From: an uncultured Planctomyces sp.
GTDB lineage: Bacteria > Planctomycetota > Planctomycetia > Planctomycetales > Planctomycetaceae
Assembly: GCA_937899075.1 (NCBI GenBank)
Contig: CALDJX010000049.1
Span: forward strand, 1 to 37,773
Direction: 5' to 3'
Length of the DNA stretch: 37,773 nucleotides
The stretch's first letter is position 1, and each line of letters starts with the position of its first letter. A program made the position numbers and the translations under genes. The notes below the pieces were generated by a model. The model was given only the letters and a program-made list of their open reading frames with translations, did not search any database and was not told where the DNA came from. Below, piece by piece: positions 1 to 37,773 of this stretch.

Positions 1-1
1 A

Positions 2-1078
2 GACAAGTCAGAGGATCCCACCGAGCATCGGCGTCAGGAAGAACGCCGTAAGGGAAACATTGCGCGCAGCACCGAACTGAACATTGCCGGCCATCTGCTC
101 TCGACCGCGGCCGTGCTTTTCTTCCTGGGCGCCGACCTTGTGAAGGCCCTGGGAAATTTGATCTCGCAGCACCTTCGCACCGCCGGCAATCACAAAGCCG
201 ACGTTGGAGAGTTCTACGCCGAGTTCAAGGAAGTCGGTATCTGGGCCTCTTCGAGCGTGCTTCCCTGGATGTTCGGGCTGTTCGCTGCCGCTCTGGCCGT
301 CAATGTCGCGCAGGTCGGCTTTCTGGTCGCGACCGAAAAGCTGAACCTCAACGTAAACGCTATCAATCCGGTGACCGGCCTTAAACGAATCTTCTCCGTG
401 CGTGGTGTCGTCACCCTGGCGATCAGTCTTTGCAAACTAGCCCTGCTGACGATCGCGGCCGGGTGGCTGATTTGGCTCGAACTTCCAGGCTTCCTCCAGC
501 TGACGTCGGCTTCGCCGTGGACCGCGGGTCTCGCCGTAGGATACGCAATCCTGAAGCTGTCCATCGTGTTGTCTCTCATCCTGATCATTCTGGGTGTCGC
601 CGACTACGCCTTTCAGCGTTGGAAGCACACTCAGGAAATCATGATGACGAAGGAAGAAGTCCGCCGCGAAATGAAAGAAATGGACGGCGACCCTCTGATC
701 CGTCGTCGGCGACGCGACGCTCATCAGAAGCTGATCGAGGCACGAGACCTCAGTCAGGTATCGTCATCGGCTTTCGTTCTGACAAACCCGACTCACTACG
801 CAGTCGCTTTCAAATACGATCCGCCGTTCGTCTCCGTTCCGACTGTCGTGGCGAAAGGCGCCGACGAGACTGCATTTCGCATGAGAGAAATCGCAATGGA
901 GAACAATATTCCGATCATTGAACGCCCCGAACTGGCGCGGCAGGTCTACCGGACATTGAAAGTCGGACAGAGCATTCCGGCGGATCTGTATGACGTCTTC
1001 ATTGAAATCCTGAAGTACGTCTACACAATCACCGGCAAGACCATTCAGGCGAGTGACACGGAAACCGCTTCAGTCTGA
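2..1078 (+). CDS. flhB: Flagellar biosynthesis protein FlhB (5' end cut by window edge)
   Basis: FlhB is the inner-membrane export-gate component of the flagellar type III secretion system; its cleaved cytosolic domain switches export from rod/hook to filament substrates. The frame is open from base 2 (DKSEDPTEHRRQEERRKGN), the normal start of FlhB after a few residues, so only the start codon and a few codons are missing. About 358 residues are visible: four hydrophobic segments in the first two thirds, a charged linker (EVRREMKEMDGDP) and the autocleavage motif N-PTH at 785-796. It ends with the family pattern VAKGADETA...IPADLYDVF...YVYTITGK. The related injectisome protein SctU is the alternative; the FlhB-like C-terminus favours flagella. 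The remaining flagellar genes would lie to the left of the window. Confidence 0.95.
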   Translation, partial: DKSEDPTEHRRQEERRKGNIARSTELNIAGHLLSTAAVLFFLGADLVKALGNLISQHLRTAGNHKADVGEFYAEFKEVGIWASSSVLPWMFGLFAAALAVNVAQVGFLVATEKLNLNVNAINPVTGLKRIFSVRGVVTLAISLCKLALLTIAAGWLIWLELPGFLQLTSASPWTAGLAVGYAILKLSIVLSLILIILGVADYAFQRWKHTQEIMMTKEEVRREMKEMDGDPLIRRRRRDAHQKLIEARDLSQVSSSAFVLTNPTHYAVAFKYDPPFVSVPTVVAKGADETAFRMREIAMENNIPIIERPELARQVYRTLKVGQSIPADLYDVFIEILKYVYTITGKTIQASDTETASV

Positions 1079-1123
1079 TGCCTCGTCGGCAAACTTCATT
1101 TATTTCGAGAGTTATCTACCCGC

Positions 1124-1618
1124 GTGAAATATCCCACCATGAATTCATCCCCTCTTCGTGCAGACACAACTAGACGATCCGGCGCCGTTGCTGGTCCGGC
1201 AGTGGTCGCCCTGATGGTCGCTTTCGGAGCGATCGCAACGGCGACGTTGTGGGTGTACTGGTACTACCATTCGGCGCCGTTCGTGCCGTTGCAGCGTGCG
1301 ATTTCCGCAGAGTTTCCGCGATCAAGTCCACGCGTCGACGCCGGGCAACGAAAGATCCATAAGGGCACGCCGGCCGAAATCTGGATCATCATGCGAGTCG
1401 AATTCGATCTCGAATCCGACGACGCAGAACCACTGGCGGCGGCTGACCGAGTCAAAGAACTCGTGAACGAGCATCTCAACAAAGGTCAGTACGACACGCT
1501 GCACGTTCGCCTCTATCGAGGAAAACCCGAGCAGTACATTCAGAAACGCGACATCGACATGCCGCTTCGAGACGATGTTCCAGCTGCCGAAATACCAGAG
1601 GATGAAGAGGTCAGTTGA
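1124..1618 (+). CDS. Hypothetical single-pass membrane protein
   Basis: I do not recognise this 164-residue protein. It has a short polar N-terminus, one hydrophobic segment at about residues 24-48 (AVVALMVAFGAIATATLWVYW) and a soluble C-terminal part. That part contains a stretch (EIWIIMRVEFDLESDD) that may form a beta-strand/helix unit with the later LHVRLYRGKPEQY, and it ends in an acidic tail. It follows flhB by 45 bp on the same strand, so co-transcription is plausible. The start is uncertain: GTG at 1124 has a weak GAGAG upstream, and an in-frame ATG at 1139 has no clear ribosome site. Its stop codon overlaps the 3' end of the convergent sthA gene by 8 bp. Confidence 0.7.
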   Translation: MKYPTMNSSPLRADTTRRSGAVAGPAVVALMVAFGAIATATLWVYWYYHSAPFVPLQRAISAEFPRSSPRVDAGQRKIHKGTPAEIWIIMRVEFDLESDDAEPLAAADRVKELVNEHLNKGQYDTLHVRLYRGKPEQYIQKRDIDMPLRDDVPAAEIPEDEEVS

Positions 1619-3128
1619 CGTCTCCGGCCGCAACGGTCTCTTCGTCGGCCACTGGTTGAATCACCGAACTGACTTCAGCGACCAGCTCGTCAACCTGCTC
1701 GAGAATCGACGTTTCGTGCTGCGAGATTTCCTGTTCAAGTTGCAGGTCCAGGCTAATCTTGTTCAGCCCGTCGAATGCAGCCACTTTGTAGCACTCGGCC
1801 ATCGTCGGGTAGTTAAACACGGTGTCGCGGAAGTAATCGATCGTTCCGTCAAACTGCATGACAGCCTGCCCGATGTGGACGATTTCAGTCGCCGAATCGC
1901 CGATCACGTGGACACCCAAAACTTTTCGAGTGTCACGGTGAAAGAGCAACTTCAGAAGCCCCATGCGATCTCCGACGATCTGCCCTTTAGCGATCTCTCG
2001 GAAGCGAGCCACGCCAACTTCGTACGGAACTTTTCGCGCCGTCAACTCTTCTTCGTTCTCGCCGATCATCGAGATTTCCGGAATCGTAAACAGCCCGTAC
2101 GGCATCGTCTGGTATTCGCGTTCCACCTCGCCAAACATGTGCGCGACAGCTCGCCGCCCTTGTTCCATCGAGACGCTGGCCAGCGCTGGAAAACCAACGA
2201 CGTCCCCAACGCCATAAATGTGTGATACGGCTGTTTCGTGGTGCTCGTTACATTCCACCCGACCGCGAGCGTCTGGCTTCAAGCCGGCCGCTTGAAGATT
2301 TAATCCCTCAGTGTCGCCCGTTCGGCCAACGGCCATCAGGACTGATTCAGCAACGAGACGCTTGCCGCTTTCAAGCTCGATCGCCGCTCGGTCTTCGGCC
2401 AACCGGTTGATCTTCACCACGTTTTCGCCCAGACGGAAAACCATTCCGATTGACCGGGCGTGGTACAACAGCGTGTCGACAATTTCTTTGTCGCAGAATC
2501 CAAGCAGTTGGTCTCGACCGTCGACGACTGTCACGTTGACGCCCAGCGTTGCGAACATGATCGCGTATTCAATGCCGATCACTCCGCCGCCGACCACGAT
2601 CATCGAACGTGGAATGTGATCGATGTTGAGTAACTCGTCGGAATCAAAAACGCACTGACCGTCGAATGGTGTCGAAGGATTGCGATCGGGGCGAGTTCCA
2701 ACAGCCAGCAGGACGTGCTCTGTTTCAAGTTTGATCGAATCGCCGTCTCGCGTTACTTCAACCGTGTGAGGGTCAACGAAACGTGCTTCGCCCGCGTAAA
2801 TGTCGACACTGTTTCTGGTGAGCTGATCTTCGATGACTTCCATTTCGCGATGATTGACCGAAGCCACAGACCGTTGCAGATCTGCCATCGTGATGCGTCT
2901 TTTGCGTCGATAGCGCTCTGTGTAAATGTCACGGTGTTTGTAGCCGGTTAGATGCAGAATCGCTTCGCGCATCGTCTTCGAAGGGATCGTGCCCGTGTGA
3001 AGGCACACGCCGCCAATCTGGCTGCTGTTGCGTTCGATGATTGCCACTCGCTTATTCAGTTTCGCGGCGGCAATCGCTCCCTTCTGTCCCGAAGGACCGC
3101 TGCCGATAACGACGAGATCGTATTTCAT
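1611..3128 (-). CDS. sthA: Si-specific NAD(P)+ transhydrogenase (soluble pyridine nucleotide transhydrogenase)
   Basis: This cytosolic FAD flavoprotein moves hydride between NADPH and NAD+, mainly to drain excess NADPH. At 505 residues it has the size of the pyridine nucleotide-disulfide oxidoreductase family. The FAD-binding motif GSGPSGQKGA is at residues 9-18 and a second Rossmann motif (VVGGGVIGIEYA) lies mid-protein. The C-terminal dimerisation region carries NYPTMAECYKVAAFDGLN. The active-site region reads CLHTGTIPSKT: the first Cys (residue 42) is kept, but the second redox Cys of lipoamide dehydrogenases is Thr47. This marks SthA rather than Lpd, Gor or MerA. The start is ATG at 3128 with GGTGATCGAGG upstream. 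It converges on the small membrane-protein gene. Dihydrolipoamide dehydrogenase is excluded by the missing Cys. Confidence 0.93.
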   Translation of the reverse strand: MKYDLVVIGSGPSGQKGAIAAAKLNKRVAIIERNSSQIGGVCLHTGTIPSKTMREAILHLTGYKHRDIYTERYRRKRRITMADLQRSVASVNHREMEVIEDQLTRNSVDIYAGEARFVDPHTVEVTRDGDSIKLETEHVLLAVGTRPDRNPSTPFDGQCVFDSDELLNIDHIPRSMIVVGGGVIGIEYAIMFATLGVNVTVVDGRDQLLGFCDKEIVDTLLYHARSIGMVFRLGENVVKINRLAEDRAAIELESGKRLVAESVLMAVGRTGDTEGLNLQAAGLKPDARGRVECNEHHETAVSHIYGVGDVVGFPALASVSMEQGRRAVAHMFGEVEREYQTMPYGLFTIPEISMIGENEEELTARKVPYEVGVARFREIAKGQIVGDRMGLLKLLFHRDTRKVLGVHVIGDSATEIVHIGQAVMQFDGTIDYFRDTVFNYPTMAECYKVAAFDGLNKISLDLQLEQEISQHETSILEQVDELVAEVSSVIQPVADEETVAAGDVN

Positions 3129-3762
3129 CCTCGATCACCCTGCTCTCTGAAATAGTCAGACTGCTTCCACGCGAAATGGTCGCGAGACAAGCATACCTTC
3201 CCACATCAACGGCGGCGTGACGGTTTTACAGGGAGGTTCGGTTTGAGAATCTGGCCAGCCCCGACAGCACCTGCTGGTCCTGCTGTTTGTATTGCTGAAG
3301 CGTTCAGGTGCCTCACTCAGAGTGGGAGGCGATTGTCCGCACGCGTCACGAGACCATCCGGAATCCTTCGCGACAGGACCTCTCAAACAAAGGCCCACTC
3401 AAACAAGGGCCAACCCAAACGACGACAACCGGCCACAGATTCGTGTTCCCAATCCAGAGAACCAACTCCGACAACGGAACGACTCGGAAAGAATGTTTGA
3501 GCCGACTGCCGGATCCGGCGTTCAACCAGCAATCCAATACTGCGACGCAGCGTGCGACTCAGACAGTCATCACAACCCGAACCATCTGTCACACGCTCAC
3601 AACGCCTGGACAGAACACGCCACCCGCTGACAACTCTCAACCTATGGTTGGAAGCCGTCACGTTTACTGGAAACGTCTGCGGTGTGACGTTTCGTTTCCA
3701 AACGGCCACGACCATCACGTTGAATAACCTGCTGACGCACACCCTGATAAGGGGCACCGAAC
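3129..3762. other. Long intergenic region between sthA and the SPFH pair
   Basis: These 634 bp lie between divergent genes and so should hold promoters for both. Every reading frame here gives low-complexity, Arg/Thr/Gln-rich translations with no recognisable domain, and I accept none as a gene. The only internal structure I see is a short tandem repeat of CTCAAACAAAGGCC (3382-3395) and CTCAAACAAGGGCC (3398-3411), 16 bp apart, inside an A/C-rich strand-biased stretch. A long 5' leader or a small RNA cannot be excluded. Confidence 0.5.
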
Positions 3763-5436
3763 ATGTCTGACGATCCATTTTCAAACTTATCGCGACCTGA
3801 GAAAAAACGACGACGACAGGAAAAGACTCGGCAGGGCAGTCGGACTGTTCTTGCCGTTTTCGGAGTCGTCGTACTGGGCATGGCCATTTACCACAACTGC
3901 CGCATTGACGTCGGCACGGGTGAGATGGCGATCCTGACCGTGAAAACCGGACTCGATATCACCAACGGAGACGAAGTCGCTCCGTCCCTCAATCACAAAG
4001 GGTCGCAGGCGGTTTTTCTGATGGAAGGTCGCTACTTCATGAACCCGTTCGATGAAGGGCCGCGATTCTTCAACCCGTACGATTGGGACTGGGATGTCAT
4101 TCCGCAGACGACTATCCCGGAAGGCAAGCTTGGAATTCTGATCAGCCTGGTCGGTGAAGATCCCGGCTATGGTGAATTCCTCGGAGCCATTGAGAAAGAA
4201 GGGAAGGCTTCTGGCAATCAGATCGGAAATCCGGTCCGAAAAGGGATCATTCCGAACGTGCTGATCCCCGGCCGCTACGCGATCAATCCCAACCTCTTCC
4301 ATCTTGAGATGGGCGAACCAGTCACTATCGAAGCCGGCTACCGCGGTGTGGTCACCAACCTTGCCGGGAAACTTCCAGCGAAACCGAATGAACTGCTTGT
4401 CGAACCTGGAGAACGAGGCGTTCAGCGCGAAACTCTGAAGGAAGGAACGCAACAGGTTAACCCTTACGTGCAACGGATCAGCAAGGTCGACTGCCGCAGC
4501 CAGCGATTTAATCTCGCCGAAAACAAAGACATGGGTTTCCCATCGAAGGACGGATTCTGGGTCAGCCTCGACGGTCGAATCCAGTTCCGAGTGAATCCGG
4601 AAAAGGCGGCCGAGGTCTACGTCATTTACAACGAAGACGAAAACGGCGACGCCATCGACGAAGAGATCATCCGCAAAGTGATCATGCCGAACGCTCGAAG
4701 TTTCTGTCGCCTGGCCGGCTCAGCCAAACTCGGAAAGGATTTCATCGAAGGCGAAACGCGAATGGAGTTTGAACTGAGCTTCCAGACGGAAATGCGTGAA
4801 GCCTGTGAGCCGTTGGGCATCGAAATTCAGGAAGCATTGATCACTCGCATCAACCCGCCGGAACAGATCGCCGAGCCGATTCAGCAGCGAGAAAATTCTC
4901 GACTGGAAGAGCAGAAATATCAGTCGCAGATCACTCAACAGGAAGCGGAGAGGAATCTGGCGATCAGCATGGCCAAAGCAATTCAGGCCAAAGAACTGGT
5001 CGAAATCGAACAGGAAATCATTAAGTTCGTCACCGAAGCCGAACGTGAACAGGAAATCGCGAAAACCAAAGCCGAAGAGAAACTCGCCGTCGCCACGCTG
5101 AAGCTGGAAGCAGCGCAGGACGAAGCCGCCGCGATAACGGCGAGAGGCCGAGCGACGGCAGACGTGATTGGCTACGAAAACAAAGCCGACGCTGCCGGGT
5201 GGAAACGGGCTGTCGAAGCCTTCGACGGCAACGGCGACGAGTACGCTCAGTTTGTGCTGTATCAAAAAATCGCGTCCGCCTACCGACGCATCATGGTTAA
5301 CACGGCGGACAGTCCGATCATGCGAATATTCGAATCGGTCAGCGGAGAATCGTCAGTAGTTCCCGCCGTCCAGCAGGCAGGTTCACCAGTCGCGGATTCG
5401 ATCAAGTCGGTCTCAACGTCTGTCGGATCCGATTGA
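3763..5436 (+). CDS. SPFH/Band 7 domain membrane protein (first of tandem pair)
   Basis: This 557-residue protein belongs to the stomatin/prohibitin/flotillin/HflK-C superfamily, whose members form membrane-anchored oligomeric scaffolds. A basic N-terminus (EKKRRRQEKTR) precedes one transmembrane segment at about residues 28-45. A long SPFH-like region follows (GYRGVVTNLAG near 190; MGFPSKDGFWVSLDG near 250). From about 365 to 480 there is an Ala/Glu/Lys-rich coiled coil (EEQKYQSQITQQEAERN...) of flotillin type, and the C-terminal tail is Ser/Val-rich. The start ATG has AAGGGG 8 bases upstream. The next gene, 94 bp downstream, is a paralogue with the same layout, so the two probably form a hetero-oligomer as HflK/HflC do. 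The protein is longer than typical stomatins because of extra sequence before the SPFH core. Confidence 0.88.
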   Translation: MSDDPFSNLSRPEKKRRRQEKTRQGSRTVLAVFGVVVLGMAIYHNCRIDVGTGEMAILTVKTGLDITNGDEVAPSLNHKGSQAVFLMEGRYFMNPFDEGPRFFNPYDWDWDVIPQTTIPEGKLGILISLVGEDPGYGEFLGAIEKEGKASGNQIGNPVRKGIIPNVLIPGRYAINPNLFHLEMGEPVTIEAGYRGVVTNLAGKLPAKPNELLVEPGERGVQRETLKEGTQQVNPYVQRISKVDCRSQRFNLAENKDMGFPSKDGFWVSLDGRIQFRVNPEKAAEVYVIYNEDENGDAIDEEIIRKVIMPNARSFCRLAGSAKLGKDFIEGETRMEFELSFQTEMREACEPLGIEIQEALITRINPPEQIAEPIQQRENSRLEEQKYQSQITQQEAERNLAISMAKAIQAKELVEIEQEIIKFVTEAEREQEIAKTKAEEKLAVATLKLEAAQDEAAAITARGRATADVIGYENKADAAGWKRAVEAFDGNGDEYAQFVLYQKIASAYRRIMVNTADSPIMRIFESVSGESSVVPAVQQAGSPVADSIKSVSTSVGSD

Positions 5437-5530
5437 GAAACTTTCACTCGGACTGACTCTAAGCAGCCGTGAGATTCGCAACGTTAACTGACACCAGCTC
5501 AGAAATCCGAAGTTACTCGGAGACAGAAAT

Positions 5531-7237
5531 ATGAACTTATCAAAGCTTCCCGGCGGACCGGCAGCGATTCTCGCTCTGACCGCAGTATTGATCGCTGGCG
5601 GTGGCTGGCTCACCCTTGAATGGGGTTACAACCGCGTCTGGGTTCCCGAAGGGCACAGCATGCTCCTTCGCTATAAGGGGCCGCCATTGCCCATCCCCGG
5701 GCTGGGGACTCGCGTGCCAGCAACGCAGGGAGCCTTCGCCAAAGTCTCTGACGGAAAGAAAACTCCTGACGAACTCGGCGTCCTGGAAAATCTTGTCGGG
5801 CCGGGACGACACTTCTATTGCCCGTTGTGGTGGCAAACGGAAATCCGACCGGACACCGTCATTGAACCTGGAGAAGTGGGAATTGTCGTCTGCAAAATGG
5901 GACAGGATCTCCCCGCGGGAGACTTCCTCGTGGACGGCGACCTTGGCAGCACGACTCAAAAAGGGATCCTTCGAAAAGTTCTTCCACCGGGTCGATACCG
6001 AGTCAACTGGCACGCTTACGAAGTCACGAAGACAAAAACCGAACTCATCAATAGCGGACTTCAAGTCAAGCAGGCGGGCTGGGTTTCCATTCCGACCGGA
6101 TACGTCGGTGTCGTCACAAACCTCGCCGACAATCCGCTAACCGAGCAGAAGGCCGGCATCCAGCCTGACGTCCTGCCTCCGGGTGTGTACCCGATCAATC
6201 CGCGTGAACAGCAGGTCGACATCGTCAACATCGGGTACCGTGAGTTGAGCATCATCGCTGAGCTGAAGAAGGACCAGGCAGGGCTCCCACTCTTCGAATC
6301 AAGCGGCGAACCAATCATCGGTGACGCTGATTCTGGAATTGGATTTCCATCGAATGACGGATTCCCAATCCAGATGGATTTCACCGCAATCTGGGGAATC
6401 ATGCCTGACCAGGCTCCGGACGTTATCAGTCGGTTTGGAAATGTCGACGCCATCAAAGCAAACGTCGTCTGTCCGCAAATCGAAAGCATCTGCCGCAGTG
6501 AAGGATCAAAACTCGGAGCGGTCGAACTGCTTGTTGGCGAGTCTCGGCAGGCGTTTCAGACAAAGACTTCAGAACGTTTCAAAGCAGTACTCGACAAAAA
6601 AGGAATCACTGTTCTGAACGGACTCGTTCGGCATATCTACATCCCTCAGAAAGTTCGACAACCAATCCAGGAAGGCAACATTGCGAACGAACTGAAGCTC
6701 ACTCGCGAACAGGAAGAAATTACCAATCTGACAATGGGCAACCTGAACAAGGCCGAAGCCGAGGTCAACCTCGCGACGGACACCACGGAAGCGGAAACGG
6801 AAAAGCTCGTCGCGTCACGACTCGCGGAAGGCCAGAAAGAGGCCGAAGAAATCACCGCAAAGACCCAGGCACTGGTCGCGGCGATTGACAAAGAAACTGC
6901 CGAGATCGAAGCGTCGGCAACACGACTGCTGGGCGAAGCGGACGCCAGCGCTCGCGAGATGTCGGAAGAAGCGAAAGCAGACAAGTTCGGCCTCGCCGTT
7001 GCGGCCTTCGGATCAGGTAAGGCTTACAACAACTGGGTCTTCGCCCAGGGCCTGCCGGACGACATCGAGTTCGACATGCTCTACGCAGGCGAAGGCACGT
7101 TCTGGACCGACCTCAAAGGCTTCAGCGATGTGATGCTCGGCCGCCAGGTGAGCGAGCAGAACAAGAAAGCTGCTTCCGAAAAACCAGCGCCGAGCGTCGT
7201 TCGTCCTTCAACGCGTCCGACGTCACGCACACGTTGA
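5531..7237 (+). CDS. SPFH/Band 7 domain membrane protein (second of tandem pair)
   Basis: This 568-residue paralogue of the preceding gene shares QKGILRKVLPPGRYRVN versus RKGIIPNVLIPGRYAIN, GYVGVVTNLAD versus GYRGVVTNLAG, and IGFPSNDGF versus MGFPSKDGF. A transmembrane segment lies at about residues 8-26 (AAILALTAVLIAGGGWLTL). An SPFH region follows, then an Ala/Glu-rich coiled coil at about 390-490 (LTREQEEITNLTMGNLNKAEAEVN) and a Pro/Ser/Arg-rich tail. The start ATG at 5531 is preceded by GGAGACAGAAAT, a good ribosome site. It likely shares a transcript with the first SPFH gene and ends at the strong hairpin at 7258-7295. Substrate or partner proteins cannot be told from sequence; a membrane microdomain or protease-regulating scaffold is the family-based guess. 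Confidence 0.88.
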   Translation: MNLSKLPGGPAAILALTAVLIAGGGWLTLEWGYNRVWVPEGHSMLLRYKGPPLPIPGLGTRVPATQGAFAKVSDGKKTPDELGVLENLVGPGRHFYCPLWWQTEIRPDTVIEPGEVGIVVCKMGQDLPAGDFLVDGDLGSTTQKGILRKVLPPGRYRVNWHAYEVTKTKTELINSGLQVKQAGWVSIPTGYVGVVTNLADNPLTEQKAGIQPDVLPPGVYPINPREQQVDIVNIGYRELSIIAELKKDQAGLPLFESSGEPIIGDADSGIGFPSNDGFPIQMDFTAIWGIMPDQAPDVISRFGNVDAIKANVVCPQIESICRSEGSKLGAVELLVGESRQAFQTKTSERFKAVLDKKGITVLNGLVRHIYIPQKVRQPIQEGNIANELKLTREQEEITNLTMGNLNKAEAEVNLATDTTEAETEKLVASRLAEGQKEAEEITAKTQALVAAIDKETAEIEASATRLLGEADASAREMSEEAKADKFGLAVAAFGSGKAYNNWVFAQGLPDDIEFDMLYAGEGTFWTDLKGFSDVMLGRQVSEQNKKAASEKPAPSVVRPSTRPTSRTR

Positions 7238-7257
7238 TCCCATTCACTTTTATCGAT

Positions 7258-7295
7258 TAAGGCCCGCCGGCTCACGTGAGTCGACGGGCCTTTTC
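7258..7295. terminator. Strong intrinsic terminator, probably bidirectional
   Basis: AAGGCCCGCCGGCTCACG is followed by its reverse complement TGAGTCGACGGGCCTT with one mismatch and one G-T pair, giving a stem of about 16 pairs with almost no loop. The plus-strand side continues into TTTTCG and the minus-strand side into TTAAT. It sits between the convergent SPFH gene (stop at 7237) and the dioxygenase gene (stop at 7337), so it can end transcripts from both sides. Confidence 0.88.
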
Positions 7296-7336
7296 GTTTG
7301 CCGCTGGTATTTCTGCAGCGATTCAACGGTCGCCCG

Positions 7337-8332
7337 TCAGGCATCCATCGCGACGAGTGAAGCCAGTACTTTGCGAGTGCCGGTGAATGTTCGCCGGCCA
7401 TGCATGGCGACTCGGTTATCGACCAGCGCGACGTCGCCCTTTTGCCAGGGAACATCGAACGTCAATTCTTCCGCGATCTTTGCGACAGTATCCATCGTTG
7501 CAGGGTTCAACAAACTGCCGTCGCCGAACGTGACCGCTTTCGTCGGATCGTTGCGGCTGTCTTTCCAACCGTGAAACGCGGCGATCAACTGGTTGAAGAA
7601 AGTCTTGCGGCCAGGCTCGACTTTCATGACTGCCTGCAGAACTGGAGTCGTGCTGCGGAGGCATCCATCCGGAAGCCATTCCCACGAGTACCCAAGATTC
7701 TGCAACCGTTGTTCGGCAGCCGCGCGAGTCTCCGCTCGAAACGTGCTCTGCCAGCTTCGCCCCATGCCCGATGTCGGATCGTTCTCGGCCGGCATGATGT
7801 TTGTGTAGAGCAGCCCTTTCGTCTCGCAGTCGGCGACGAACTCCGGGAACTCTTCCTTCAGTCTTTCAAAGAGAATGTCGGACCGGCACAACGGCGTCGC
7901 ACCGCCCTGCTCTGCCGGCTGTTCACAAAAGAAGAACAGCCGACTCGGATAAACCGGAGTCTGAGCCATCTCGTGGTGCAGGCAGATCGTGACGTCCGGC
8001 GGCGCTTCATTGGCGGTAAAGACTCGTTCGGTTCGGTTGACTCGAACGGCGTTGGAAAGCGAATCCGCATACGGAAAATTCGGGTAGTCGAACGCGCGAA
8101 TAAATCGGTCGAGGTCCTGGTCGGTTGAGAGCGGAAGCCCTCGAAACAACACAGCGCCGTGGTCCATCGCCTGCCGATTGAGCGTTGTTCTCGATTGGCG
8201 AACCCACTCCTCGACAGCATCAAGTTCCGCACCATCCGTACGGCACGCATGAACGAGCGGAAATGGCTCACCGTCGAACCATTGCTGCCCCTCGACCGGC
8301 GAAACTTCGACTTCGATCAAATCATCGCTCAT
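7337..8332 (-). CDS. TauD/TfdA-family Fe(II)/2-oxoglutarate-dependent dioxygenase
   Basis: This is a 331-residue cytosolic oxygenase of the TauD/TfdA/SyrP-like superfamily, which couples 2-oxoglutarate decarboxylation to hydroxylation of a substrate. The iron-binding facial triad is visible as H119-x-E121 (CLHHEMAQTP) and the distal H311 (VAMHGRRTFTG). R320 is placed to bind 2-oxoglutarate. The HxE form in place of HxD is the variant seen in clavaminate-synthase/SyrP-like members. The start ATG lies 2 bp after the stop of the upstream propeller gene, with AGGA in that gene's last codons, so the two are very likely translated from one mRNA. The substrate is unknown; a secondary-metabolite or amino-acid-like substrate is typical of this subgroup. 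Confidence 0.88.
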   Translation of the reverse strand: MSDDLIEVEVSPVEGQQWFDGEPFPLVHACRTDGAELDAVEEWVRQSRTTLNRQAMDHGAVLFRGLPLSTDQDLDRFIRAFDYPNFPYADSLSNAVRVNRTERVFTANEAPPDVTICLHHEMAQTPVYPSRLFFFCEQPAEQGGATPLCRSDILFERLKEEFPEFVADCETKGLLYTNIMPAENDPTSGMGRSWQSTFRAETRAAAEQRLQNLGYSWEWLPDGCLRSTTPVLQAVMKVEPGRKTFFNQLIAAFHGWKDSRNDPTKAVTFGDGSLLNPATMDTVAKIAEELTFDVPWQKGDVALVDNRVAMHGRRTFTGTRKVLASLVAMDA

Positions 8333-8334
8333 TG

Positions 8335-9657
8335 TCAGTCCTGCTTCGCGATGCGGTAAATGTGTGAGTGTGATCGCAGAATCAGCGAGTTGTCTGCGAC
8401 AATCGGCGATGCTGTGAAGCCTTCTTCAAACATCGTTTCATGGACGAGTTCGAAGTCATCGCCTGCCTTCACGACTGCCACTTTCCCATCCTGCGAGCAG
8501 CAATACAGATGCCCGTTCGCGTACAGCGGCGATGACCAGTACGCTCCAGAAACGCGTTCAGCCCACAACACTTCGCCGGTCAGAGCATTCAGACACGAGC
8601 AGACACCGCCGTCTTCCATCATGAAGTAGCGATCACCGGCCAGCACTTGAGAAGGACGTTTCGGGACCATCCGTCCGGCTCGCCATTTGACGTTCGTGTC
8701 GGTGATGTCGCCCTTCCCGTTCGGGTCGACAGCGATCAACGAGTCGGCACCGCTGCCTGCGCTGATGTAAACAAGTCCGTTTCCAATGATCGGTCGCGAG
8801 CCAGCGTTCATGCCGCCGTGATTGACGCGCCACACTGGCTTTCCAGTTTTGGGTTCGTAAGCAATCGTCGCCATCGCGAACGGGCTGACCAGAACTTCGC
8901 GACCGCCGGCGTCAACAATCAGAGGTGTCGAATAAGCCTTCTTACGGTCACCGTTGTCGGTTCCGTAGTCGATGTCACGGTCCGTTTTCCAGACCAACTT
9001 GCCCGTGTTCTTATTCAACGCCGCCACGAACTGTTTGTCATACCCGTCGAACGTCAGAAAAATCAGATCGCCGTGTACTACTGGTGAAGACCCCGGCCCA
9101 CGCCAGTGATGACAACTCAGTTCATGATTCTCCCAGATCTTTTTTCCGGTTTCTGTGTCGATGCAGGCGGTGCCGTACGTTCCAAAGTGGACGTAAATGC
9201 GACCGTCTTCGATCCACGGAGTTGGCGATGCCAGACTGTTCGTCGGGTGTGTGTACTGCGGTTCGTAAACTTCTGACACGGTCACGTCATGAATGACTTT
9301 GCCCGTTTTCAGATCGAGGCAGACTGCCGACAACCGAATCGGATCTTTCAGCGGCTTCGCACCTTTGGAGAATGAATCCTGATTCGTCGCGCCTTCGGGA
9401 TTGATGATCTCGGGAGCGTTCGTCACCCAGATTTGATTTCCCCAGACGACCGGCGTCGACCAGGCTCGACCTTTCATGGGAACTTTCCACACGACTTCCT
9501 TTGAGCCTTCACCAAACGTCAGCGGCAGGCCCTTCGCTTCGGAAGTTCCGTTCGCATGTGGCCCGCGAAACTGATTCCAGTAGCCTTCTGCCGCGGAGAC
9601 TCTTGCAGAGAGAAATGAGAAAGTCAGCAGGCAGGTTGCAAGCAGAACAGTTCGCAT
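8335..9657 (-). CDS. Secreted PQQ-binding-like beta-propeller repeat protein
   Basis: This 440-residue protein has a signal peptide (MRTVLLATCLLTFSFLSARVSAAEG) followed directly by YWNQFRGPHANGTSEAKGLP, the usual opening of planctomycete exported PQQ-like propellers. Repeated blades carry the YVHFGTYGTACIDTETGKKIWE type of motif (hydrophobic strand, then D-x-x-TGK-x-x-W). I choose ATG at 9657 because GGAAGGACATTCCC stands just upstream. A longer frame to 9729 adds only a basic, non-conserved extension. Family members resemble BamB or the propeller of quinoprotein dehydrogenases, but I see no dehydrogenase cofactor residues I can assign. It is first in a two-gene unit with the dioxygenase. A similar paralogue lies at 22480-23733. 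Confidence 0.85.
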   Translation of the reverse strand: MRTVLLATCLLTFSFLSARVSAAEGYWNQFRGPHANGTSEAKGLPLTFGEGSKEVVWKVPMKGRAWSTPVVWGNQIWVTNAPEIINPEGATNQDSFSKGAKPLKDPIRLSAVCLDLKTGKVIHDVTVSEVYEPQYTHPTNSLASPTPWIEDGRIYVHFGTYGTACIDTETGKKIWENHELSCHHWRGPGSSPVVHGDLIFLTFDGYDKQFVAALNKNTGKLVWKTDRDIDYGTDNGDRKKAYSTPLIVDAGGREVLVSPFAMATIAYEPKTGKPVWRVNHGGMNAGSRPIIGNGLVYISAGSGADSLIAVDPNGKGDITDTNVKWRAGRMVPKRPSQVLAGDRYFMMEDGGVCSCLNALTGEVLWAERVSGAYWSSPLYANGHLYCCSQDGKVAVVKAGDDFELVHETMFEEGFTASPIVADNSLILRSHSHIYRIAKQD

Positions 9658-9967
9658 GGGAATGTCCTTCCGAAAAGAGAAACTAAGTCTTCGATGGCGT
9701 ATCGAGATGAACTGTCGCGGTGGGAACAATCACTAACGGCATCAGCGATCGTTAATCGAGGCGGTCAGACATCCGCTTATCCAGCCGACGTCGAAGTTGG
9801 CTGCTAATCTAGTATTGTTCCGACACCTCCGCAAAGCACCGTGGTTGAGCAGCCGATTTACCCGTGAATTCCTTCGCTCAAACCGCTAAAAGGATCAGAT
9901 TAAGGATCGCGACCTTCACTCGGCACTCGGCCGAATTCACCTCCTGCCAGCATCAGAGCACTCGACC
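9658..9967. other. Divergent intergenic region
   Basis: These 310 bp separate the divergent propeller gene and histidine kinase gene and must contain both promoters. I see no convincing open frame, hairpin or repeat. The kinase start is a GTG without a strong ribosome site. Confidence 0.5.
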
Positions 9968-11368
9968 GTGTCTTCCGAATCGGCTTCCAACGATTCTTTT
10001 CGATTTGACCTCGCCGCCGAATCTATCACTCTAAGAATCCGGTGGTTCGGCGTAGCTGTTGGTTTCTCCCTGGTAAATCTGATCAGTGCCGATCTGCTGC
10101 CACCGGGGTCCTCTCGCGATGTCCTGCTGCTGAATTCAATTCTTTGCGTCGGTGTCATCTACGTGGCTCTGGACACGTACTGGAGCTACCGCGGGAAAGT
10201 TTTCTTGAGCGACTGGCCACTGGTCGTGTCTCTGCTTGAGACAGCCTTCATCGGCTTACTTTGCTTCTTCGATCTTGGCCAGGAAAGCGCCTTTCGATTT
10301 TACTACCTGCTGTCTGTGGTCGTGTGCGCGATTCGGTACGCGCCGGTCATCACGTACACGACATTCCTCTTCCACGCGACAAGCTACACCATTCTGCTGC
10401 TGACGTTGCCGTTGTCGAGCACGCTCCCCTGGGTGATCATGGTCGTGTCGATGGGGTGGGTCACCTGGGCCAGCATCCAGCTCTCCATGCTGATCCGAAT
10501 CGCCAGTCAGCGACTCGCCGAAGCCAACGAACAACTGGAACACCGCATCGCTGAGCGGACTCAGGAACTTCGAGAATCTCAGGCAATGCTGGTTCAGCAC
10601 GAAAAGCAGGCGGCGTTCGGATTGCTGGCCGCCGGAATTGCTCACGAGGTTGGTAACCCGCTGGCGGCCATCAGCTCGCTCGTGCAGATCCTGAAACGCA
10701 AGTCGGCCGACCCTGACACGATCGAGCGTTACCAGATGATCGGCGACCAGCTCCGTCGAATTCAGGGGACACTTCGAGAACTGGTCGACTTCAGCCGCCC
10801 GGCCAACAGTCAGGCGAGCGTTTGCGACGTTCGGAATACCGTCGAAGAAGCCTTAAGTATCGCGAAGTATTACAAGCGGCGAAAAGGAAAACGCATTGTC
10901 ACGCACTACGCCGCAGGGTTGCCTTCATTACGCGTCGTGCACGATCAGCTCGTGCAGGTGTTTCTGAATCTGATCCTGAACGCAATGGACGCCACGCCTG
11001 AAGGCGGCACGATCGAAATCTCAACGAGTCTTGAATCCGGCTGGATCCGAATCGATGTCCGAGACACGGGACATGGAATTCGCGACGAGAACCGCGAAAG
11101 CATTTTTGAACCGTACTACACAACCAAGTCGACAGGCACCGGTCTCGGACTGTTCGTCTGTCGTCAGTTGTTGGAACGTGAGTCGAACGGACGAATTGAT
11201 CTCGCTGAAACCGGACCTGGCGGAACGACATTCTCGGTGATGGTGACCGGTGAGAACCTTGCCCACCACGAAGACATTCCGGCACCCACGTCAGGAGCCG
11301 ACCACAGTTTGTCCGTCGCCGAAAGCGTGCTGCCAGCTATTGAGAAATCTGACGGACCGGTCGATTGA
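9968..11368 (+). CDS. Membrane sensor histidine kinase (HisKA-HATPase_c)
   Basis: This 466-residue protein has roughly six hydrophobic segments in residues 25-180 as its sensor part, then a short linker helix (LAEANEQLEHRIAERTQELRESQAML). The H-box GIAHEVGNPLAAISS has the phospho-accepting His at residue 226. The ATPase core follows with N-box FLNLILNAMDATPEGG, G1 DTGHGI, F-box FEPYYTTK and G2 GTGLGLFVCRQLL. The H-box type (HEVGNPL) and compact core resemble NtrB/ZraS-like kinases. The start is GTG at 9968 with no nearby in-frame ATG. No response regulator gene is adjacent; the nearest receiver domain is in the 13795-14871 gene. The signal is unknown. The gene converges on lutC with about 50 bp between them. 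Confidence 0.92.
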   Translation: MSSESASNDSFRFDLAAESITLRIRWFGVAVGFSLVNLISADLLPPGSSRDVLLLNSILCVGVIYVALDTYWSYRGKVFLSDWPLVVSLLETAFIGLLCFFDLGQESAFRFYYLLSVVVCAIRYAPVITYTTFLFHATSYTILLLTLPLSSTLPWVIMVVSMGWVTWASIQLSMLIRIASQRLAEANEQLEHRIAERTQELRESQAMLVQHEKQAAFGLLAAGIAHEVGNPLAAISSLVQILKRKSADPDTIERYQMIGDQLRRIQGTLRELVDFSRPANSQASVCDVRNTVEEALSIAKYYKRRKGKRIVTHYAAGLPSLRVVHDQLVQVFLNLILNAMDATPEGGTIEISTSLESGWIRIDVRDTGHGIRDENRESIFEPYYTTKSTGTGLGLFVCRQLLERESNGRIDLAETGPGGTTFSVMVTGENLAHHEDIPAPTSGADHSLSVAESVLPAIEKSDGPVD

Positions 11369-11397
11369 AACGTGACCGGTCGTGTGAAGGTCTCACA
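11355..11397. terminator. Possible weak hairpins between convergent histidine kinase and lutC genes
   Basis: GACCGGTCG occurs twice (11355-11363 and 11374-11382); its self-complementary core allows pairing between copies. It is followed by TGTGA-AGGTC-TCACA (11383-11397). No T-tract is present, so this is only a weak candidate for ending transcripts in the 50-bp gap. Confidence 0.3.
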
Positions 11398-11418
11398 AGA
11401 ACGCCAATGGCCGATAAC

Positions 11419-12018
11419 TCAAAATGCGTCATCGACCAGAAACACGACGTGAGATCGTGGGCCGTGCGCGCCGATCACGAGCGACTGTTCGATGTCCGCC
11501 GTCTTGGAGGGTCCCGAGATGAATGTGCCGAATCGTCCGCCTTCGAATGACAGACGTTTGTAGGCTTCATGCATGTTGTTGACGACGTTCTTGTTCGGGA
11601 TGATCAACGCCAGGTGCTGCGTGATGAAGTGCAGCACGCGATGTTTGAGCGTTTCATCGGTTACCCACACAGCTCCGTTTTCAGCAACGGCGAACTCGCC
11701 AGCCAGCACGGCAAAGTCCACGTTCTCAACGTCGTGCGGATCATCAATCTCGTCAAGACTGAACGTCGGCAGCCCCAAACCTTCAATCGTCGATGCTCGA
11801 ACATTGGCTGACTCGAACTGCGGAAACTCAGCCAGTCGGTCGTTGATCTCTGACAACGATTTAACCTGAATACACTTTCCACCGACTGATTCGAGAACGG
11901 TCGTGAACTGGTCGATCGGATCGTCAAACGTCAGCCAGTTTTGATCCAGCGTCGGGAGGGGAGTCGCTTCTCGTTGACTTTTTCGAATTGCTTTCAGCAC
12001 GGAGTCTCGGCTGCTCAT
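11419..12018 (-). CDS. lutC: Lactate utilization protein C (LUD domain)
   Basis: This 199-residue LUD-domain protein is the small subunit of the LutABC complex, which oxidises L-lactate to pyruvate in the cytosol. Visible family features are the opening SSRDSVLKAIRKSQRE and the central block FAVAENGAVWVTDET. The C-terminal part reads FGTFISGPSKTADIEQSLVIGAHGP, where the last residues are the family signature. A frame open upstream to 12198 overlaps lutB; the real start is ATG at 12018, which overlaps the lutB stop by 4 bp (ATGA) and indicates translational coupling. The protein carries no iron-sulfur cysteines, as expected for LutC. Confidence 0.9.
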   Translation of the reverse strand: MSSRDSVLKAIRKSQREATPLPTLDQNWLTFDDPIDQFTTVLESVGGKCIQVKSLSEINDRLAEFPQFESANVRASTIEGLGLPTFSLDEIDDPHDVENVDFAVLAGEFAVAENGAVWVTDETLKHRVLHFITQHLALIIPNKNVVNNMHEAYKRLSFEGGRFGTFISGPSKTADIEQSLVIGAHGPRSHVVFLVDDAF

Positions 12019-13400
12019 CTCACTCCCCCTTTTCCTGAAGTCTTCTGCCGCCGGGCGTACGCCTGTTGAAAACTCTCTTTGGGAAACTCGGGAAGTTCCC
12101 GCTTCCGTCCCCAGACGTTCAACGGGTTGTAAAGCATGAACCGAGGCATCCACGGAACGACGTTTCGCGCGACTCGACCAGCAAACCGATACAGCCACGG
12201 TCGTCGAAACACGGCAGACGCCAGCTTCATCGGGACGCTCTTGTCGAGCGAGACATAACCCAACGCAGCGATGTCACGCCGCCATGTCAGCAACTGAGAA
12301 TGCAGGTCGATCTTCACCGGACAAACGTCCGAACAGGACCCGCAAAGACTGCATGCGTAGGGCAATGTCGAGTGCTCATCCGGGTCGCGCGACGGGGCGA
12401 GGATCGATCCGATCGGCCCCGGCACCGTGGTGCCGTAACTGTGCCCGCCGGTTCGTCGATAAACCGGGCAGGTGTTCATGCACGCTCCGCAGCGGATGCA
12501 GTTAAGCGATCGATGAAAGTCGTCACTGGCCAGTAATTTCGACCGGCCGTTGTCGACCAGAATGATGTGCAACTCTCCGCCCGGACGCGGGCCGTGGAAA
12601 TGCGAGCTGTACGTGGTGATTGGTTGACCAGTTGCCGAACGAGCCAGCAGTCGCAGAAAGACTCCCAGGTGCTCGGCCTGCGGAATCATCTTCTCGATAC
12701 CCATGCTGGCAATGTGGAGCTTCGGCAACGACACGCCCAGATCAGCGTTGCCTTCATTCGTGCAGACGACGATCCCGCCAGTTTCGGCGATGGCAAAGTT
12801 GACGCCGGTTAAGCCGGCGTCGGCTTCCATGAACTTCTGCCGCAGAGCCGTCCGCGCGGCCTCGGCGAGGTAAGGAGGATCGCTGGCTCCTTCTTCAGTC
12901 CCGAGCACGCGGTGAAAGAGTTCGCCGACTTCTTCCTTCTTAATATGAATTGCCGGCATGACGATGTGGCTGGGTGGTTCGTTCCGAAGCTGCACGAGCC
13001 ACTCGCCGAGGTCCGTATCGGTGACCTCGATCCCGTGCTTTTCGAGAAACGGATTGAGGTGGCACTCTTCGGTCAACATCGACTTGCTTTTGACCAGCTT
13101 CTTGACGTTGTGTTCACGCAGCAGGCCATGCACGATTTCGTTGTGCTCAGCTGCGTCTTTCGCCCAATGGACCGTCGCGCCAAGTTTCGTCGCGTTTTCC
13201 TCAAACTGCTCCAGCAACTCCGCCAGGTGCGTCATCGTGTGCGCTTTGACAGCCGCCGCCGTGTCGCGCAGAAGTTCCCATTCAGGAACGCTGTGAGCCA
13301 TCCGGTCGCGTTTGGAACGAATAAACCAGAGCGCTTTGTCGTGCCAGTGAGCGCGTTCATCGTTGGCAATAAACTTCGCCGCCGCGGTTGCGTGTTTCAT
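12015..13400 (-). CDS. lutB: Lactate utilization protein B, iron-sulfur LUD protein
   Basis: This 461-residue protein is the iron-sulfur subunit of LutABC. The N-terminal LUD domain covers about residues 60-290 (ETGGIVVCTNEGNADLGVSLP at 207-226). Two ferredoxin-type clusters follow: CIRCGACMNTCP (Cys 301, 304, 307, 311) and CSLCGSCSDVCP (Cys 350, 353, 356, 360). The C-terminal helical tail (MKLASAVFRRPWLYRFAGRVAR) is typical of LutB. The ATG at 13400 has only a weak ribosome site. It overlaps lutC by 4 bp. The usual upstream partner lutA (CCG-domain protein) is absent: the next gene upstream is a receiver-domain protein. LutA may be encoded elsewhere. Confidence 0.92.
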   Translation of the reverse strand: MKHATAAAKFIANDERAHWHDKALWFIRSKRDRMAHSVPEWELLRDTAAAVKAHTMTHLAELLEQFEENATKLGATVHWAKDAAEHNEIVHGLLREHNVKKLVKSKSMLTEECHLNPFLEKHGIEVTDTDLGEWLVQLRNEPPSHIVMPAIHIKKEEVGELFHRVLGTEEGASDPPYLAEAARTALRQKFMEADAGLTGVNFAIAETGGIVVCTNEGNADLGVSLPKLHIASMGIEKMIPQAEHLGVFLRLLARSATGQPITTYSSHFHGPRPGGELHIILVDNGRSKLLASDDFHRSLNCIRCGACMNTCPVYRRTGGHSYGTTVPGPIGSILAPSRDPDEHSTLPYACSLCGSCSDVCPVKIDLHSQLLTWRRDIAALGYVSLDKSVPMKLASAVFRRPWLYRFAGRVARNVVPWMPRFMLYNPLNVWGRKRELPEFPKESFQQAYARRQKTSGKGGVR

Positions 13401-13794
13401 TCGGAATCAATCCAGACCAGCGAGTTGTCGACGTCACTTCGAGAAAATGTGACCGCCTCAAAACGGGGGTCTCATGACGAGATCCACCCAGTAGACGCTG
13501 TCAGAACTCGACAGCGACCGCACACTTTCGTCGACCAGTGCCAGCGAGTCAATTCGCCGAACGAGACGGCTCAGACGCGGCGTTCTGATTCACCAGTTTC
13601 GAGAATTGCCTCGTGGACAGACGCTTAGGAAAGAGTCCAGAATAACTCCGCGATTTCTGTGAGGGCAGCGAATTTCGTCTTTCCCGCGCAGGCGGGAAGC
13701 CAGTTGTCCGTTGAATACTGGGTTCCCGCCTGCGCGGGAATGACGAAGCTGGGTTCCCGCCCGCGCGGGAATGACGAAGTTGGAAACCGGGAGG
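13401..13794. other. Intergenic region upstream of lutB, with repeats
   Basis: These 394 bp separate lutB from the upstream same-strand CMD-REC gene. No credible open frame is present: the short frames reading VPACAGMTK are translations of the repeat copies described separately at 13676-13776. The remaining 275 bp next to lutB probably hold its promoter, but I cannot point to a specific site. Confidence 0.5.
13676..13776. repeat. REPIN/dRS3-like palindromic repeat cluster, three copies
   Basis: Three 28-bp copies share the core TTCCCGCCTGCGCGGGAA. Copy A (13676-13703) is inverted, while copies B (13718-13745) and C (13749-13776) are in direct orientation with only 3 bp between them. Each core is itself a palindrome with TTCCCGC/GCGGGAA arms, and the flanking CTGG and TGACG are also conserved between copies. 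The core matches the ATTCCC-N8-GGGAAT form known as dRS3 in Neisseria and similar repeats in many Proteobacteria. The cluster lies 18 bp past the stop of the CMD-REC gene. Confidence 0.85.
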
Positions 13795-14871
13795 TTAATC
13801 CGGGACTATTTCCGATGCTGCCGACGCGTCGGCGGTCGCCAGCAGAGATTCGAGCATTTCGATCAGAGTCTTGCGTGGGCACGGCTTGGTGAGAAAAAAG
13901 GTTCGCTCGTCGAGCTCTAACGGCGTCTCAAGGTCAGCCTCGCTGAACCCGCTCACCAGAATCGCCGGCGTTTCCGGCAACGTGCCGCGTATCAACTCGA
14001 GACATTCCGGGCCGCTCACTTCCGGCAACGTGACGTCGATTATCAAAACGTCGATGTTCTCGCCAGCCTGCCCGACCTGATAAAGCGCCGAACCACTGTC
14101 TGCGGAAGTGAGAACTGAAACACCCTCGAATTCCAGCAGTAGTCTCAATGAATCCAGGATAGCTTCGTCATCGTCGACAATCAGAACGGTTTTTCCCGTG
14201 AGCGGCGAATCGCTGCCGGGTGGCGGACGGACTGACGCTGCCTCGGCGACGTTCGGATGCTTGTCAAACAGAACCTGGACGTCGTGTTCCAGTTCGAGTT
14301 CTGGATGAGTTTCGGTCCAGAAATGTGCCATCCTGATGAAACCAAGAAACCAGACCAGCCGGTCGTACTTCGCCGGCCCAAACAGGCGACGAAGTTCCCG
14401 TTCGGAATCATCTGCTCCTTCGCTCCGTAGAAATACAGCGGCCAGACACGGAAACAGTGCGGCCTCCGCGTCCTGCCCCCATTCATCGAACGGTGCTTCA
14501 AGGCTCGCGACGAGCTTCAGGTTTCGAGCGACTTCAGTGTAATTCGGAAGTCGACTCTGCAGCGTGCTGACGACCTCGTCCGGTGACATTGCCGGGCAAT
14601 TTGCATCACCGGCGACGTTGCCAGCACCCAGCAAGAAGGCCGCGTGGCGTCCTACGCAGTAAGGGACGCAACAGAATCGCGACAGGTAGGCAAACAAACG
14701 CTCTTTGAACAGAGACGGAAACGGCGCGTCCAGATACCCGAATCGTGCGGCGGCCCAAAGCTGCTGCGAGACCGAAATATCCTCAGGCAGCAGAAAGAAC
14801 GCCGGGCAGACTCCCATCCGAGCTTCAATCTCAGCTTCCAGGTCGCCAATCGTCTGTGCTGATTGTTTCAT
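13795..14871 (-). CDS. AhpD/CMD-like region fused to a C-terminal response-regulator receiver domain
   Basis: This protein has 358 residues from ATG at 14871; a longer TTG-started form to 14901 is possible. Residues about 20-200 resemble the carboxymuconolactone decarboxylase/AhpD-like region found in some signalling proteins: an all-helical stretch with FCCVPYCVGRHAAF (Cys 67, 68, 72; His 76) and a later HFWTETHPELELEHDV. Residues about 226-345 are a CheY-like receiver: acidic pocket DDD 233-235, phospho-acceptor D279 (LIIDVTLPEVSG), Ser307 and Lys329 (LTKP). No DNA-binding or enzymatic output domain follows. The order sensor-like region then receiver is unusual. Phosphorylation might gate a redox or metabolite-sensing module. 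It is divergent from the STAS-cupin-STAS gene. Confidence 0.8.
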   Translation of the reverse strand: MKQSAQTIGDLEAEIEARMGVCPAFFLLPEDISVSQQLWAAARFGYLDAPFPSLFKERLFAYLSRFCCVPYCVGRHAAFLLGAGNVAGDANCPAMSPDEVVSTLQSRLPNYTEVARNLKLVASLEAPFDEWGQDAEAALFPCLAAVFLRSEGADDSERELRRLFGPAKYDRLVWFLGFIRMAHFWTETHPELELEHDVQVLFDKHPNVAEAASVRPPPGSDSPLTGKTVLIVDDDEAILDSLRLLLEFEGVSVLTSADSGSALYQVGQAGENIDVLIIDVTLPEVSGPECLELIRGTLPETPAILVSGFSEADLETPLELDERTFFLTKPCPRKTLIEMLESLLATADASAASEIVPD

Positions 14872-15345
14872 TCCAAAATTATTCTCAGGACCGAGTAGCA
14901 AGCATCATTGGAGTCAGATGCAAGTCGCACACCAACTAACGTTGACCGTCACACCACGAGCAAGCGGATAAGACGTTCAGCAAAGAACGAATTCGTCAGC
15001 ACCTTCGATGCATCCATCTGCGACCACATAAATCTTTGGCCAGTCTAAGGGTTTCGCTAAACAAAAAAGGCACCGACAAATCTGAATCGCAACCGTCCGC
15101 CGCCACGCTTGTCGGCAACTTATGCAGCTCGAATTATTTCGGCGTGCGGGCTGCCGATGATCGGCAATCTTGTTTATTGTGGAATTTATTGTGGGAATCG
15201 TTCAGGTGTGACACAGTGGCTCGAAGAAATATTCGCCCGATTTATCGTCAGCCTGTCGGGGAGGCACGTTGGACTTTGAATTGCCTCAAGAGCGGTCCCA
15301 CAGTGACTGGTCGGCCGCAAGCGAAATTGTCCGAGGATCATACAA
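14872..15345. other. Long divergent intergenic region with small repeats
   Basis: These 474 bp separate the divergent CMD-REC and STAS-cupin-STAS genes. They contain a 13-bp palindrome and an adjacent direct repeat, listed separately. No open frame in it gives a recognisable protein. Its length suggests regulated promoters or a long leader. Confidence 0.5.
15153..15197. promoter_or_regulatory. Candidate operator: palindrome plus tandem repeat
   Basis: GCCGAT-G-ATCGGC (15153-15165) is a perfect palindrome. It is followed 7 bp later by two abutting copies of TTTATTGTGGAA (15173-15184) and TTTATTGTGGGAA (15185-15197). They lie about 150-190 bp upstream of the STAS-cupin-STAS start. Such structure fits a protein-binding site, but no regulator can be named. 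Confidence 0.35.
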
Positions 15346-16596
15346 ATGTTGCTGAGTACGGATTGTGCGGAAGCTGAATCTGTTGATGGCGGAATCGTCG
15401 TTCGTCTGAACAGCCTGGCCGACCATCACAAGTTCGTGGCACTGCTGCTGGAACTCGACATCTTCGTACGCGAGGCCCAGCCACCGCGAGTTGTCATTGA
15501 CCTGTCCGGTTCCGGATTTCTGCAATCAAGGACGCTTGGCGAAATCGCTCGACTGGCCAACTCGGCCGCCCGCGCAAAAACCCGGCTCATGCTCTGCAGC
15601 TCGAATCCAATCGTGCAGAAAGTCATGACCGCGACGAAGCTCGACGAACTTGTCACGGTCTGCCAATCCGTCGAAGCAGCAAAAGATGTTTGGGAGAACC
15701 CTGGCGTGGACGTCGCGCCGGGTGGTCAGGCGTCTGCCGACGGCAAAGCATCCAAAAGTGGATCAAAGGCCAGCCGGGCGAGCGGACCAGCACCGGGTCG
15801 TTACGGACTGCCGCGAAACTTCTTCAAGTTCATCGCCGATCACGAGCGGCAGCTCGAAGTGGAATCGTTCCCCTGGGGAAACATGAACTGGCTGGCCGGA
15901 CCGCCGATTACCCCGTCAGCGTTGCTGCACGTGGCGAGGGTCCAGATCAAACCCAACTGCGTGTGGTCCTTCCATCAGCACCCGGACATGGAAGAAGTCA
16001 TCATCGTGACCAAGGGCAAGGTCGAGCAGTGGATCGACCAGAAAAGCCAGGTGCTGCACGCTGGCGAGTCCGCAACCATTCCGCAGAACATCGTCCACGC
16101 GACATTCAACAACGAAATGCAGCCGGCCGATGTCATCATGATTCACTGTCCGAGTCGCAGTGAAGAATCGTCAACCGTCAGCGTGGTCGCCGAGGAACCC
16201 TGGAAGACCATTCTCCGACGACGCGACTACCCCAACCTGGACATCGTCTGGCAGGGTAAGAACCTGTTCGCGCGAGTCACCAATCACAAGATTCTCGACT
16301 CAGCCAGCACCGACGCGTTCCGATCATCGATGCTCAGTCTGGAATCTGACGGGCAACCGGAAAAGTTCATCATCGATTTCCAGGAAGCGTGGATCCTCTC
16401 CAACACGGTGCTCGGCGTGCTGGGAGAATTGCAGCACCGCATGAGCGACGGCCGCCGCGAACTCTGCGTGTGCGGCTTGTCAGACGAGGCTCTCAAGAAT
16501 TTCAAGAAGACGCGGCTCTCAGAATTCATCGTGATGTACGATTCCGTCAAAGCGGCACTCGACGACCTCAACAAGCCCAAAGAGTCGACTGAATAA
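15346..16596 (+). CDS. STAS-cupin-STAS three-domain protein
   Basis: This is a soluble 416-residue protein with a rare domain order. Residues about 15-115 look like a STAS domain (anti-sigma antagonist/stressosome type): RVVIDLSGSGFLQSRTLGEI, with Ser61 where SpoIIAA-like proteins are phosphorylated. After a Gly/Ser/Ala-rich linker (120-150), residues 170-270 form a cupin. Its motif 1 is H210-Q-H212-x4-E217-x6-G224 and its motif 2 is G240-x5-P246...H251-x3-N255, so a full metal-binding 3-His/1-Glu set is present. Residues about 300-405 form a second STAS-like domain (KFIIDFQEAWILSNTVLG, Ser352). The ATG at 15346 is preceded by GAGG at good spacing. A ligand-sensing partner-switch protein is the inference; an enzymatic cupin is the alternative. 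Confidence 0.82.
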   Translation: MLLSTDCAEAESVDGGIVVRLNSLADHHKFVALLLELDIFVREAQPPRVVIDLSGSGFLQSRTLGEIARLANSAARAKTRLMLCSSNPIVQKVMTATKLDELVTVCQSVEAAKDVWENPGVDVAPGGQASADGKASKSGSKASRASGPAPGRYGLPRNFFKFIADHERQLEVESFPWGNMNWLAGPPITPSALLHVARVQIKPNCVWSFHQHPDMEEVIIVTKGKVEQWIDQKSQVLHAGESATIPQNIVHATFNNEMQPADVIMIHCPSRSEESSTVSVVAEEPWKTILRRRDYPNLDIVWQGKNLFARVTNHKILDSASTDAFRSSMLSLESDGQPEKFIIDFQEAWILSNTVLGVLGELQHRMSDGRRELCVCGLSDEALKNFKKTRLSEFIVMYDSVKAALDDLNKPKESTE

Positions 16597-16832
16597 GTCC
16601 ACTCGCCGTCCCGTTGCTTCACGATGTGCGCAGCTCGCTTTGTCGCCACCGATCCATCGCCGGCACTCACTATGGAGTGCCGCGTTGCGCGCTTGACGTT
16701 TCTCTGTCGAATTCCGGGATTTCGTCTTGCCATAACACGAGCATCGCCTTAGTTTGATGTTCATTCGGACCCACGCGTTTGCGTTACCCGTGAATGTGAG
16801 TCAAAACCCAGCGTCGAACAAAGGAGCAAGCC

Positions 16833-17876
16833 ATGCAGCACAAGAATCGAAACGGACTCACCGCGCTGGACGTCATCGTCACCATCGTCGTTCTTCTGGT
16901 TCTGGCGGCGCTTCTTTTACCGGCAACCCGCCGCAGTCGACCGGCGGCGAGGCGATCGCAATGCAAGAACAATCTCAAGCAGATTGGTCTTGCATTGCAC
17001 AACTACCACGACGTTCACGAAACCTTTCCTCCAGGCTGGATCGCGGGAAAAACTCCGGCACAGTCATCAGGATTCGGGTGGGGATTCCATATTCTGCCGT
17101 TCATCGATCAGGCACCGCTCTTCGAGAAATTCGATTCGCATCATCGTCTTGTTGACACTGCAGCAGGTAACTCAGCCCTGATCTCGACCGAGTTATCCGT
17201 GTACCGGTGCGCCTCGGACGATGGAGTCGCACAAGCTCGATCGCAGTGGGGCGCCTCGCTCGGAACGACGAACTACGTCGGGAATTTTGGAGTGGGCATT
17301 CCCACCACCTGGTCCACATTGGCCGGTTTCGAAGGAAAGCTCGTCGACAAGAAATACCTGCGGGGGATGTTCGGTCCGAGTTCCAGTGTCAGTATCCCGG
17401 ACGTCAAGGACGGAATGTCGAACATCGTCCTGGTGGGAGAACGACGACTCCTCGAGAAAGGCGTCGAATGGCCGATGGGCAAAGCAGACGGTCCGTTTAA
17501 CAGCTACTGGGCCGGCATTCCGAACATCAATACCGTAAGCCCGCTGTGCATCGTGGCGACGGCAACGGGCGGCCGAATTGAACTCAACGCCCCGGGCGAC
17601 CCGTTGCCTGAAACTGGCAACGTGACAGCAGTGACGTCGCCAGAGGGCAGGCAATCGCTGCCGTACTTTGCCATCAATAAGAACGTCCGTCTGGGAGTAA
17701 CTCTCAGCGGCGAAAACCGTGGCACAGTCACGGCAGGCTTCAGCAGTTGGCACACCGGCGGTTGCCAGATGGTCCTCGGAGACGGAACGGTGAGATTCAT
17801 CTCCGAAAATATCGACTCGACGGTCTACACAAACCTGATGCGTCGTTCCGACGGCGCGACACTCGGCGAGTTTTGA
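16833..17876 (+). CDS. DUF1559 domain protein (pseudopilin-like)
   Basis: This 347-residue protein belongs to the DUF1559 (SBP_bac_10) family, which is strongly expanded in planctomycetes. The N-terminus has a type IV pilin-like pattern: a short basic leader, then GLTALDVIVTIVVLLVLAALLLP as a hydrophobic helix. The usual GFTLIE prepilin cleavage motif is altered to GLTALDV. QCKNNLKQIGLALHNYHDVHETFPPGW follows, the DUF1559 hallmark, and the C-terminal HTGGCQMVLGDGTVRFISENID is the family's H-GG...DGSV-RFI ending. The ATG follows AAAGGAGCAAGCC, a strong ribosome site. It stands alone, flanked by 236 bp upstream and a convergent neighbour. The function is unknown; an envelope or surface location is likely. 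Confidence 0.93.
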   Translation: MQHKNRNGLTALDVIVTIVVLLVLAALLLPATRRSRPAARRSQCKNNLKQIGLALHNYHDVHETFPPGWIAGKTPAQSSGFGWGFHILPFIDQAPLFEKFDSHHRLVDTAAGNSALISTELSVYRCASDDGVAQARSQWGASLGTTNYVGNFGVGIPTTWSTLAGFEGKLVDKKYLRGMFGPSSSVSIPDVKDGMSNIVLVGERRLLEKGVEWPMGKADGPFNSYWAGIPNINTVSPLCIVATATGGRIELNAPGDPLPETGNVTAVTSPEGRQSLPYFAINKNVRLGVTLSGENRGTVTAGFSSWHTGGCQMVLGDGTVRFISENIDSTVYTNLMRRSDGATLGEF

Positions 17877-17917
17877 GACCAGTTGTAAGGATGCAATTAT
17901 TCGGCGGCTGCCTTTCG

Positions 17918-17972
17918 AGGATTCCGACCAGGCTGATCATCCTGTTCATTGCTGATTCTTCGTCGGAATCCT
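17918..17972. terminator. Inverted repeat between convergent genes, possible terminator
   Basis: AGGATTCCGAC (17918-17928) pairs exactly with GTCGGAATCCT (17962-17972) across a 33-base loop. The plus-strand side then runs into TCTGTTTCTCTCC. It lies between the DUF1559 stop (17876) and the creatininase-family stop (17987). The long loop makes it a poor classical terminator, so the role is tentative. Confidence 0.45.
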
Positions 17973-17986
17973 TCTGTTTCTCTCCG

Positions 17987-19084
17987 TTAAATCTTGTCGC
18001 GTTCCCAGGGACTGTCGCCGGCGATGTGCTGGCCGGTGTTCGGTGAGTTGTTAAGCAGCTTGCGAACATCGTCGCGAGCCACCGACAACATCGTTTCGAA
18101 CATCGCCGCGCCGTCGAGCGTTTCGTAGTTGCGAATCCTGCCGACGATTCCGTTGGCTCCGGTTTCTTCGACGTAGCTGATGAACTGGCGAAGGTCCGGA
18201 GTCAGCTCGACCGCTTTTTCGAGCGTCATCTGCCCGGCCTCGATATCCGCAATCCGCGACGGAAACCAGCGGTCGTCAATGAGTGCTGGATTGGCCTGCT
18301 CGACCAGCGAGGTTTCAACGCCGCCGGCGTGCTGATCGCCGCGTTCGGAGGCGAATTCAATGAGTGGCTCGTGCAGCCAGCGAAAGGCCCAGCGATCGAC
18401 GCGGCTTTGTTCCAGTCCGGCGATGATCGCTTTGCGATGCACGATCGAACCGTGGACATCGACGACGTACATCGTCTCGGGACGCTGCCAGTCAAGGACC
18501 GCGTTTGCGTAGCCGGTGACATAACGTGTCAACAACTCCGGAGTCAGGTCAACACTCATCCCGAACGGCAGCCCCCAGGTGAGATGCCCGTACTCCACAG
18601 GTTCCCCGGCAACACACCCGTCGACTTCTTCTTCCAACTTAAGAAGTACGGAATAACTCTGAACGGTGTCCGTCGAAAGCGGCAGGTGCGGACCGTGTTC
18701 TTCCACGGCGGTGTCGACGCTGAACGACAAGACGTTCGGTCGGGGAACTTCCGGCAACGCACGCGGATCGTGCATCTCGACACGCAGTCGATTCGAATGT
18801 TCCGCGGAGTCGCCAGCCAATTTGTAAAGCGGAAAGCATTCTCGAATTCTGGCGATCATCGCGTCCCGCAGTTCTTCAGTCATCGCTTCATGAAACAACG
18901 GCGGCAGCAGCAGTTCGTCATCCGCAACGTTCGCCGCAAGGTCGACGTACGAAGTTCCCAGCGAACAGACAGGCAGCACAAATCGAGTTGAGTCAAGCCG
19001 CTCGCGAAGTTCAAACAGCGTGTACGCCGTCACCCACCGCCCCGAGTTGACCTGCTGCGGCAGATAGTCTGGAATCTTCTTCAT
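17987..19084 (-). CDS. Creatininase-family amidohydrolase with N-terminal extension
   Basis: Creatininase-family enzymes are metal-dependent amidohydrolases acting on cyclic or formamide C-N bonds. The hallmark is present at about residues 128-139 (EEHGPHLPLSTD: Glu129, His130, His133, Asp139), with a second motif GDQHAGGVETSL (His252, Glu257). The chosen start is ATG at 19084, where GGGGGAGCAGCCTT gives a strong ribosome site; a longer frame runs into an inverted-repeat element and is rejected. At 365 residues it is about 110 longer than usual, with the extra part at the N-terminus. That part contains VLPVCSLGTSYVDL, faintly like the family's VLPVGS-EQHG strand. The substrate is unknown; creatinine is only one possibility. 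Confidence 0.85.
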   Translation of the reverse strand: MKKIPDYLPQQVNSGRWVTAYTLFELRERLDSTRFVLPVCSLGTSYVDLAANVADDELLLPPLFHEAMTEELRDAMIARIRECFPLYKLAGDSAEHSNRLRVEMHDPRALPEVPRPNVLSFSVDTAVEEHGPHLPLSTDTVQSYSVLLKLEEEVDGCVAGEPVEYGHLTWGLPFGMSVDLTPELLTRYVTGYANAVLDWQRPETMYVVDVHGSIVHRKAIIAGLEQSRVDRWAFRWLHEPLIEFASERGDQHAGGVETSLVEQANPALIDDRWFPSRIADIEAGQMTLEKAVELTPDLRQFISYVEETGANGIVGRIRNYETLDGAAMFETMLSVARDDVRKLLNNSPNTGQHIAGDSPWERDKI

Positions 19085-19157
19085 AAGGCTGCTCCCCCAG
19101 GCTTGTACGAGTTTGCGACCGCTAGCGGTTTGATACACTCTTGCCAGGCCGTTAGTC

Positions 19158-19248
19158 GTAGGCTGGAACAAGCTCCGCGCGGTTCCGGCAAATTGAATGG
19201 GTTTCGACTGACGACTGCCGGAACGGCGCGGAGCTTGTTCCAGCCTAC
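19158..19248. repeat. 33-bp inverted repeat (MITE or REP-like element)
   Basis: The left arm 19158-19190 begins GTAGGCTGGAACAAGCTCCG and the right arm 19216-19248 is its reverse complement with a single mismatch, with a 25-bp loop between. Imperfect direct copies TTGCCAGGCCGTT (19141-19153) and TTGCCAACCGTT (19250-19261) flank it. It lies in the divergent intergenic region between the creatininase-family and DUF1549/DUF1553 genes. The long, nearly perfect stem suggests a small mobile or REP-like element rather than a terminator. Confidence 0.85.
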
Positions 19249-19284
19249 ATTGCCAACCGTTCGCAACGGAAAGTCGCTTTGATC

Positions 19285-22209
19285 ATGAAACATCGATACG
19301 TCCTTGCCATCGCGTTTTCAGTTTTCTTTATCGCCGCCTTCGTTGAAGCTGCCGACGACGTCGACTTCAACCGCGACGTGCGGCCAATTCTGTCGGACCT
19401 GTGCTTCACCTGCCACGGCCCGGACGCGAATACCCGAGAGGCCGACCTGCGACTCGATCAGGAATCCTCTGTCTTCGCGAAACGCGACACGGCATTGATC
19501 GTGCGTGGCAAGCCGCTGGAAAGCGAACTCATCCGGCGAATCCTATCGAAAGACGACGACGAACGGATGCCGCCTCCGGATTCCAAGAAGCAACCAACCG
19601 ACGCGCAGCAAGCGACGCTCCAACGTTGGATCGAACAAGGTGCGAGATGGGCGACACATTGGGCTTACGTCCCACCAGCCAAAGTCGCGCCGCCAACGGT
19701 TCAACACGAAGATGCCGTGAAGAACGAGATTGATCGTTTCGTTCTGAGACGAGTCGAAGCGGCTGGACTGGCGCCATCGAAACAGGCCGACGAAGCGACT
19801 CTTGTACGGAGGCTGTTTCTTGACCTGATCGGCCTGCCGCCGAAACCGGAAGACGTCGACACTTACATCGCCAGCAAAGATCCGCAGAAGTACGAGCAGC
19901 TGGTCGATCGTCTGCTCGCGTCGGAACACTTCGGAGAGCGACTGGCAATCTACTGGCTGGACGTCGTCCGCTACGCCGACAGCAACGGCTACCACTCGGA
20001 CGAAGCCAGGCAGTCCGCTCCGTACCGCGACTACGTGATCAACGCGTTCAACTCGAACAAGCCGTACGATCAGTTTGTGGTTGAACAACTGGCTGGCGAT
20101 CTGCTCCCGGAAAGCGGCAGCGAGCAGCAGGTTGCATCGGGCTTCAACATGCTGCTGCAAACGACCAGCGAAGGCGGGGCTCAAGCAAAGGAATACCTCG
20201 CCAAGTACATGGCCGACCGAGTCCGCAATACATCGCAGATTTTTCTCGGCTCGACGATGGGCTGCTGCGAATGCCACGACCACAAGTACGACCCTTTCAC
20301 GATGAAAGACTTTTACAGCTTCGGATCGTTCTTTGCCGACGTCAGCGAAATCGCCGTCGGCAACCCGAAATCATACCCGGTGATGAACGACGAGACGCAG
20401 CAGAAACTCGCCGACTTTGACAAGAAGATCGCAACAGCGAACACCGAGTTGAACAAGTCGACGCCCGAACTTGTCACAGCGCAGGCAAAGTGGGAAACGG
20501 CGACGCTGGCTGACCTGGAAACGTCTGCCACTTTTTCGACCTGGCAAATGATCGGGCCGTTCAAAGCCGCGAGTTTTGATGAGGCATGGTCGAAAGATTT
20601 CGGACCTGAAGCCAATGTCGATCTCAAGCAAACCATCGGCAAGGCGAAGTGGCAGAAGCAGGACAAGCTCGTTGACGGAACAGCGTTTCCACTCTCAGGC
20701 GAAAACTCATCCTGGTACTTCCACCGAACGGCGACCGTTCCAGCGGACATCGAAACTGAATTGTCGCTCGGCAGCGATGACGCGATCGCCGTTTGGGTGA
20801 ACGGCAAACAGATTCACGCCAATAAAGCACAGCGAGGCGTTGCTCCGGATCAGGACAAGGTGAAAGCCCAACTGGTAAAAGGCGAAAACGCAATTCTAGT
20901 GAAAGTTATCAACGGTGGCGGAGTCGGAGGATTCTACTTCAACGCAAAGGCCATTGGCGTTCCGGCTAACGTCGTTGCCGCTCTTCGTATCGTTGCCGAT
21001 TCTCGCGATGACAAACAGAAGAACGAAATCGCCAGTTACTTTCGAACGGTCGCTCCTGAACTGAACTCTGTCCGCGACGAAATCGCCCGACTCGGCAAAG
21101 AAAAAGAAGCGTACGAAAAATCCATTCCGCGAACGTTGATGACCAAGGCGACGAACCCGAGACCGATTCGTCTGCTGCCTCGCGGAAACTGGCTCGACGA
21201 GTCTGGCCCTGTGATGACGTCGGCCATTCCCGAGTTTCTTGGAATCATCTCGAAAGACGATCGAGCGAGCCGGCTGGACCTCGCGAAGTGGATCGTCTCT
21301 CGCGACAACCCGCTGACCGCGCGCACGTTCGTCAATCGGCTCTGGAAGCTGTACTTCGGAAGTGGACTGGCCACACCGCTGGACGACCTCGGCCGGCAAG
21401 GCACGCTGCCGACTCATCCGGAAATGCTCGACTGGCTGGCCCTCGAGTTCATGGGCAACGACTGGAACGTCAAACAGATGATTCGGCTGCTGGTCACGTC
21501 TGGAACTTATCGACAGTCGTCTACGGCTTCTGGTGAACTTCGCAAGCTCGACCCGTACAACCAACTCTACGCCCGGCAGGCGCGATTCCGGATCGAAGCC
21601 GAACTCGTACGCGACAACGCACTCGCCATCAGCGGATTGCTCGTGACAAAGATCGGCGGTCGCAGCACCTATCCTTATCAACCAGCGGGCTACTGGCGTC
21701 ACATGAACTTTCCGACTCGAAAGTGGCCAGGCGACAAAGGTGAAGCCAACTATCGACGAGGCCTTTACACGTGGTGGCAGAGAATGTTCCTCCACCCGAG
21801 CATGGTCGCCTTTGATGCTCCGAGCCGAGAAGAGTGCACCGTCGAACGTCCGCGTTCCAACATTCCCCAACAGGCTCTCGTTCTGTTGAACGATCCAACT
21901 TACGTCGAAGCGGCGCGAGTGTTCGGAGCCCGAATTCTTCACGAAGGCGGCGATTCGACGACGGACCGAATCCAATGGGCCTTCCGCGTCGCCCTGGCGC
22001 GAAACGCGACCGACCGGGAAGTCGATGTGCTCTCAACGGTCTTCGAAAACGACCTCAAACGATTCACCGTCGATGGTGAAGCTGCCCGACTATTCCTCAG
22101 CATCGGCGAGTCATCGTCACCGGCAGAAGGAAATCTCGCCGAAGCAGCCGCATGGTCATCCGTCGCTCGCGTCATTCTGAATCTGCACGAAACGATTACG
22201 CGATCGTAG
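19285..22209 (+). CDS. DUF1549/DUF1553 protein with planctomycete cytochrome-like N-terminus
   Basis: This is an exported protein of 974 residues. A signal peptide (YVLAIAFSVFFIAAFVEAAD) is followed by the PSCyt1 region with haem-binding CFTCH (Cys40, Cys43, His44). DUF1549 then spans about 125-370, including RRLFLDLIGLPP and the conserved CCECHDHKYDPF. Residues about 410-565 are an insertion resembling a jelly-roll/galactose-binding fold (SDDAIAVWVNGKQIHANKA ... GENAILVKVINGGGVGGFYF). DUF1553 covers about 630-960 (NPLTARTFVNRLWKLYFG, RQSSTASGELRKLDPYNQLYARQ, RPRSNIPQQALVLLNDPTYVEAA). Its usual partner gene, DUF1501, is not next to it. The start is ATG at 19285; a TTG six bases earlier is possible. 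The likely location is periplasmic. The exact reaction is unknown. Confidence 0.92.
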   Translation: MKHRYVLAIAFSVFFIAAFVEAADDVDFNRDVRPILSDLCFTCHGPDANTREADLRLDQESSVFAKRDTALIVRGKPLESELIRRILSKDDDERMPPPDSKKQPTDAQQATLQRWIEQGARWATHWAYVPPAKVAPPTVQHEDAVKNEIDRFVLRRVEAAGLAPSKQADEATLVRRLFLDLIGLPPKPEDVDTYIASKDPQKYEQLVDRLLASEHFGERLAIYWLDVVRYADSNGYHSDEARQSAPYRDYVINAFNSNKPYDQFVVEQLAGDLLPESGSEQQVASGFNMLLQTTSEGGAQAKEYLAKYMADRVRNTSQIFLGSTMGCCECHDHKYDPFTMKDFYSFGSFFADVSEIAVGNPKSYPVMNDETQQKLADFDKKIATANTELNKSTPELVTAQAKWETATLADLETSATFSTWQMIGPFKAASFDEAWSKDFGPEANVDLKQTIGKAKWQKQDKLVDGTAFPLSGENSSWYFHRTATVPADIETELSLGSDDAIAVWVNGKQIHANKAQRGVAPDQDKVKAQLVKGENAILVKVINGGGVGGFYFNAKAIGVPANVVAALRIVADSRDDKQKNEIASYFRTVAPELNSVRDEIARLGKEKEAYEKSIPRTLMTKATNPRPIRLLPRGNWLDESGPVMTSAIPEFLGIISKDDRASRLDLAKWIVSRDNPLTARTFVNRLWKLYFGSGLATPLDDLGRQGTLPTHPEMLDWLALEFMGNDWNVKQMIRLLVTSGTYRQSSTASGELRKLDPYNQLYARQARFRIEAELVRDNALAISGLLVTKIGGRSTYPYQPAGYWRHMNFPTRKWPGDKGEANYRRGLYTWWQRMFLHPSMVAFDAPSREECTVERPRSNIPQQALVLLNDPTYVEAARVFGARILHEGGDSTTDRIQWAFRVALARNATDREVDVLSTVFENDLKRFTVDGEAARLFLSIGESSSPAEGNLAEAAAWSSVARVILNLHETITRS

Positions 22210-22233
22210 ACATCGGACTTGAGACGCTGATAG

Positions 22234-22364
22234 CAGCCCGTTGAAAAAGTGTGCCACTGGCTCTGCCAGTGCACTTTTTGTAACCGGCGTTGGGACGAAA
22301 ATCAGCACTGGCAGAGCCAGTGGCACACATTGAATTGGTGAGTCAAGCGTTTTTCAACAGGCTG
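22234..22364. mobile_element. MITE-like nested palindromic element
   Basis: The outer ends CAGCCCGTTGAAAAA (22234-22248) and TTTTTCAACAGGCTG (22350-22364) are 15-bp inverted repeats with one mismatch. Just inside the left end, 22249-22272 is repeated perfectly inverted (24 bp) at 22305-22328. Each of those arms is itself a palindrome, with CACTGGC and GCCAGTG around a 3-base centre. GCTGAT occurs on both sides (before AGCAGCC on the left and at the right end), possibly a target duplication. No transposase is encoded in its 131 bp, so it would be non-autonomous. Confidence 0.75.
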
Positions 22365-22479
22365 ATGAACGCGCGACACGCCTGAATTATCTGCGTTGAT
22401 CCGCGTACATCTGCGGTTGAATTTTTCTGACCGTCACGTTTCCTGGGGAGTACGGGCGGTTGTTTGTCGCGAGCTGGAG

Positions 22480-23733
22480 CTACTTCGAGCCGATGGCGTA
22501 GAGGGTTTCTTTGCGGCTGGCTCCGCTGCCAGTGGCGACTCGCAGCAGGATGCGGTTGTCGACGACGGTGGGGCTGGCGAATGATTCTTCGCCCAGCTGG
22601 TTCTCGGCGATTGGTTCGAAACGCTGAGGATTGGCTTTGAAAACGAACGTCGTGCCTCGTTCGTTGGAGGCGTAAATCGTGTCGCCCACCAGGACGGGGG
22701 ATGCGGAGACCGGACCTCGCAGGCGGGTCTTCCACATTTCGCGGCCGGTCTTGGCGTGCCAGCAGAAGGCGATGCCTCCGTCGTCGATGGCGTAAAGGTG
22801 GCCGTTGTGAAAGATCATCGATTGCTCGTAACACTTAACGGTGTTGGACCAGCGAATTTCTCCCGAGCCGTCCGCTTTGACGGCCACGGTCTGCTTCTTC
22901 GGGTAGCCGCCGCTGGCGTAGATCGTGTCGTCATCCCACACGACGGTGCCGCAAGTGGCCATTGTCAGGCAAGGCTGGCTCCACAGAGGTTTGCCGGTGG
23001 TCGGGTCGTAAGAGGCGATCATCTCGCAGCCGCTGATCAGAAGCTGTTCTTTGCCGGCAACGTTGGCAACGATCGGGGATGACCAGTTCAGTCTGGCCGG
23101 GCGATTCTGCTGCCAGACGATGCGCCCGGTTTTCGTATCCAGAGCCTTCACCCAGGCAACGGTGTCGCTGTCGCCCGAGACGATCAGCTTGCCCAGGTAA
23201 AGCGTCGGAGCGGCGGCGTAACCATACTGGTACTGTTTCGGGACGAAGCTGCCGACATCCTGCTTCCAGACGATCTTTCCATCCATGTCCAGCGCGACTG
23301 CTTCGACTTTGTTGTGATGATTAAACGTGGCGTAAACCTGCTGACCATCGCTGCAGGCTGTGGACGAAGCGTGCGTGTTCTTGGCGTGAAGCTTGGGGAA
23401 GCCTCCCTTGCTGATGGCAGTGCCCCATTTCATCGTCCCGTTCTGTCGATCGAACCCAAAGACTCCCTGCTGTTGTCCTTGCTCGTCGGCGCTGGTCAGA
23501 ACGATCAGGTTTCCGACGGCAATCGGTGACGAATGGCCTCGACCAGGCACGCTGACTTTCCAGGCAACATTCTGAGAGGCGTTCCATGAAGTCGGAACGG
23601 TTTGTCCGCGGTCGGCAACATTGTTGTGATTCGGGCCTCGCCACTGAGTCCAGTCGGCAGCTTGCAGCCCCGACGCTGCGAGGTTCGAAAAACAAAGCAC
23701 GCCGAGTGCCGCAGCGGTGATGAGCAGACGCAT
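22480..23733 (-). CDS. Secreted PQQ-binding-like beta-propeller repeat protein (second paralogue)
   Basis: This 417-residue exported protein has a signal peptide (MRLLITAAALGVLCFSNLAASGLQA) followed by ADWTQWRGPNHNNVADRGQTVP, the same opening as the paralogue at 8335-9657. Repeated blade motifs include GVFGFDRQNGTMKWG, VKALDTKTGRIVWQQ and FCWHAKTGREMWKTR, and the C-terminal blade ends ETLYAIGSK. The start is ATG at 23733, with GAGGATATTGACG upstream. It is alone on its strand, downstream of a sulfatase gene with 171 bp between. Proteins of this type are common next to planctomycete sulfatase and DUF1549/1553 genes; their biochemical role is not established. Cofactor binding cannot be decided from sequence. 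Confidence 0.85.
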   Translation of the reverse strand: MRLLITAAALGVLCFSNLAASGLQAADWTQWRGPNHNNVADRGQTVPTSWNASQNVAWKVSVPGRGHSSPIAVGNLIVLTSADEQGQQQGVFGFDRQNGTMKWGTAISKGGFPKLHAKNTHASSTACSDGQQVYATFNHHNKVEAVALDMDGKIVWKQDVGSFVPKQYQYGYAAAPTLYLGKLIVSGDSDTVAWVKALDTKTGRIVWQQNRPARLNWSSPIVANVAGKEQLLISGCEMIASYDPTTGKPLWSQPCLTMATCGTVVWDDDTIYASGGYPKKQTVAVKADGSGEIRWSNTVKCYEQSMIFHNGHLYAIDDGGIAFCWHAKTGREMWKTRLRGPVSASPVLVGDTIYASNERGTTFVFKANPQRFEPIAENQLGEESFASPTVVDNRILLRVATGSGASRKETLYAIGSK

Positions 23734-23904
23734 CGTCAATATCCTCGAACAAGGTTTGGGAGTTTAATTTGGGGGTCAGGTACGAAAGTGTCGCGACCAG
23801 CAACGCTCCGTCAAGCGGAGCGAGGCCTGAACCGCTTCAATTGCCGAGCGACCGGAGTCTCGTCGGAGTCTTGAGCAGATCCGCAGCCGCACAATGGATC
23901 ATGC

Positions 23905-25728
23905 CTATTTCAGCAGCGTCACGGTTCTGCCGCTCGTCGGGACAAGTTCCAGGTTCTTGATCGTGGAGATTCCGTTGGGGACCTGAACCCGGACGTGGAT
24001 GATGTCCGCGCGAGCCGGGATGGTTGCAGCCACGTCCTGCCAGTCGGTCGTTGGTTTGATCGCCACGGAAACTCGATTCTCAGGTGAGAAGTCTTTGTCT
24101 GCTGACGTTCGCCAGGAAAGCGTGAGCATTCCCGTGCCTGACGTTTTGAGAGTGCCCCTGGCATCGACGGGGCCGCCAAGTTTCAAACTATTCCTGGCGA
24201 TGAAAGGCGACTGTCTGTCGTTTTTCTTGTCAGACGTAATCTGCAGCCCGTCACTGGTCTGACGCATCTGACCACCGCGAAGCACCCAGGGAATATTTTG
24301 ATTCTCTGGTGCTGTGCCCTTCGGCTTTGCCGCGAACTTATCCCTCAAAGGTGCCGGCTGTTTTCCGTCCAGGTAAAAGTCGAAGTAAGCACCCCACGCG
24401 CCGCCGTCGGGCATGTTTCTGGCAAGGCCGGGTGGAGACAGTTCGTCGGCCCAATCGCTCAGCCGTTTTCGCAAGCGATTGGCGATCTCTGGGTGCTTTG
24501 CTGCAAGGTTGTGCTTTTCTTCGAGGTCTCCGTCCAGGTCGTAGAGGTATTCCCGGTCGCCACCTCGGAGCAGTTTCCAATTGCCTTCTCGAATGGCTGA
24601 TTGAGAAACCCAGCGCCACATCAGCGCATCGTGCGGGGCGGCTTTGTTCTGACCGGACAGGAAGGGAATCAGGTTGACCCCGTCCAGGTCGCCAGGTTTA
24701 GTTACGATGCTGGCGAGGGCGGTCGCCGTTGCGGCGACGTCGAGCGCGCTGATCGGGTGTGGGTATTCCTGTCCGCCCGGAATCCGGCCGGGCCACGACA
24801 CGACAAACGGAGTGTGCATGCCGCCTTCGGTCAGCATCCCTTTCTCACCGTTCAACGGATCGTTGAGCGATCCGTCCCAGCCGGGACCGCCGCCTGGTAA
24901 ATCGGCCTTGTGGATCTTCAGCGGCGCACCATTGTCTCCGATATAGAAGACGAGTGTCTTTTCGGTGAGGCCGTTTTCTTTCAGCGTCTTCATGACCAGA
25001 CCGACGCCGTCGTCGACGGCCGACAGCATGGCGAGTGCCTGCCGACGACGTTCAGGCATCTTACCCGGAAATCGTTTGAGGTATTCTGGCGGTGCGTCGA
25101 GCGGAACGTGCGGTGCGCGATAAGCGACGTACAAAAACAGAGGGGCATCTTTGTAACGCTTGATGATTGACGCCGCGGCCCGGCTGCAACCATCGACGTG
25201 GTACATCTCGGGTTTCAAAACGCTCATTGGGCGATCGTCGCCGCTAGTCGTGATGTTTGCGGAGAACGGAGCCTGTGAATTCTGAGCGTAGACATACTTG
25301 AAGCCGTGCTTCGGGATTTCGGTGGTTGGCCCAAGATGCCATTTCCCAAACTGAGCCGTGATATAGCCCGCCTCTTGCAGTCGTTGAGCGATCGTCGTTT
25401 CGCGGTCAAATCCGTCGAGTGACCTGCCGTTGGCTTCGACGCCAAACCTCGCCTGAAACTTGCCGATCATCAGACCCGCTCGTGAAGGAACGCACTGCGG
25501 CGCGGTGCTGTAACCGTGCAACGCTCTCACGCCGCTGGCAGCCAGAGCGTCGACATGCGGAGTGCGGATATCGTCAAAGACGTCCTGACACGACAGGTCC
25601 GCGTAGCCGTGGTCGTCCGTGTAAAACACGATGATGTTGGGTCGCTCGGCTGCCTGCCCGACGAGACTGCTTATAAACAGAGACAGAAGGGCGGGAAGAA
25701 GTAATCGAGTTTGCCGTTCGAGATTCAT
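23905..25728 (-). CDS. Secreted sulfatase (arylsulfatase family, S1) with C-terminal beta-rich domain
   Basis: This is a 607-residue exported sulfatase that would hydrolyse sulfate esters on polysaccharides. A signal peptide (LLLPALLSLFISSLVGQAAE) precedes RPNIIVFYTDDHGYADLSCQD with the metal-binding Asp38-Asp39. The formylglycine signature is C79-V-P-S-R83 followed by AGLMIGKFQ, the canonical C-x-P-S-R that needs a formylglycine-generating enzyme. GKWHLGP and FYIGDNGAPL complete the active-site blocks. The last 140 or so residues (from about 465) are outside the catalytic fold and look like a beta-sandwich (TLSWRTSADKDFSPENRVSVAIK), possibly substrate-binding. The ATG at 25728 begins the signal peptide. 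It is divergent from the fbp operon, 419 bp away. Confidence 0.93.
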   Translation of the reverse strand: MNLERQTRLLLPALLSLFISSLVGQAAERPNIIVFYTDDHGYADLSCQDVFDDIRTPHVDALAASGVRALHGYSTAPQCVPSRAGLMIGKFQARFGVEANGRSLDGFDRETTIAQRLQEAGYITAQFGKWHLGPTTEIPKHGFKYVYAQNSQAPFSANITTSGDDRPMSVLKPEMYHVDGCSRAAASIIKRYKDAPLFLYVAYRAPHVPLDAPPEYLKRFPGKMPERRRQALAMLSAVDDGVGLVMKTLKENGLTEKTLVFYIGDNGAPLKIHKADLPGGGPGWDGSLNDPLNGEKGMLTEGGMHTPFVVSWPGRIPGGQEYPHPISALDVAATATALASIVTKPGDLDGVNLIPFLSGQNKAAPHDALMWRWVSQSAIREGNWKLLRGGDREYLYDLDGDLEEKHNLAAKHPEIANRLRKRLSDWADELSPPGLARNMPDGGAWGAYFDFYLDGKQPAPLRDKFAAKPKGTAPENQNIPWVLRGGQMRQTSDGLQITSDKKNDRQSPFIARNSLKLGGPVDARGTLKTSGTGMLTLSWRTSADKDFSPENRVSVAIKPTTDWQDVAATIPARADIIHVRVQVPNGISTIKNLELVPTSGRTVTLLK

Positions 25729-26147
25729 CAGTATGGATGCCGTCTTTAGATGGTGAAAACGCTCGCGCTGTGAAGTGGTCAGTCAGCTTGCAGACTTCGT
25801 TTCAGAATCGCCACTGGTGAAGAATCTTTTCGTCGGTATCAGTCAGTCGAATGCTGCCGTTGCTGCCGGATGATTGCCGCGCTGAGGTCCGCAGTATGAC
25901 CCGGTCCGAAAAAAGGACCACCGAGTTGTCATCGTGAACCGCCGACGACCGTCGCGAATTCGCCAGGTAAAGAAACAACAAAGGAGCAGCGGCGCGGTGA
26001 CTTCTCGAAATTGTTTGCAAACTCGAATTGTTTACAAAAGAGACGCGTCGAGTCCTTTCGAGTCTTTGCCGGCTTCTGTTAAAAATCAGCTCGTCAAAAC
26101 AGACGACGATTCAATCCAGCGATCCTAAGAATAGCGAGCCATCAGCG
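25729..26147. other. Divergent intergenic region between sulfatase and fbp genes
   Basis: These 419 bp contain the promoters of both genes. The longest frame (25802-26020, minus strand, TTG start) has no recognisable family or ribosome site and I do not call it. A small hairpin GGTCC-GAAAAAA-GGACC lies at 25903-25919. Nothing else stands out. Confidence 0.45.
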
Positions 26148-27173
26148 ATGTCGGAGCCTTCAGCGGCTGTGCCTTTTTTGACCGTGCAGCAGCATATTGT
26201 GGAAGAGCAGAAGCGGTTTCCTGGTTCATCCGGTGAGTTCTCGTCGCTTCTTTCGGGAATCACGATGGCCACGAAGATGATCCAGGACAAAGTTCGACGC
26301 GCGGGGCTGTCGGACATTCTGGGTGAGCACGGCGACATCAACGTCCAGGGCGAGCGTCAGCAGAAGCTGGACGTTTATTCGAACGAGGTGCTGATCCATT
26401 TTCTCGGGTTGCGAGACAGCGTCGGGATTCTTGCTTCGGAAGAAAATGAGAATCCGATGATCGTTCATCAAGGATCGAAAGACGCGAACTACGCGATCGT
26501 GTTTGACCCTCTCGATGGATCGTCAAACATCGATGTGAACGTCAGCGTTGGCACGACGTTTTCAATTCTTCGACGGCCGAGCGGAGTGGAGCTGGACGAT
26601 TCGGATGCGTGGGTGTTGCAGCCGGGCAATAAGCAGGTTGCCGCTGGCTATGTCGTCTATGGGTCGTCGACGATTCTGGTTTACAGCGTCGGGAACGGGG
26701 TTCATGGATTCACGCTCGACCCTTCTTTGGGAGCGTACATTCTGAGTCATCCCAACATGCGGATGCCGGATCAGGGGCCGTACTACTCGGTCAACGAAGC
26801 GTACCGAGACACGTTTCCCCCTCGATACGGCGAGTACATCGATCGTCTGCGCAGCGGCGTGCTCGGTCACAAATATGCGTCACGATATATCGGGTCGATG
26901 GTGGCGGATTTCCATCGGACATTGCTGAAAGGCGGCGTGTTTCTTTACCCGCCGACCGAGTCCAATCCGCAGGGAAAACTCCGACTACTTTACGAGGCGA
27001 ACCCCATCGCATTTCTGGCCGAGCAGGCCGGCGGGATGGCGATCGACGGCGAGCGTCGCGTTCTGGACATTCAGCCGACGAGCATCCATCAGCGTACGCC
27101 GCTGGTTGTCGGCAGCCGAGTTGAGCTGGCGGATTTCGAACGATTCGTCTGTCAGGCAGAGACGAAGGCGTAG
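26148..27173 (+). CDS. fbp: Fructose-1,6-bisphosphatase class I
   Basis: FBPase removes the 1-phosphate of fructose-1,6-bisphosphate, the committed step of gluconeogenesis, in the cytosol. The metal/substrate site [18 protein letters not shown] is at residues 119-136 (Asp120, Asp123), with the acidic ASEENE near 97-102. [25 protein letters not shown], the sugar-binding block [22 protein letters not shown] and [12 protein letters not shown] complete the class I pattern. At 341 residues the length is normal. The frame extends upstream to 26028 but the added part is not conserved; ATG at 26148 is chosen. It heads an apparent operon with the aldolase gene (34 bp gap) and probably the sulfatase-DUF1080 gene. 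Sedoheptulose-1,7-bisphosphatase activity is possible as well. Confidence 0.95.
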
Positions 27174-27207
27174 AGTTGCGGGTGAGCACATTGAACAGAA
27201 ACCTGAA

Positions 27208-28506
27208 ATGGACGATCCGATGACCAGACAGCTGACGCACCCTCGCGACCAGATCATGCAGACGATGGACCGGATTTACCGGTATCGCATGACCACGACT
27301 TCCGGCGGCAATCTCTCGATCCGGGATGATTCAGGAGATGTCTGGATCTCGCCCGCTCGAGTCGACAAAGGAAACCTGACACGCAACGACATCGTCTGCG
27401 TGAAGCCTGACGGCACTGTCGAAGGGCCGCACCCTCCGTCCTCGGAGTTTCCGTTTCACAAAGCGATCTATGAAGCTCGTCCGGACTTGCGATCGATCGT
27501 GCACGCTCATCCCGTCGCGCTGGTCGCCTTCAGCATTTGTGGGAAAACGCCAGACACACGGCTGTTTCACCAGGCTCATTCAGTGTGTGGTCAGACTGGA
27601 TTCGCACCGTACGGGCTACCGGGCAGCGAGCAGCTTGGCCGCAATATTGCCGAGAGTTTTTCGGCCGGTTGTGACAGCGTGATTCTTGAGAACCATGGAG
27701 TGGTTGTCGGCGGAGAATCGTTGCCGCACGCGTTTCAGAGGTTCGAAGCCTTTGAGTTCGCAGCGAAGACAATTATCAAAGGCCGGCAACTTGGAGCGGT
27801 GCGGTACCTGACAGATCAGCAGCTCGAACAGGCTCACAGTCGCAGCGTTGCGTTGCAGAAATACAAACCGGAAACCGCATCGTCTGAGGAAATGGAACTT
27901 CGCCGACAATTGTGCGAGTTCATACGGCGAGGCTGTCGACAGCGTTTGTTGATCAGTACCGAAGGAAGTTTTTCAGCTCGGCTGGGTGATGATTCGTTCG
28001 TCATCACTCCAACTCAGAAAGATCGCGAGCGGCTTGGTATCGACGACCTGGTCCTGATCAACGGCGATCGCCGGGAAGCTGGCAGGAAGGCCAGTCGCGC
28101 TGTCTTCGCGCATCAGGCAATTTACAGAAAGCATCCTCATGTCCAGGCGATCGCGTTCGCTCATCCCGTTAACGCAACAGCATTCAGCGTGACAGATTCA
28201 ACATTTGACGCTCGCACCATTCCTGAAAGCTATGTCTTTCTGCGAGACGTTGCACGAGTGCCGTACGGAGTTCAATACAGAAACGACGGCAGCATCGCGG
28301 ATTCCATTTCGGTCGCGTCGCCAGCAGCGATTCTTGAAAACGACGGAGTTCTGGTCACCGGTTCAAGCGTGCTCGACACGTTCGACCGCCTGGAAGTTCT
28401 GGAGTCCACCGCTGAAGCCGTCATCAACGCTCGTGCCGTTGGAGAAGTGTCGGTTATGTCAGAAGACGTGATCAGCGAACTCCGAGATGCCTTCGGACTT
28501 AATTGA
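27208..28506 (+). CDS. Tandem class II aldolase/adducin-domain protein with degenerate second domain
   Basis: This is a 432-residue cytosolic protein made of two class II aldolase (FucA/AraD-like) domains. Domain 1 (about 10-210) has the full zinc and acid set: Glu80 ([11 protein letters not shown]), His99 and His101 (VHAHPVAL) and His163 (ENHGVVVGG), plus the phosphate-binding TSGGNLSIR at 31-39. Domain 2 (about 230-432) aligns well but has Ala298 for the Glu, FAHP (Phe317) for HAHP and ENDG (Asp379) for ENHG, so it cannot bind zinc normally. The start is ATG at 27208; ATG at 27220 is an alternative, and an upstream frame overlapping fbp is rejected. It is in an operon with fbp. The likely substrate of domain 1 is a fuculose/rhamnulose/ribulose-type phosphate; an epimerase role is possible. 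Confidence 0.88.
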
Positions 28507-28595
28507 CTCGCCGGATTCTTCGTGGCCGTTACCATTTTCGTAGTGTTGCCCGTATCGACTGCCGCGAAACGTTGTTTCAGAAAGCTGATTACACC

Positions 28596-30785
28596 ATGAA
28601 TCGAATTCTTGTCATTCTGCCGTTTCTGACGATGTGGTTCGCGACTGACGTGTTTGCCGCAAAGCCGAACATCGTTTTCTTCTTTGCCGATGATCAAACG
28701 ACGAGCACGCTTGGTTGCTACGGCAATGATGTCATTCAGACGCCGAATATCGACGCGCTGGCTGCACGCGGAACTCGTTTCAACAACGCGTTCGTCAGCC
28801 ATTCGATCTGCTGGGTCAGTCGAACCACGATTCTCTCCGGTCTGACCGGTCGCAGTTACGGTATTCCTGGCAACAGAGACCAGGCCCGTCCGGATGCCGT
28901 CGCCACTCTGTATTCCGACATCCTGCGCGAGCACGGCTATCGAACAGGCTACTTCGGAAAGTGGCATGCGAAGATGCCGAAGGGGTATCGCCAGGCTGAT
29001 CACTTCGACCAGTTCGAAGCAATTGGTCGAAACCCTTTTTATAAGAAGCAGCCCGACGGAAGCTTGCGACACGAAACTGAAGTGATCGTCGATCGCGGAA
29101 TCGATTTCGTGAAGTCGCAGCCAAAGGACAAGCCGTTCGCTCTGAATATGTGGTTCAACGCGTGCCATGCAGAAGACGGCGATCGTCGTCCAGGAATCGG
29201 CCACTTCGCCTGGCCACGAGCTGTCGATGGCATGTACGACGACATTCAGATCGCAGCGCCGCGATTGAACGCTCCCGAAATCTTCGACTCGCTGCCGGAT
29301 TTTCTGAAGACGACGATCAACCGCGAGCGGTTCTTCTGGCGATGGAACACCGACCAGAAATATCAGACCAACATCCGCGCCTACTATCGCATGGTCAGCG
29401 GAATCGATGGCGCGATCGGCCGCTTCATGGCGGCGTTGGAAGAAGCGGGCCTCGCAGAAAACACAATCATCGTGTACTCAGCGGACAACGGATATTACAT
29501 GGGGAATCGAGGTCTCGCAGGGAAATGGTCACACTTCGAAGAGTCGCTTCGAGTGCCGCTGATCATCGCCGATCCTCGAGTTTCCGATGGCAAAAAGGGA
29601 CACGTGAGCGATGCCATCGCTCTCAATCTGGACTTGCCGGCGACATTTCTCGACTGGGCCGGCGTGGAAGTTCCTGCCCGTTATCAGGGACACAGCCTGC
29701 GGCCGATTGTCGCTGAGCAAGAACCGGACGACTGGCGGACGGAGTCATTCCATGAGCACTTCGCGGTTCGAAATCGAATCCCCGCGTTCGAAGGCGTGCG
29801 CAATGATCGCTTCAAGTACGTTCGTTATGTAGATCATGGTCAAACGGAATTTCTGCACGATCTTAAGAATGATCCCGATGAACTGGTCAATCTGGCTGGC
29901 GATGCCGCGCACGCAGACACGCTGGCAGCGATGCGCGATCGAACTACAGCAAGAGTGAACGAACTGGGAGGCTCGCTGTTGCCGCTCAAAGGAGCGTTCA
30001 CCGCGTCAACGGTTCCGCACCCGGTCGCCGCTGCGGCTGTGAGTGCAAATCCTGACAAGGACGGCTTTGTCAGAGTCTTTGATGGTAAAAGCCTTCGCGG
30101 CTGGACAGGCGATTTGAAGCACTGGTCCGTCAAAGACGGATCGCTGACAGGGACGACCGATGGTTCCCTCAAGATGAATCGCTTTCTCACATGGACGCAT
30201 TCGACCGTGCAGAACTTCGATCTGCGAGTCAAAGTAAAAGTGACGGCCGGCGGCAACAGTGGCATTCAGTATCGAGGAACTTCGCGGCCGGATCTCGGAT
30301 TAGACATCGTGACTGGTTACCAATGCGACGTGGTTGCCGACAACCCGAATTACAACGGCATGCTTTATGAGGAAAGGGGCCGACGAATTCTGTCGCACAC
30401 GGGCGAAAAAGTAATCGTCGACACTGACGGCCAACCGTGGGTCGTGGGCGAGATCCCTGTCAAAGAATTCGCGGCGGACGAGTGGCACGATTACCGCGTA
30501 CTTGTCGAAGGAAATCATCATCAGCATTGGATCGATGGCCACATGACCGCCGATCTGATCGATTTCGACGCGAAAGGCCGGGCACTGGAAGGAGTTCTCG
30601 CTGTGCAGGTGCATGTCGGCCCGGCGATGAAAATTCAGTACAGGGATTTCCGAATCAAACACCTGGCCGACGACCTGCCGCTTCTGAAACAGTCGGATCA
30701 TCCGATTCCCGCCGACGCCGTCGGAGTCCGTCCACAGGGACGTCTCCCGAAAGACTGGAAGCCACCAGTCTTCGGCAAGCGATAA
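28596..30785 (+). CDS. Secreted sulfatase fused to a DUF1080 (3-keto-disaccharide hydrolase) domain
   Basis: This is an exported protein of 729 residues. The signal peptide (MNRILVILPFLTMWFATDVFA) is followed by KPNIVFFFADDQTTSTLGCYG, with metal-binding Asp32-Asp33. The formylglycine position is C72-W-V-S-R76 and is followed by TTILSGLTG; the third signature residue is Val where Pro or Ala is usual. GYFGKWH and YSADNGYYMGNRG follow. The sulfatase part ends near 460. Residues about 486-710 are a DUF1080 concanavalin-like module (GFVRVFDGKSLRGWTGD, GNSGIQYRG, EWHDYRVLVEGNHHQHWIDG), the family renamed 3-keto-disaccharide hydrolase. The ATG at 28596 begins the signal peptide; the frame is open upstream to 28503 without support. 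It follows the aldolase gene by 89 bp, so may belong to that operon. Confidence 0.92.
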   Translation: MNRILVILPFLTMWFATDVFAAKPNIVFFFADDQTTSTLGCYGNDVIQTPNIDALAARGTRFNNAFVSHSICWVSRTTILSGLTGRSYGIPGNRDQARPDAVATLYSDILREHGYRTGYFGKWHAKMPKGYRQADHFDQFEAIGRNPFYKKQPDGSLRHETEVIVDRGIDFVKSQPKDKPFALNMWFNACHAEDGDRRPGIGHFAWPRAVDGMYDDIQIAAPRLNAPEIFDSLPDFLKTTINRERFFWRWNTDQKYQTNIRAYYRMVSGIDGAIGRFMAALEEAGLAENTIIVYSADNGYYMGNRGLAGKWSHFEESLRVPLIIADPRVSDGKKGHVSDAIALNLDLPATFLDWAGVEVPARYQGHSLRPIVAEQEPDDWRTESFHEHFAVRNRIPAFEGVRNDRFKYVRYVDHGQTEFLHDLKNDPDELVNLAGDAAHADTLAAMRDRTTARVNELGGSLLPLKGAFTASTVPHPVAAAAVSANPDKDGFVRVFDGKSLRGWTGDLKHWSVKDGSLTGTTDGSLKMNRFLTWTHSTVQNFDLRVKVKVTAGGNSGIQYRGTSRPDLGLDIVTGYQCDVVADNPNYNGMLYEERGRRILSHTGEKVIVDTDGQPWVVGEIPVKEFAADEWHDYRVLVEGNHHQHWIDGHMTADLIDFDAKGRALEGVLAVQVHVGPAMKIQYRDFRIKHLADDLPLLKQSDHPIPADAVGVRPQGRLPKDWKPPVFGKR

Positions 30786-30849
30786 ACGGTGCCGCCGGAT
30801 TCGTCCGCGATGCGCGCATCCCTCGGCGCGATGATTTCTTGTTAGCCCG

Positions 30850-31656
30850 TCATTGGTCAACTGACGCAAACTGCATTTTGACGACTTCGCGGGTTCGTCG
30901 AACGATGCCATATAGATTGTTCGGCTCGCCCCGGTCCCAGGCAATTCCCTGGCCGGCGATTGGTGCTTTGACCGTCGCTTCGTGAATCAGAACGCCGGGT
31001 TTCTCACCGACCGCAAGAACGTAGACTTCGGCATGATCGTGCCCTGTCGCGAATAGACGCCCTTTCGGGCCGAACGCTCCGCCGGAGTTGCTGTTCGGTA
31101 AAAAGCGCTGGATGACAGATTCCGGAAAAGTCCAGACACCAGTGCTTTGCCATTCGTCGTTGTAACGAACGAGTCTTGTCTTTCGGACGTCCGCTTCGCC
31201 GTAGAATGCAAAGACGATCCACCAGGCTCCTCGGTGCCGCTCAATCCAGTTGATGGCTCCTTCCGTTTCCGGAAACTCTTTGCGTTCGAGGTGTTGGAGC
31301 GTCTGTGCTTCAAAGATTTCGACAGTGTTCTTTAGTGGCTTCTTCGGCCAGTTCGAGTTCGCGCAATACAATCGACCGTTCAAGACGATGCCGCTGTTGA
31401 GATGCTGGACAGGAGAGTCCGCCGGCGCAGTCCACCTGGCCACGGCCTTCGGTTTCGATTCGCCAGTTTCCTTGTCGTAACGGGCAATGGTGCGATTTGA
31501 AATTGCGTAAAATGATTCCTTATCGACCGCGACGGCCTGGTGAGCTTCTGGCACTGAGAAGCTCTTCACCTTGCGGAATCCATGCGCTGATCGCTCATCC
31601 GCAGAAGCCGTTAACACAAAAATAAGTGTCACAAGCGGTGCTATGAATCGTGGCAT
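30850..31656 (-). CDS. Secreted protein of unknown function, probable beta-propeller
   Basis: This 268-residue protein has a signal peptide (MPRFIAPLVTLIFVLTASADE). I do not recognise the family with confidence. The sequence shows short repeated strand patterns such as HQAVAVDKESFYAISNRTIARYDKETGE, LNSGIVLNGRLYCANSNWP and GPKGRLFATGHDHAEVYVLAV, which suggest a small propeller of YVTN or glutamine-cyclotransferase type. The chosen start is ATG at 31656, with AAGG at proper spacing; a frame to 31713 is rejected. It lies 91 bp downstream of the GH-like gene at 31748-33394 on the same strand and is probably co-transcribed. It converges on the sulfatase-DUF1080 gene. Confidence 0.75.
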   Translation of the reverse strand: MPRFIAPLVTLIFVLTASADERSAHGFRKVKSFSVPEAHQAVAVDKESFYAISNRTIARYDKETGESKPKAVARWTAPADSPVQHLNSGIVLNGRLYCANSNWPKKPLKNTVEIFEAQTLQHLERKEFPETEGAINWIERHRGAWWIVFAFYGEADVRKTRLVRYNDEWQSTGVWTFPESVIQRFLPNSNSGGAFGPKGRLFATGHDHAEVYVLAVGEKPGVLIHEATVKAPIAGQGIAWDRGEPNNLYGIVRRTREVVKMQFASVDQ

Positions 31657-31747
31657 CTGGTCGAGCCTTAAAACGGGTTTGGCGGTTTGCGAGTAAGTGC
31701 GGTCGCCGATCATTCAACAAGAGGGTACTGCGTTCGGGCTTGCCGAG

Positions 31748-33394
31748 TCACCGAATGTAGAGGGCGTGGAAGCGAATTCCTGATTTCCTGGCGCCATCAA
31801 AAGTCACTCTCACGCGGATGCGATCGGGCAGGTCGTTGACGAGCGTTAGGCGTTTCCATGTGATCGGCGTCTGGAATCCGCTGTTTGCGACAATCGCCGC
31901 GTTCACGCCGGAATAGTCGGACAACGGCTCCATCTTGTGGTCAAGCAGTTCAACCTTCAACGTTGCTGAGTCATTAAGTCCGTCAGCGTTGATGTAGAAC
32001 CGGCGGGGTGCAGCGTCGTCGATTGCCAGTGATCGAGTCATGAAACTGCTGACCGTTTTCATCATTTGATAATCGCCGCTGCCTGCGGTTGATGAGTCAA
32101 CGATGAGTTCCGCGAATCGATCTCGCGGCAACGTCGCGATGCCCACTCCGCCGCGAGGTGGCGAGCTTTCCCACACTCGCGGATCCCATGCTCCGTAGTA
32201 GATGAAAGTTTGCTCGCCGACGTTCTCGAAACCCTGACCCTGCAGCAAGCCGCCCTGGTCCCAGTCGCCGTCGTTTCCGCGTTTGAGGAAAATGTGTTCA
32301 TGGGCCGGCTCGCGAAACCTGATGCCATCGTTGCTGACGACGAGCCCGAGATCGATCGTCAGGTCGTTCCACTCTTTGGTTCCGTGCCACATACCGGAAA
32401 CTCCGACGAGCACGTTGCCGCGGTTCCACACGCTAATACCTTCGTGAGTCTGTTCGCCGATACGACTTTTCCCTGGCCCAAGCAGCTGATGTTGTGCGGC
32501 GCGGACAAACTGGATTGCGTTTGTCTGACTCCAACGAGCAAAGTCCGGCGAGATGAATGTCCGCGAGACTCGGCCGTGGTAAGGCCTTGCGGCAGCGATC
32601 GCGTTCTGTCCGGAGAGATGATACAGCCCGTCCCATTTATAGAGCCCTCCGACAGGCTCGAAATGCAACGGAGGAATCACCGAGTTTGCCTCTGGCAATT
32701 CTGCGTCGACCGGAACCGCGTCGGTCAGCAGGTTCCAGGTCAACCCGTCAGGACTCACGAAGCAGGCGAGAGTGCCCAGCCGCCGATCGTTCTTCGGGAA
32801 CCAGACATGAGCACCCATTTTGTAACGATGAGCCGGGTTCGGATCATTGGGTTCGTGCAGGACTTTCAGGTTGAGAATACCGATCGCTGGATCCAGCATC
32901 ACCAGGTTGTTGTGCGTGCTGCCGTCAATTTCGACAAGCCCGAGATTCGGCTTCGTCCATGCAATGCCGTCCTCACTTTCAGCATAGGCAACTCGCCACG
33001 GCGCCGAACGAGGCAGCGTTCGATCATTCCGCTCCGACTTCGACACGGCAACGTACCACATGCGAAACTTGCTGCTGTTTCGATCACGAATGACCGAGCC
33101 GTAGAACTGCACGGCCCAGTCATCAACCGAGTTCTCCGGGCCTCGCTTCACGACTGGATTCGCAGAATGCCGTTGAGGAGATCGCATCACCAGTTTGAGA
33201 TTCTGCGTAAACGGAATCGATACATCGTCGAATGAGAACAGCGTGACGGCACTCGTTTCGTCGAAGTATCGATCCTTCGATCGTGCCTGCAGCCCATCAT
33301 CGGCGAACCCTGGGCTGGCATACGCGAGCACGGCGACGCACGCCAGGAGTTGTGTCCGGCGTTGAGTTTGTGACACTGTGTTCGGTTGATTCAA
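31748..33394 (-). CDS. Secreted GH32/43-like five-bladed propeller protein
   Basis: This 548-residue exported protein is of the glycosidase-like propeller type common in planctomycetes. Start choice: no ATG precedes the signal peptide in a sensible place, but TTG at 33394 follows GGAGAAGCAA and gives a leader with RRTQLLACVAVLAYASPGFA. The body shows the GH32/43-like motifs FRMWYVAVSK, VAYAESEDGIAWTKPNLGL, HNNLVMLDP and ACFVSPDGLTWNLLTDAVP, followed by a C-terminal beta-sandwich (RFYINADGLNDSATLKVELLD). It is related to the divergent neighbour at 33506-34957. Catalytic acids cannot be assigned from sequence alone, so activity on a fructan, arabinan or other glycan is only suggested. The longer frame to 33478 is rejected. 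Confidence 0.8.
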   Translation of the reverse strand: MNQPNTVSQTQRRTQLLACVAVLAYASPGFADDGLQARSKDRYFDETSAVTLFSFDDVSIPFTQNLKLVMRSPQRHSANPVVKRGPENSVDDWAVQFYGSVIRDRNSSKFRMWYVAVSKSERNDRTLPRSAPWRVAYAESEDGIAWTKPNLGLVEIDGSTHNNLVMLDPAIGILNLKVLHEPNDPNPAHRYKMGAHVWFPKNDRRLGTLACFVSPDGLTWNLLTDAVPVDAELPEANSVIPPLHFEPVGGLYKWDGLYHLSGQNAIAAARPYHGRVSRTFISPDFARWSQTNAIQFVRAAQHQLLGPGKSRIGEQTHEGISVWNRGNVLVGVSGMWHGTKEWNDLTIDLGLVVSNDGIRFREPAHEHIFLKRGNDGDWDQGGLLQGQGFENVGEQTFIYYGAWDPRVWESSPPRGGVGIATLPRDRFAELIVDSSTAGSGDYQMMKTVSSFMTRSLAIDDAAPRRFYINADGLNDSATLKVELLDHKMEPLSDYSGVNAAIVANSGFQTPITWKRLTLVNDLPDRIRVRVTFDGARKSGIRFHALYIR

Positions 33395-33505
33395 TTGCTT
33401 CTCCGATTCAGGCGATGATTCCAGCTCGGGGCCTGCTCGAACTCGTCGAGCACACTCCAGGACGTGGAAACTGATCACTGATTTTAAAGCCCTTTGGTCG
33501 AAAAG

Positions 33506-34957
33506 ATGAATGCACTGATCTGGAAACCTGCGGTTCTCACGTCTCTAGTTGTCGTGTCTTCTGCAGTGGTCGCAATTGCACAGCCGATCGACATTGGCTC
33601 GCGGCGTGAGTTGTTCGTTGACCGGCTCTTGATTCAGCGAATGACTGGCGGCGTGGAACTCAGGCTGCACCACCCGGTGAAGGCACCTCGCCCTAAGTCG
33701 CCGCTGCCGGAAAAATACTATTTCACGGTTATCAAAGACGAGGACCACGACGGTCAATTGTTTCGCGCTTACTGGCGAGAAACGAACCCGGACTATCCCG
33801 GCCCGTTTCATACAGGGCACGCGGGTGAAATGGTCTGTTACGGCGAAAGTCGCGACGGTCACGAGTGGACGTTTCCAAATCTCGGACTGTTCGACATTCG
33901 CGGTTCACACGGCAACAACGTGATCCTTGCCAATCAGCCACCGCTGCTCACCAATTTCACTCCATTCATCGACACTCGCCCCGGCGTGAAACCCGCTGAA
34001 CGCTACAAAGCACTCGGCGGCTATCCCGGACCCGGCGACAAACGCGGCAAATCCGAACCGGGATGGGGATTGTTTGCGTTCGTCTCCGCCGACGGAATTC
34101 ACTGGACGAAAAAGAACGAAGTCATCCCTTATCAGCCGGCATGGCGGCACGCTTTCGATTCTCAGAATGTTTCGTTCTGGTCGCCAGTTGAACAGAAATA
34201 CGTTTGCTACTTCCGCACATGGACGACCTCCGAACGTTTGCGCAGCGTCAGCCGCACCACGTCGCCTGACTTCAAAACCTGGAGCAAACCGGTGGCGATG
34301 AATCCCAATCTGCCGGGCGAGCATCTCTACACAAACCAGACGCACCCCTACTTCCGCGCGCCGCACATCTACATCGCCGCGCCGACCCGTTTCGTACGCG
34401 ACCGAGGCGACGCGCCGGGCTATGACAAGAAGGATGTCAACGCGACGGACATCCTGTTCATGACGACTCGTGCTGGCTCCGTAAAGTACGACCGAGTTTT
34501 CACCGAAGCGTTCATTCGACCAGGACTTGATACCGAAAGCTGGAGAAACCGTTCCAACTACGCTGCCTTGAACGTTGTTCCCACCGGACCGAACGAGGTG
34601 TCGATCTATCATCGAAGCGGCGACCGTTACGTGCTGCGGACAGATGGTTTTGTGTCAGTCCACGCAGGCTCGCAAACCGGAGAGTTGATCACTCGCCCGT
34701 TGATTTTCTCAGGCGAAGAGTTGCATCTGAATCTCAGTACGAGCGCCGTCGGTCTGGTTCAGGTCGAGGTCCGTGACGAATCTGGCAAACCAATTTCTGG
34801 CTTCACCCTCGATGATTGCCCGGTCGTCTACGGAGACGGCATCGACCTTATCGTGAAGTGGAAGAACGATCGAAACCTGTCGTCGCTCGCCGGAAAGCCA
34901 GTAAGGCTTCGCTTCGTGATGAAGGAATGCGATCTGTTTTCGTTTCAGTTTGAATAA
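33506..34957 (+). CDS. Secreted GH32/43-like propeller protein (paralogue of divergent neighbour)
   Basis: This 483-residue exported protein has a signal peptide (KPAVLTSLVVVSSAVVAIAQP) followed by IDIGSRRELFVDRLLIQRM, the standard opening of a large planctomycete family usually annotated as glycosyl hydrolase-like. Blade motifs YGESRDGHEWTFPNLGLFDI, GNNVILA and FAFVSADGIHWTKKNEVIP match those of the divergent gene. The C-terminal part from about 395 (LITRPLIFSGEELHLNLST ... LVQVEVRDESGKPISG) is a beta-sandwich found in the same family. ATG at 33506 is chosen over TTG at 33494; both lack a strong ribosome site. It lies 111 bp from the divergent paralogue and 18 bp before the hydrolase gene, suggesting an operon with the latter. 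Confidence 0.82.
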   Translation: MNALIWKPAVLTSLVVVSSAVVAIAQPIDIGSRRELFVDRLLIQRMTGGVELRLHHPVKAPRPKSPLPEKYYFTVIKDEDHDGQLFRAYWRETNPDYPGPFHTGHAGEMVCYGESRDGHEWTFPNLGLFDIRGSHGNNVILANQPPLLTNFTPFIDTRPGVKPAERYKALGGYPGPGDKRGKSEPGWGLFAFVSADGIHWTKKNEVIPYQPAWRHAFDSQNVSFWSPVEQKYVCYFRTWTTSERLRSVSRTTSPDFKTWSKPVAMNPNLPGEHLYTNQTHPYFRAPHIYIAAPTRFVRDRGDAPGYDKKDVNATDILFMTTRAGSVKYDRVFTEAFIRPGLDTESWRNRSNYAALNVVPTGPNEVSIYHRSGDRYVLRTDGFVSVHAGSQTGELITRPLIFSGEELHLNLSTSAVGLVQVEVRDESGKPISGFTLDDCPVVYGDGIDLIVKWKNDRNLSSLAGKPVRLRFVMKECDLFSFQFE

Positions 34958-34975
34958 TGTTGCGAGGGCGAGAGT

Positions 34976-35839
34976 ATGAGGGTTGTGTGTAGTCGCCGCA
35001 TGGTTACGACCATGATGGTGCTTGTTCTGATGGGTGGCCTGGCAACCCGAGCAGCAGCGAACGACCGGGTCGTGATCAGGAAAGAGACGGTCGATGGCGT
35101 TGCTTATGGAGTGTGGGGCGATGCTGTCTCGACACCATCACCTACGCTGTTCATTCTCGCCGGCACGATCGACGGCACACTTGGGTCGGCCTATTTCCGG
35201 CAATGCGGAAACGAGCTGGCAGACCTCGGTTATCTGCTCGTTTCGATCGACCTGCCGTGCCACGGAACTCAGGTCGTCGATGGCAAACCTGCCGGGCTCG
35301 GCGGATGGAGTCATCGAGTCGGCAACGATGAAGATATCGTCGCCGAAGCGAATCACCGACTGTCGAAGGTACTGGACGACCTGATTGAAACCGGTCAGAC
35401 CGATCCTGATCGAGTGGTTGCTGCAGGCACATCCCGTGGCGGATTTATCGCGATTCACTTCGCTGCTCACGATTCTCGCGTGAGATGTGCTGCCGGGTTC
35501 GCTCCGGTAACCCATCTCGCAGCGTTGAGCGAGTTCCGCGATCGGCAGGAGCACCCACTGGTTGCAAAGCTCAGTCTAATCAGTCAGGCAGAGAAACTCG
35601 CTGGACGTCCCGTCTGGATTATCACGGGCGATCGCGACGAGCGTGTCGGGACTCATCACGCGATCGAACTTGCCGGCCGGTTGAGTGCTGTTGCCAAAGA
35701 ACGCGACATTCCCAGCAACGTCGAGCTGCATGTCATGTCCGAACCTCGCGGGCACACGACACCGCGAGGTGCCAGTAAGCTGGCCGCGGACTGGATCAGT
35801 CGTCAATTGGAAGAGAGAAATCCAGAGAGCTCGCGGTGA
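34976..35839 (+). CDS. Secreted alpha/beta hydrolase (esterase/dienelactone hydrolase-like)
   Basis: This is a 287-residue exported hydrolase. The N-terminus MVTTMMVLVLMGGLATRAAAND is a signal peptide. The alpha/beta-hydrolase elbow is G151-T-S153-R-G155 (nucleophile Ser153). The acid is likely Asp221 in WIITGDRDERVG and the base His260 in EPRGHTTP, so the triad is complete and in normal order. LVSIDLPCHGT matches the strand before the oxyanion region. It begins 18 bp after the GH-like gene on the same strand and probably shares its transcript, so removal of acyl groups from a glycan (acetyl or feruloyl esterase type) is a reasonable inference. A peptidase-like S9 role is the alternative. Confidence 0.85.
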   Translation: MRVVCSRRMVTTMMVLVLMGGLATRAAANDRVVIRKETVDGVAYGVWGDAVSTPSPTLFILAGTIDGTLGSAYFRQCGNELADLGYLLVSIDLPCHGTQVVDGKPAGLGGWSHRVGNDEDIVAEANHRLSKVLDDLIETGQTDPDRVVAAGTSRGGFIAIHFAAHDSRVRCAAGFAPVTHLAALSEFRDRQEHPLVAKLSLISQAEKLAGRPVWIITGDRDERVGTHHAIELAGRLSAVAKERDIPSNVELHVMSEPRGHTTPRGASKLAADWISRQLEERNPESSR

Positions 35840-36042
35840 GTCAATCGACGCGACGACGGAGAGAATACCGATCAACTTGACCTGTCTGCATGGCGATTCG
35901 AGTTCTTCGCCGTGAGAATGTTGACTGTGCCCGATTTAGATCCCGACGGAACCGACACTTCAGGGGCAGTAGGGACCAGCACGAAGGAATTCAATTGGCC
36001 ATTTTCAGGTGACTCTGAAACTCCAAGGCGGGACTCCGAACA

Positions 36043-37446
36043 ATGATTTGTGATCCAAATTCTTCTGTGAGACAACGACCTGGTTTCCTTCAGCGAATCT
36101 GCAGTCACTTCGCCACTGACTGTCGAACGCCAAAGTTTGTCCTGGCCTTGATCAGTTGTTGTCTTGCGATCTTCACCTTTGACGACGAGGCTCGCGCTGC
36201 TGAGCCGATCGTCAGTGTCAAGCGCGAAGTCTATCTGCCGAATCTGGTCGAAGGAAAAGCTCCCTGGGTTTACGCATTCCCAGGCAAAGGCGGTTACCTC
36301 GAGGAAATTCACACGAAGTGGTCACACGAGGATCAGGTGAAAGGCTACGGAGATTCGCCTCAAAATCCTCATCAGCGAATCTCGTTGGACAATGGAAGAA
36401 CGTGGTCGCCGCTGAAGGCTCAACCTTCCTGGATGACGTACAAAGAGAAGGTGACGATCCTCGACTGGAAGTTCTGCGGGATGTACGACCCTGCCTCTGA
36501 TCGCCTTGTTGCGCTCTCCATTCATCACGTGCGGGACATGCGGCAGGGGCCGCCGCGCATGATTTATAACCACGCCCTGGTTCGCACATCGACTGACGGC
36601 GGACAGACGTTCGGAAACACGCAAACGCTTAAGTATGAAGAAGGCGACGACCTTGATCCAAAAAATGAACTGAATCCGAAGTACCTTGAGAACAACACTG
36701 GTTACCCGGGCCAATCAATTCTTCGTCTTCGCAACGGCAACCTGCTGATTCCGGTCATCAATGCGAAGATTCCGGACGACGTTCCGGACGAGACCTCTCC
36801 GCGGGCTCGCTGGCCGAGCAAGGGGACGATCGGAAGTGTGTGCTATTCCGGCCGCTGGGACAAAGCTCAGCAGGAGTATGTCTGGCAAGCGGGTAAGCCA
36901 GTGTGGCTGCCCAGGTCGATCGCGTTCAACGGGCTGCTGGAACCGGACGTTGCCGAACTATCCGATGGCCGAATCCTGATTGTCTGGCGAATCACAAAAA
37001 CGAAAGACGGAGTGGCTCATAAATGGTTCAGCGTTTCGAATGACGGAGGGATGACGTTCGGTCAGCCACAAATATTCGGCTACTCAGACGGCACGAAATT
37101 CTTCTCGACAAGCACGTTTCATAGGCTCTTTCGAAGCCGCAAGACCGGACTTCTGTACTGGATCGGAAACATCGCGGCCGAAGCGCCAACAAATGCCGGC
37201 CACCCTCGCTACCCCCTGGTTATCGGTGAAGTCGACGAAGCGACGCTCGGTCTCAGAAAAGAAACCGTCACGACCATCGACACCCGCCACCCCGGTGAGG
37301 GCCAGAATCTGCAGTTGTCCAACTTCTGGACAATCGAAAACACGGCAACGCTCGACCTGGAAATCTACCTGACCCGCCTTAACGAAGTGCCAGACGAAAC
37401 CTTCACCGCCAACGCGTACAAGTACACGTTGGGGTTCGCCGATTAG
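36043..37446 (+). CDS. Secreted BNR/sialidase-like protein
   Basis: This 467-residue exported protein is a six-bladed propeller of the exo-sialidase/BNR superfamily. Three Asp-box motifs are visible: SLDNGRTWS, STDGGQTFG and SNDGGMTFG. The membrane-targeting helix (FVLALISCCLAIFTFDDEARA) begins only at about residue 32, after a polar 30-residue stretch, longer than usual; no better in-frame start is seen. The body has RNGNLLIPVINAK and LSDGRILIVWRI, typical of sialidase blades, but I cannot place the full arginine triad, so another glycan or a non-enzymatic role is possible. It is separated from the alpha/beta hydrolase gene by 203 bp with no clear feature. Transcription may still be joint. 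Confidence 0.85.
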   Translation: MICDPNSSVRQRPGFLQRICSHFATDCRTPKFVLALISCCLAIFTFDDEARAAEPIVSVKREVYLPNLVEGKAPWVYAFPGKGGYLEEIHTKWSHEDQVKGYGDSPQNPHQRISLDNGRTWSPLKAQPSWMTYKEKVTILDWKFCGMYDPASDRLVALSIHHVRDMRQGPPRMIYNHALVRTSTDGGQTFGNTQTLKYEEGDDLDPKNELNPKYLENNTGYPGQSILRLRNGNLLIPVINAKIPDDVPDETSPRARWPSKGTIGSVCYSGRWDKAQQEYVWQAGKPVWLPRSIAFNGLLEPDVAELSDGRILIVWRITKTKDGVAHKWFSVSNDGGMTFGQPQIFGYSDGTKFFSTSTFHRLFRSRKTGLLYWIGNIAAEAPTNAGHPRYPLVIGEVDEATLGLRKETVTTIDTRHPGEGQNLQLSNFWTIENTATLDLEIYLTRLNEVPDETFTANAYKYTLGFAD

Positions 37447-37541
37447 TTACTCATGAGCGATCTCTGAATTAGCGTACCGTACCTTCGAAACGAATCACGC
37501 GAGCGATTCGCAGAGACTGGGGCCGACGAATCCTGCCGAAT

Positions 37542-37608
37542 GTCTATTTTACTAGACGATCGATATTGATTGGTTGAAGCAGCGTCACTACCGTCTAGCG
37601 AACTAGAC
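37542..37608. promoter_or_regulatory. Two-copy operator (GTCTA-N6-TAGAC) upstream of BlaI-family gene
   Basis: GTCTA-TTTTAC-TAGAC (37542-37557) and GTCTA-GCGAAC-TAGAC (37593-37608) have the same half-sites and spacer length. Their starts are 51 bp apart, close to five helical turns. The right half extends identically as ACTAGACGA in both, and the second copy is a perfect 7-bp dyad (CGTCTAG/CTAGACG). The second site ends 28 bp before the repressor start. BlaI/MecI repressors bind such short dyads as dimers and usually control their own gene, so autoregulation is the expected role. Confidence 0.7.
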
Positions 37609-37636
37609 GACTTATCGTTCGCATTGAGAACCATCG

Positions 37637-37773
37637 ATGGCGCGTCCTGCTTCCAGATACCCGACTGAGCTCGAGCTGCAGATCCTGAAAGTTCTGTGGC
37701 AGCAGTCGCCTCTGCTTGCGCGAGAAGTTCAAGGGACGCTTGCTGACGATGGCCGCGAACTGGCTAAGACGTC
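37637..37773 (+). CDS. BlaI/MecI/CopY-family transcriptional repressor (3' end beyond window)
   Basis: Only the first 45 codons are inside the window. The start MARPASRYPTELELQILKVL continues with WQQSPLLAREVQ, the first two helices of the winged-helix DNA-binding domain of BlaI/MecI/CopY repressors (P-TELE-ILK-LW...REV). These repressors are normally paired with an M56 (BlaR1/MecR1-like) membrane metalloprotease that inactivates them, and such a gene would be expected next on the right. Two dyads just upstream are probable operators. The ATG at 37637 has a weak ribosome site. The target genes cannot be known from this window. Confidence 0.88.
   Translation, partial: MARPASRYPTELELQILKVLWQQSPLLAREVQGTLADDGRELAKT

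Follow-up and report, generated by a model that had tools for sequence, protein, structure and literature searches.

The window analysed here, a stretch of 37,773 nucleotides, is the entire contig C49 of a planctomycete genome that is fragmented into 745 contigs. An open reading frame on its forward strand, with confirmed coordinates, encodes a protein of 416 aa in which a cupin domain (with a Cupin_2 match at residues 199-266) lies between two STAS domains. The parts of the gene and of its product are as follows:

15346-16596, + strand: STAS-cupin-STAS protein, 416 aa (orthologues 80-89% identical over the full length)
15370-15681, + strand: STAS domain 1, residues 9-112, phosphorylatable type (PF01740 E 6.8e-11 for the domain alone; STAS fold in AlphaFold2; TM1442 alignment)
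15526-15528, + strand: Ser61, equivalent of the phosphorylated Ser of SpoIIAA/TM1442, with Gln60 for the preceding Asp and Thr63 for the Gly (alignments)
15700-15786, + strand: Ala/Ser/Gly-rich variable linker, residues 119-147 (dN/dS and identity)
15811-16203, + strand: cupin domain, residues about 156-286, with WG...W, EQW and EPW motifs (Cupin_2 profile; 28 stand-alone relatives)
15973-16098, + strand: metal-ligand set H210, H212, E217, H251, HxHx4E ... H (invariant among orthologues; kept in the stand-alone family)
16231-16569, + strand: STAS domain 2, residues about 296-408 (PF01740 E 7.9e-10 for the domain alone; AlphaFold2 pLDDT about 62-85)
16399-16404, + strand: Ser352-Asn353, the phosphoserine column being held by Asn353, not Ser352 (alignments)

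Intergenic gaps of 444 bp upstream (to an opposite-strand gene) and 236 bp downstream separate the fusion from its neighbours. Upstream, on the other strand, lie the gene of a response-regulator protein and the lutBC genes, of LUD/Fe-S lactate-utilisation type, and downstream follow DUF1559, creatininase and then (by eye) DUF1549/1553-type genes. lutBC is found near the fusion in all four carrier genomes; at one of these loci (L033) the response-regulator gene is absent, lutB directly adjoins the fusion and the downstream genes are different. Inspection of the four carrier loci found no RsbW-type kinase, phosphatase, sigma or anti-sigma gene adjoining the fusion, and neither RsbS/RsbT neighbours nor an RsbR-RsbS-RsbT cluster beside it. 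No shared upstream control sequence is visible, the upstream DNA of the orthologues being too diverged.

Some neighbouring genes have features of their own. The response-regulator protein (13795-14901, - strand, 368 aa; present at locus L031 as well) carries its receiver at the C-terminus, and its N-terminal half, which has no Pfam match, includes by eye a Cys-Cys-His stretch (CCVPYCVGRH) resembling AhpD/carboxymuconolactone decarboxylase-like proteins. At L031, an open reading frame of 586 aa (2480-4240, + strand), lipoxygenase-like by eye and absent from the window, lies between a histidine kinase and lutBC. The window also encodes two neighbouring Band_7/SPFH proteins (3763-5436 and 5531-7237, + strand) whose comparable length makes them a probable tandem pair.

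Domain folds, distribution and selection

The domain order proposed by the sequence-only reading is borne out by profile searches and, for the two flanking domains, by structure prediction. Specifically, STAS (PF01740) reaches 74.9 bits in two matched stretches against a cut-off of 22.6, Cupin_2 reaches 48.2 bits against 27.2 (E 1.2e-13), every domain still clears its Pfam cut-off when submitted singly, and the NCBIfam anti-sigma antagonist model TIGR00377 exceeds its cut-off with two matched stretches. An AlphaFold2 model built from the four orthologues gives STAS folds at both ends, mostly with pLDDT of 63-85, and their top PDB matches in Foldseek are the anti-sigma antagonists SpoIIAA, RsbV and RsbS (TM on target about 0.7-0.8). 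Both copies thus have the STAS fold of SpoIIAA/RsbV antagonists according to Pfam and AlphaFold2, and the flanking regions, for which that reading had named structure prediction as a check, are predicted to be STAS folds. Residues 121-294 fall below a pLDDT of 50, and a second run with the cupin alone was again of low confidence, which is likely due to the shallow alignment; the cupin assignment is therefore based on profile scores and motif conservation. The tree (p-AU 0.53) does not distinguish an internal duplication from independent origins of the STAS domains.

The fusion is present in all four genomes of its genus with at least 90% completeness and at most 5% contamination. Outside the genus it was found in none of the genomes sampled from the family (170), the class (398) and the phylum (392), sets that overlap (E at most 1e-12 to 1e-15), where the matches correspond to the cupin part; the class and phylum scans scored the best four candidates per genome, so that a diverged fusion could be missed there. 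A pattern scan across 84,980 species genomes, which reaches close relatives only, returned no more than the three known orthologues, all from uncultured Planctomycetaceae/Planctomycetota metagenome-assembled genomes, and the search for plasmid-borne copies gave only low-identity matches to the cupin part. The architecture is thus confined to one genus in the sampled genomes of Planctomycetota, and its absence from the family, class and phylum samples beyond the genus argues against a widespread one.

The domains are under strong constraint (dN/dS 0.01-0.08; identity 79-99%), while the linker has a dN/dS of 0.3-0.7 and an identity of 32-40% in most pairs. The fusion is under purifying selection, and because three other assemblies carry it whole under such selection, a chance open reading frame or an assembly artefact is ruled out.

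The cupin and its stand-alone relatives

The complete cupin metal set that had been read from the sequence (H210, H212, E217, H251) is found at those positions and is invariant across the four orthologues. The residues and the profile agree with the ligand pattern of metal-binding cupins (HxHx3-4E...H), in a putative barrel that was modelled with low confidence. The relatives of this domain, found scattered across Planctomycetota, are stand-alone cupins of about 140 aa with about 30-41% identity over the cupin, the same metal ligands and the EQW/EPW motifs; each ligand is kept in 27 of the 28 relatives aligned (one row has gaps at three of the ligands, and there is one Arg). They differ from the fusion in five conserved residues and in having no STAS domain in the open reading frames checked (none of 35). 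The fusion's cupin derives from this phylum-wide stand-alone family.

Besides the metal ligands, the fused cupin keeps W177, W182, E227-Q228-W229 and P285-W286 of the 28 relatives. The five replacements (stand-alone/fused: H/M180, R/G185, H/W207, Y/I220 and H/T244) are mostly to apolar residues, and their position close to the ligands along the chain suggests that they may line the cupin pocket. Metal ligands kept while other conserved residues change are the pattern expected of a domain that has moved to a new ligand.

Could the cupin instead be a working enzyme, regulated or localised by the two STAS domains, with a metabolic output in place of partner switching? The four intact metal ligands fit such a role, as do the nearby lutBC genes in all four genomes and the mainly stand-alone occurrence of the family, whose members in the fusion's genus lie just downstream of a PLP-dependent threonine-dehydratase-like gene (L036 1378-2993, L037 4742-6232). 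However, no catalytic function is known here for this cupin family, the five residues conserved in its stand-alone members have been replaced, mostly by apolar ones, and a stand-alone paralogue persists in three of the four carriers, which makes this explanation rather unlikely.

Cupins often dimerise. With two STAS domains per chain, a cupin dimer would bring four of them together in one particle, and the cupin could then be an inert dimerisation spacer in a stressosome-like, STAS-multimerising scaffold, its metal being structural only. STAS assemblies do form stressosome cores (PMC9237128, PMC9237108), but a pure spacer need not keep its metal ligands while other conserved residues change, and the gene has no RsbR-RsbS-RsbT cluster beside it; such a scaffold is accordingly improbable.

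Phosphosites and candidate partners

The claim that both STAS domains keep the phosphorylated Ser holds for the first and fails for the second. In an alignment to TM1442, Ser61 matches the Ser that is conserved within the MDSAG motif and is the phosphoacceptor in this family. The gapless alignment of the two domains (43-114 against 334-405, locus L031) pairs Q60 with S352 and S61 with N353 (window numbering), and an alignment to 4hyl likewise puts Asn353 in the phosphoserine column and Ser352 one residue before it. An alignment that includes the other STAS domains of the genome gives this register too, with Ser61 in the phosphoserine column. Helix 2 of the AlphaFold2 model begins at residue 61 in STAS1 and at residue 353 in STAS2, which fits this register. 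STAS1 thus has the phosphoacceptor Ser where helix 2 begins, and STAS2 does not. Ser61, Ser352, Asn353 and Thr354 are all invariant in the four orthologues, and in STAS1 the Asp and the Gly that usually precede and follow the Ser are missing, so that the DSxG motif reads QSRT.

With Ser61 in register and Asn at the site of STAS2, the cupin would be flanked by one live and one apparently dead STAS domain. Phosphorylation of STAS2 on Ser352 or Thr354, two invariant residues that flank the canonical position, would make both domains switches, but most of the other STAS domains of the genome have Ser in the Asn353 column, and we regard this as very improbable. Another STAS domain of the same genome (C325, locus L065) has no Ser at the phosphosite column either (Leu in the alignment); degenerate STAS domains are thus not confined to the fusion. 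A different family within the class has two STAS open reading frames next to each other (L016 in G037, L019 in G046).

Possible partners are encoded elsewhere in the genome, which has nine SpoIIE-type phosphatases and seven HATPase_c_2 kinases above the cut-off, together with 14 STAS domains beyond those of the fusion. No strict SigB/F/G family sigma factor lies above the cut-off in the genome, where the best match reaches 125 bits and 234 are required; the output may therefore be something other than a sigma factor. Within the family, STAS relatives of the fusion that consist of a single domain (C520 of the same genome; L048) adjoin a HATPase_c_2 kinase gene.

A near-complete congener without the fusion (G004; 760 contigs, 7% contamination) bears on the choice among these kinases. 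Its flanks of the locus are kept, with lutB (93% identical) on one side and DUF1559 and creatininase on the other, and the lutB-DUF1559 interval (contig C260, locus L103, about 9600-10150) holds a weak possible remnant of STAS2 (18 residues, ~379-396, E 0.068). This genome is also without a close orthologue of the C520 STAS (best 35% against 94-100% in the four carriers) and of the adjoining kinase (best 47% against 90-100%). The STAS and kinase genes of the C520 type lie next to each other, so that their absence counts once, and the joint absence is one event in a fragmented draft assembly; it nevertheless makes the C520 kinase the first candidate partner. In a genome that is 59% complete (G002), the C520-type kinase is present and the fusion was not detected, and many family genomes have this STAS type without the fusion, so that the STAS/kinase pair is independent of it.

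Proposed mechanism and known systems

Partner-switch circuits are widespread in bacteria, and the signals that they read are known in few cases. The best reading of the protein's function, which we infer together with phosphorylation, metal binding, ligand gating and partner identity, is a ligand- or metal-gated partner-switch protein with RsbR-like logic in a new architecture. A small molecule or metal would probably set a partner-switch signalling circuit through the fusion. We lean, with modest confidence, towards a partner switch that the cupin gates and in which Ser61 is switched, STAS2 being an arm that cannot be phosphorylated.

The fusion would then be a soluble, single-gene partner-switch protein. 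STAS1 would act as a SpoIIAA/RsbV-like module whose Ser61 cycles between the phosphorylated and unphosphorylated states through the action of a HATPase_c_2 (RsbW/RsbT-like) kinase and of a SpoIIE-type phosphatase, the genes of which lie elsewhere. STAS2, with its fold kept and Asn at the site, would likely serve as a non-phosphorylatable docking or dimerisation arm, and the cupin as a receiver, in which ligand occupation or metal state would alter how the STAS arms are presented to the kinase. A more specific form of this proposal is a single-chain switch that has a live STAS on one side of a metallo-cupin and a non-phosphorylatable pseudo-STAS on the other, and in which the ligand or metal state picks the arm that holds the kinase; it is possible though doubtful. 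Of the gated partner switch as first suggested, the anatomy and the matching kinases and phosphatases in the genome fit, but there is one phosphoserine STAS domain, not two, and no adjoining partner gene. A cupin set directly between two STAS arms would make metal, ligand and phosphorylation accessible to joint assays in one soluble protein. The arm that has lost its Ser hints at a way for a sensor to retain a kinase by which it is not phosphorylated.

The literature searched (with few subscription journals) for proteins that combine STAS and cupin domains, or that have STAS domains in tandem or in pairs, does not describe the architecture. The zinc anti-sigma factor ChrR has a C-terminal cupin-like domain (PMC6852236) and likewise ties a metal-binding cupin to sigma-factor-type control, but there the cupin is joined to an N-terminal zinc anti-sigma domain, whereas the N-terminus of the fusion is a STAS domain, and the ChrR cupin model PF12973 scores 14 bits on the fusion against a cut-off of 27. 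SpoIIAA/RsbV antagonists share with STAS1 the fold and the phosphoacceptor Ser, but STAS1 is part of a three-domain chain and has QSRT in place of DSxG.

The LOV-STAS protein YtvA is an RsbR-type stressosome sensor. Sensor-plus-STAS is indeed an established design, with the heme globin-STAS protein VvRsbR as an example (PMC9237108) and sensor-STAS RsbR proteins as precedents (PMC9237108, PMC9237128). RsbR proteins have an N-terminal sensor and a single C-terminal STAS domain with phospho-Thr/Ser and are encoded with RsbS and RsbT; the fusion departs from both patterns, the latter in all four genomes. Like VvRsbR and YtvA, it has a sensory domain fused to STAS, here in a genome that also encodes HATPase_c_2 kinases and SpoIIE phosphatases, but with no RsbS/RsbT neighbours seen, and its putative sensor is a cupin, placed between two STAS domains of which the C-terminal one has Asn at the phosphosite.
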